Positions 1-42,295 of a stretch of DNA of 42,295 nucleotides are shown here, piece by piece (positions within the stretch are counted from its first letter, which is position 1; each line of letters opens with the position of its first letter). The stretch lies in assembly GCA_024644465.1 (NCBI GenBank), contig JAHEKY010000018.1:1-42295 (forward strand). Direction: 5' to 3'. A model generated the notes under the pieces. That model searched no databases and was not told where the DNA came from. It was given only the letters and a program-made list of their open reading frames with translations. Source of the stretch: Ilumatobacteraceae bacterium. GTDB taxonomy: Bacteria > Actinomycetota > Acidimicrobiia > Acidimicrobiales > Ilumatobacteraceae. The position numbers were made by a program, and so were the translations under genes.

Positions 1-1314
1 CATCGTGATCGCTCCGCCCGCGACCACAACGATGGCTGCGGCGAGCGACGCCTCGAACAGCGGTAGGACATCGAGCGCGGACGCGACGACCATCGCCAAC
101 GCCGCGGCCACCACGATCCACGACCGCCCACGCCGGGGCGGCGGCGGCTCGTCGACGGCGGCGACGAGGGAGAAGTCCGCGTCCCCGCGCCAGCGCGAGC
201 CGAATCCCTCTTCGGCCAGCACCAACAGCACGTCGCCGGCGCGGAGCTCGATGCGGCCGAGCTGCCCACCGAGCGCGGCATCGGCGCGATGGATCGCCAT
301 CACGGCGCCCCCGTACCGGCCGCGGAACTCGACCGACCGGAGCGACGCGCCCACGAGCCGCGAAGCCGGCGCGACCACCGCCTCGAAGATCATCGTCCCC
401 GCGCCCTCCGCCGTCAACACATGGTGCTGTTCGGTGGCGGCGAGACCGGGGACGTTGTGCAGGTCGATCACGCGGGCGACATCGCCGACGAAGCAGCACA
501 CATCGCCGGGCTCGAGCACCGTGTCGGGCGACGCGGCGAGCGTCGACGCACCCCGCTCGTCGACGCCGTCGCGCTCGATCATCGCGAGGAAGACACCGTC
601 CAGGTTGCGCAGCCCGGACTCGCCGATCGTGCGTCCCGCGATCGGCCCATCGGCCACGACGCGAGCCGCCATCTGGAACTCACGCGCCCGCCGCTCGACG
701 TCGGTCGACGGCGCAGTTCGCTCGGGCAGCAGCCGGCGGCCGATCGTCGACAACAGGACGACCCCGACGGCAGCCACGGGCAGCCCGACGACCGTGATCT
801 CGAACACGCCGAACGGCTCGGCGCCCGACTGCTGCAACAGGTCGGAAACGACGAGGTTCGTCGACGTGCCGATCAGGGTGATCACGCCGCCGAGGATGCT
901 GGCGTACGACAGCGGCAGCAGATATCGAGAGGCGTTCACGCCGTTGCGCTGCGACCATCGCACGACCCGCGGTGCGAACATCGCGATCAACGGGGTGTTC
1001 GGGATGAACGCCGACAGCAACGCCGTGCCACCGGCGGGGCCGAACAGCGAGCCGCGCCGGTCGAGCATGCGGTCGACGAGACCGCCGAACGTCCCGGTCG
1101 CCGTTGCGGCGCCGGCGAGCACGTACAGCGCCGCGATCGTGGCCGGTGCGGAACTCGACAGGCCGCTCAGCGCGACCTGCTCGTCGATGACGCCCGTGAA
1201 CAGCAGCGCGGCGACGGCCCCGCCGAGCACGACCACCGGCGCGAAGCGGTCGGTCAGCAGCACGCCGACCGCGCCCAGCAGCACGATCATCATGATCCAC
1301 GAGTCACCGCTCAT
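1..1314 (-). CDS. DASS/SLC13-family anion transporter with RCK_C domains, partial
   Basis: An open frame of 438 codons runs from an ATG at 1314 to the window edge, so the C-terminal part is missing. The N-terminal third has hydrophobic segments and the family hallmark GTSTN near residues 149-153, preceded by an IPNTP turn. Residues about 205-370 form a soluble insert resembling two TrkA_C/RCK_C domains. After that, membrane segments resume up to the edge. This order (TM, TrkA_C pair, TM) is that of SAC1-like and other bacterial DASS/ArsB-superfamily transporters. The gene starts 16 nt after the cysNC stop on the same strand, so it is probably the last gene of the cys operon. Sulfate is the inferred substrate. 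The family also carries dicarboxylates and other anions, so the substrate is not proven by sequence. Confidence 0.8.
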   Translation of the reverse strand, partial: MSGDSWIMMIVLLGAVGVLLTDRFAPVVVLGGAVAALLFTGVIDEQVALSGLSSSAPATIAALYVLAGAATATGTFGGLVDRMLDRRGSLFGPAGGTALLSAFIPNTPLIAMFAPRVVRWSQRNGVNASRYLLPLSYASILGGVITLIGTSTNLVVSDLLQQSGAEPFGVFEITVVGLPVAAVGVVLLSTIGRRLLPERTAPSTDVERRAREFQMAARVVADGPIAGRTIGESGLRNLDGVFLAMIERDGVDERGASTLAASPDTVLEPGDVCCFVGDVARVIDLHNVPGLAATEQHHVLTAEGAGTMIFEAVVAPASRLVGASLRSVEFRGRYGGAVMAIHRADAALGGQLGRIELRAGDVLLVLAEEGFGSRWRGDADFSLVAAVDEPPPPRRGRSWIVVAAALAMVVASALDVLPLFEASLAAAIVVVAGGAITM

Positions 1315-1330
1315 GACTCATCGGCTCCGT

Positions 1331-3232
1331 TCAGCCGATCATGCCTCGGACTCGAAGTGTGTCGATCACCGCTTCGGCAGCCTGCTCCGCAGTCATCGCC
1401 GTCGTGTCGATGTGGACCTCGGGTGCCTCCGGCTCCTCGTAGGGCGAGTCGATGCCGGTGAAGTTCGTCAGTTCTCCGGCGCGCGCCTTCGCGTAGAGAC
1501 CCTTCGGGTCGCGCTCCTCGGCGACGTCGAGCGGTGTGTCGACGTGCACCTCGATGAACTCACCGTCCTCGACGCGATCGCGGGCGAGCCGCCGCTCGGC
1601 ACGGAACGGTGAGATGAACGACACGAGGACGACGATGCCGGCGTCGACCATCAACGCCGACACTTCGGCGATGCGGCGGATGTTCTCGACGCGATCTGCG
1701 TCGGTGAAGCCGAGGTCGCGGTTGAGGCCGTGCCGCACGTTGTCGCCGTCGAGGAGGTAGGTCCGCACACCGAGGGCGTGCAGCTTCGCCTCGACGATGT
1801 TCGCGATCGTCGACTTGCCCGAACCGGACAGGCCGGTGAACCAGACGACGCCCGGCTGCTGGCCGTTGAGCTCGGCGCGGGCGGACTTGTCGACGCGCAC
1901 GTCCTGCCAATGGATGTTGTGCGAACGGCGCAGGGCGAAGTGCAGCAACCCGGCGCCGACCGTGTTCTGCGTCAGCTTGTCGATGATCACGAAGCCGCCG
2001 GTGTCGCGGTTCGTCGTGTACGGGTCGAACGGGATCGCACGGTCGAGGCTGATGTTGCAGACGCCGATCTCGTTCAGCTCCAGCGTGTGGGCGGCGAGGT
2101 GGTCGAGGTTGTTCACGTCGACCCGGTACTTCGGGTTGGCGATCGTGACACCGACCGTGCGCGTCCCGATCTTCATCAGGTACGGCCGCCCCGGGAGCAT
2201 CTCGTCTTCGTGCATCCACACGACGTGCGCCTCGAACTGGTCGGCCACCTCGGCGGGCGCATCGGCGGCACAGATCAGGTCACCCCGGCTGGCGTCGATC
2301 TCGTCGGCCAGCGTGAGCGTCACCGACTGGCCGGCGACCGCCTCGTCGAGGTCACCGTCGAACGTCACGATCCGATCGATCTTGCTGGTCGTGCCGGCGG
2401 GCAGCACCCGGATCGAGTCGCCCGGTCGCACCATTCCGCCGACGACGCGCCCGGAGAATCCGCGGAAGTCCAGGTTCGGACGGTTGACCCACTGCACGGG
2501 CATCCGGAACGGCGACGTCTTCGCCTCGTCGTCGACCGGGACGGTCTCGAGGTAGCCCATCAGCGTCGGGCCGTGGTACCACGGCGTGTGCCCGCTCGGC
2601 TCGGTGATGTTGTCGCCCTTCAACGCGGAGACCGGGATGAACGTCACGTGTTCCAGCCCGATCCGGCCCGCGAAGTCGAGGTACTCGGCGCAGATCGCGT
2701 CGTAGATCTCGTGGCTGTAGTCGACGAGGTCCATCTTGTTGATCGCCACCACGACGTGCTTGATGCCGAGCAGCGACACGAGATAGCTGTGCCGGCGGGT
2801 CTGGGTCAGCACGCCCTTGCGCGCATCGACCATCAGCACCGCGGCGTCGGCGGTGGAGGCGCCGGTCACCATGTTGCGGGTGTACTGCTCGTGGCCGGGC
2901 GTGTCCGCCACGATGAACTTGCGACGCTCGGTCGAGAAGAAACGGTACGCGACGTCGATCGTGATCCCCTGCTCGCGTTCGGCGGTCAGGCCGTCGAGCA
3001 GGAGGGCGAAGTCGAGGTCGGTGCCCTGCGTGCCCACCTTCGCGGAGTCCGCTTCCAGCTGGGCGAGGTGGTCCTCGAAGACGAGGTGCGTCTCGTAGAG
3101 CAGTCGCCCGATCAGCGTGCTCTTGCCGTCGTCGACGCTGCCGCAGGTGATGAACCGCAGCAGGCTCTTGTACTGGTGCGACGTCAGGTACTCGTCGATG
3201 TCGCTGGCGATCAGATCAGATGCGTGGGCCAT
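1331..3232 (-). CDS. cysNC: Bifunctional sulfate adenylyltransferase subunit 1 / APS kinase CysNC
   Basis: A 633-residue cytoplasmic fusion enzyme. The N-terminal EF-Tu-like GTPase has G1 GSVDDGKST (31-39), G3 DTPGH (110-114) and G4 NKMD (165-168). It drives APS synthesis by the CysD partner. The C-terminal APS kinase starts near residue 462, with P-loop GLSGSGKS (about 467-474), LDGDN and the DPKGLY segment, and makes PAPS. The length fits CysNC fusions of actinobacteria. The ATG at 3232 overlaps the stop of an upstream 18-codon mini-ORF as TGATG, which suggests translational coupling. cysD lies immediately upstream and a DASS transporter immediately downstream. Identification is secure. Confidence 0.97.
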
Positions 3233-3290
3233 CAGTCGCCCTCCACGCCAGTGGTCCGGCCAGATGAACGGTCAGATGCGTGGGCCATCA
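3214..3290. repeat. Direct repeat of the cysN start junction, period 56 bp
   Basis: On the plus strand, tcagatgcgtgggccatca occurs at about 3216-3234 and again at 3272-3290, with unrelated sequence between. Each copy contains a start codon overlapping an upstream stop codon. The period is not a multiple of three, so the first copy reads in a different frame from CysNC. Confidence 0.85.
3232..3288 (-). CDS. 18-codon mini-ORF between cysD and cysNC, possible coupling peptide or duplication scar
   Basis: An ATG at 3288 overlaps the cysD stop (TGATG). The frame runs 18 codons and its stop overlaps the cysNC ATG, again as TGATG. The peptide begins MAHASD, the same six residues that begin CysNC, because about 20 bp around the start junction is repeated 56 bp apart. 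The simplest reading is a local duplication of the cysD/cysN junction. The mini-ORF may still be translated and carry ribosomes from cysD to cysNC. No function can be assigned to the peptide. Confidence 0.4.
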
Positions 3291-4211
3291 GAAGTATCCC
3301 TCCTGCTTCTTCTTCTCCATCGACCCTGCGCCGTCGAAGTCGATGATCCGGCCCTGCCGCTCGGACGTCGTGGCCAACAGCATCTCCTGGATGATCCCGG
3401 TCAGCGTGTCGGCGTCGCTCTCGATCGCCCCGGACAGCGGGTAGCACCCGAGCGTGCGGAAGCGGACCGACTTCTTCTCCGGGACCTCACCGTCGTGCAG
3501 CGGGAAGCGGTCGTCGTCGACCATGATCATCGTGCCGTCGCGGTCGACGACGGGGCGCGGCGCCGAGAAGTAGAGCGGCACGATCGGGATCTGCTCGAGG
3601 TGGATGTACTGCCACACGTCGAGCTCGGTCCAGTTCGAGATCGGAAACACGCGCAGCGTCTCGCCGTTGCTGCGACGCGCGTTGTACAGCTGCCACAGCT
3701 CGGGCCGCTGGCGCTTGGGGTCCCACTGGTGCTGTGCCGAGCGGACCGAGAAGACGCGCTCTTTGGCCCGCGACTTCTCCTCGTCGCGGCGGGCGCCACC
3801 GAAGCACAGATCGAAGCGGTGCTTGTCGATCACCTGCTTCAGGCCTTCGGTCTTCCACATGTCGGTGTGCATCGCGGAGCCGTGGTCGAACGGATTGATC
3901 CCCCGCTCGACGCACTCCGGGTTCTGGTGCACGATCAGGTCGAGCCCGAACTCCGCGGCGGTCGCGTCGCGGAACGCGTACATCTCGGAGAACTTCCACG
4001 TCGTGTCGACGTGGACGAGCGGGAACGGCGGCTTCGATGGGTGGAACGCCTTGCGGGCGAGGTGCAGCATGCACGAGCTGTCCTTGCCGATGCTGTAGAG
4101 CATCGCCGGCCGCTCGCTCTCGGCGGCCGCCTCGCGCATGATCTGGATCGCCTCGGCTTCGAGCCGTTGGAGGTGAGTGAGGCGCCCGGCCTCGAGGGTC
4201 ATCGTGGTCAC
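3288..4211 (-). CDS. cysD: Sulfate adenylyltransferase subunit 2 CysD
   Basis: A 307-residue PAPS-reductase-superfamily (adenine nucleotide alpha-hydrolase fold) protein that forms APS from ATP and sulfate with the CysN GTPase. The PP-loop SIGKDSS lies near residues 40-46, followed by family segments [20 protein letters not shown] and [12 protein letters not shown], and the typical C-terminus ending in KKKQEGYF. Length is usual for CysD. I chose the GTG at 4211, which has AGGAC 8 nt upstream. An in-frame ATG at 4202 is an alternative. It is the first gene of the cysD-cysNC-transporter operon, and the stop overlaps the mini-ORF start. A palindrome in the upstream region (4263-4293) is the likely operator. 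Confidence 0.96.
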
Positions 4212-4262
4212 GTCGTCGTCCTGTCCGCCGTGGACACCGGGGGGTCACGGGCAGTCGTGCTG

Positions 4263-4293
4263 ATTGTCTACTAACTCTACGGACAATACCGTA
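4263..4293 (-). promoter_or_regulatory. Putative cys-operon operator/promoter upstream of cysD
   Basis: This AT-richer patch lies 52-82 nt before the cysD start. It holds an inverted repeat ATTGTC-N13-GACAAT (4263-4268 and 4282-4287) overlapping a second palindrome, TACGG-N6-CCGTA (4278-4293). The adjacent Rrf2/CymR-like gene makes it a natural operator for that regulator. Which palindrome is bound, and the exact -35/-10 boxes, cannot be settled from sequence alone. Confidence 0.5.
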
Positions 4294-4342
4294 AAGGATG
4301 ACAACGCCGTCCGCAACCCCTTCACCTCGACTACCCATCAGC

Positions 4343-4450
4343 CGCTGCGGTGAGAGGTGAGAGGCACAGGTCCCCCCAACTCTCACCGAAGCGAGTCGGA
4401 GCGGCGCTGCGGTGAGAGGTGAGAGGCACAGGTCCCCCCAACTCTCACCG
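4343..4450. repeat. Two near-tandem copies of a 46-bp palindromic intergenic element
   Basis: Copies at 4343-4388 and 4405-4450 are identical, with a 62-bp period. Each holds 9-bp arms CGGTGAGAG and CTCTCACCG flanking a short segment with a run of six C. The first arm is itself doubled (GGTGAGAGGTGAGAG). A degenerate third start (CCGGTGAGA) follows at about 4470-4478, and the spacers share aGTCGGAGCG. The element lies between the rrf2 stop and the cysD promoter, so it could act as a terminator for rrf2. Its sequence also looks like a dispersed palindromic repeat. The 4212-4511 gap holds nothing else recognisable. Confidence 0.8.
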
Positions 4451-4511
4451 GACGAAGTCGGAGCGCGCGTCCGGTGAGATCAGGGCCGGCGCGAACGGGG
4501 GCGGCGGGGCA

Positions 4512-4988
4512 TCACCGGTGGCGGGTCTCGGTCGAGTGTTGATACTCGTCGGCCATCGCGGCGACGTCGACCGGCAGCGCGCCGCCGACGAGATCGGCGA
4601 GCGTCACGGTCTCGAGCACCCGTCGGAGACTGGCGCGGATCGCCATCCACACCTGCGGCAGCGCGGTCGCGGGCGCCGGATACGACAGGCCGCGGAGGCT
4701 CTCGTCGTGGACGTCGGCGAGCGGACCGTCGACCGCCCGGAACACGTCGGCGAGCGAGATCTCCGCAGCCGGCCGCGACAACGAGAACCCGCCGTCCGGG
4801 CCGCGCTTCGAACGCACCAACTCGGCGCGCTTGAGGTCGCGCATGATGTCGAGCAGGTACTTCAACGAGATTTCCTGGCGCGTCGCGATCGCCTCCGCCT
4901 TCACCGTTGCGCCGTGCTCGGCCAACTCACCCGACGCGAGCTCGGCCATCGCACGCACCGCATTGTCGACTCGTTCCGAGATCCGCAT
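4512..4988 (-). CDS. Rrf2-family transcriptional regulator, cysteine-free, CymR-like
   Basis: A 158-residue Rrf2 protein. The N-terminal winged HTH (MRISERVDNAVRAMAELA, then the helix around EAIATRQEISLKYLLDIM) and the wing RGPDGGFSLSRP are typical. The protein has no cysteine at all, so it cannot hold an IscR/NsrR-type Fe-S cluster. That places it with cluster-free Rrf2 proteins such as CymR, which controls cysteine and sulfur genes through protein or metabolite signals. Its position directly upstream of cysD-cysNC on the same strand supports a role as regulator of sulfate assimilation. The role and target are inference. The family call is secure. Confidence 0.88.
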   Translation of the reverse strand: MRISERVDNAVRAMAELASGELAEHGATVKAEAIATRQEISLKYLLDIMRDLKRAELVRSKRGPDGGFSLSRPAAEISLADVFRAVDGPLADVHDESLRGLSYPAPATALPQVWMAIRASLRRVLETVTLADLVGGALPVDVAAMADEYQHSTETRHR

Positions 4989-5042
4989 CGCCGCCCGACG
5001 CTACTTCAGCGCCGTCTGCGCGGGGCCAGGCGACGCGAGATG

Positions 5043-5879
5043 TCAGGACCGTGTACGCCGCAGCAGCACCTCCTGGGCGATCGTCGCCACGTGGACGCCG
5101 TCGATCGACAGCACGTCGCCGGTGACGACACCGCGGCCACCGGCCAGGCCGTGCGAGCGCGTGTCGAACCAGTGCCACTGGTCGGCCCGGCACGGTCGGT
5201 GGAACCAGACCGCGTGGTCGAGACTCGCGCCCTGGAACTTGCCCCGGTCGGCGAGGTCGTTGCCGAAGTCCGGGTGCGGGGATCGTGCCGAGCGCGAGGG
5301 CGCGGCGTCGGACATGAAGGCGAGCGCGCAGGCGTGCTCGACCGGATCGTCGTCGAGATCCGCCGCCAGCCGGATCCAGTACCCGAGCCGATCACCGGGT
5401 CGATCACCATCCGCGGGCAGGTCGACCGCGCGCCGCTCGATCAGGTTCCCCCACGAAGAATCGGGCAGCGACGCGTCGTCGGGCATCGGCAACGTGTCCG
5501 GGAGCGCGGCGACCTGGGCGTCCGCTTCGTCCTCGCGGATCTGGAACGACACCGAGAGGTTGAGGATCGCACCAGCGGACTGGCGCGCCACGACCTGGCG
5601 CGTCGAGAAGGACCTCCCGTTGCGCAGCCGCTCGACCTCGAACCGAATCGGCTCGGCGGTGGAACCCGGCCGGATGAAGTACGAGTGCAGCGAATGGGCG
5701 AAGCGGTCCGGTTCGATGGTCGCCGCCGCCGCCTTCAGTGCCTGGGCGACGACCTGGCCGCCGAACAACCGGTCTCCCCACGGGTAGCGGGCGACGATCG
5801 CGACGTAGGTGTCCGGGCCGTGCGGCTCGAGGCGGAGGAGGTCGCCGAAGTCGACGTCACGGATCTTCGGCGCGCTCAT
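5043..5879 (-). CDS. tesB: Acyl-CoA thioesterase II (TesB family)
   Basis: A 278-residue double-hotdog thioesterase that hydrolyses acyl-CoA to free acid and CoA in the cytoplasm. Recognisable TesB segments are the start FGDLLRLEPHG, LFGGQVVAQALKAA, SLHSYFIRPG, RNGRSFSTRQVVA and the C-terminal SLDHAVWFHRP with GGRGVVTGDVLS. I chose ATG 5879, where family similarity begins. The frame is open further upstream to 6086, but that part would overlap the next gene and shows no family resemblance. A -10-like AAGACT lies 6 nt before this ATG. It is probably transcribed alone or after the dehydrogenase gene 62 nt upstream. Confidence 0.93.
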   Translation of the reverse strand: MSAPKIRDVDFGDLLRLEPHGPDTYVAIVARYPWGDRLFGGQVVAQALKAAAATIEPDRFAHSLHSYFIRPGSTAEPIRFEVERLRNGRSFSTRQVVARQSAGAILNLSVSFQIREDEADAQVAALPDTLPMPDDASLPDSSWGNLIERRAVDLPADGDRPGDRLGYWIRLAADLDDDPVEHACALAFMSDAAPSRSARSPHPDFGNDLADRGKFQGASLDHAVWFHRPCRADQWHWFDTRSHGLAGGRGVVTGDVLSIDGVHVATIAQEVLLRRTRS

Positions 5880-5941
5880 CGCTGCAGTCTTGCCGATCGG
5901 TGGGTGCGACCGGCCCCCACGGCTCGCTCGCGTCCGGGCGG

Positions 5942-6901
5942 TCAGCTCGGTCCGACCTCGTTGACGAGTGCTTCCCCCGACTCCCAGCGGGCGAGATTCG
6001 ACAGGAACGCCTCGACCGATCGGCGTCTCGTGCCGTCGGTACTGCCCGAGTTGTGCGGCGTGATGATCACGTTCGGCAGCCGCCACAGCGGGTCGTCGCT
6101 CGGCAGCGGTTCCGGCGTCGTCACGTCGAGGCCCGCGCCACCCAGGCGGCCCGCCGCCAACGCGGCGGTCAGCGCCTGCTGATCGACCAGTTCACCGCGG
6201 CCGACGTTGACGAAGAACGCGTCCGGACGCATCGCCGCGAGCAACTCCGCGGACACGAGCCCGCGGGTGTCGTCGTTGAGCGGGAGCGCGATCACGACTG
6301 CGCCGGCATCGGCGACGGCCTCGGCCAACGCGCGCAGTGGATGGGTGGGCCACGGTTCGTCGCCGCGCACGGCGCGCCGCACGATCACCGGCTCCATCCC
6401 GAAGCAGGCGCCCAATCTCACGACTTCTCGGCCGATCGGGCCGTACCCCGCCACGACGAGGCGCTGCCCTTCGAGTTCTCGCCATGTCTGCCACTCCCAC
6501 GCGCCGCGCTGCTGCGCGCGGATCATGCGCGGCAGGCCCCGAGCGAGCGCGAGGAGGTACATCACCGCCGTTCGCGCGATCGGCTTCGCGCTCGCCCCCG
6601 ACGACGTCGTGAGGCGCGCGCCGTTGTCGACGATCGTCGAGAACACAGGGCTGTCGATGCCGGCGGACATCGTGTGGAACCAGGCGAGGTGCGGGCAGCG
6701 CAATGCCGTCCCGATGAACGCCCGCGCCCGTTCGGGCCACGCGTCATGGGAGAAGAACGCGATCGTCACGCGTGCGAGATCGTCGTCGGAGACGTGCTCG
6801 TCTCCGACGAGCAGCACCGGTTCCAGCCCCGGTGCGATCGCGCTGACCTCGGCGCCGTGCTGACCCCAGAACGTGTCGGTACAGAACAGCACGTCGCTCA
6901 T
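5942..6901 (-). CDS. D-2-hydroxyacid dehydrogenase family protein
   Basis: A 319-residue NAD(P)-dependent 2-hydroxyacid dehydrogenase. The Rossmann motif AGYGPIGREV lies in the middle. Catalytic elements follow in the usual order: Arg in NVGRGELVD, Glu in TTPEPLPSDDPLW, and His in ITPHNSGST. The residues after the GxGxxG strand end in Arg-Arg (VIVRR), which suggests NADP rather than NAD. The substrate is unknown; candidates are glyoxylate, hydroxypyruvate or other 2-oxoacids. I chose ATG 6901, with ACGAGG upstream. The longer open frame to 7153 lacks similarity and overlaps the promoter region of the divergent redoxin gene. Confidence 0.9.
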   Translation of the reverse strand: MSDVLFCTDTFWGQHGAEVSAIAPGLEPVLLVGDEHVSDDDLARVTIAFFSHDAWPERARAFIGTALRCPHLAWFHTMSAGIDSPVFSTIVDNGARLTTSSGASAKPIARTAVMYLLALARGLPRMIRAQQRGAWEWQTWRELEGQRLVVAGYGPIGREVVRLGACFGMEPVIVRRAVRGDEPWPTHPLRALAEAVADAGAVVIALPLNDDTRGLVSAELLAAMRPDAFFVNVGRGELVDQQALTAALAAGRLGGAGLDVTTPEPLPSDDPLWRLPNVIITPHNSGSTDGTRRRSVEAFLSNLARWESGEALVNEVGPS

Positions 6902-6997
6902 CGTCGACCTCGTCTCGCTGGAGCCATCCGCCGTTCGTATCAAGCCGGGGCCCACCATGTTGAGTCGGGCCGCCGGACCGCGGTGCGCCGACCGTCC

Positions 6998-7003
6998 TAC
7001 GAT
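6998..7003 (+). promoter_or_regulatory. -10 box TACGAT for a leaderless transcript
   Basis: TACGAT is followed by 6 nt and then the ATG at 7010. This is the spacing expected if transcription starts at the A of the ATG. No clear -35 is seen. Confidence 0.5.
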
Positions 7004-7009
7004 GCCTCG

Positions 7010-7039
7010 ATGAGCCCGATCGCGGAGCAGCCCCGGTGA
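7010..7039 (+). CDS. Nine-codon leader ORF overlapping the redoxin start
   Basis: The ATG at 7010 opens a frame encoding MSPIAEQPR. Its TGA stop overlaps the GTG start of the selenoprotein-type redoxin (GTGA at 7036-7039). A -10 box lies 6 nt before the ATG, so the mRNA may begin here without a 5' UTR. Terminating ribosomes could then reinitiate on the redoxin GTG, which has only a weak upstream GGAG. The peptide itself probably has no function. Confidence 0.35.
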   Translation: MSPIAEQPR

Positions 7040-7584
7040 GCGCGGACGCCGCCCGCCCGCTCGAGGTCGGCGACGAGCTGTTGCGCCTCGAGTTCGTCGA
7101 CGGGCGGGGCGGCACGTGGACGACCGACGCGCACCGGGCGACGGGTCGACCACTGCTGCTGATCCTGCACCGCCACCTCGCTTGACTGCCGTGCCAGGAG
7201 CACGTGCTCGCCGTGCGCGGGCGCATCGAGGAATTCGGTGACACCCAGGTCGCGATCGTCACGTTCACCGACCCGGCGCACCTCGACGCGTACCGGGCGC
7301 ACCTCGACGTGCCGTTCCCGATCGTCACCGATGTCGACCGTCGCCTCTATCGTGCCCTCGGTCTCGCCCGTGGCACGCGTCGCCAGGTCTGGTCGTTCGG
7401 CACGCTGAAGATGTACGCCCAGCTGCTCCGACAGGGTCGCCGCCTGCGGCCCGCGACCGATGACATCCGCCAGCTCGGCGCAGACGTCGTCGTCGACCGA
7501 GACGGTCGGATCGTCGCGATCTTCCGCCCGCCGACCCCGGATGCTCGACCCGGTGTCGACGAGCTGCTCGCGGCCCTCGCGTGA
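7036..7584 (+). CDS. Probable selenoprotein: PRXL2/AhpC-TSA-like redoxin with in-frame UGA (Sec50)
   Basis: A 182-codon thioredoxin-fold protein read through one in-frame TGA at 7183-7185. Upstream codons give a normal N-terminus (LEVGDELLRLEFVDG, then RPLLLILHRHLA). Downstream the same frame gives LPCQEHVLAVRGRIEEFG and then typical AhpC-TSA_2 segments (FPIVTDVDRRLYRALGL, LGADVVVDRDGRIVAIF). TGA falls exactly at the first position of the redox motif, giving U-L-P-C where homologues have CxxC. Both sides are intact and in one frame, so selenocysteine is more likely than a nonsense mutation. The role would be thiol peroxidase or disulfide redox chemistry. GTG 7036 overlaps a leader ORF stop. 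The stop abuts the convergent gene with no gap. sel genes are not in this window. Confidence 0.8.
7213..7226 (+). promoter_or_regulatory. Candidate bacterial SECIS hairpin downstream of the UGA
   Basis: A GTGCG/CGCAT stem (one G-U pair) encloses a CGGG loop that begins 32 nt after the UGA at 7183-7185. Bacterial SECIS elements are short hairpins in the coding region roughly 16-37 nt downstream, with a G among the first loop bases, so geometry fits. Alternative hairpins overlap (7190-7204 and 7198-7209), and GC-rich DNA forms such stems by chance. Confidence is low. Confidence 0.25.
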
Positions 7585-8961
7585 TCAGCGCGAGTTGCCG
7601 GACGGCAACAGCGTCGCGGCGGGAGCGCCCCCACTGAACACGGTGATGTCGCCGTCCTCGGACACCTTGAGCACCACGAGCGCGACATGCGACAGCGACT
7701 TCGCCGCAGCCGTGCGCGCACCTTCGTGCTGGCTGTCCGAGCTGGCGATGATCGCACCGTACGCGAGCAACCGGCCGTCCCGGTCGAGCACGGTCGCGCC
7801 ATCGAGCTCACCGAGGCGTACGAGCGTCTGGACGTCGAGGTCGTTGCCTTCGATCAGATGGTGCAGACGCGTCTCCGGGCGCATCGCTGCCACGTCGACC
7901 TCGTCGCGCAGGTCGTAGCGATCCTTCGGTGCGACGATCGTGTCGATGTCTGCGGCGTCGGCCACGATCGCGAAGATCGCACCGCCGGACTTGACCGACA
8001 CGATCAGCGCCGCGCCGACGATCAGGTCGACCGCGGGCCCGCCACCGATCGTGTCCCCGATCGAACGGGCCAACCACAAGGGGAACGCCGTCCAGTGCTC
8101 GCTGCGCCGGATGACGAGCGGTTGCCCGTCGACGAAGGCCCAGATACTCCGATCCTCCCGCAGGAAGAATCCGATCCCGCCCAGCTGGCGCGTCGCGAGC
8201 GCGACGAGCGAACCGCTGTCGACGAACTCCCGCTCGACGGCCTCGAGCGGGCGAGCCGTCGGGTGGATGCGGTCGAGGTGGTGCTCCTGCAACTCCGTCC
8301 GGGCGCGGCCGTCCTGGTCGACGACCAAGACCGAGCGTCGCCCGTCGAACAGCAGCGGGCTGCGTTTCGCGTCGCGCAGCCCGGCCGGGTAGGCCACTTC
8401 GAGGCGCGGCTCGTCCGGGAGCGCGTCGGTGATCACGACACCGTGGGTGAGGCTGTGTGACTCGACACGGGTGCCACTCAACTCGATCAGGTACTCGAGC
8501 GTCGCGGCCAGCAGGTCGCGCGGTGCGCACTGCAGATGGTTCCAGCCCTCGTGGTGGCTCAACAGCTCGACGATCACCATGTCGCGCAGCGCCCGCTGCA
8601 TCGCCGGAGACGGCGCTCCCTCGTCGAGCGTCGTCGACCGAAATCTGCCCGCCGCGCGCAGTGCCGCCTCCGGCAGCGCGAGCAACGCGTCGGGGACGGC
8701 TGCGACGTGCGCGGCCGAACCCGCGCCGAAACTGATCGACAACGTCGTCGTCCAGCCGTCGATCAGGTTCGCCGACGCGGACACGACCGTCGTGCCCTCG
8801 GCACTCACGGATTCGTCCCGACCGGCGTCGACGGCCGCCGGCACGCGAGGGGCATGGCGGAGATCGATCTGCGCATTGACGAGCAGCTCACGGATGAACG
8901 CAGCGACCGCCTCGCCGACGGGATCGGACGGAGCGGTGCGGTCGGCCGCGACGTCGGTCAT
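7585..8961 (-). CDS. DisA_N (diadenylate cyclase-fold) domain protein with altered RHR motif
   Basis: A 458-residue protein. The last roughly 90 residues resemble the DAC/DisA_N domain: LGELDGATVLDRDGRLLAYGAII carries the DGA motif, and GARTAAAKSLSHVALVVLKVSEDG aligns with the second motif region. Canonical c-di-AMP synthases have RHR after the GA; here it reads RTA, so catalysis by the usual route is doubtful. The domain could be a c-di-AMP or nucleotide sensor, or a divergent cyclase. The 360 N-terminal residues have no membrane segment and no family I recognise. I chose ATG 8961; an ATG at 9051 is open but adds unrelated sequence. The 3' end abuts the selenoprotein gene tail to tail. Confidence 0.65.
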   Translation of the reverse strand: MTDVAADRTAPSDPVGEAVAAFIRELLVNAQIDLRHAPRVPAAVDAGRDESVSAEGTTVVSASANLIDGWTTTLSISFGAGSAAHVAAVPDALLALPEAALRAAGRFRSTTLDEGAPSPAMQRALRDMVIVELLSHHEGWNHLQCAPRDLLAATLEYLIELSGTRVESHSLTHGVVITDALPDEPRLEVAYPAGLRDAKRSPLLFDGRRSVLVVDQDGRARTELQEHHLDRIHPTARPLEAVEREFVDSGSLVALATRQLGGIGFFLREDRSIWAFVDGQPLVIRRSEHWTAFPLWLARSIGDTIGGGPAVDLIVGAALIVSVKSGGAIFAIVADAADIDTIVAPKDRYDLRDEVDVAAMRPETRLHHLIEGNDLDVQTLVRLGELDGATVLDRDGRLLAYGAIIASSDSQHEGARTAAAKSLSHVALVVLKVSEDGDITVFSGGAPAATLLPSGNSR

Positions 8962-9118
8962 CGCGGCATTCTCGCACGCTCCGGTTCGCCACCGCCGCTC
9001 CGCATCAGCCGTTCCGTCGAGGCCGTGGTGCGACCCGCGACGCTTCGGCACCTCTCACCATCTCCGTTTCACCACGTCCGATGTCGCTTTTCACCGCGAA
9101 CTCGGGCACCGTTGTCTG

Positions 9119-10342
9119 GTGCAGTCCGAGACGTACGACATCGCGGTGATCGGCGGCGGCCCAGCGGGCACCGCCGCCGCCATCCGCGCGGCTCGTGCCG
9201 GTCTGCGCGTCGTCGTCTTCGAGAAGGGCCGGCACGGTCGCGACAAGGTCTGCGGTGACGGCCTCACCCCGCGTGCCGTCGGCGCGTTGGAGGAGCTCGA
9301 CATCGACATGGCCGACGCTCATCGCATCCAGGGGCTCCGGATGATCGCCGGCAAGAAGACCCGCGAACTCGATTGGCCGACGACCGACCGGTTCCCCGAC
9401 CACGGTGCGGTGTGGCCCCGACGCCGGCTCGACACGGCGCTGATGGATGCGGCGGCCGACGCCGGTGCCGAGATGGTCTACGAAACCGAGGCACTCCCTG
9501 TTCTCGACGGTGACCGGGTCACCGGGGTGGCCGCCGGCGGCCGCACGATCCGAGCAGGCCTGACGATCGTCGCGGCCGGTGCCCAGGGCGCGGTCGCGAA
9601 GATGCTTGGCGCCGACCGCGTCGCGGACGAACCGTTCGGCCTCGCCATCCGCACCTATGCGGAGACCCCTCGCCACGGTGACCGCCACCTCGAGGCGTGC
9701 CTGTCGCTGAAAGACGCCACCGGGACCGCGGTGCCCGGCTACGGCTGGATGTTCCCGGCCGGCGACGGCACCGTCAACATCGGCTGCGGCGCACTCTCGA
9801 CGATGAAGGGGTTCAAGAAGCTGAACCTCAACACGTTGCTCCAGACCTACCGCGACCAGGTCCAGGACGAGTGGGACCTCGGGCCGAACCTCGAACGGGC
9901 CCGCGCCTGGCGGCTGCCGATGTCGGCCCAACGACGCCACGGCGACGGATGGGTCGCGATCGGCGACGCCGCCGGGCTCGTCAATCCGATGAACGGCGAG
10001 GGCATCGACTACGGGCTCGAGTCGGGGATGCTCGCGGTCGACCTGTTCGTCGAGGATCCCGCCACGGCGCCGCAGCGGTACGACGAGCTCGTCGGCGAGC
10101 GGTTCGACGCGTTCCTCCGGACGGGCCGCCGCTTCTCGTTCCTGATCGGGCATCCGCTGATCCTGCGCACCGGCCTCGCACTGTCCGTGAGCACCGACGC
10201 GATCGCGAAGATCACCCTCGCGGTGATGGGGAACCTCGTCGACAACACGACACCCGGCGCCGCGGGCAAGGTGATGTGGATGGCGGACAAGACGCTCGCG
10301 CTCGCCGACCCGCTCCTCCGCCGGACCCGCGCGGCCGCCTGA
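9119..10342 (+). CDS. menJ: Geranylgeranyl reductase family FAD oxidoreductase, menaquinone reductase MenJ-like
   Basis: A 407-residue flavoprotein. GGGPAGTAAA near the N-terminus binds the ADP part of FAD. RDKVCGDGLTPRAV, PGYGWMFPAGDGTVNIGCGALST and GDAAGLVNPMNGEGIDYGLE are the family motifs and closely follow the mycobacterial MenJ pattern. MenJ saturates one isoprene of menaquinone at the membrane. Archaeal-type lipid reductases share the fold, so the exact substrate is inferred. I chose GTG 9119, where the dinucleotide-binding strand begins about 9 residues in. CACCGT lies 6 nt before it. The frame is open upstream but unrelated. Divergent from the DisA_N gene across 157 nt, in which TTTCACC occurs twice (9067 and 9090). 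Confidence 0.88.
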   Translation: MQSETYDIAVIGGGPAGTAAAIRAARAGLRVVVFEKGRHGRDKVCGDGLTPRAVGALEELDIDMADAHRIQGLRMIAGKKTRELDWPTTDRFPDHGAVWPRRRLDTALMDAAADAGAEMVYETEALPVLDGDRVTGVAAGGRTIRAGLTIVAAGAQGAVAKMLGADRVADEPFGLAIRTYAETPRHGDRHLEACLSLKDATGTAVPGYGWMFPAGDGTVNIGCGALSTMKGFKKLNLNTLLQTYRDQVQDEWDLGPNLERARAWRLPMSAQRRHGDGWVAIGDAAGLVNPMNGEGIDYGLESGMLAVDLFVEDPATAPQRYDELVGERFDAFLRTGRRFSFLIGHPLILRTGLALSVSTDAIAKITLAVMGNLVDNTTPGAAGKVMWMADKTLALADPLLRRTRAAA

Positions 10343-10352
10343 CGGATGCGCC

Positions 10353-11687
10353 GTGGTGCAGCGTCGGAGGCTCCGATTGCTCCTGCCGGATGAGGCAGGG
10401 CGGACGATCCTGACGGAACGTGGCGCGCTGCCGTCGCTCGACATCGACCTCGACGCACGCGAGACCACGAGCGCAGGCGCGTGGCGCGAGCTGCCCGCGA
10501 TCGGCCTCGCCGGGCCGTTGCTCGACTGCTACGTCGACCAGTCGACTGACCCGGCGAACACCGAGACGGAGATCATCGGCGCGCTCGTCGAGCTTCCCGC
10601 CCCGCCGACGACCTGGGTGCCCCCCGAAGGATGGACGCCGGCCCCGCTCACCGATCGTCAGCCCCACGTCGAACCGGGGCTCGCCGCGGCGCTCGCCGAA
10701 CGGCTCGCAGAGCTCCGCGGCGACCGTCCCGTTCCCGAGCTGCGGGTCCCGTGGGCTCGCCACGGCTGGTACGCGCACGCCCGATCGTGGATCGAGCAGG
10801 TACTCCGCGACGCGGGCCGGCCCCCGCCGACGGCCGTCATCCAGTCGCGGCACTGGGGGATCTCGGCGGTGATGCAGGTCGAGACGCCCGCCGGCCGCTG
10901 CTGGTTCAAGGCCTCCTTCGGCCCGTTCCGTCACGAGGCGGCGGTCACGTCGCTGCTGTTCGCGGCGCTGCCCGAGCACGTCACGCCGGTGATCGCGATC
11001 GACGCGAACGAGGGCTGGATGCTGCTCGACGACATCGCCGGCCAAGTCGTCGGCGAGGACCGCGAACCGACCCGCGCCGCGTTCGAGTCGCTCGCCGCCA
11101 TCCAGTCGGGTCTCGCAGGCGCCCACGGCGATCTACGCGCGGCGGGCTGCCCCCACCGACCGATCGGCGACCTGCCGAGGGAGCTCCGGCGAACACTGGC
11201 GACCCCGACGATGCGCGCGGTACTCGACCTCTCACCACGACGCATCGAACAGCTGCTGACCACGCTGACCACCGCCGTCGAAGCCGTCGAGGCCGTCGGT
11301 GTTCCCGACGCATTCGTGCACGGCGACTTCCACCCGGGCAACGCGATCAGCACCGCCGACGGCGTGCGCGTGTTCGACTGGTCCGACGGCGCGATCACCA
11401 ATCCGCTCGTCGACATTGCCACGTGGGCGTCATGGTTCGACGACGACCCCGACCACATCGACACGATCTACCGGACGTTCCACGAAGTCCGCGCGACACG
11501 GCTCGGCCACGCACCCGGCACGGAACTCGACCGCCTCGATCGATCGACGCTGGCCGCCGTCGCCGGGGCGTACCACACGATCAGCTACGCCGGGATCCTC
11601 GCGGCGCTCGAGCCGCACCGCCAGACCGAGCACGTCGACGGCATCGGCGAGTTCTTCACGCTGCTCGACTCGGCCACGCCGAGCTGA
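10353..11687 (+). CDS. APH-fold phosphotransferase family protein with unknown N-terminal domain
   Basis: A 444-residue protein starting 10 nt after the MenJ-like gene, so probably co-transcribed. Residues about 150-440 are an aminoglycoside-phosphotransferase/choline-kinase-like domain. HGDFHPGN is the catalytic loop and VFDWSDGAITNPLVDIATW contains the metal-binding DxD-type region; FKASFGPFRHEAAV carries the nucleotide-binding Lys and Glu. The N-terminal 130 residues (LPDEAGRTILTERG, then ETEIIGALVELPAPP) could be a Nudix-like fold without a recognisable Nudix box. The small-molecule substrate is unknown. The start codon GTG 10353 is the only one fitting the gap. Confidence 0.8.
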   Translation: MVQRRRLRLLLPDEAGRTILTERGALPSLDIDLDARETTSAGAWRELPAIGLAGPLLDCYVDQSTDPANTETEIIGALVELPAPPTTWVPPEGWTPAPLTDRQPHVEPGLAAALAERLAELRGDRPVPELRVPWARHGWYAHARSWIEQVLRDAGRPPPTAVIQSRHWGISAVMQVETPAGRCWFKASFGPFRHEAAVTSLLFAALPEHVTPVIAIDANEGWMLLDDIAGQVVGEDREPTRAAFESLAAIQSGLAGAHGDLRAAGCPHRPIGDLPRELRRTLATPTMRAVLDLSPRRIEQLLTTLTTAVEAVEAVGVPDAFVHGDFHPGNAISTADGVRVFDWSDGAITNPLVDIATWASWFDDDPDHIDTIYRTFHEVRATRLGHAPGTELDRLDRSTLAAVAGAYHTISYAGILAALEPHRQTEHVDGIGEFFTLLDSATPS

Positions 11688-11692
11688 CTCGG

Positions 11693-11698
11693 TAGCGT
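11693..11698 (+). promoter_or_regulatory. -10 box TAGCGT, leaderless phyH-like gene
   Basis: TAGCGT lies 7 nt before the ATG at 11706, immediately after the stop of the APH gene. It suggests that the dioxygenase gene has its own leaderless promoter. Confidence 0.45.
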
Positions 11699-11705
11699 CG
11701 CGTCG

Positions 11706-12569
11706 ATGGGTGTCGATCATCTGCCCCCGACCGCCGACGCCGAGGCGATTCACGACGTGCTGCTGCGTGACGGCGCCGTCATCGTCGACCGGCTGGCGAG
11801 CACGGACCTGATCGACGCGATCTCCGCCGAGATGCAGCCGTACATCGACGCGACGCCCGGTGGCGGGGACGACTTCACCGGCCGCAACACCCGCCGCAGC
11901 GGGGCGATCGTCGCCCGTTCGGCGTCGAGCCACCAGCTCGTGCAGCACGAGACGATCCTCGACGTCACCGCGCGACTGCTGCACCGCGCGAAGAGCTACC
12001 AGCTCCATCTGACGCAGACGATCGCGATCGGCCCGGGCTCGCCGGCGCAGGCGATCCACCGCGACGAGTGGGCGTTCGACTTCTTCGAGTTCCCGAGCGA
12101 CCACCACGTGCAGTGCAACACGATCTGGGCAATGACCGACTTCACGGCGCGCAACGGAGCGACGCGGCTGATCCCGGGGAGCCAGTCCGACCCCACGTCG
12201 TTCGGCAGAGGCCTCGACGACGACGGGAACGACGAGACGGTCCCCGCCGAGATGGCGAAGGGGTCGTGCCTGCTCTACACCGGCAAGGTGTACCACGGCG
12301 GCGGAGCGAACGAGTCCGACGAGACGCGCGTCGGGTTGAACATCACCTACAACGTCGGCTGGCTCCGCCAGGAGGAGAACCAGTACCTCTCCGTCCCCGC
12401 CGATGTCGCCGCGACGTTGCCCGACGATCTCCTCCGGCTGATGGGCTACCGCATCGGTGCCTACGCGCTCGGCTACATCGACGACGTCCGCGACCCGCTC
12501 GAGGCGATCAGGGGGCGCGGTACGACCGAGGCGCAGGCGTTCGGCGAACAACCGGTGCTGCCGGGCTGA
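11706..12569 (+). CDS. Phytanoyl-CoA dioxygenase (PhyH) family protein
   Basis: A 287-residue Fe(II)/2-oxoglutarate-dependent oxygenase. The iron ligands appear as HRD (H118 and D120) and the distal H197 in VYHGGG. R208 (DETRVGLN) is placed to bind 2-oxoglutarate. The segment NGATRLIPGSQ is a PhyH hallmark. The substrate is unknown; this family hydroxylates lipids, small natural products and compatible solutes. The 3' end is 3 nt from the convergent DM13 gene. No SD is seen; the -10 box 7 nt upstream fits a leaderless mRNA. Confidence 0.9.
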   Translation: MGVDHLPPTADAEAIHDVLLRDGAVIVDRLASTDLIDAISAEMQPYIDATPGGGDDFTGRNTRRSGAIVARSASSHQLVQHETILDVTARLLHRAKSYQLHLTQTIAIGPGSPAQAIHRDEWAFDFFEFPSDHHVQCNTIWAMTDFTARNGATRLIPGSQSDPTSFGRGLDDDGNDETVPAEMAKGSCLLYTGKVYHGGGANESDETRVGLNITYNVGWLRQEENQYLSVPADVAATLPDDLLRLMGYRIGAYALGYIDDVRDPLEAIRGRGTTEAQAFGEQPVLPG

Positions 12570-12572
12570 ACT

Positions 12573-13211
12573 TCAGCTGACCGAGGCGAGGTCGGCCGCG
12601 GCGAACGCCACGCCGAACCGCACGCACCAGATGACGACCGTGTCGAATTCCGCGAGGTCGACGTCGGGCGGGATCTCGTAGTTCTGCGGGCCGATGTTGC
12701 CCTTGAGGTCGCCCAGATCGTGGAACTGGCCGGCCTCGCCGAACGCCCCGGCGTCGGCGTCGGCGTCGGCGGTCGTCAGATACACGTTGAGATCCGGGCC
12801 GTTGTCGGTCTCGAAGTCCTCGAAGCGCAGAAAGCGCTGCGCTGTTCCGTCGTTGAGCACCTTGGCGGTGCCGCGGCCGGGGTGGCTGCGCGGCCCGAAC
12901 GTGCCCTCGAACAGCGTGACGACCTCGGCTGCGGGCATCTCCGGCATCGGTTCGGCGACGGCCGCCTCGGCCTCGACGCCTTCGTCCGCCATCACGTCGT
13001 TCATCGCGTCGGTCGTCGCATCGTCGACCGCGTCGGACGGGAGGCCGGACGCGTTCGCACCGGATGCGAACACCGGGGCCTCCTCGGCGACCTTGTCGTC
13101 GATGAACAACGTGTGGATGCCGAAGACACCGAACGCCAGGTAGCCGACCACGACCGCTCCGACGAGCGCGATCGGGGCGACGATCTTGATGTTGTCACGG
13201 ACCCAGCGCAT
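12573..13211 (-). CDS. Membrane-anchored DM13-domain protein
   Basis: A 212-residue protein with one N-terminal membrane segment (about residues 8-31, IKIVAPIALVGAVVVGYLAFG). A low-complexity acidic/Ala linker follows to about residue 95, then an extracytoplasmic DM13 domain: LFEGTFGPRSHPGRGTAKV, then GPDLNVYLTTA, LGDLKGNIGPQNYEIP and FDTVVIWCVRF with the conserved Trp-Cys. DM13 domains are proposed to act in electron transfer through that cysteine; the partner here is unknown. ATG 13211 has TACCGT 7 nt upstream and no SD, so a leaderless mRNA is likely. Confidence 0.87.
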   Translation of the reverse strand: MRWVRDNIKIVAPIALVGAVVVGYLAFGVFGIHTLFIDDKVAEEAPVFASGANASGLPSDAVDDATTDAMNDVMADEGVEAEAAVAEPMPEMPAAEVVTLFEGTFGPRSHPGRGTAKVLNDGTAQRFLRFEDFETDNGPDLNVYLTTADADADAGAFGEAGQFHDLGDLKGNIGPQNYEIPPDVDLAEFDTVVIWCVRFGVAFAAADLASVS

Positions 13212-13218
13212 GGGGACC

Positions 13219-13224
13219 ACGGTA
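13219..13224 (-). promoter_or_regulatory. -10 box TACCGT, leaderless DM13 gene
   Basis: On the minus strand TACCGT is followed by 7 nt and the ATG at 13211. Confidence 0.5.
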
Positions 13225-13243
13225 GGGCATCGCCGACCTGCTG

Positions 13244-13843
13244 TCAGCCGGACAGATGGGAGCGCACGAGCGATCGCAACAGGTCGATGCCGACGCCTTT
13301 GGTCGCGCTGACCCAGACGATGTCGCCCTTGTCGAGCCGGCACCCGGCGGCGAGTTCGTTCTTGCGCGTCGCCCGCTTCGCCGACTTGACCTTGTCGTGC
13401 TTGGTGGCGACGACCGTGTGCGGTACCTCGTGGTAGCGCAACCAGTCGAGCATCTGGACGTCGAGCTTCGTCGGCCCGATCTCTCCGTCGACCAGAACGA
13501 AGACCATCACGAGGTGATCGCGATCGAGGAGGTACCCCTCGATCATTTCCGGCCAGTCGCGTCGCACCGCCTTCGACGCCTTTGCGTACCCGTAGCCCGG
13601 CAGGTCGACGATCGTCCCCAGCGCGTCGCCTTCGTCGCACCGGAACAGGTTGATCAGCTGTGTCCGCCCGGGCGTGTTCGACACCCTGGCGAGCTGCTTC
13701 TGGTTGGCGAGCGCGTTGATCAGCGACGACTTGCCGACGTTCGACCGGCCGACGAAGGCGACCTCCACGACCGCGTCCGGCAGCGTGTCGACTCGCGACG
13801 CCGACTCGACGAACGACACTCGAAGCGGACCGGCGCTGCTCAC
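13244..13843 (-). CDS. engB: Ribosome biogenesis GTP-binding protein EngB (YihA/YsxC)
   Basis: A 199-residue TRAFAC-class GTPase required for large ribosomal subunit assembly. G1 is GRSNVGKSS, the switch region is SNTPGRTQ, and G3 is DLPGYG, typical for EngB. The G4 position reads TKHD (canonical TKxD) and G5 is in VSATKG. Length matches the family. The start is GTG at 13843; GAGATT lies 6 nt upstream. It is followed by the DM13 gene after a 32-nt gap. Confidence 0.95.
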   Translation of the reverse strand: MSSAGPLRVSFVESASRVDTLPDAVVEVAFVGRSNVGKSSLINALANQKQLARVSNTPGRTQLINLFRCDEGDALGTIVDLPGYGYAKASKAVRRDWPEMIEGYLLDRDHLVMVFVLVDGEIGPTKLDVQMLDWLRYHEVPHTVVATKHDKVKSAKRATRKNELAAGCRLDKGDIVWVSATKGVGIDLLRSLVRSHLSG

Positions 13844-13936
13844 GTGACCAATCTCGCACCATTTCGTGCTCCACGCATGCGTTCACCGCGCGAAGATGGT
13901 CAAGGCGAGGACGCACTCGACCAGGAGGGACACGCG

Positions 13937-14587
13937 ATGCAGACAGCAGTGACGACCGGGCCCATCCGGAGGAGCATGATCGTGGGGGCCTCGGCGGCGC
14001 TGCTGATCGCGCTCGGAGGTTGCGGCAAGGCCGCCGAGAAGATCGCCGAGCGCGGGCTCGAAGAAGCGATCGAGAACGAGGGCGGCGGCGACGTCGACAT
14101 CGACCTGGGCGGCGGTGGCTTCAACATCGAGACCGATGAGGGCAGCATCCGCGTCGGCGAGGACGGCTCGTTCGTCATCGAGGGCGAGGACGGCCAGGTG
14201 ATCACGGGCGACAGCGACGACGGCGGCGGGTTCAACCTGCAGACCGACGACGGCGAGAACGTGTTCCGTGCGGGCGACGGCATCCCCGACGAGTGGCCGT
14301 CGGACGTGCCGCGACCGGACGGGCTCAGCACCGTCCAGGGGACCTACAGCAGCTCGGGAGGGTTCGTGCAGATCACGGTGGTCGGGACACCGTCGGGCAC
14401 GGCCGCCGACTACCTGGCCTCCTACGCCGCCTCGGTCGAAGCCCTGGGCTACGAACGGACGTCGTACTTCGAGGGCAACGGCAACACGCAGTACAGCTTC
14501 GAAGGCCCGACATGGCTCGTCACGCTGTTCGGCAACGACAACGGCGCCCCGACGGCGACCGTCGGTGTCTCGCCGGCCGACCAGTGA
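13937..14587 (+). CDS. Putative secreted lipoprotein, Gly/Asp-rich
   Basis: A 216-residue protein with a good ribosome site (AGGAGGG, 8 nt before ATG 13937). The signal peptide contains two Arg, a hydrophobic stretch and the lipobox LGGC with Cys29 as lipidation site. Residues about 50-120 are a Gly/Asp/Glu-rich repeat (variants of EDGSFVIEGEDGQVI and DEGSIRVG) that looks like short beta-hairpins. A C-terminal domain of about 90 residues (EWPSDVPRPDGL to the end) has alternating strands and helices. I do not recognise a named family. It would sit on the outer face of the cytoplasmic membrane. Confidence 0.8.
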   Translation: MQTAVTTGPIRRSMIVGASAALLIALGGCGKAAEKIAERGLEEAIENEGGGDVDIDLGGGGFNIETDEGSIRVGEDGSFVIEGEDGQVITGDSDDGGGFNLQTDDGENVFRAGDGIPDEWPSDVPRPDGLSTVQGTYSSSGGFVQITVVGTPSGTAADYLASYAASVEALGYERTSYFEGNGNTQYSFEGPTWLVTLFGNDNGAPTATVGVSPADQ

Positions 14588-14603
14588 ACGCAGTGTCACA
14601 CGG

Positions 14604-14810
14604 TCAGCTGACGAGCGACGCCAGCGCCCACACGGCGGCGACGAGACCGATCGCGGCGTAGAACAGGCTGCGCGCCACCGGCGCCTGCCGCAGGTTGCCG
14701 TCGTCGAGTTGGCGCTCCGGTGGCTTGACGACTGCGAGGAAGTTGCCGACGCACAGCGCAGCGCCGAATGCCAACACCAGGTATGCGAGGAGATCCTCAC
14801 CCAGGAACAT
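14604..14810 (-). CDS. Small two-TM membrane protein
   Basis: A 68-residue protein from ATG 14810. Two hydrophobic segments (LLAYLVLAFGAALCVGNFLAVV, and SLFYAAIGLVAAVWALASLV at the C-terminus) flank a polar loop PPERQLDD. No family was recognised. An alternative GTG at 14876 would add 22 polar residues but would overlap the divergent potassium-channel gene. CATGCT 6 nt before ATG 14810 favours the shorter form. Convergent with the lipoprotein gene, with 16 nt between stops. Confidence 0.6.
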   Translation of the reverse strand: MFLGEDLLAYLVLAFGAALCVGNFLAVVKPPERQLDDGNLRQAPVARSLFYAAIGLVAAVWALASLVS

Positions 14811-14857
14811 CCCCTCAGCATGCCCGATGATCGTTCGGTGCGGACCATCTGGACTCG

Positions 14858-14863
14858 TATGCT
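14858..14863 (+). promoter_or_regulatory. -10 box TATGCT, leaderless ktrB-like gene
   Basis: TATGCT is followed by 6 nt and the GTG at 14870. A weak -35 (TTCGGT) lies 18 nt upstream. Confidence 0.5.
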
Positions 14864-14869
14864 CCCTGC

Positions 14870-16249
14870 GTGCCACGGCTCCCTCGGTTGAGCAACCTCG
14901 GCAACCCGGCGCAGCTCGTGGTCGCCGCGTTCGCGGGCCTGATCGGGCTGGGGACGCTGCTGCTCGCGCTGCCGGTCTCCGCCGACGGGCCGACGGGGCT
15001 CGGTGTCGAGGACGCGCTGTTCATGTCGACGTCGGCCACGACGGTCACCGGGCTGGCGACCATCGACGCGGCGACGTTCTCGCTGTTCGGGGAACTCGTG
15101 CTGCTGATGCTGATCCAGGTCGGCGGCTTCGGGATCATGACGATCGGGTCGGTGCTCGCGCTCGTCGCGTCGTCGCGGGTCGGGCTGCGGCAGCGGATGC
15201 TCGCCCAGGCGGAAATCGGCGCGGTCGACATCGGTGAACTGCGCGGCCTGATCCGCGCGATCGCCCGGATCACCGTCGCCGTCGAGGGCACGCTCGCGCT
15301 CGTGCTGTTCGTCCGCTTCTGGCAGGGCGGCTACGAGGACGGCATCGCAGGCTCGATGTACTCCGCGGTGTTCCACTCGGTCGCCTCGTTCAACAATGCG
15401 GGCATCTCGCTGTACTCCGACAACCTCGCCGCGTTCGTCGGAGACCCGGTCGTCGTCGGCGCGGTGAGCGTCGGGTTCATCATCGGCGGGCTGGGATTCC
15501 CGATCCTCGTCGAGCTGATCCGGCGACAGCGGCTGCGCGGGCCGTCCCGGGGCCGTATCGCGAGCCGCGCGCTCCCCTGGAGCGTGCACATCAAGATCAC
15601 GCTCATCGCGACCGCCGTGTTGCTCGTCGTCGGGCCGCTGGTCGTCCTGTCCTTCGAGTGGACGAACCCGGACACGCTCGGCCCCCTCCACCTCGGTGAC
15701 AAACTCCTGTCCGGGTGGTTCCAGGGGGTGACGCCACGAACCGCCGGCTTCAACACGATCGACATCGGTGCGATGAACGAACCGACGCTGTTCGTCATCA
15801 GTGCGCTGATGTTCATCGGGGCGGGTCCAGCGTCGACGAGCGGCGGGATCAAGGTCACGACGTTCGCTGTGCTCGCCTACGTGATCTGGTCGGAGGTTCG
15901 CGGCGACCGGGACGTCAACGTGTTCCGGCGCCGACTCCCCACCCCCATGGTCCGCCAGGCCCTCGCGATCGCACTGCTGTCGATCGGCCTCGTCGTCACG
16001 ATGTCACTCGTGCTGATGGCGAGCGACGACCTCGCGCTCACGCCGGCACTGTTCGAGGCGTCGTCCGCGTTCGGCACGGTCGGGCTGTCGACGGGCGTCA
16101 CCGGCACGATCAGTACGTTTGGGCACCTGATGCTCGTCCTCGTGATGCTCGCCGGCCGTGTCGGGCCGGTCACCTTCGTCACCGCCCTCGCGCTACGCGA
16201 ACGCGCCCGGGCCTATCGATATCCAGAGGAAAGGCCGATCATTGGCTGA
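14870..16249 (+). CDS. ktrB: Potassium uptake channel subunit KtrB/TrkH family
   Basis: A 459-residue membrane protein with four pore repeats. Filter/pore segments are ATTVTGLAT (first), SFNNAGIS (second), TPRTAGFN (third) and FGTVGLSTG (fourth), each with the conserved glycine. The IMFIGAGPASTSGG loop is also typical. It takes up K+, driven by membrane potential or Na+, and works with the cytoplasmic RCK ring encoded by the next gene. The GTG start has a -10 box 6 nt upstream. The stop overlaps the TTG start of the partner gene. The KtrB-type size suggests Ktr rather than a full Trk system. Confidence 0.92.
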   Translation: MPRLPRLSNLGNPAQLVVAAFAGLIGLGTLLLALPVSADGPTGLGVEDALFMSTSATTVTGLATIDAATFSLFGELVLLMLIQVGGFGIMTIGSVLALVASSRVGLRQRMLAQAEIGAVDIGELRGLIRAIARITVAVEGTLALVLFVRFWQGGYEDGIAGSMYSAVFHSVASFNNAGISLYSDNLAAFVGDPVVVGAVSVGFIIGGLGFPILVELIRRQRLRGPSRGRIASRALPWSVHIKITLIATAVLLVVGPLVVLSFEWTNPDTLGPLHLGDKLLSGWFQGVTPRTAGFNTIDIGAMNEPTLFVISALMFIGAGPASTSGGIKVTTFAVLAYVIWSEVRGDRDVNVFRRRLPTPMVRQALAIALLSIGLVVTMSLVLMASDDLALTPALFEASSAFGTVGLSTGVTGTISTFGHLMLVLVMLAGRVGPVTFVTALALRERARAYRYPEERPIIG

Positions 16250-16949
16250 CAACATCCTGCACTCCGTCCTCCGCGGCTTCCGGCCCGCCGTCGAGCACGA
16301 AGGCGAGTTCATCGTCATCGGGCTCGGCCGTTTCGGTTCGGCGCTCGGGACGACCCTCGTCGGCATGGGCCACGAGGTCCTCGGCATCGACGCCGACGCG
16401 GCGCGCGTCCAGGAGCATGTCGGCATCCTGACCCACGTCGCCGAAGCGGACACGACGAGCGAGCAGGCGCTGCGCCAACTCGGCGTCGCCGACGCCGTGA
16501 CCGTCGCCGTGTGCATCGGCGCCGACGTCGAGGCGAGCGTGCTCACGACCGCCGCACTCTCCGACATCGGTGTGCCGAACATCTGGGCCAAGGCGTTCAC
16601 CGAACCGCACGGCCGCATCCTCACCCGGGTCGGCGCCCACAACGTCGTGTTCCCGGAAGCGGAGATGGGCACGCGTGTCGCCCATCTCCTGACCGGCAAG
16701 GTGATCGAGTACCTCGCACTCGACGACGACTTCGTCCTGATCGAGACCGTCACACCGCGCTGGCTGGTCGGAACGCCGCTCGGCGAGACCAACCTGCGCC
16801 GCGACTACAAGGTGACGATCGTGTGCATCAAGCCGGACGACAGCGTGTTCACGTATGCGGAGAGCGCGACGGTGCTCGGGCCGAACGACCTGATCGTCAT
16901 CGCCGGACACCGCGCCGACGTCAACCGGTTCGCCGAAGCGTCCAAGTGA
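16242..16949 (+). CDS. ktrA: Potassium channel regulatory subunit KtrA/TrkA
   Basis: A 235-residue RCK protein. The N-terminal Rossmann domain has VIGLGRFGSALG for NAD(H)/ATP binding, and the acidic residue IDADAAR ends the second strand. A TrkA_C domain (VTIVCIKPDD to the end) closes the protein. It gates the KtrB pore in response to nucleotides. I chose TTG 16242: GAGGAAAGG lies about 8-10 nt upstream, and it overlaps the ktrB stop by 8 nt, so translation is coupled. Confidence 0.92.
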   Translation: MADNILHSVLRGFRPAVEHEGEFIVIGLGRFGSALGTTLVGMGHEVLGIDADAARVQEHVGILTHVAEADTTSEQALRQLGVADAVTVAVCIGADVEASVLTTAALSDIGVPNIWAKAFTEPHGRILTRVGAHNVVFPEAEMGTRVAHLLTGKVIEYLALDDDFVLIETVTPRWLVGTPLGETNLRRDYKVTIVCIKPDDSVFTYAESATVLGPNDLIVIAGHRADVNRFAEASK

Positions 16950-16984
16950 GCGGCCCCCGCCGCCGGATCTGAGACGATGGCCGG

Positions 16985-18289
16985 ATGACACTCGACGAAC
17001 GGGTGGCCGAGGCCCGCGCGGAGTACGCGCGGGCGCGGCCGGTCAGCGCCCGCTGGAGCAGCCGGGCCCGGGTGGTGATGCCGGGCGGGAACACCCGCTC
17101 CGTCCTGCACTTCGAACCGTTCCCGTTCCGTGTCGAGCGCGCCGAGTCGAAGTTCCTCTGGGACGTCGACGGGCATCAGATGATCGACCTGCTCGGCAAC
17201 TACACCGCCGGTCTGCTCGGCCACTCCCCCGGCCCGGTCGTCACCGCGGTTCGCGACGCCCTCGACTCCGGGTGGTCGCTCGGCGCGGTCCATGCGAACG
17301 AGGTCCGTCTCGCGGAGTTGATCGTCGATCGGTTCCCGGCGATCGAGCAGGTGCGGTTCACGAACTCCGGGACCGAGGCCAACCTGATGGCGCTCGCGCT
17401 GGCGACGGATCACACGGGCCGACGGAAGATCGTCGTGTTCGAGCACGGATATCACGGCGGGGTGCTCACGTTCGGCACGACCGCCGGTGCGGTCACCGTG
17501 CCCCACGACTGGCTGCTGTTGCCGTTCAACGACATCGACGCGGTCGACGCGGCGTTCGCGGTGCACGGCGACGAGATCGCGGCGGTGCTCGTCGAGCCGA
17601 TGCAGGGCTCGGCGGGGTGCTTGCCACCGGCCGCCGGGTTCCTCGAGGCGCTCCGCGACCGGTGCGACGAGCATCGGTCGCTGCTGATCTTCGACGAGGT
17701 GATGACGTCGCGTCTGTCCACCGGTGGCGCGCAGCAACGACTCGCGGTCACGCCGGACATCACGACGCTCGGCAAGTACCTCGGCGGCGGGCTGTCGTTC
17801 GGGGCGTTCGGCGCGAGTCGCGACGTGATGCTCGCCTTCGACCCCGCGTCAGAGGCGTTGCCGGGTCACCACGCCGGCCGGCTCGGCCACGCGGGCACGT
17901 TCAACAACAACGTCGCGACGATGGCCGCCGGCGTCGCCGCGCTCACCGAGGTCATCACGCCGGACCGGCTCGACGCGACGAATGCGCGCGGTGACACCCT
18001 CCGCGAGGGGCTCGAGCACGTGTTCCGCAGCCGTGGAACCAAGATGTGCGTCACCGGGATCGGCTCGTTGATGAACGTCCACGGCACAGCGGGCCCCGTC
18101 CGCTCCCAGTCGGATCTTGCGACCGCCGACGAACGCCTGCGGGAGTTGTTGTTCTTCGCGCTCCTCGACGCCGGCTTCTACATCGCGCCACGCGGGTTCA
18201 TCGCGCTGTCGCTCGAGGTCACCGACGACGACGTCGCCGCCGTCGTGGCCGCGGTCGACGAGTGGGCCGGGTCGATCGTCGGCGACTGA
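16985..18289 (+). CDS. Class III PLP aminotransferase, glutamate-1-semialdehyde aminomutase-like
   Basis: A 434-residue fold-type I aminotransferase. VMPGGNTRSV, NSGTEANLMALALA, EHGYHGG and IFDEVMTSR are the class III motifs, and LGKYLGGGLSFGAFG carries the PLP lysine. The sequence is closest in style to HemL-like proteins, but several such paralogues act on other omega-amino or beta-amino acids. The context (potassium channel, ABC exporter) gives no haem link, so hemL is not assigned. A GACGAT box 6 nt before ATG 16985 again suggests a leaderless mRNA. Confidence 0.88.
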   Translation: MTLDERVAEARAEYARARPVSARWSSRARVVMPGGNTRSVLHFEPFPFRVERAESKFLWDVDGHQMIDLLGNYTAGLLGHSPGPVVTAVRDALDSGWSLGAVHANEVRLAELIVDRFPAIEQVRFTNSGTEANLMALALATDHTGRRKIVVFEHGYHGGVLTFGTTAGAVTVPHDWLLLPFNDIDAVDAAFAVHGDEIAAVLVEPMQGSAGCLPPAAGFLEALRDRCDEHRSLLIFDEVMTSRLSTGGAQQRLAVTPDITTLGKYLGGGLSFGAFGASRDVMLAFDPASEALPGHHAGRLGHAGTFNNNVATMAAGVAALTEVITPDRLDATNARGDTLREGLEHVFRSRGTKMCVTGIGSLMNVHGTAGPVRSQSDLATADERLRELLFFALLDAGFYIAPRGFIALSLEVTDDDVAAVVAAVDEWAGSIVGD

Positions 18290-18318
18290 CCGACGACGCC
18301 GGGTTTCGGCCGTCCGGC

Positions 18319-19074
18319 TCAGGCGTCGCGGCGGTTGTTGATCAGAACGCCTGCGACGGTGATCGCGAGCGCGAAGCACCCGAAGTAGAAACCCCCGTAG
18401 AGCCGGCCACCGGGTGCATCGTCCACGTCCGGGATGATCAGCGCGAAGGCGGACGTGTAGGGCAGGAACTTGGCCGGGTCGCGGACGCCCGCGACGCTCA
18501 GCACGCCCGACCCGATCGACTCGAGCAGCAGGGGCCAGAGGATGATCAACGTGACCGCGGCCGGCGAGTTCCGCAGGAGCAGCCCGACGCCGTAGCCGAA
18601 CAGGGCGAGGAGCCCACACAGCACCGGAACGCCGAAGAACGTCGCCAACGACCCGTCGTTACCCGAGAGCCCGATGGTCGCGCCCCGGCCGGAGAGCAGG
18701 AGGCCGCCCAACAGGTACGCCGTGGCGACGGCGGCGGCACCGACGACCAGCCCGTACGCCGCCGACATCACGGCCTTGGTCACGAAGACGTTCGTACGCG
18801 TCGGCGTCGCAGCCAGCGTCGGCCGGATCGTGTTGTGCGAGAACTCCGAGGTGATCCCCAACGCCGAGATGACGCCGGACGTCATCGCGACCAGCACCGA
18901 GAAGCCCCCGATCACCCCCATCAAGTCCGCTGGGCTCGTCCCGCGAGGATCAGAGCTGAGGAGTCCGACGAGACCGATGACGACGAGCAACAGCCCGACC
19001 GCACCGACCGTCAGCCAGACGTGGAGCCGGACCGTGCGGAACTTCAGCAGTTCGGACTGCAGCAGGTTGATCAT
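18319..19074 (-). CDS. ABC-2 type transporter permease
   Basis: A 251-residue integral membrane protein with about six hydrophobic segments, for example LTVGAVGLLLVVIGLVGLL near the N-terminus, a central cluster near VMSAAYGLVVGAAAVATAYL, and a final CFALAITVAGVLI. The EFSHNTIRPTLAATPTR loop is common in ABC-2 permeases of drug or antibiotic exporters. Its ATG at 19074 overlaps the stop of the ATPase gene by 4 nt, so the two form one exporter. The substrate is unknown. Convergent with the aminotransferase gene, with 29 nt between stops. Confidence 0.88.
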   Translation of the reverse strand: MINLLQSELLKFRTVRLHVWLTVGAVGLLLVVIGLVGLLSSDPRGTSPADLMGVIGGFSVLVAMTSGVISALGITSEFSHNTIRPTLAATPTRTNVFVTKAVMSAAYGLVVGAAAVATAYLLGGLLLSGRGATIGLSGNDGSLATFFGVPVLCGLLALFGYGVGLLLRNSPAAVTLIILWPLLLESIGSGVLSVAGVRDPAKFLPYTSAFALIIPDVDDAPGGRLYGGFYFGCFALAITVAGVLINNRRDA

Positions 19075-20057
19075 CGCGCGTCCCCTGCCGGTGGGCCGCC
19101 GACGACCGGGGGCGGCAACTCACGGCCGTGTCCGTCGGGCACCGCTGCGGTCGGGGCGCCCGACGAGTACTCCTGCGCGGCGGCCGTCGCGCGGAGGAAC
19201 GCGTCTTCCAACGACTCGGCACGCGGCGACAGCTCGTGCAGCACGATCCCCTCGCGGGCCGCGAGCTCCCCGACTTCGAGAGCGCTCACCCCCCGGACGT
19301 CTGCGAGCCGGTCGTCGATCCTGGTCACGTATGCGCCCATCGTCGCCGCCGCGGTCGCGAGTTCGTCGAGTTGCGGGCTGGCGACGCGTACCCACTTCGT
19401 CGTGTGCCGGTCGACGAACTCGTCGACCGAGCACTGCTCGATCAGGCGGCCGCGGCCGATCACGATCAGGTCGTCCGCCATCAGCGCGATCTCGGCGAGC
19501 ACGTGGCTGCTGACGAGGACGGTCCGCCCGCCCCGAGCGAGGTGGGTCAGCACGTCGCGGATCCACCGGATCCCTTCGGGGTCGAGCCCGTTCGCCGGCT
19601 CGTCGAGCACGACCGTCTTCGGGTCGCCCAGCAGCACCCCCGCCAGGCCGAGCCGCTGGCGCATGCCGAGCGAATACGTCTTGACGCGCCGGTTCGCGAC
19701 GTCGGTCAGACCGACGAGTTCGAGCGTCTCGTCGACTCTGGTCGGCGCGATCCCGTTGGACATCGCGATCCACCGCAGGTGGTTGCGGCCGGTGCGACCC
19801 GGATGGACGTATCCCGCGTCGAGCAGCGACCCGACCTCGAAGAGCGGGTTGGTGATCGAACGGTAGGAGCGTCCCGAGAACGATGCTGATCCCGCAGTCG
19901 CGATGTCGAGGCCGAGCATGCAGCGCATCGTCGTGCTCTTGCCGGAGCCGTTCGGCCCCAGGAAACCGGTGACCCGACCGGGAAGGGCGTCGAAGCTGAG
20001 GTCGTCGACCGCGATCAGCGAACCGAAGCGCTTGGTGATGTTGCGCACCTCGATCAC
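19071..20057 (-). CDS. ABC transporter ATP-binding protein (DrrA-like)
   Basis: A 328-residue ATPase. Walker A GPNGSGKST is at residues 34-42, the signature is YSLGMRQRLGLA, Walker B with the catalytic Glu is VVLDEPANGLDP, and the H-loop His is in SSHVL. A C-terminal region of about 110 residues resembles the extension of DrrA-type ABC-2 ATPases, followed by a Pro/Gly-rich tail. It powers the permease encoded by the overlapping downstream gene. The GTG start at 20057 has TACGGT 6 nt upstream. Confidence 0.93.
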   Translation of the reverse strand: MIEVRNITKRFGSLIAVDDLSFDALPGRVTGFLGPNGSGKSTTMRCMLGLDIATAGSASFSGRSYRSITNPLFEVGSLLDAGYVHPGRTGRNHLRWIAMSNGIAPTRVDETLELVGLTDVANRRVKTYSLGMRQRLGLAGVLLGDPKTVVLDEPANGLDPEGIRWIRDVLTHLARGGRTVLVSSHVLAEIALMADDLIVIGRGRLIEQCSVDEFVDRHTTKWVRVASPQLDELATAAATMGAYVTRIDDRLADVRGVSALEVGELAAREGIVLHELSPRAESLEDAFLRATAAAQEYSSGAPTAAVPDGHGRELPPPVVGGPPAGDAR

Positions 20058-20063
20058 GCCGCC

Positions 20064-20069
20064 ACCGTA
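20064..20069 (-). promoter_or_regulatory. -10 box TACGGT, leaderless ABC ATPase gene
   Basis: On the minus strand TACGGT is followed by 6 nt (GGCGGC) and the GTG at 20057. Confidence 0.5.
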
Positions 20070-20138
20070 GGTGACGCGGCTGGGGCAGCTCCGCGTTCGC
20101 TCCGCGGGATCGGCGCCGCGGGCGCAGCGGCCGAGCGG

Positions 20139-20780
20139 TCAGCGCGGTACGCCGAAGACCTGCACCCAGTACGCCGTGCCGTCATCGGCGAACGTCAAGG
20201 AGACGCCGACGTGGGTGAGCGCGGGGTTCAGGATGTTCGCGCGGTGGCCCGACGACGCCATCCAGCCGTCCATCACCGCCTGTGCCGACGTGTACCGGCA
20301 CGCGATGTTCTCGGCCCAGTTGCGCACCGAGAGCCCGGTGCGCTTGATGCGGTCACCCGGGCTCGACCCGTCGGTGCCCGTGTGGGTGAGGAAGCCCGCT
20401 GCACACGGGCGGTTGCGCTGGTCGTTGCCGTGGATGTCGGCTGCCTGCGCGAGCTGGACGTGGTAGGTCAGCGGGGCGATGCCGCGACTCGTCCGCTCGG
20501 CGTTCGCCCGCTCGAAGACGGCACGCTCCCCGGCGGACATGCCCGGCGTGCTCGGCACGGTGGTCGGAGGTGGGGGCGGCGCGACGGTCGTCTTCGAACC
20601 GGGGATGCGCTTCGCCGGCTGGAGACCTGTCGACAGCGCGGCGCCGTCGACCGCGGTCGCGTCCGCCGCGAGCAGCGCGGACGAGGTGGGAACACCGAGG
20701 CCGACGACGACCACCGCTGCGAGCACGGCGCGACGCGACATCCGGCGTCGATGCACGGGGATCACGGGTGATTGCCTCAT
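20139..20780 (-). CDS. Secreted CAP/SCP-domain (PF00188-type) protein
   Basis: A 213-residue protein with an Arg-rich N-terminus and a hydrophobic signal segment (AVLAAVVVVGLGV), a Pro-rich linker (KTTVAPPPPPTTVP) and a CAP domain. The CAP domain has FERANAERTSRGIAPL, THTGTDGSSPGDRIKRTG, the NWAENIA motif, MDGWMASSGHRANILNP and a final GTAYWVQVFG. The His and Glu residues of the CAP cavity are present. Bacterial CAP proteins are secreted and their biochemical role is mostly unknown. Start choice is uncertain (20780, 20741 or 20840). I prefer ATG 20780 because a palindrome lies just upstream at 20820-20836. Confidence 0.82.
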   Translation of the reverse strand: MRQSPVIPVHRRRMSRRAVLAAVVVVGLGVPTSSALLAADATAVDGAALSTGLQPAKRIPGSKTTVAPPPPPTTVPSTPGMSAGERAVFERANAERTSRGIAPLTYHVQLAQAADIHGNDQRNRPCAAGFLTHTGTDGSSPGDRIKRTGLSVRNWAENIACRYTSAQAVMDGWMASSGHRANILNPALTHVGVSLTFADDGTAYWVQVFGVPR

Positions 20781-20819
20781 CGACTGGGGTGTCGTCGTGG
20801 CTCGTCGGCGTCTTGAGGC

Positions 20820-20836
20820 AACGTTGTCGCAACGTT
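20820..20836. promoter_or_regulatory. 17-bp palindrome upstream of the CAP gene
   Basis: AACGTTG-TCG-CAACGTT is a perfect 7-bp inverted repeat about 40 nt before the CAP start and 38 nt past the azlD stop. It looks like a repressor operator. As RNA it could also form a short hairpin. Confidence 0.45.
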
Positions 20837-20873
20837 CCATCAAGAGTTCGTGTGGAGGACTGCTCCCCGCGGG

Positions 20874-21182
20874 TCAGGCGATCGCGCGGGTGATCGCCGT
20901 CGCCGCTGCCGCCAGCAGGATCGCCACGACGAACGGCGCCCGACGCCACAGCGCGAACCCGGCGACCACCAGCCCGACGACGCGTGCGTCCACGGACAGT
21001 GAACGGCCGTCGCTCAGCGTGGACACCAGGGCGAGCGCCGCGAGCAGCGCCGCGGGGAGCACGTCGACGACGCGTTGCAGGCGGAGCGGCAGTGCCCGGC
21101 TGCCGAGCACGACGGGGCCCGCCGCCTTCAGCGTGAACGTGCCCAGCGCGAGGACGATCAACACCAGTGTCGCGTCGCTCAC
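20874..21182 (-). CDS. azlD: Branched-chain amino acid exporter small subunit AzlD
   Basis: A 102-residue protein with about four hydrophobic segments (LVLIVLALGTFTLKAAGPVVLG at the start, LLAALALVSTL, VVGLVVAGFALW, and VVAILLAAAATAITRA at the end), typical of AzlD/BrnE. It pairs with AzlC to export branched-chain amino acids or related compounds. The GTG start at 21182 overlaps the azlC stop by 4 nt (GTGA), so the two are translated together. Confidence 0.9.
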   Translation of the reverse strand: MSDATLVLIVLALGTFTLKAAGPVVLGSRALPLRLQRVVDVLPAALLAALALVSTLSDGRSLSVDARVVGLVVAGFALWRRAPFVVAILLAAAATAITRAIA

Positions 21183-21874
21183 GACGCACCCCCACGGCTC
21201 GGCAACCGCGACGCGGCGACGCCGAACATCGCCGCGAGGATCGGGATCCCCGGCGGCGCGACCGGCACGAGCGCGACGGCGATCAGCCCACCGGCGATCG
21301 CGACTCGGCGTTGCGACGCCTGGCCGAGGCGCGGCCACAGCAGGGCCAAGAACGCGGCCGGGCCCGCCGCGTCGAGCCCCAGATCGGTGATCAGGTCGCC
21401 CGCGCCGGAGAACGCGAGATGTCCGGCGATCGTGGTGAGGTTCCACACGACGAAGACGCCGACGCCGGCGACGAGGTACCCGTAGCGCCGCCACCGCGCC
21501 TCGTCCTGCGCGGCACCGACGGCCGTCGACTCGTCGATCATCAGCTGGGACATCGCCGCGCGTTGCCACAGCGCGCCGGTCAGCGCCGGCGCCATGATCA
21601 CCCCGAACGCGAGCGAACGCACATTGAGCAGCAGGCCCGCGACCGCTGCGGACACGACCGAACCGCCGTCGCCGAGGATCTCCGCGGCCGCGAACTGCGA
21701 GCTCCCGCCGAAAACGAGCGTCGAGAACCCGATCGCGTGCAGCAGCGTCAGCCCCGCGTTGGCCGCGGACGCGCCGAAGACGATGCCGAACGGCGCGACC
21801 GCAGCGACGATCGACGCCGCTTGACGGTGGATCGCGCGACGGATCAGATCGTCATCTGTCACGGCATCGGCCAT
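21179..21874 (-). CDS. azlC: Branched-chain amino acid exporter large subunit AzlC
   Basis: A 231-residue membrane protein of the AzlC/BrnF family. The signature region VFGGSSQFAAAEIL is followed by the family's RSLAFGVIMAP segment and IDESTAV, then further membrane helices. With AzlD it forms a branched-chain amino acid exporter. I chose ATG 21874, where the family begins. CACACT lies 6 nt upstream. It is divergent from the LprG-type gene. Confidence 0.93.
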   Translation of the reverse strand: MADAVTDDDLIRRAIHRQAASIVAAVAPFGIVFGASAANAGLTLLHAIGFSTLVFGGSSQFAAAEILGDGGSVVSAAVAGLLLNVRSLAFGVIMAPALTGALWQRAAMSQLMIDESTAVGAAQDEARWRRYGYLVAGVGVFVVWNLTTIAGHLAFSGAGDLITDLGLDAAGPAAFLALLWPRLGQASQRRVAIAGGLIAVALVPVAPPGIPILAAMFGVAASRLPSRGGAS

Positions 21875-21991
21875 CGGCCCAGTGTGTCGAGCACGGCGCG
21901 ATCGCGCTACGGCGGCGACATGGAATAGTTCATGACCGTGACCAGTTGTACTGATGTCGGGCCGACTGTCGGCTCGCGCAGGAAGGAGCGC

Positions 21992-22726
21992 ATGCGCGCC
22001 AGGACGACCCGTGCCGTTGCCACCGCGGCCGCGCTCATCTCCATGTTCGCGGCCGGCTGCGCCGGCTCGACGAGCGCTGAACCGAGCGGGCCGACGATCC
22101 CGCCGGACGTCGACACGATCCTCACGACCGCCGCGTCGGAGATGGGCGCCGTCACCAGCGTCCGCTTCGACCTGGAGCGCTCGGGCGAGCGCGTCTACAT
22201 CGACCAGTTCGAGGCGATCGCCATCGACCGCGTCGTCGGCGAGTTCGCTGTTCCGCAATCGGCGCAAGCGGTCCTCGACGTCGAGGTGAACGACTCGCTG
22301 AAGACCCAACTCGCCGCGATCGCACTCGGCGAGGAGGTCTGGCTGTCGAACCCGATCACCGGCGAGTTCGAGACGCTGCCCGACGGCTACGACATCGACC
22401 CGTCGATGTTCTTCGACCCGGAGAACGGCTGGCGGCCGCTGCTGGCCGGCCTCGCCGACGCGGAGTTGGTCGCACGCGACGATGCCCGCGGCGGCTACCA
22501 CGTCCGGGGCACCGCCACGAAGGAGCAGATGCGCACGATCACCGCGGGCCTCGTCCGCAACCAGGACGTCGACATCGACTTCTGGATCGACCCGGTCACC
22601 GGCCTCGTGAACGCGGTCCGGTTCACGACCGATCTCGGCGACGGCGACATCGACTGGATGCTGGAGCTCAGCCGCTACGGCGACGACATCACGATCGTCC
22701 CGCCGGAAGACCTCGGTTCCTCGTGA
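21992..22726 (+). CDS. lprG: LprG/LppX-family lipoprotein
   Basis: A 244-residue lipoprotein. A strong ribosome site (AGGAAGGAG) precedes ATG 21992. The signal peptide ends in the lipobox AAGC with Cys23. The mature part fits the LppX_LprAFG fold: VTSVRFDLERSG, VVGEFAVPQSAQAVLDVEV, GEEVWLSNP, then DIDFWIDPVTGLVNAVRF near the end. LprG carries triacylated lipids through the periplasm in mycobacteria and works with the MFS exporter P55 encoded next to it. The next gene here is such an MFS exporter, with a 4-nt overlap, which strongly supports the assignment. The cargo in this organism is unknown. Confidence 0.85.
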   Translation: MRARTTRAVATAAALISMFAAGCAGSTSAEPSGPTIPPDVDTILTTAASEMGAVTSVRFDLERSGERVYIDQFEAIAIDRVVGEFAVPQSAQAVLDVEVNDSLKTQLAAIALGEEVWLSNPITGEFETLPDGYDIDPSMFFDPENGWRPLLAGLADAELVARDDARGGYHVRGTATKEQMRTITAGLVRNQDVDIDFWIDPVTGLVNAVRFTTDLGDGDIDWMLELSRYGDDITIVPPEDLGSS

Positions 22727-25101
22727 CGACGGTCTCCCCGCGTGACGGCACCGCCTCACCGCGGGCGATCCTGTGGGCCGTCGGCTTCAGCGTGTTCGTC
22801 GCCGCCGACGACCTGACCGTCGTCTCGACGATGTTGCGCCCGATCATCGGTGATCTCGGCGTCGTGCTGCCCGACGGGCTCGACGACGCCGCCTGGGTCG
22901 TCAACGCCTACCTCGTCGCGTTCATCGCCATCATGCCGATCGCTGGTCGGATCAGCGACGTCGTCGGTCGACGGCGCACGTTCGTGGTCGCGTACCTCAT
23001 CTTTCTCGTCGGCACGATCTGGATCCCGCTGTCGTCGTCACTCGGCCCGTTTCTCGTCGGTCGAGTGCTGACTGCGATCGGCGGCGGAGCGATGGTCCCG
23101 ATCGCGCTGGCCGTCGTCGGCGACGTCTACCCCGAGCGCACTCGCGCCCGCGCGCTCGGGACGCTCGGCGCGATCGAGACGCTCGGATGGGTCTGGGGGC
23201 CGCTGTACGGAGCCGTGCTCGTGCGATTCTTCAGCTGGCGGTTGCAGTTCTGGCTGAACGTCCCACTCGCGATCGTCGGGCTCGCGGCCGTGTGGTGGGC
23301 GCTGGCCGACCACGACCGACCACGCGAACGCCACCGCATCGACTGGCTCGGCGCGGCGCTGCTGACGACCGCGCTCGTCTCGCTCAACCTCGCATTGCTC
23401 GGTTCGGCCGAGGTCCAGAGCGTCCAGGGCCTCGACGACCTGACCGGCGGAGGCGGTACCGACCTGCGACTGCTCTATCCGGTCGCGCTCGCCAGCGGCA
23501 TCGCGTTCGTCTTTCGGCAACGACGCTCGACCGACCCGCTCGTCGAGCGCTCGCTGCTGCGTGGCCGCAACGTGCAGGCCGCGTTGATCGTCAACTTCGT
23601 GATCGGCGCGGCGCTCGTGATCGCGATGGTCGACGTGCCGCTGTTCGTCAACGCGATCGAGGTCGACCTCGAGCGGTCGGCGGTGATCGCGGGGTGGATC
23701 CTGTCGGCACTGACCGCATCGATGGCACTGATGTCGTACATCGGCGGCCGGGCCACCGAACGCACGTGGTACGGCCCCCCGATCGTGCTCGGGCTCGTCG
23801 CGGCGACGGTCGCGTACGCCTTGATGGGGTTCACATGGGGTGCCGACACGCCGTACCCGTTGTTCGCGGTGCAACTCGCGGTGCTCGGTGCCGGGTTCGG
23901 CCTGACGACTGCACCGACGACCTCGGCGGTCGTCGACCACGCCGCGCCGCAACATCGCGGCAGCGCCGCCGCGGTCGTGATGGTCGTCCGCCTGCTCGGC
24001 TTGAGCGTCGGGCTGTCCGCACTGACCGCATGGGGCCTCGCGCGGTTCAATGCGCTGCGGGGCACCATCGAATTGCCCCCGCTGACCGACCCGGGGTTCA
24101 ACGCCGCGTTGCGCGAGGCATCCGCCGAGCTGACGTCGCAATCGATCGCCGAGACGTTCGTCGCGACCGCCATCGTCACCGGCGTCGGCTTGGCGCTCGC
24201 CGTGATGCTCCTGCGACGTGCCGACACTGCGGGACCGTCCACCGTTCCACTCGATCTCGCGATCGAGCCCGAGCCCGCTCGTGCCGCGCTCGACGCCGCG
24301 TCGCTCGACGCGGCACCCCCACCCGACGCCGAGGAGGCGATCATGACCGACGAATCCACTCCGGACCCGATCGACGGCCCGATCGGTCCGACCGAACACG
24401 ACCTCGAGCCGGACGCCACGCCCGCGACCGCGACATGGCTGCAGCGCCACCTCGGCGTCGTCGTCGGCGCGCTCGGCGTCGCGCTCCTCGCTGCATTTGC
24501 GCTGATCGTCGTGCTGTTCTCGATGCTCGCCACGACACGCGACGACCTCTCCGAGACGACTGCGGCCATGCAGACGAGCGCCGACGACCTCGCGCGGGTC
24601 GAAGCCGGCGCAGCGCTGTTCGCATCCCAGGTGACGGGCTTCCAGGAGCAGATCACCGAACTGCAGCCGACGATCCAGGCCGGTCTCGACGAAGCGGTCG
24701 TCGGTCTGCAGACGTTCAGCGAGTCGACGCTGGAGTTCACGGTCAACATCGACGAGAACGTGGCCATCCAGACCGACATCGTGCTCGACCGGACGATCGA
24801 AGTGCCGATCAAGACATCGCTGCCGATCGACGAGACGATCGAGACGACGATCACGATCGACGGGCCGTTCGGCACCGAGATCCCGCTCGACGTCACCGTT
24901 CCGGTCAACCTCGACGTGCCGATCGATCTCGTCATCGACATCCCGATCAACGAGACGGTGCCGATCGACACGAACGTCCCCGTCAAGATCGACGTGCCGA
25001 TCGGCGTCGACGTCGCGGAGACGCAACTCGCCGACCTTGCCGACTCGCTGGCAGCGGGCCTCGAATCGTTCACCGAGGTCCTCAACGGGCTCGGCGGATG
25101 A
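22723..25101 (+). CDS. P55-like MFS exporter fused to a TM/coil/beta-repeat periplasmic module
   Basis: A 792-residue protein. Residues 1-500 are a 14-TM DHA2-type MFS exporter (acidic residue in TM1 near DDLTVV, motif A GRISDVVGRRRT at 75-86). Residues 500-560 are a charged linker. Residues 577-602 are an extra TM, 605-665 an amphipathic helix or coil, 670-765 a repeated beta pattern built on VPI-D-x-x units, and 766-790 a final helix. Mycobacterial P55 is about 520 residues, so the last 270 are an addition. The GTG start overlaps the lprG stop. An internal ATG at 24343 with GAGGAGG could yield the module alone. The likely role is lipid export with LprG. Confidence 0.85.
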   Translation: MTTVSPRDGTASPRAILWAVGFSVFVAADDLTVVSTMLRPIIGDLGVVLPDGLDDAAWVVNAYLVAFIAIMPIAGRISDVVGRRRTFVVAYLIFLVGTIWIPLSSSLGPFLVGRVLTAIGGGAMVPIALAVVGDVYPERTRARALGTLGAIETLGWVWGPLYGAVLVRFFSWRLQFWLNVPLAIVGLAAVWWALADHDRPRERHRIDWLGAALLTTALVSLNLALLGSAEVQSVQGLDDLTGGGGTDLRLLYPVALASGIAFVFRQRRSTDPLVERSLLRGRNVQAALIVNFVIGAALVIAMVDVPLFVNAIEVDLERSAVIAGWILSALTASMALMSYIGGRATERTWYGPPIVLGLVAATVAYALMGFTWGADTPYPLFAVQLAVLGAGFGLTTAPTTSAVVDHAAPQHRGSAAAVVMVVRLLGLSVGLSALTAWGLARFNALRGTIELPPLTDPGFNAALREASAELTSQSIAETFVATAIVTGVGLALAVMLLRRADTAGPSTVPLDLAIEPEPARAALDAASLDAAPPPDAEEAIMTDESTPDPIDGPIGPTEHDLEPDATPATATWLQRHLGVVVGALGVALLAAFALIVVLFSMLATTRDDLSETTAAMQTSADDLARVEAGAALFASQVTGFQEQITELQPTIQAGLDEAVVGLQTFSESTLEFTVNIDENVAIQTDIVLDRTIEVPIKTSLPIDETIETTITIDGPFGTEIPLDVTVPVNLDVPIDLVIDIPINETVPIDTNVPVKIDVPIGVDVAETQLADLADSLAAGLESFTEVLNGLGG
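24331..24345 (+). promoter_or_regulatory. Internal Shine-Dalgarno and ATG inside the MFS gene
   Basis: GAGGAGG at 24331-24337 lies 5 nt before an in-frame ATG at 24343 (residue 541). Initiation here would give a separate 252-residue protein holding the extra TM, coil and beta repeats. It sits in the non-conserved linker, where a gene boundary would be expected. Confidence 0.45.
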
Positions 25102-25129
25102 TCGGCCGGTACCGAGCGGACGAGTCGCG

Positions 25130-25828
25130 ATGACCGGACCGGAACGTGCGCCGACCGCGGGTTCCGACCGCGTCGTCGCGCGCCCGAACACGACGTTCAA
25201 GCCCCGCCGCCGGGCGCTGTCGGCGGCACGCCGGCAGGACCTCGAGCGTTGGCTGGCCCGATGGGGCCTGGCGGAGGCCGGTCCCGAGATCGAGTGGTCG
25301 GCGATCTTCGGTGGGCTTCCGGTCGTCGTCGACATCGGCTTCGGACACGGGGAGACGACGGTCGAGATGGCGCGCGCCCGGCCCGACCTGGCGATCGTCG
25401 GTATCGAGGTCCACACGCCCGGCGTCGTCGCCGTCCTCGACGCGATCGAACACGATCCGTTGCCGCACGTCCGCGTCGTCCACGGCGACGCGTTGCGGTT
25501 CCTCACCCGCGTGCCCGCCGCGTCGCTCGCCGGGGTGAGGATCTACTTCCCCGACCCGTGGCCGAAGCCGCGCCACCACCAGCGACGGCTCGTCCGGGAG
25601 GACGTCGTCGGTGCGCTCGCCGATCGCCTCGAACCCGGTGGGGAACTCCACCTCGCGACCGACATCGCGCACTACGCAGCTGCGATGCAGCGGGCGTGCG
25701 ACAGCGAGCCGCGCCTGGCCGGCGGGATCATCGAACGGCCGCCTTCACGCCCGCTGACGAGATTCGAGCAGCGGGCGCTCGCCGAGGACCGGCAGCCGGT
25801 CGACCTGCGCTACCTCCGCGTCGGCTGA
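25130..25828 (+). CDS. trmB: tRNA (guanine-N7-)-methyltransferase TrmB
   Basis: A 232-residue SAM-dependent enzyme that forms m7G46 in tRNA. DIGFGHGETTVEMA is the SAM-binding motif, GIEVHTPGV ends the second strand, and IYFPDPWPKPRHHQRR is the TrmB-specific signature. The C-terminus keeps TRFEQRAL, the usual TrmB ending. I chose ATG 25130; the frame is open upstream into the preceding gene, without similarity. It starts 28 nt after the MFS gene and may be co-transcribed. Confidence 0.95.
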   Translation: MTGPERAPTAGSDRVVARPNTTFKPRRRALSAARRQDLERWLARWGLAEAGPEIEWSAIFGGLPVVVDIGFGHGETTVEMARARPDLAIVGIEVHTPGVVAVLDAIEHDPLPHVRVVHGDALRFLTRVPAASLAGVRIYFPDPWPKPRHHQRRLVREDVVGALADRLEPGGELHLATDIAHYAAAMQRACDSEPRLAGGIIERPPSRPLTRFEQRALAEDRQPVDLRYLRVG

Positions 25829-25902
25829 ACCGCCCCAGGCCGCCGACTCGCGGATCAGCTCGACGTCGACCTCGATGCGGTGAGGTCCCGCACCAGATGT
25901 CA

Positions 25903-25916
25903 CTTGCGCGCGCAAG
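25903..25916. promoter_or_regulatory. 14-bp palindromic operator in the pirin promoter
   Basis: CTTGCGCGCGCAAG is a perfect palindrome ending 4 nt before the -10 box TATCAT (25921-25926). A wider inverted pair, CAGATG (25894-25899) and CATCTG (25924-25929), encloses it. Position between -35 and -10 is typical for a repressor site, and the TTGC-N-GCAA style is common for MarR-type regulators. The regulator is not identified. Confidence 0.55.
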
Positions 25917-25920
25917 CGAG

Positions 25921-25926
25921 TATCAT
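25921..25926 (+). promoter_or_regulatory. -10 box TATCAT, leaderless pirin gene
   Basis: TATCAT is followed by 6 nt and the ATG at 25933. Confidence 0.55.
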
Positions 25927-25932
25927 CTGCGC

Positions 25933-26997
25933 ATGAGCGCCGTGCTGCAGACGTTCCCCCTCGGGATGCACTGGCCGACGATCGATCCGTTCCTCTTCGT
26001 CGCCCACCACCGCGACGACTACCCCGCAGGGACCGCGGAGTTGGGCCCTGCCGCCGCGCTCACCGGGCGCGCGATCGGTCAGGACTTCGCCGGCATCGAC
26101 GGCTGGAACATGTACCACGGAGCGGCCGTGCCCGGCTTCCCGCAGCACCCGCACCGCGGGTTCGAGACCATCACCTACGTCCGGACCGGATACTGCGACC
26201 ACAGCGACTCGCTCGGCGCGACGGCGCGTTTCGGTCGCGGCGACACGCAGTGGATGACCGCCGGCCGGGGCGTGGTCCACTCCGAGATGTTCCCGCTGCT
26301 CGATCGCACGGGTCCGAACCCGCTCGAGCTGTTCCAGATCTGGTTGAACCTGCCGTCGACCGACAAGATGGTCGATCCCTACTTCACGATGTTGTGGAGC
26401 GAGCACACGCCGATGCTCCCCGTCACCGATGCCGACGGCCGAACGGTCGACATCACGGTGATCGCAGGATCGCTCGCACCGACCGCCGGTGCGCCGATCG
26501 CCGAGGCTCCCCAGCCGCCGCCGAGCTCATGGGCCGCGCACCCGGACGCCGACGTCGCGATCTGGCACCTTCGTCTCGACGGCGGCGCGTCGTGGGCACT
26601 GCCGCCCGCAGCCGGGCGCGACACGCAGCGCGTGCTGTATCCCTTCGCAGGTTCGTCGGTGACCGTCGACGGCGCCCCCATCGAGGCGGGCACCGGCGCA
26701 GTGCTCGACTCCCACGCACCCATCGACGTGACCGCCGGAGACGGTGGCGTCGAGTGCATGGTCCTGCAGGGCCGCCCGATCGGCGAGCCGGTCGCGCAGT
26801 ACGGGCCGTTCGTGATGAACACCGAACAACAAATCCACCAGGCGTTCGAGGACTACCGCGCAACGCAGTTCGGCGGCTGGCCGTGGCCGCGCGACGACCC
26901 CCACCACGGGCCGACGCGCGGGCGTTTCGCCGTGCACGCCGACGGCCGGGTCGAGTCGTTCGACGGCACCCACGAGCTGACCGACACGGCCCCCTGA
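25933..26997 (+). CDS. Pirin-family protein
   Basis: A 354-residue bicupin. The metal ligands appear as QHPHRGFET (two His) and GVVHSEMFP (His and Glu), as in pirin. The C-terminal cupin is also complete (RVLYPFAGSSVTVDG to CMVLQGRPIGEPV), followed by the family tail EDYRATQFGGWPWP. Bacterial pirins are redox- or quercetin-responsive iron proteins with quercetinase activity in some cases; the role here is unknown. A palindromic operator in its promoter suggests regulated, perhaps stress-induced, expression. ATG 25933 is supported by the -10 box 6 nt upstream. Confidence 0.9.
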   Translation: MSAVLQTFPLGMHWPTIDPFLFVAHHRDDYPAGTAELGPAAALTGRAIGQDFAGIDGWNMYHGAAVPGFPQHPHRGFETITYVRTGYCDHSDSLGATARFGRGDTQWMTAGRGVVHSEMFPLLDRTGPNPLELFQIWLNLPSTDKMVDPYFTMLWSEHTPMLPVTDADGRTVDITVIAGSLAPTAGAPIAEAPQPPPSSWAAHPDADVAIWHLRLDGGASWALPPAAGRDTQRVLYPFAGSSVTVDGAPIEAGTGAVLDSHAPIDVTAGDGGVECMVLQGRPIGEPVAQYGPFVMNTEQQIHQAFEDYRATQFGGWPWPRDDPHHGPTRGRFAVHADGRVESFDGTHELTDTAP

Positions 26998-27041
26998 ACC
27001 GCGCGCTCGACCCGCGCGTGTGAGCGGATCGGAAACCGGCC

Positions 27042-27077
27042 CTGACATCTGTGAAAAATGCGGCCAGACTGTTCACA
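27042..27077 (+). promoter_or_regulatory. Promoter of the homocysteine S-methyltransferase gene, with inverted repeat
   Basis: CTGACA (27042-27047), 17 nt, CAGACT (27065-27070), 6 nt and the ATG at 27077 make a good promoter for a leaderless mRNA. An inverted repeat TGTGAA-N16-TTCACA (27050-27055 and 27072-27077) spans the -10 region and may be an operator. Confidence 0.55.
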
Positions 27078-28060
27078 TGACCGTGTTGCACGAACTCCTG
27101 GCCGAACGTGGGGTCCTCCTGATCGACGGCGCCATGGGGACCGAATTGTTCGCACGCGGCCTCGGCTCGGGAGACCCCCCTGAGGCGTGGAACGTCGACC
27201 ACCCCGACCGGGTCAAGGCCGTGCACCGCGACTACATCGACGCGGGCTCGGACATCGTGTTGACGAACACGTTCGGCGGGACCCGATTCCGCCTGAAGCT
27301 CCACAAGCTCGAGGACCGGACGATCGAGATCAATCGAGCCGCCGCCACGATCGCCCGCGAGGTCGCCGACGAGTTCGATCGCCGTTTGATCATCGCGGGG
27401 TCCATGGGGCCGACCGGTGAGCTGCTCACCCCGATGGGCACGATGACGATGGCGTCATGTGCCGACGCGTTCGCCGAGCAGGCCACCGGATTGGCCGAGG
27501 GCGGCGCGGACGTGCTGTGGATCGAGACGATGAGCCATCTCGACGAGATCGCGGCAGCCGTCGAGGGCGCCCGGTCCGTCAGCGACCTCCCGATCTGTGC
27601 GACCCTCAGCTTCGACACCGCGGGCCGCACGATGATGGGCGTCACCGGCACCGACGCCGTCGCCCGGCTCGCCGAACTCGGCGTGGCCGCGATCGGCGCC
27701 AACTGCGGCAACAACCTCGCCGACACCGAGGCGGCACTGCACGAGATGCGCGCCGCCAACCCCGACATCCTGTTGATCAGCAAGGCGAACGCCGGGATGC
27801 CGGAGTGGCACGGGACCGAGCTCCACTACAGCGGCTCCCCCGACGTGATGGCCGCCCACGCCCACCGCCAGCAGGAGGCCGGCATCCAGCTCATCGGCGC
27901 ATGCTGCGGCAGCTCACCGGAACACCTCCAGATGATGCGTCAGGTTGTCGACGGCGAGCTCCCGGTGCCCGAAGTCGAATTCGAAGTCGCGGTCGTCCGT
28001 CAGGTGCCGAAGGGGCGCGCCCGCACCGGGCGGCGGAACCGCACCACCAGGGCCGACTGA
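27077..28060 (+). CDS. Homocysteine S-methyltransferase family protein
   Basis: A 327-residue TIM-barrel methyltransferase with zinc-thiolate chemistry. LLIDGAMGTEL is the family start, and TNTFGGTRFRL, AGSMGPTGELL and WIETMSHLDE follow. The zinc ligands are Cys in GANCGNN and the Cys pair in GACCGSSPEHL. It resembles rhizobial-type betaine-homocysteine methyltransferases and the first MetH domain, but lacks the folate and cobalamin domains, so it is a free-standing enzyme. The methyl donor (betaine, S-methylmethionine or another) is not resolved. A GTG at 27020 is in frame, but the promoter favours ATG 27077. A basic C-terminal tail (about 15 residues) is unusual. Confidence 0.88.
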   Translation: MTVLHELLAERGVLLIDGAMGTELFARGLGSGDPPEAWNVDHPDRVKAVHRDYIDAGSDIVLTNTFGGTRFRLKLHKLEDRTIEINRAAATIAREVADEFDRRLIIAGSMGPTGELLTPMGTMTMASCADAFAEQATGLAEGGADVLWIETMSHLDEIAAAVEGARSVSDLPICATLSFDTAGRTMMGVTGTDAVARLAELGVAAIGANCGNNLADTEAALHEMRAANPDILLISKANAGMPEWHGTELHYSGSPDVMAAHAHRQQEAGIQLIGACCGSSPEHLQMMRQVVDGELPVPEVEFEVAVVRQVPKGRARTGRRNRTTRAD

Positions 28061-28084
28061 CCCCTGCCGACGAACCCGGCCGGG

Positions 28085-29230
28085 TCAGCGTGCGGCGCGC
28101 AGTGCCAGCGCGCGACGGGTCGCCTCGGCGGCGTTGGAGGAGCGGACGGTGATGTGGCCCATCTTGCGCCCCGGACGGGCGTCGACCTTGCCGTAGAGAT
28201 GCAGTTTGGCGGTCGGGTCGTCGAGTGCGTCGACCCAGGTCGGCTCGTCCGGCCCCCACAGGTCGCCGAGCAGGTTGACCATCGCCACGCCGCCGCTCGT
28301 CATCGTCGTCGCGCCGAGGCCGACGCCGCACACTGCCCGGATCTGCTGCTCGAACTGGCTCGTCACACTCGCGTCGAGTGTCCAGTGGCCGCTGTTGTGC
28401 GGACGAGGAGCCAGCTCGTTGACGACGAGGTGCCCGTCGGCGACGACGAACATCTCGACCGCGAGCACGCCGACGTAGTCGAGCGCATCCGCGACTGCCA
28501 TCGCCAGCCCCTCGGCGCGGTCGACCACGTCGGCCGGGACGTTCGCCGGGACGATCGAGACATCGAGGATGCCATCGACATGGGTGTTCTCGGCGACCGG
28601 CCAGTTCGTCGTGCGCCCGTCGGCCGTCCGGGCGACGATCACGCTCAGCTCGGTCTCGAGATCCAGGAGTGACTCGACGACACACGGGACGCCACCGAGT
28701 TGCGCCCACGCGGCGTCGACCGCTGCGATGTCGTCCACCCGTCGCTGACCCTTGCCGTCGTAGCCGAGTCGTGCGGTCTTGACGATCGCTCCGCCGGCGA
28801 CGAGCGACGGGTCGACGACGGCGCCGTGATCGTCGAGCACGGCGAACGGCGCAACGGGGAAGCCGTTGTCGACGAGGAACGCCTTCTCGGCGGCGCGGTC
28901 CTGCGCAATACTCACGGCCGCAGGTGACGGGGCCACTCGTGTCGTCTCTGCGAGCCGCGCGAGCGCCGCCGCCGGTGGGTTCTCGAACTCGGTCGTCACG
29001 ACGTCGCAGTCGAGCTCCAACCGACGCAGCGCAGCCGGATCGTCGTACGCCGTGCAGAGATGATCGTCGGCGACCGCCGCCGCCGGGGCGGACGGGTCGG
29101 GGTCGACGACGATCGTGCGGTACCCCATCGTCCTCGCCGCCATCACCGCGTACCGCCCGAGCTGGCCGCCGCCGAGCATGCCGATCGTCGTCGGCGGGTG
29201 GAGCGCCGCGAACGGGTCGGCGATGGTCAC
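28085..29230 (-). CDS. purK: 5-(carboxyamino)imidazole ribonucleotide synthase PurK
   Basis: A 381-residue ATP-grasp enzyme of purine synthesis that makes N5-CAIR from AIR, bicarbonate and [19 protein letters not shown] is the N-terminal signature, with [20 protein letters not shown], and the metal-binding [14 protein letters not shown] following. Length is normal. The ATG at 29230 overlaps the purE stop by 4 nt, so purE and purK are coupled. Convergent with the methyltransferase gene, with 24 nt between stops. Confidence 0.97.
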
Positions 29231-29730
29231 GGCGCTGCCGGCGGGAGCTGTGACGACGCGGCGCGATCACGTTGTTCGTTGCGATAGCGATCGAGCGCCG
29301 CCCGCAGGTCTGCGTCGTTGTTCGCCAGCAGCGCGACCGCGAACAATGCCGCGTTCGTCGCGCCGGCCTCGCCGATCGCGAACGTCGCGGTCGGGATTCC
29401 GGCGGGCATCTGCACGATCGAGTACAGCGAGTCCTGCCCGGACAGGTGGCGGGATGCGACCGGCACACCGAGCACCGGGACGGTGGTCTTCGCGGCGAGC
29501 ATGCCCGGAAGGTGCGCTGCGCCGCCGGCGCCGGCGATGATCGCCTGCAACCCGCGTTCGGCAGCCTGCTCCGCATAGACGAACATCTCGTCGGGCATGC
29601 GGTGGGCGCTGACGACGCGAGCCTCGTGCGCGACGCCGAACCGGGTGAGCACGTCGACCGCCCGCTCCATCGTCGGCCAGTCGCTGGCCGAGCCCATCAC
29701 CACACCCACGACGGGCCGCTCGTTGTCCAC
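29227..29730 (-). CDS. purE: N5-carboxyaminoimidazole ribonucleotide mutase PurE
   Basis: A 167-residue class I PurE that converts N5-CAIR to [17 protein letters not shown] is the phosphate-binding start, SAHRMPDEM contains the catalytic His, and [28 protein letters not shown] and [22 protein letters not shown] are conserved. The GTG at 29730 has TAACCT 6 nt upstream. It is the first gene of the purE-purK pair. Confidence 0.97.
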
Positions 29731-29736
29731 GGCGTC

Positions 29737-29742
29737 AGGTTA
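29737..29742 (-). promoter_or_regulatory. -10 box TAACCT, leaderless purEK mRNA
   Basis: On the minus strand TAACCT is followed by 6 nt (GACGCC) and the GTG at 29730. Confidence 0.5.
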
Positions 29743-29769
29743 CGCGCGATGCAGGCGCGGCAACTGCGG

Positions 29770-30036
29770 TCAGGCGCCGACCGTCGCCGCGACGGCACGG
29801 GCGAGCGGCAGTGCGGCACCGTTCGACACGCCGCCACCGTGGTCGCCGATCTCGCGGCCGAAGTAGAAGATCGCGCCGAAGATCGCGATGAGCACCATGA
29901 TCACGATGATCCATTCGATCGTCGGCGAGAGACCCCGGCGGGCGGCGATGTCGCCGCTGCGGCGGGTCGGTCGGCCCTTCGGGGGCGTGTACCCCTTGCG
30001 GTTCGAGTCCGTGGGTTCGGTCGACGTCGATGCCAT
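29770..30036 (-). CDS. Small single-TM protein with basic N-terminus
   Basis: An 88-residue protein. The first 40 residues are polar and basic (NRKGYTPPKGRPTRRSGD), followed by one membrane segment (IEWIIVIMVLIAIFGAIFYFG, about 41-61) and a short Gly/Ala-rich tail. The KGRPT stretch recalls the basic heads of other actinobacterial membrane proteins, but I cannot assign a family. It lies between purE and ribE on the same strand, with 83 nt to the ribE stop and 39 nt to purE. Confidence 0.7.
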   Translation of the reverse strand: MASTSTEPTDSNRKGYTPPKGRPTRRSGDIAARRGLSPTIEWIIVIMVLIAIFGAIFYFGREIGDHGGGVSNGAALPLARAVAATVGA

Positions 30037-30119
30037 CGGTCACCAGCCAAGCAGACGTCCGGCGACGGTTTCAAGCATCGCGCAGGGTGTTTCGGAACGG
30101 TTTGCGGCTCGCCCGGCCG

Positions 30120-30719
30120 TCATCGGTCCGCGGGCCGACGCCACGCAATCAGCTTTTCGATGTACTTCGCGGTCACGTCGACTTCGAGGTTGACCGGGTC
30201 GCCCGGGCCCTTCGCGCCCAACGTCGTGACCGTGGCGGTGTGCGGGATGATCGCCACGGTGAAGCCGTCGTCGAGCGCGTCGACGACTGTCAGGCTGATC
30301 CCGTCGACGGTGATCGAACCCTTCTCGACGACGTATCGAGCCAGCGCGGGGTCCATCGTGACCCGCAAGTCGGGTGCTGGTTCGACGATCGTGCCGACGC
30401 TGTCGACGTGGCCCTGGACGAGATGGCCGCCCAGCCGGTCCTGCAGACGGACCGGACGTTCGAGGTTGACCGGATCCCCCGGAACGAGCGCTCCGAGGTT
30501 CGTCCGCGCGAAGGTCTCCTCGCTGACGTCGGCCACCCACCAGCTCCTGGACGGTTCCGCGTGGTCGAGATGGACGTCGACGACCGTGAGACAACAGCCG
30601 TTCACCGCGATCGAGTCGCCGATGCCGGCGTCGACGACGACGGTCTGCGCCTCGATGCGCAGCCGCGCGCCGTCGCGCTCGCCGACGACGCCGAGTTCCT
30701 CCACGATTCCCGTGAACAT
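30120..30719 (-). CDS. ribE: Riboflavin synthase alpha subunit
   Basis: A 199-residue enzyme with two similar lumazine-binding domains, residues 1-95 and 96-190. MFTGIVEELG is the standard start; the first domain has the VNGCCLTV motif and the second SITVDGISLTVVD. LGGHLVQGHVD sits at the domain junction. It dismutates two 6,7-dimethyl-8-ribityllumazine molecules to riboflavin. ATG 30719 has CAGGGAC about 6 nt upstream. The frame is open far upstream (to 31325), but that part is antisense to another gene. No RFN riboswitch was seen in the roughly 60-nt leader. No other rib genes are in the window. Confidence 0.96.
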   Translation of the reverse strand: MFTGIVEELGVVGERDGARLRIEAQTVVVDAGIGDSIAVNGCCLTVVDVHLDHAEPSRSWWVADVSEETFARTNLGALVPGDPVNLERPVRLQDRLGGHLVQGHVDSVGTIVEPAPDLRVTMDPALARYVVEKGSITVDGISLTVVDALDDGFTVAIIPHTATVTTLGAKGPGDPVNLEVDVTAKYIEKLIAWRRPADR

Positions 30720-30775
30720 GATGCCGTCCCTGAAGAGTTGGTGCCGCCGCGCGGTGCGGGGCCGGAGTCGCGCCG

Positions 30776-30781
30776 ACGATA
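30776..30781 (-). promoter_or_regulatory. Possible -10 TATCGT for ribE
   Basis: TATCGT on the minus strand, preceded by CGG, lies 57 nt before the ribE ATG. It would give a leader of about 50 nt. Confidence 0.3.
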
Positions 30782-30814
30782 CCGAGTCGTGACCGTGCGT
30801 CGGTCGAGCGGCGC

Positions 30815-30820
30815 TACGTT
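30815..30820 (+). promoter_or_regulatory. -10 box TACGTT, leaderless DinB-like gene
   Basis: TACGTT is followed by 7 nt (CCCCGGG) and the ATG at 30828. Confidence 0.5.
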
Positions 30821-30827
30821 CCCCGGG

Positions 30828-31451
30828 ATGAGACAGCTGTTCCTGCTCGGCGCCGCCGTCGTCCGCGACGCACTCGCCGACCCGCGCGTCGCCGCCGCGT
30901 GGCCGCAGCCGTCGGTGCTCGAGGAGCAGACGATCGGTTCGCTGGCCGGCCATCTCGCCCGAGGCGGAGTGTGGGTCGTGGGCGACTATCTCGCCGCAGC
31001 CCCGCCGGGACCCGACGTCGACATCGAGACCGCGGCGGAGTACTTCGCCGACATCGCCGATCATCTGTCCGCGTCGGACCACCGAGCGATCCGCGATCGC
31101 GGCGCAGCCGTCGCGGCCGACGGACATGGGGCGGTGCTCAGGCATCTCGACGATCGTCTCGCTGCGCTCGCCGAGCAGCTCGCCGACGAGCCCGCTGCAC
31201 GAACGGTTGCGGTGTACGCCGGCAAGGTGATGCGGCTCGACGACTACCTCTGGACACGTCTCGTCGAGCAGGTCGTGCATCTCGACGACCTCGCCCGCTC
31301 GCTCGACGTCGAACCGTGGCGACACCCACCGGACGCCGCCGCACTCGTCATCGCGTGCGGCGCGGAGATCGGCCGCCTGCGGCGGGGTGACACGGCGATG
31401 ATTCGCACCCTGTTCCGAGAAGGGTTCGCCGAGAGCCTCCCCGTGCTCTGA
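30828..31451 (+). CDS. Maleylpyruvate isomerase N-terminal (DinB-fold) domain protein
   Basis: A 207-residue alpha-helical protein. LEEQTIGSLAGHLARGG and DDYLWTRLVEQVVHLDDLARSL are the metal-binding helix motifs of the MDMPI_N/DinB superfamily, with the His of VVHLDDL as a likely ligand. In actinobacteria these proteins are often mycothiol-dependent transferases or isomerases. The substrate is unknown. ATG 30828 is supported by the -10 box; the open frame upstream is antisense to ribE. Confidence 0.78.
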   Translation: MRQLFLLGAAVVRDALADPRVAAAWPQPSVLEEQTIGSLAGHLARGGVWVVGDYLAAAPPGPDVDIETAAEYFADIADHLSASDHRAIRDRGAAVAADGHGAVLRHLDDRLAALAEQLADEPAARTVAVYAGKVMRLDDYLWTRLVEQVVHLDDLARSLDVEPWRHPPDAAALVIACGAEIGRLRRGDTAMIRTLFREGFAESLPVL

Positions 31452-31513
31452 AGCACGCGGCGGTCAGCCCTGCCTGGCCGAAACCGGCCGGGATCACCAT
31501 GGGCCGCGACTGT

Positions 31514-31519
31514 TACGGT
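31514..31519 (+). promoter_or_regulatory. -10 box TACGGT, leaderless SDR gene
   Basis: TACGGT is followed by 7 nt and the GTG at 31527. Confidence 0.5.
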
Positions 31520-31526
31520 CGTCGGC

Positions 31527-32294
31527 GTGTCGACGCAGCCGCTCACCGGTCGAGTTGCCCTCGTGACGGGCCTGTCGCGCCGCGCCGGCATCGCGATGGC
31601 GGTCGCCCAGCGGCTCGACGCGATGGGCGCGACCGTGTTCGCCAGCGGGTGGCCGACGCATGACGCAGAGATGCCCTGGGGGGAGCAGGAGCTCGGCGAG
31701 CTGCCGTTCACGGTCGGCCGCCACGACCTCGAGCACCCGGCCGCGCCGCATGAGCTGATCGACGAGACGATCGAGTTGCACGGCCGGCTCGACATCGTCG
31801 TCGCAGTGCACGCGCGGAGCTCCCACCAGTCGCTCGCGGCCGTCGATGCGACCGAGCTCGACCGGTGCTGGGCCGCGAACGTCCGCAGCATCGTGCTGCT
31901 CGCTCAGCGGTTCGCCGCGGTACACGAACCCGCGCCGCTCGCGTCCCCGCCGTTCGGGCGGATGCTCTGGTTCACGAGCGGCCAGCACGTCGCGCCGATG
32001 GACGGTGAGATCGCCTACGCGGTGACGAAGGGTGCCCTGCACCAGATGACCCGCTCGATCGACCATGCACTGTCGGCGAGCCGGATCATCGCGAACTGCG
32101 TCAACCCCGGGCCGGTCGACACGGGGTGGGCGTCCGGCGACGTCGTTGCCCACGTCGCCGACATGTTCCCCGACCGGCGCTGGGGCACTCCCGCCGACGT
32201 CGCCAACCTGATCGCGTTCCTCGTGAGCGACGACGGCTGCTGGATCCGCGGGCAGGTGATCGATTCCGAGGGAGGCTTCAGCCGCTTCGGGTGA
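31527..32294 (+). CDS. Short-chain dehydrogenase/reductase
   Basis: A 255-residue SDR. The cofactor motif is TGLSRRAGIAMAV near residues 14-26. The active site has Ser in FTSGQHVA and YAVTK (Tyr and Lys). CVNPGPVDTGW and the C-terminal SDDGCWIRGQVIDSEGGF are typical of 3-oxoacyl-ACP-reductase-like SDRs. The usual NAG motif is replaced by HAR (VAVHARSS). The substrate is unknown. Its end overlaps the convergent APH gene by 17 nt. Confidence 0.88.
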   Translation: MSTQPLTGRVALVTGLSRRAGIAMAVAQRLDAMGATVFASGWPTHDAEMPWGEQELGELPFTVGRHDLEHPAAPHELIDETIELHGRLDIVVAVHARSSHQSLAAVDATELDRCWAANVRSIVLLAQRFAAVHEPAPLASPPFGRMLWFTSGQHVAPMDGEIAYAVTKGALHQMTRSIDHALSASRIIANCVNPGPVDTGWASGDVVAHVADMFPDRRWGTPADVANLIAFLVSDDGCWIRGQVIDSEGGFSRFG

Positions 32295-33027
32295 TCCGTG
32301 CCCGCAACGCCGCGACGTTGACCCGTTCGCCGGGGGTGAGGAACGCATCGGCGAGCCGATGATCACACGCGGCGCCGAGGAACGCGTCGACGCGGCGACG
32401 GCCGGCGGCCCGGCGGAACGTCGAGACCATCACCTGCTGCGCGAGACGATCGCGCGGGTTGTCGACCTCGTACGTCGCCATGATCACGTAGGACATCGCC
32501 GCGTCGAAGCCGGGCGGACCGCCGGTGGCATTCGTCCAGTCGATCACGATCGGCCCTCGGCGCGACATGATCACGTTCAGCGGGTGCAGGTCGAGGTGTA
32601 CGACCCGGTCGACGTGAGCCGCGTCGCCGTCCGAGCGCGGGGTCCAGCCCGGCGACATCATCCAATCGGGTGCGACGATCCCTCCGATCTCCTGCTGCAG
32701 CCGGGCGAGGCGGCGGGCGTGGCCGACCACCATCCACGGACGCTGCTCCAGATCGGCGAGCATCGTGATGCCGTCGATCTTCTCCATCACGATGTCGGTT
32801 GCGGGGTCGTGATCGCCGCTGAGCTCGAGAACGCGCGGAACGTCGACACCGCGCTCGCCGATGTAGGTCATCACTCGCGCCTCGTGGCCGGGATCATGAC
32901 GCCGGTCGCGGTAACGCCGCAGCACCGTGCCGTCACCGAGGTCGAACACGTCGGCTGCCCGGCCACTCGCGAGCAGCGGGCCCGGCCCGTCCCGAGGCGC
33001 CCCGGCTGGCTCGTCGCGGCCGGCCAT
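32278..33027 (-). CDS. APH-fold phosphotransferase family protein
   Basis: A 249-residue kinase-fold protein. LASGRAADVFDLGDGTVLRRY is the nucleotide-binding start, HEARVMTYI has the conserved Glu, HLDLHPLNVIM is the catalytic loop and VIDWTNATGG the metal-binding region. It belongs to the aminoglycoside phosphotransferase/homoserine-kinase-like superfamily, and its substrate is unknown. ATG 33027 lies 4 nt after the stop of the upstream PLP-enzyme gene (TGAGCTGATG), so the two are coupled. It overlaps the SDR gene tail to tail. Confidence 0.85.
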   Translation of the reverse strand: MAGRDEPAGAPRDGPGPLLASGRAADVFDLGDGTVLRRYRDRRHDPGHEARVMTYIGERGVDVPRVLELSGDHDPATDIVMEKIDGITMLADLEQRPWMVVGHARRLARLQQEIGGIVAPDWMMSPGWTPRSDGDAAHVDRVVHLDLHPLNVIMSRRGPIVIDWTNATGGPPGFDAAMSYVIMATYEVDNPRDRLAQQVMVSTFRRAAGRRRVDAFLGAACDHRLADAFLTPGERVNVAALRARITRSG

Positions 33028-33031
33028 CAGC

Positions 33032-34279
33032 TCATGCCAGGACGCGATCGAGCGCGTCGACCGCGCGATCGATGTCCGCTCGCGTCGTGTAGTGGACGAA
33101 CGACAGCCGGACGACACCACGCTGCGCGTCGACGCCGACGCCGTTGAGGACTCGCACGGCATAGAAGTCGCCGTAGCTCGTCTGGACGCCGTGCTCGACG
33201 AGCCGGCGCTGCACGGTCGCCGGCTCGATCGTCAACGGTGAGAACGCGATCGTCGGGCATCGGTGGCCGTCGACCGCGCCGAGCGACCCGGGCCCGATCA
33301 ACCGCACATCCGACCGCGTCCGCAGGGCGTCGAGCAGCGTCGGCGTCAGCGCGTCCTCGTGCTCACGCCACATCGCACCGACCCGCTCACAGGCGACGCG
33401 CAGGCTGTCCGACGCCGCTCCGCCGTGGTGCGTGTGCGTCGCCACGACATAGTCGAGCACGGCGCCCGCACTCGCGACCTGGGCGTGGTCCGGGCCGGCC
33501 GGGTTCAGCCGCTTGTCCGGCACGGACGCGTTGAAGAAGTGCGACTGGTTCGGCAGCTCGTCGAGCAGGCCGTTGCGCACGACCATCAGACCCTGATGAA
33601 CCGAGTACGTCTTGTACAGGCTGAACAGATAGACGTCGGCATCGAGCGCCGCGACGTCCGGGAAACCGTGCGGCGCGTACGAGACGCCGTCGACGATCAC
33701 CCTCGCCCCGACCCCGTGGGCGAGGGCCGTGATCCGAGCGATGTCGTTCTCCTGGCCGACGATGTTCGAGGCGTGGGGCACCGTGACGAGCCTCGTCCGT
33801 GGCGACAGCAGCGATTCCAACCTGCCGATGTCGAGCAGCCCGGTCTCCGGATCGGTGCGCCACTCGCGCATCGTGCAGGTGTTCTGCTCGGCCATCCGCC
33901 GTACGGCGCCGGTGTTCGCCTCGTGATCCTGATTGGTCACGATCACCTCGTCGCCGGCGCCGAGCACGCCGCCGAACGCCGCAGCGAGGACGTACGTGTT
34001 CATCGACGTCGACGGTCCGAACACCACCTCGGTGGACGCGACGCCGAGCGCCTCGGCCCACCGCTCGCGACTGCGGTCCATCTGTTCGCCCGCGGATTTC
34101 GACGTCGCGTAGTCGGCGTACGGCTGCACCTTCGTGTCGGTGTAGAAACGGTGCAGGGCGTCGATCGTCTGGCGGCAGGCAAACGACCCGCCCGCGTTCT
34201 CGAAGAACGACTGGCCGACGTTGCCCGGCCGATCGAACGCGGGGAACTGGGCACGGACGAATTCGAGATCGAGGGGCAC
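33032..34279 (-). CDS. Class V aminotransferase, cysteine desulfurase-like (VC1184 type)
   Basis: A 415-residue fold-type I PLP enzyme. FVRAQFPAF and FFENAGGSF are the VC1184-family start, VVFGPSTSMNTYVLA binds the cofactor phosphate, HASNIVGQENDI and VIVDGVSYAPHG contain the PLP-ring and Asp contacts, and FSLYKTYSVHQG carries the PLP lysine. True cysteine desulfurase activity is not shown for this subgroup. GTG 34279 has TACGTT 6 nt upstream. The downstream APH gene is coupled to it, suggesting a shared pathway. Confidence 0.88.
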   Translation of the reverse strand: MPLDLEFVRAQFPAFDRPGNVGQSFFENAGGSFACRQTIDALHRFYTDTKVQPYADYATSKSAGEQMDRSRERWAEALGVASTEVVFGPSTSMNTYVLAAAFGGVLGAGDEVIVTNQDHEANTGAVRRMAEQNTCTMREWRTDPETGLLDIGRLESLLSPRTRLVTVPHASNIVGQENDIARITALAHGVGARVIVDGVSYAPHGFPDVAALDADVYLFSLYKTYSVHQGLMVVRNGLLDELPNQSHFFNASVPDKRLNPAGPDHAQVASAGAVLDYVVATHTHHGGAASDSLRVACERVGAMWREHEDALTPTLLDALRTRSDVRLIGPGSLGAVDGHRCPTIAFSPLTIEPATVQRRLVEHGVQTSYGDFYAVRVLNGVGVDAQRGVVRLSFVHYTTRADIDRAVDALDRVLA

Positions 34280-34285
34280 CGGGCC

Positions 34286-34291
34286 AACGTA
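34286..34291 (-). promoter_or_regulatory. -10 box TACGTT, leaderless class V aminotransferase gene
   Basis: On the minus strand TACGTT is followed by 6 nt (GGCCCG) and the GTG at 34279. Confidence 0.5.
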
Positions 34292-34378
34292 GCTGGCTCG
34301 CCCGTGGCGCCGCAGGTGGGCCTCGTCGCGGGGTGCGGCGGCCCCCCCGCACGCGTTCGGCACGGGCCATCGACGAAC

Positions 34379-34795
34379 ATGGAGCCGATGGCCGGCTACT
34401 CGGGAACACCGTTGGCGAAGAAGCTCGGGATCCGACCCGAGGCGAGTGTCGCGATCATCAACGAGCCGGCCGGCTTCCGGGACACCCTCGACCCGGTCCC
34501 GCCCGGTGTCGAGTTCACGTCGTCGCTGCGCCGCCGAGCGGACGTGGTCGTCCTGTTCGTGACGTCCCGAGCGGAGTTCGCGCGGCGGGTCGGGGCGGCC
34601 GGACGGACGATCTTCCCCGACGGCGGCCTCTGGATCGCCTGGCCGAAGCGGGCCTCGAAGGTACCGACCGACATGACCGAAGACGTGGTACGGGAAGTGG
34701 CGCTGCCGCTCGGTCTCGTCGACAACAAGGTGTGCGCGATCGACGACACCTGGTCGGGATTGCGCATCGTCTGGCGTCGCGAACTGCGGTCGTAG
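34379..34795 (+). CDS. DUF3052-family protein
   Basis: A 138-residue protein. MAGYSGTPLAKKLGI, then VVVLFVTSRAEF and the central GGLWIAWPKRASKVPTDMTE, are the DUF3052 pattern, which occurs in many actinobacteria and some proteobacteria. No enzymatic function is established. A second in-frame ATG at 34388 begins exactly at MAGYSG and may be the real start. It is divergent from the aminotransferase gene with 99 nt between starts, and a poly-C run (34351-34357) lies in that gap. Confidence 0.85.
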   Translation: MEPMAGYSGTPLAKKLGIRPEASVAIINEPAGFRDTLDPVPPGVEFTSSLRRRADVVVLFVTSRAEFARRVGAAGRTIFPDGGLWIAWPKRASKVPTDMTEDVVREVALPLGLVDNKVCAIDDTWSGLRIVWRRELRS

Positions 34796-34798
34796 GCT
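34793..34798 (+). promoter_or_regulatory. -10 box TAGGCT, leaderless agmatinase-family gene
   Basis: TAGGCT begins inside the DUF3052 stop codon region and is followed by 6 nt and the ATG at 34805. Confidence 0.45.
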
Positions 34799-34804
34799 GC
34801 GGCG

Positions 34805-35638
34805 ATGGTGTCCGCGCGACCCACTCGCAGCGTCGGCCCGCCGATCGCTGTGCTCGGCATCCCGTGGGATGCGAACTCGTCCCACCGGTTCGGCTGCGCC
34901 GCGGCACCCGGCGCGATCCGCGCCGCACTCCATTCCGGTTCCGGCAACGACGCGACCGAGCACGGCGTGCACGTCGTACCCGAATTGCGCGACGTCGGCG
35001 ACCTGGATCTGGCCAACGAACGGGCTTCGACGGCCGATGCCGACGCGATCACCGCCGCGCTCGACGAACAGTTGGCGACGGGCCGCCGGGTGATCTCGCT
35101 CGGCGGCGACCACGCGATCACCTACCCGATCCTGCGCGCCGTCGCCCGCCATCACAGCGACCTCACCGTCGTGCACATCGACGCCCACCCGGATCTGTAC
35201 GACGACTTCGACGACAACCCACTGAGCCACGCGTCGCCGTTCGCACGCGCCCTCGAAGACGGCTGCATGGCGCGGTTGGTCCAGCTCGGCATCCGGACCG
35301 CGACCCAGCACTCGTTCGAGCAGGCGGAACGGTTCGGCGTCGAGATGATCGGGGCACGCGACCTCGCGTCGTTCGACGCCTCGACCCTGCGCGGCCCGAT
35401 CTACCTGACCGTCGACCTCGACGGACTGGACCCCGCAGTGGCGCCGGGCGTGTCGCACCACGAGCCGGGCGGTCTCACCGTCCGCGAGGTGCTCGACGTG
35501 ATCGACACGCTCCCCGGCCCGTTCGTCGGAGCCGACATCGTCGAGTACAACCCGTCGCGCGACGTCGTCGAGATGACGGCGATGGTCGCCGCGAAGCTCC
35601 TGAAGGAGATCGCCGGACGCATGCTGTCCACCGCGTGA
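34805..35638 (+). CDS. Arginase/agmatinase-family ureohydrolase
   Basis: A 277-residue binuclear manganese hydrolase. Metal ligands appear in the standard order: His in SLGGDHAIT, the DAHPDLYDD cluster, and the DLDGLDPAVAPGV pair. Length is usual. The specificity loop is not diagnostic, so agmatinase, guanidinobutyrase, proclavaminate amidinohydrolase or arginase remain possible. A long dyad begins 4 nt after the stop. Confidence 0.92.
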   Translation: MVSARPTRSVGPPIAVLGIPWDANSSHRFGCAAAPGAIRAALHSGSGNDATEHGVHVVPELRDVGDLDLANERASTADADAITAALDEQLATGRRVISLGGDHAITYPILRAVARHHSDLTVVHIDAHPDLYDDFDDNPLSHASPFARALEDGCMARLVQLGIRTATQHSFEQAERFGVEMIGARDLASFDASTLRGPIYLTVDLDGLDPAVAPGVSHHEPGGLTVREVLDVIDTLPGPFVGADIVEYNPSRDVVEMTAMVAAKLLKEIAGRMLSTA

Positions 35639-35642
35639 GGTG

Positions 35643-35681
35643 ATCGCGTCAACGTTGTGTCTGACACATCTTTGACGCGAT
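35643..35681. promoter_or_regulatory. 39-bp dyad: operator or terminator between the ureohydrolase and nitroreductase genes
   Basis: Outer arms ATCGCGTCAA (35643-35652) and TTGACGCGAT (35672-35681) are perfect complements. Inner arms TGTGTC (35656-35661) and GACACA (35663-35668) are also perfect, and both share the centre 35662. In total 17 of 19 positions pair. The dyad starts 4 nt after the ureohydrolase stop and ends 36 nt before the next ATG. The inner TGTGTCTGACACA resembles a TetR-type operator. As RNA the dyad would make a long hairpin, but there is no T-run for a classical terminator. Confidence 0.75.
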
Positions 35682-35717
35682 GGCGGCGGGGGCGAGGCGA
35701 CACGCGAACCTGTGCAC

Positions 35718-36887
35718 ATGGACATCGATGCCGACGCGGTGGACGCCGCACTGACCACGACCCGAGCGGTCCGCCGCCGGCTCGACCTCGACCGCCCCGT
35801 CGCCGACGACGTGCTGCTCGACTGCATCGACATCGCCGAACAGGCCCCGACCGGCGGCAATCTGGGGAGCCGCCGCTGGATCGTGATCCGCGACCCCGCC
35901 AAGAAGGCCGCGCTCGCAGAGTTCTACCGGCACGGGGCAGGCAGGTGGATGACGAGTGCGGCGGAACGCCTCGCCGGGTCCGGGCATCCGATGGAACGCA
36001 ACATGGCATCGTCGGCCCATCTCGTCGAGCACCTCGCCGAGGTCCCGGCGATCGTCATCCCGACGATCCTCGGTCGGCACGACGGCAGCGGCCGCCCCGG
36101 GCTGTTCGACTCGGTGATCCAGGCCGCCTGGAGCTTCTGCATCGCGTTGCGCGCCCGCGGGCTCGGCACCGCGTGGGTCACCGCCGCCCTCGCCGACGAC
36201 CAGGCCGTCAAGGAACTCCTCGGCATCCCCGCGGACGTGACCGAGATCGTGATGTTCCCGGTCGCCTACACGATCGGTACGGACTTCGAGCGGGCGCCGC
36301 GCCATCCGGCCCGGGAGATCACCTATTTCGACGGGTTCGCTCGAACGTTCGAGTCGGGACCGAACGACCCGGTGATGCTCGCCGACGGGCCCGGCGCGGT
36401 CGCCGAGATCGACATCGACGCCCCACCGGCCGCGATCTGGCCGGTGATCACCGACATCAACATGAACGCTGCGTTCTCCGACGAGTTCCAGGGTGCCGAG
36501 TGGGTCGACGACGGCCCGCGCGGGGACCGCGGCGTCGGGGCATCGTTCGTGGGCACCAACTTCAACTCGAACTTCGGCGAGTTCAAGGTGCCGTCGTTCG
36601 TCGACGCGTACGACGAACACGTCGCCTACGGCTGGCGCACATCGGACATGGACAACCCGGGGGCGCGCTGGCGGTTCGAGCTCGAACCGCGACCTGGCGG
36701 GACCCGTCTGCGGTACACGATGAAGCTCGGCCCCGGCCCGTCGGGGCTGACGATGGCAATCGAGTCGATGCCCGACAAGGAGGCGCGGATCATCGCCCGG
36801 CGGATCACGTCGCAGCTCGCGAGCATGCAGCGCACGGTCGAGGGCGTGAAAGAGATCGTCGCGGCGCGACTCGAGCAGGGCTCGTGA
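35718..36887 (+). CDS. Nitroreductase-SRPBCC fusion protein
   Basis: A 389-residue two-domain protein. Residues 1-205 are an FMN nitroreductase (TTRAVRRRLDLDRPV, then the FMN-binding APTGGNLGSRRWIVIRDP and the GLGTAWVTAALADD helix). Residues about 222-385 are an SRPBCC/START-like ligand-binding domain (VAEIDIDAPPAAIWPVITD start, then RWRFELEPRPGGTRLRYTM). Nitroreductases normally end after the first part. The fusion suggests that the SRPBCC pocket holds a hydrophobic substrate. I chose ATG 35718 with GAACCT 6 nt upstream; a GTG at 35712 is also in frame. It overlaps the downstream LLM gene by 4 nt, and a strong dyad lies upstream. Confidence 0.86.
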   Translation: MDIDADAVDAALTTTRAVRRRLDLDRPVADDVLLDCIDIAEQAPTGGNLGSRRWIVIRDPAKKAALAEFYRHGAGRWMTSAAERLAGSGHPMERNMASSAHLVEHLAEVPAIVIPTILGRHDGSGRPGLFDSVIQAAWSFCIALRARGLGTAWVTAALADDQAVKELLGIPADVTEIVMFPVAYTIGTDFERAPRHPAREITYFDGFARTFESGPNDPVMLADGPGAVAEIDIDAPPAAIWPVITDINMNAAFSDEFQGAEWVDDGPRGDRGVGASFVGTNFNSNFGEFKVPSFVDAYDEHVAYGWRTSDMDNPGARWRFELEPRPGGTRLRYTMKLGPGPSGLTMAIESMPDKEARIIARRITSQLASMQRTVEGVKEIVAARLEQGS

Positions 36888-37921
36888 CGTTGCGGGTCGG
36901 GATCACCGCCGTACCGACGACCGCGACCGCAATCGACTACGTCGTCGAGGCCGAACGCCTGGGTGTCGACTCCGTCTGGGTGCCCGAGTTCTGGGCGTAC
37001 GACGCGCTGACACCGCTCGGTGCACTGGCGGTGAAGACCGAACGGATTCACCTCGGGACCGGCATCGTCCAACTCGGATCGCGGACACCGACGATGCTCG
37101 CGATGTCCGCGCTCAGCCTCCAATCGTTGTCGGATGGACGGTTCCGGCTCGGGATCGGTACGAGCGGCCCGCAGGTGATCGAGGGATGGCACGGGCTGCC
37201 GTTCGCGCGACCGATCGCACGTACCCGCGAGACGATCGACATCATCCGGATGGTGACGGCGGGCGAACGCGTCAGCTACCACGGCACCGAGTACCACCTG
37301 CCCCTGCCTGGCGGCGAGGGACGCGCGCTGCGCTCCGCTGCGACCCCGATGCACGTGCCGCTCTACATCGCATCGCTCGGGCCGGCGAACCTGCAATTGA
37401 CCGGTGAGCTCGCCGACGGGTGGATCGGCAACTCCTTCTTCTGCGAGACCGCCAACGTGTTCTTCGACCAGATCGCGGCGGGCGCCGAAGCGACCGGCCG
37501 CTCGCTCGCCGACATCGATCTCACCGTCGCCGCAGCGTGCGAGTTCACCGACGACGTCGACGAGGCCGGGCGCCGCCACGCGGCGGGCTACGCGTTCACG
37601 TTCGGGGCGATGGGATCCGCGACGACGAACTTCTACAACGACGCGTTCGCCCGGCAGGGCTTCGGCGATGACGTCGCCGAAGTCCAACGGCTGTGGCGCG
37701 CCGGCGACCGGGATGCGGCGCGAGCGCGCGTGCCGATCGAGATCGGACTGCGCACGAACCTGATCGGCCCACCCGACGAGGTGCGCCGCCGCGTCCGCCA
37801 GTACCGCGACTGCGGCGTCGACACGCTCCGTGTCGGGCCGGCGGGCGCGACCCCCGACGAGCAGCTCGCGACGCTCGCCGAGCTGATCGACATCGTCGAC
37901 TCCGTGAACCGCGGCGAATGA
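36884..37921 (+). CDS. LLM-class flavin-dependent oxidoreductase, probably F420-dependent
   Basis: A 345-residue TIM-barrel luciferase-like monooxygenase. VTLRVGITAVP is the first strand, AERLGVDSVWVPEFW and KTERIHLGTGIVQLGSRTP are the typical LLM segments, LSDGRFRLGIGTSGPQV the cofactor-binding region, and PLYIASLGPANLQLTGELADGW the C-terminal half. This subgroup usually uses F420 in actinobacteria; FMN is possible. GTG 36884 overlaps the nitroreductase stop (GTGA), so the two enzymes are made together and probably act on one substrate. Confidence 0.88.
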   Translation: MTLRVGITAVPTTATAIDYVVEAERLGVDSVWVPEFWAYDALTPLGALAVKTERIHLGTGIVQLGSRTPTMLAMSALSLQSLSDGRFRLGIGTSGPQVIEGWHGLPFARPIARTRETIDIIRMVTAGERVSYHGTEYHLPLPGGEGRALRSAATPMHVPLYIASLGPANLQLTGELADGWIGNSFFCETANVFFDQIAAGAEATGRSLADIDLTVAAACEFTDDVDEAGRRHAAGYAFTFGAMGSATTNFYNDAFARQGFGDDVAEVQRLWRAGDRDAARARVPIEIGLRTNLIGPPDEVRRRVRQYRDCGVDTLRVGPAGATPDEQLATLAELIDIVDSVNRGE

Positions 37922-37940
37922 CGCAGCAGGATGTGGGGAC

Positions 37941-38675
37941 ATGACGCAGAACATCTACGACAACGATGCGTTCCGGTCCGGTTACAGCCGCCTGCGCCGT
38001 TCGCGCCACGGCCTGGACGGCGCCCCGGAATGGCCGGTACTGCGGTCGATGCTGCCGCAGCTCGACGGCGCACGCGTCGCCGACCTGGGCTGCGGGTTCG
38101 GCTGGTTCTCGCAATGGGCGCACGAGCAGGGCGCCGCCTCGGTGCTCGGCATCGACGTCTCCGAGAAGATGCTCGAACGTGCCACGACGGAGACACCGAC
38201 GGGATGCGTCGAATACCGAAGGGCCGACCTCGAGCACCTCGACCTCCCGGCGCGTTCGATCGACGTCGCGTACAGCTCGCTCGCGCTGCACTACGTTGCT
38301 GCGCTGCCGGGCCTGCTCGGCACGGTGCGCGACGCGCTCGAACCGGGCGGCACGTTCGTCTTCTCCGTCGAGCATCCGATCTTCTCCGCCGGCGCACCTC
38401 ATGGCTTCACGACGACGGTCGGTGGCACAACGGTGTGGCCGGTCAGCACGTACCTCGTCGAGGGTGAACGCACGACCACGTGGTTCGTCGACGGTGTCGT
38501 CAAGCAGCACCGGACGGTTGCGACGTACGTCAACGAGTTGATCGCCGCCGACTTCCGGGTCGACCTCCTCGACGAGTGGGGTCCGACCGACGAGCAGATC
38601 GCGGCAACACCGGCGCTCGCCGAGGAGCGGCATCGGCCGGCGTTCCTCCTGATCAGGGCCTCACGACCCGCCTGA
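37941..38675 (+). CDS. Class I SAM-dependent methyltransferase
   Basis: A 244-residue methyltransferase. VADLGCGFGWFSQWA is motif I, VLGIDVSEKMLERA motif II, and YSSLALHYVAAL with LEPGGTFVFSVEHP the later motifs. The fold is of the UbiE/Methyltransf_11 type. The substrate is unknown. It starts 19 nt after the LLM gene, with a purine-rich GGATGTGGGG upstream, so it is likely part of the same operon as the nitroreductase and LLM genes. Confidence 0.88.
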   Translation: MTQNIYDNDAFRSGYSRLRRSRHGLDGAPEWPVLRSMLPQLDGARVADLGCGFGWFSQWAHEQGAASVLGIDVSEKMLERATTETPTGCVEYRRADLEHLDLPARSIDVAYSSLALHYVAALPGLLGTVRDALEPGGTFVFSVEHPIFSAGAPHGFTTTVGGTTVWPVSTYLVEGERTTTWFVDGVVKQHRTVATYVNELIAADFRVDLLDEWGPTDEQIAATPALAEERHRPAFLLIRASRPA

Positions 38676-38694
38676 CGCGCGCCCGGGAGGCAAG

Positions 38695-38700
38695 TAGCGT
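38695..38700 (+). promoter_or_regulatory. Possible -10 TAGCGT for the SpoIIE-type phosphatase
   Basis: TAGCGT lies 53 nt before the ATG at 38754, giving a leader of about 45 nt that contains the ribosome site AAGGGGG. Confidence 0.35.
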
Positions 38701-38753
38701 CGGTGATCAGGCCGGACACCGGTCGGAACGCGCAATCGGGAAGGGGGCCTCGG

Positions 38754-39515
38754 ATGAGCACGCGAGCCGAGTTGTTGGACCTGCAGCGACTGCTGCTCCC
38801 GCCGGCGTTGCCGGCGATCGGGTGCACCGAAGCCGCCGCGCACTACCGGGCCCACAACCACGAGTTCGATCTCGGTGGGGACTGGTACGACCTCGTCGAC
38901 CGGCCGGACGACCAGGTCGTCGCGATCGTCGGTGACGTCGTCGGCCACGGGGTCTCCCAGATCGGCGTGATGGGTCAACTCCGAGCCGCATCCAACGCGT
39001 TGGCGAGGACGCTGCCGCAGCCGGCGGACATCCTCGGGTCGCTCGACGCATTCGCGTCGGGCGTGCCCGGCGCCGCCTACGCGTCGGTGGCCGCGCTGAT
39101 GCTCGACGGGACGACCACCGGGCGGATCGCGTCCGCCGGCCACCCGCCGCTGTTGCACGTCACGGCACACGGCGAAGTGAGCCTGGTCGAAGCCGGCCGC
39201 GGTCCGTTGCTGTGCGTCGACGGGGCCCGCCCGGACGCGACGTTCACCTACGGCATCGACGACCTGCTGATCATGTACACCGACGGCCTCGTCGAACGGC
39301 GCGGCCGGAGCACGGACGACATCGCAGTTGCCGTCGGCCGGTTCGCGGCGACGCGCCTCGACGAACCGTGCGAGGCCATCGCTGCGGAGATCGTCGACCG
39401 GTTCGGCCACGACGGCGGCGACGACATCGTCGTGCTCGTGCTCCGGCCACGCAACCATCGGTCGCCCGAGTACCTGCTGCACCCGCAGGCGGTACCGTCG
39501 ATCCGCTTCGACTGA
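38754..39515 (+). CDS. SpoIIE/RsbU-type PP2C serine phosphatase, stand-alone
   Basis: A 253-residue PPM phosphatase. GGDWYDLV and VGDVVGHGVSQ hold the metal-binding Asp residues; YASVAALML, SAGHPPLL, MYTDGLVERRG and DDIVVLVLR complete the SpoIIE domain. There is no PAS, GAF or response-regulator domain, so signal input must come from partner proteins. Such enzymes usually dephosphorylate anti-anti-sigma factors. I chose ATG 38754 with AAGGGGG 7-8 nt upstream; GTG 38703 is open but lacks support. The stop is 7 nt from the convergent dnaB stop. Confidence 0.9.
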   Translation: MSTRAELLDLQRLLLPPALPAIGCTEAAAHYRAHNHEFDLGGDWYDLVDRPDDQVVAIVGDVVGHGVSQIGVMGQLRAASNALARTLPQPADILGSLDAFASGVPGAAYASVAALMLDGTTTGRIASAGHPPLLHVTAHGEVSLVEAGRGPLLCVDGARPDATFTYGIDDLLIMYTDGLVERRGRSTDDIAVAVGRFAATRLDEPCEAIAAEIVDRFGHDGGDDIVVLVLRPRNHRSPEYLLHPQAVPSIRFD

Positions 39516-39522
39516 GCCGCTG

Positions 39523-40908
39523 CTACATCGAACGGGCGGCGTTGTCCCAACGGGTGTACTGGCCGAGGAACACGAGGCGCTTCGTGCCGATCGGGCCGGC
39601 GCGGTGCTTCGCGACGATCACCTCGCCCGAGCCCTTGTCGGGTGACTCCTGGTTGTAGACCTCGTCGCGGTAGAGGAACATCACGACGTCGGCGTCCTGC
39701 TCGAGCGAGCCGGACTCACGCAGGTCGGCGAGCATCGGGCGCTTGTCCGACCGGGTTTCGAGGTTTCGGCTGAGCTGGCTCAGCGCGACGATCGGCACCT
39801 CGAGCTCGCGGGCGAGCACCTTCAGGTTCCTGCTGATCTCGGACACTTCGAGCTGGCGGTTCTCCGATTGGCCCGAGCCGGACATCAGCTGGAGGTAGTC
39901 GATCAGGATCAGCGACAGGCCGCCGTGCTGCGCCTTGATCCGGCGGGCCTTCGCGCGGATCTCCATGACGGTGACCTGCGGGTTGTCGTCCAGGAACAGC
40001 GGCACTTCGAGCCGGCCGACCGCGAGGCCGATCTTCGACCAGTCGCTCTCGCTCAGCTGGCCGGTGCGGAGCTTGGTCGAATCGACCTTCGCCTCGCGGG
40101 ACAGGATGCTCCGGGTCAGTTCCGCGTGGCCCATCTCGAGCGAGAACACGAGCACCGGCTTCGCGTCGTGTTTCGCGATGTGGGTCGCGAGACCGAGCCC
40201 GAAGCTGGTCTTGCCCATCGCGGGACGGGCCCCGACGATGTTCAGCGTGCTCGGCTGGAGCCCGGAGAGCAGTGCGTCCAGATCGTCGTAGCCGGTTGCC
40301 GCGCCGGTGATCGTGTCGCCGCGCTCGTAGTTCTCCTCGAGCTGATCCATCGTCTCGTTGAGGAGTTCCTGGATCTGGCGGGTCGAGTCGACGACGCGGT
40401 CCTCCGCGACTTCGAACATCTTCGACTCGGCCTGATCGACCGCCTTCGTGACGTCGTCGGGTTCGCTGAACGCGAGATCCGTGATCTCGCCGGCGGTGTG
40501 GATCAGGCGGCGGAGCAGCGCCGTGTCCATCACGATCCGGGCATAGTGCTCCGCGCCGGACACCGACGGTGTCGCGTTCTGCAGTTCGTTGAGCCGCTCG
40601 ATCCCGCCGAGTTCCTCGAGCAGGTTGTGGCGCCGCAGCTCATCGGCGACGGTGACGACGTCGACCGGCCCCGACGACGAGTAGAGCGAGCGGATCGCGT
40701 CGAAGATGTGCTGGTGAGCGGGGCTGTAGAAGTCCCGGACGCCGAGACCCGCCTCGCCGACGATGCCGATCGCGTCGCGGGACAGCAGCAGCGCACCGAG
40801 CACCGATTCCTCGGCTTGCAGGTTGTGGGGAGGGATCCGTCCCGCCCCGCCGGGACCCCGGGGGGTACCACCGCCGCCGCTGTGGCCGAATTGTGTGTCA
40901 ATTGCCAT
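39523..40908 (-). CDS. dnaB: Replicative DNA helicase DnaB
   Basis: A 461-residue hexameric helicase. The N-terminal domain (PPHNLQAEESVLGALLLSRDAI) is followed by a linker and the RecA-like domain: Walker A VGARPAMGKTS, Walker B LILIDYLQLM, and the SQLSRNLETRSDKRP and ESGSLEQDADVV segments near the end. No intein interrupts it. The N-terminus carries a Gly/Pro-rich patch (GGGGTPRGPGGAG). I chose ATG 40908, the start of MAIDTQF. It lies downstream of rplI on the same strand, with a 232-nt gap that contains DnaA-box-like sequences. Confidence 0.96.
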   Translation of the reverse strand: MAIDTQFGHSGGGGTPRGPGGAGRIPPHNLQAEESVLGALLLSRDAIGIVGEAGLGVRDFYSPAHQHIFDAIRSLYSSSGPVDVVTVADELRRHNLLEELGGIERLNELQNATPSVSGAEHYARIVMDTALLRRLIHTAGEITDLAFSEPDDVTKAVDQAESKMFEVAEDRVVDSTRQIQELLNETMDQLEENYERGDTITGAATGYDDLDALLSGLQPSTLNIVGARPAMGKTSFGLGLATHIAKHDAKPVLVFSLEMGHAELTRSILSREAKVDSTKLRTGQLSESDWSKIGLAVGRLEVPLFLDDNPQVTVMEIRAKARRIKAQHGGLSLILIDYLQLMSGSGQSENRQLEVSEISRNLKVLARELEVPIVALSQLSRNLETRSDKRPMLADLRESGSLEQDADVVMFLYRDEVYNQESPDKGSGEVIVAKHRAGPIGTKRLVFLGQYTRWDNAARSM

Positions 40909-41140
40909 GAGGAGCCCACTCTTGCAGGGAAAGCTTGGGGAACGTAAGAGGAACAACCCTGCGACTTGTCTGGGGATTCACTGTGGATAAGTCTGCCATC
41001 CTGTGAGGACCGGACCTGGGGATGGGATGTGGAAAACCCCACGGGCGCGCCTCACCCAGGGGTGGGACCGCCGTGGTGGGTCGAGGTGCCGGACCGGCGA
41101 TGTTGCGCGTCGCCGGGCGGACCGGCGAGGCGGTGCGGCG
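40909..41140 (-). promoter_or_regulatory. dnaB upstream region with two DnaA-box-like sites
   Basis: TGTGGATAA at 40982-40990 is the exact complement of the DnaA box TTATCCACA. TGTGGAAAA at 41028-41036 is the complement of TTTTCCACA, which fits the relaxed TTWTNCACA consensus. Both point the same way, 46 bp apart. A possible -10, TACGTT, lies on the minus strand at 40941-40946. The rest of the gap is GC-rich with no recognisable gene. Confidence 0.6.
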
Positions 41141-41587
41141 TCAGTCCGCGGCGACGACGTCGAGCGTCACCGGGAACGAGACGTCGTGATGCAGCGACGC
41201 CGTGACGGTGTGCTGCCCGGTGGTCTTGATGTGGTCGACGTCGAGCTGGCGGCGATCGAGATCGATGTCGGTCTGCTCCTTGATCGCCTCGACGACGTCG
41301 TTCGCCGTGATCGAGCCGAAGAGCTTGCCTTCCGCGCTTGCCTTCGCGGTGACCGTGATCGTCTTGGGGACCAGCGCGCTGGCGATCAGCGTTGCCGCTT
41401 CGCGCTCGTTCTGGTCCTGCTGGTCGCGCGAGGCGCGCATCTTCGCGGCCTGCTCGATCGCTCCGGTCGAGGCCTTGATGGCATGGCCCTTCGGGAACAG
41501 GAAGTTGCGGGCATAGCCGTCGGACACGTCGACGATGTCGCCGCGCTGGCCGAGGCCGTCGACCTTGCTGCGCAGGATGACGTTCAC
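41141..41587 (-). CDS. rplI: 50S ribosomal protein bL9
   Basis: A 148-residue bL9. [34 protein letters not shown] is the N-terminal rRNA-binding domain (34 residues, given here by its ends M1 to G34), followed by a long charged connecting helix and the C-terminal domain with [15 protein letters not shown]. Length and order are normal. The ATG at 41587 overlaps the rpsR stop by 4 nt. Confidence 0.97.
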
Positions 41588-42039
41588 GACTCCTCCGTCC
41601 CGGCCGCGACCGGCTGATCGCCGGACGCATCCGTCTCGGCGACGTCGACCTGCTCGACCGCGTCGTTCGTCGTCTCGTTGCGGTTCTCGTCGCGCGCCTC
41701 GTCGCGACCGCGGCCACCGTCGCGGCCACCGTCGCGGCCGCCGTCACGGTCACGCCGCCCACCGGTGCGGGTGGACGCGACGCGGGTTGCGTACGGCAAC
41801 AGTGCCATCTCACGGGCGACCTTGATCGCATTGGCGACCTGTCGCTGCTGCTGGAGATCGTTGCCGGCGACGCGGCGGTTCTTGATCTTGGAGCGATCGC
41901 TCATGAAGCGACGGAGCAGATCGACGTCCTTGTAGTCGATGTACTCGGTCTTTTCGATGACGAGGATGCTCGTCTTCTTCTTGAACTTTCGGGGGTTGGC
42001 GTCTCGCGCCGACCGGGCCTTGTTCTTCTTGCTGGCCAT
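41584..42039 (-). CDS. rpsR: 30S ribosomal protein bS18, cysteine-free, with long acidic tail
   Basis: A 151-residue bS18. The core is residues 1-90: [21 protein letters not shown] and [13 protein letters not shown] are diagnostic. The zinc-ligand cysteines of many S18 proteins are absent: the usual CxxC stretch reads SILVIEK, and the usual C-x2-HQR reads NDLQQQRQ. This is a C-minus form. Residues 91-151 are an added tail: a repeated RDGG segment and then an acidic Thr/Glu/Asp-rich end. Normal bS18 is 75-90 residues. It is the only rpsR in this operon. It sits between ssb and rplI. Confidence 0.93.
41699..41760. repeat. 12-bp repeats encoding the RDGG tail of bS18
   Basis: The pattern CGTCGCGGCCAC (minus-strand product RDGG) repeats about three times with small changes. 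It produced the tail extension. Confidence 0.7.
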
Positions 42040-42102
42040 TGATGGTTCCTTACTGGACGTCTTCGTGTTCGAACGATGTGGGGACGGGAATCGGCGCCGG
42101 GC

Positions 42103-42295
<193 letters not shown>

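Follow-up and report, generated by a model that had tools for sequence, protein, structure and literature searches.

How should a stop codon be understood when it stands within what otherwise resembles a single, conserved gene? That question is raised by a redoxin-like gene found at positions 7036 to 7584 (plus strand) of the window, the window being the whole stretch of 42,295 nucleotides that was analysed and one of the contigs of the 3.37-Mb draft genome (195 contigs, 82.9% complete) of an Ilumatobacteraceae bacterium. The interrupting TGA almost certainly is read as an active-site selenocysteine (Sec), as would be the case as well in nearly all of the gene's close relatives. More fully, we place at about 0.96 the probability that this is a genuine selenoprotein gene, with hairpin-directed insertion of Sec at UGA 7183-7185, and with a product that would be a SelL-related redoxin making use of Sec50/Cys53 chemistry. 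The selenoprotein interpretation, offered previously by a sequence-only reading of the window, is supported by results of computation, i.e., the reading frame itself, Sec machinery in the host genome, conservation of the TGA along with its exchange for Cys codons in some relatives, and a downstream hairpin that covaries. What is added thereby is a well-supported selenoprotein branch, one which is split in two by plain gene calling, in an order for which a SelA match is seen in 183 of 298 sampled genomes.

The interrupted reading frame

The frame extends from a GTG at 7036 to a TGA at 7582-7584, i.e., 182 codons with a single internal TGA, that of codon 50 (7183-7185), just as the sequence-only reading had described. 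The local context is ILHRHLA-U-LPCQEH, so that a full-length product would be 182 aa long with Sec as residue 50. Downstream of the preceding in-frame stop (TGA 6961-6963), no ATG, GTG, or TTG other than GTG 7036 occurs as far as position 7038, and a GGAG at 7024-7027, 8 nt ahead of that GTG, is a possible ribosome-binding site. At the other end, a minus-strand ORF (7585-9051) meets the redoxin stop codon tail to tail, the frame thus ending, as claimed, exactly at the neighbouring gene.

With the TGA taken as a residue, the translation matches Pfam AhpC-TSA_2 at 45.1 bits (above the gathering cut-off of 27), AhpC-TSA at 37.6 bits (cut-off 26), and Redoxin at 28.5 bits (cut-off 26.6). The AhpC-TSA_2 (PRXL2-like) match begins at residue 68, C-terminal to the active-site motif. 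In the redoxin frame, ORF calling (table 11, at least 80 aa) yields only 7204-7584, which is a 126-aa product with a GTG start and the same truncated call, from near 7204, that had been anticipated. If the UGA is read as Sec, then ordinary gene calling loses part of a real protein.

The codon at position 50

Homologues were found in 40 of 298 genomes of the order (E <= 1e-15, the window's own genome counted), every one of the 40 with exactly one internal TGA, which is more than chance would give. Thirty of the 40 were fetched, and in all of these the TGA is the same active-site codon, giving the U in HRHxxULPC. The search query carried Cys at the Sec position, so there was no bias towards TGA. 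A sample of the phylum gave matches in 23 of 396 genomes (E <= 1e-12), two of them genomes already counted in the order set, and all 24 matches possess one TGA, with one match possessing also a TAA.

A larger set of 98 loci combines 18 from the phylum with the best 80 of 86 loci from a pattern scan of species genomes. Here the Sec codon is TGA in 97 and TGC in one, the latter (L125) from an Acidobacteria bin. No further stop occurs within the aligned stretch in 96 of the 98, the exceptions being L060, which has a TAA, and L136, in which there is a second TGA. As contigs are partly shared between this set and the 30 fetched sequences, or within the 98, distinct 63-nt segments were counted over both sets: there are 106, with TGA in 105 and TGC in 1. 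Residues flanking the TGA are conserved on both sides (alignments A2, 21 rows, and A3, 48 rows). The partner residue in U-L-P-C, Cys53 (TGC 7192-7194), is invariant in both alignments, while in L136, which lies outside of A3, its column is occupied by a Sec codon.

Cys does take the place of Sec among more distant relatives. When 296 genomes of the phylum were searched with the profile NF040769, 41 of them gave a total of 45 matches, 36 with one TGA and 9 with none, and of those 9 there are 8 with TGC or TGT at the Sec column and one which is without the active-site part. The in-frame UGA thus aligns to Sec (UGA) codons or to Cys codons in homologues. The sequence-only reading had posited U-L-P-C where homologues have C-x-x-C. 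The placement of the TGA at the first motif position stands; close relatives, however, are mostly U, with C-x-x-C the minority. As a TGA-form gene and selA are both present in a named strain, Ilumatobacter nonamiensis YM16-303, the claim is open to bench testing.

Selenocysteine machinery

The sequence-only reading had been made to depend on the host possessing selA, selB, selC, and selD, and all were found in the draft genome. The matches are 396.3 bits for selA (cut-off 267.9), 286.2 bits for selB (cut-off 242.25), which lies 39 nt from selA, and 65.1 bits for a tRNA-Sec with anticodon tca (Rfam cut-off 47), called as well by ARAGORN as SeC(tca). The selD is partial, consisting of the first two thirds of the gene and ending at a contig edge. 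This selD, too, is a Sec gene: the fragment (L010:3-608, minus strand; G000:C169) has an in-frame TGA within G-U-G-C-K, the usual Sec place of SelD.

Across the order, 181 of the 183 SelA matches are above the family cut-off. Presence of selA is seen in 38 of 40 genomes with the redoxin versus 145 of 258 without it (one-sided Fisher p 2.7e-7, uncorrected for relatedness or draft quality). The two redoxin genomes of the order in which no selA match was found, G018 and G063, both have a tRNA-Sec above cut-off. There is no selA match in the genome of L125, the TGC form, and there is one in all four of the TGA genomes that were run beside it (L117, L127, L136, and L061). Among phylum genomes with NF040769 matches, SelA is found in 37 of 41, with no match in G419, which has a Cys form, nor in G365, G464, and G548, which have TGA forms; 7 of 8 Cys-form genomes possess selA. 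As there are TGA genomes without a selA match and Cys-form genomes with selA, the link between form and machinery is not a strict one.

A hairpin downstream of the UGA

Within the coding sequence at 7204-7224 is a SECIS-like hairpin, with an 8-bp stem (7204-7211 pairing with 7217-7224) and the loop CGUGC (7212-7216), beginning, as judged from individual folds, 21 nt past the U of the UGA. It falls inside of 7186-7235, where a SECIS had been proposed to lie. The stem was picked from individual folds and then tested by covariation, by codon-preserving shuffling, and with a thinned set of sequences.

Among 30 sequences, 78.3% of stem cells are paired, with 21 cells double-changed, and 5 of the 8 pairs are changed on both sides in some sequence, though pairs 22-42 and 24-40 form in just 16 and 14 of the 30, respectively. 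The covariation score is 0.306 versus 0.030 to 0.090 for slid versions of the stem, controls which are somewhat favourable to the stem because it was chosen on the same sequences. None of 500 shuffles reached that score, and 47 of 500 reached five both-side-changed pairs. In the thinned set (60 sequences, <90% identity), 75.4% of cells are paired versus 21.5 to 61.2% when slid, and there are 44 double-changed paired cells versus 9 to 22.

Shuffling of synonymous codons, leaving the protein unchanged, provides a further control. In the ULPC branch (n=76) the mean energy is -8.54 kcal/mol versus -5.41 kcal/mol following shuffling, with only 25 of the 76 sequences individually below 5%, and with differences of means at the other printed offsets of -0.81 to +0.88. 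Comparison thus supports a SECIS just 3' of the UGA in the ULPC branch, whereas single-sequence folding is not significant: the window's own 53-nt stretch folds no better than its shuffles, 136 of 200 of which did as well (z 0.53). RNAalifold on its own keeps 3 pairs only, and Rfam, run over the whole window, has 0 matches at gathering. In the RHAGULIC branch (n=16) no hairpin was found at this position (-2.61 versus -2.35 in the shuffled control), and for the 13 sequences belonging to neither branch the difference is small (-5.25 versus -3.88). In L125, a single Cys-form sequence, nothing stable folds at this place (-1.1 kcal/mol).

Alternatives to selenocysteine

An in-frame TGA in a draft assembly of 195 contigs and 82.9% completeness has the look of a nonsense mutation or a miscall, i.e., of a pseudogene or a sequencing error. 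Such damage is scarcely to be reconciled, however, with TGA at the same codon in 97 of 98 loci and a lone internal TGA in every one of the 40 homologues from the order, with 96 of 98 loci being free of other stops over the aligned stretch, or with conserved residues to either side, and it is given next to no weight. Slightly more room, but very little, is left for the UGA as a true stop separating two products, a short N-terminal peptide and the 126-aa protein. An ORF does start at GTG 7204, but that GTG sits within the hairpin stem, the conserved catalytic motif would be split between the products, and in Cys-bearing relatives the frame is continuous across the site.

That the sequence demands read-through as such would be satisfied equally were the UGA read as some residue other than Sec, whether by a reassigned code or by plain suppression. 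Against this, the genome holds selA, selB, tRNA-Sec(tca), and selD; the redoxin gene itself terminates on TGA; the selD has its own TGA within GUGCK, presumably the usual Sec place of that protein; and the alternative residue among relatives is Cys. Non-Sec read-through is accordingly regarded as extremely improbable. Pseudogene, sequencing error, and code reassignment are rejected, that is, on the basis of the conserved TGA, the Sec machinery, and the gene's own TGA stop.

Family placement

The top NCBIfam match of the window's protein is NF040769, SelL-related redox protein (E 1.8e-33), at 115.6 bits, which is under the curated cut-off of 120 bits, and the protein is therefore filed as close kin of this family rather than as a member. 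The kinship is visible in that 21 of 21 aligned relatives match the profile at E <= 0.001, and in that the profile's matches in the phylum mostly possess one TGA as well (36 of 45). The difference is one of motif: HRHxxULPC in the window versus members of the RHxGUxFC type, with the two lying on opposite sides of a supported branch (SH-aLRT 96). This is from a quick, midpoint-rooted tree of 88 rows, comprising a hand-picked 48 of the 80 species loci plus other sets, with a few rows present twice. In it, the window adjoins an Ilumatobacter bin (67% identity), and the side to which both belong comprises 63 rows, all but one of them Sec. NF040769-like members are on the other side, where Sec rows number 17 and Cys rows 8, and the tree requires a minimum of five exchanges between Sec and Cys. 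With Sec in 62 of 63 rows, the window's side lends itself well to the question of why Sec has not been exchanged for Cys.

Motif variants were seen here and there. Three of the 8 Cys forms (L149, L150, and L153) have CxCG instead of CxxC. L154 (G211:C58), on a very long branch, retains the TGA, but its second Cys is replaced by Pro (ULFP). At L161 (G322:C130:55825-57494) two SelL-related redoxin genes stand side by side, and both have TGA at the Sec codon. The two TGA codons of L136, a Myxococcales homologue, lie at L136:5043-5054 and give UxxU, presumably the motif of SelL.

Selenoprotein L has Sec at the first motif position, and its motif is UxxU, which forms a diselenide. The protein of the window is UxxC (7183-7194) and by that motif is set apart. 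Otherwise SelL is similar by description, being given in an ocean survey (PMC2398784) as a Prx-like selenoprotein ('a Prx-like protein') of eukaryotes and prokaryotes. That survey has several Prx-like UxxC families in addition to SelL. A 2026 review (PMC13188914) puts the number of prokaryotic selenoprotein families or subfamilies at 119, and its Table 1 includes a Prx-like thiol:disulfide oxidoreductase (PF00578; UxxC, UxxU) along with a Redoxin family protein (PF08534; UxxC), entries which, as compared by description, share with the present protein the Pfam domains, UxxC, and one Sec. The main text of that review mentions neither NF040769 nor PF13911 nor 'Acidimicrob'. Among the selenoproteins counted in PMC5029168 there is a 'ULPU-containing selenoprotein', and a literature search for that protein brought up this one paper. 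Also on record are an AhpC from Blastococcus, an actinobacterium, in which Sec is encoded by UAG (PMC5330540), and SELENOL, as a listed name only (PMC7539508). At listing level, literature on Acidimicrobi- selenoproteins and on Ilumatobacter selenocysteine held nothing on this protein.

The window's protein is best described, from its sequence, as a Sec redoxin of known kind, belonging to an almost wholly Sec-type UxxC branch that may be new relative to the catalogued families as these are described. A stronger version is favoured by somewhat better than even odds: HRHxxULPC proteins may constitute a distinct, uncatalogued subfamily of Acidimicrobiia, plus a few neighbours, hardly ever found in a Cys form, with its own type of SECIS, and hidden from annotation. 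Such a SECIS would have an 8-bp stem and a loop that is mostly CGUGC or CGUGA, and the hiding, if real, would be due to members being cut at the UGA.

Proposed chemistry

Sec-tRNA(Sec) is the product of SelA, for which SelD provides the selenophosphate, with SelB acting in Sec decoding. Here SelB and Sec-tRNA(Sec) would decode UGA 7183-7185 as Sec under the direction of the 7204-7224 hairpin, after which translation would continue past the UGA to the TGA at 7582. The product should possess a thioredoxin fold, going by profile match, and be of the SelL-related/AhpC-TSA_2 kind. Searching the PDB with the window's protein as a single sequence gave nothing useful, but a profile of 48 relatives, over its first 100 positions, matches BCP-type peroxiredoxins as well as ResA. 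In the alignment to ResA (PDB 2h1b), the two Cys residues of CEPC are matched by U50 and C53, the window's protein thus differing in having Sec in place of Cys. Since Sec50 corresponds to the first Cys in that CxxC, it is most likely the attacking residue. Most likely, that is, this is an enzyme of thiol:disulfide type, UxxC, in which Sec50 would attack a disulfide or peroxide, Cys53 would resolve through a Se-S bond, and that bond would be reduced by a thioredoxin-type reductant. From Sec insertion itself through to the catalytic cycle, the class of substrate, and the type of reductant, these are steps that we infer. Candidates for the rest of the active site are R46, H47, H56, D99, Y105, D143, Q146, and R171, all of them invariant in alignment A3.

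A variant of the chemistry, though not of the selenoprotein reading, would have the protein as a classical peroxiredoxin, with Cys53 peroxidatic and Sec50 a helper. The best match of the profile in the PDB is in fact a Prx, and in the alignments to 2ywn and 2cx3, C53 lies on the Cys of FTQVC and FSPVC, which we take to be the peroxidatic Cys, with U50 on the Thr or Ser three residues earlier. Peroxiredoxins keep T/S-x-x-C, however, and this is missing from the window's protein, which is U-L-P-C; the UxxC also aligns to the CxxC of ResA, and a near-invariant Sec at position 50 argues for 50 as the catalytic residue. The peroxiredoxin variant consequently is judged unlikely, something like a one-in-five proposition, and attack by Sec50 followed by resolution by Cys53 is preferred.

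Gene neighbourhood

Neighbouring ORFs of at least 110 codons were compared over 81 loci, and this comparison revealed no conserved partner gene alongside the redoxin. That is, no cluster was present in more than 15 of the 81 other than the redoxin and one minus-strand cluster. The latter is seen in 38 of the 81, mostly overlying the redoxin, and is taken to be its antisense shadow. The convergent neighbour at 7585-9051 (minus strand) has a weak, sub-threshold DisA/DAC match, 22.7 bits versus a cut-off of 27. Elsewhere in the window, 1331-3232 (minus strand) encodes an elongation-factor-type GTPase fused to an APS kinase, which is presumably the domain layout of the bifunctional sulfate adenylyltransferase CysN-CysC.
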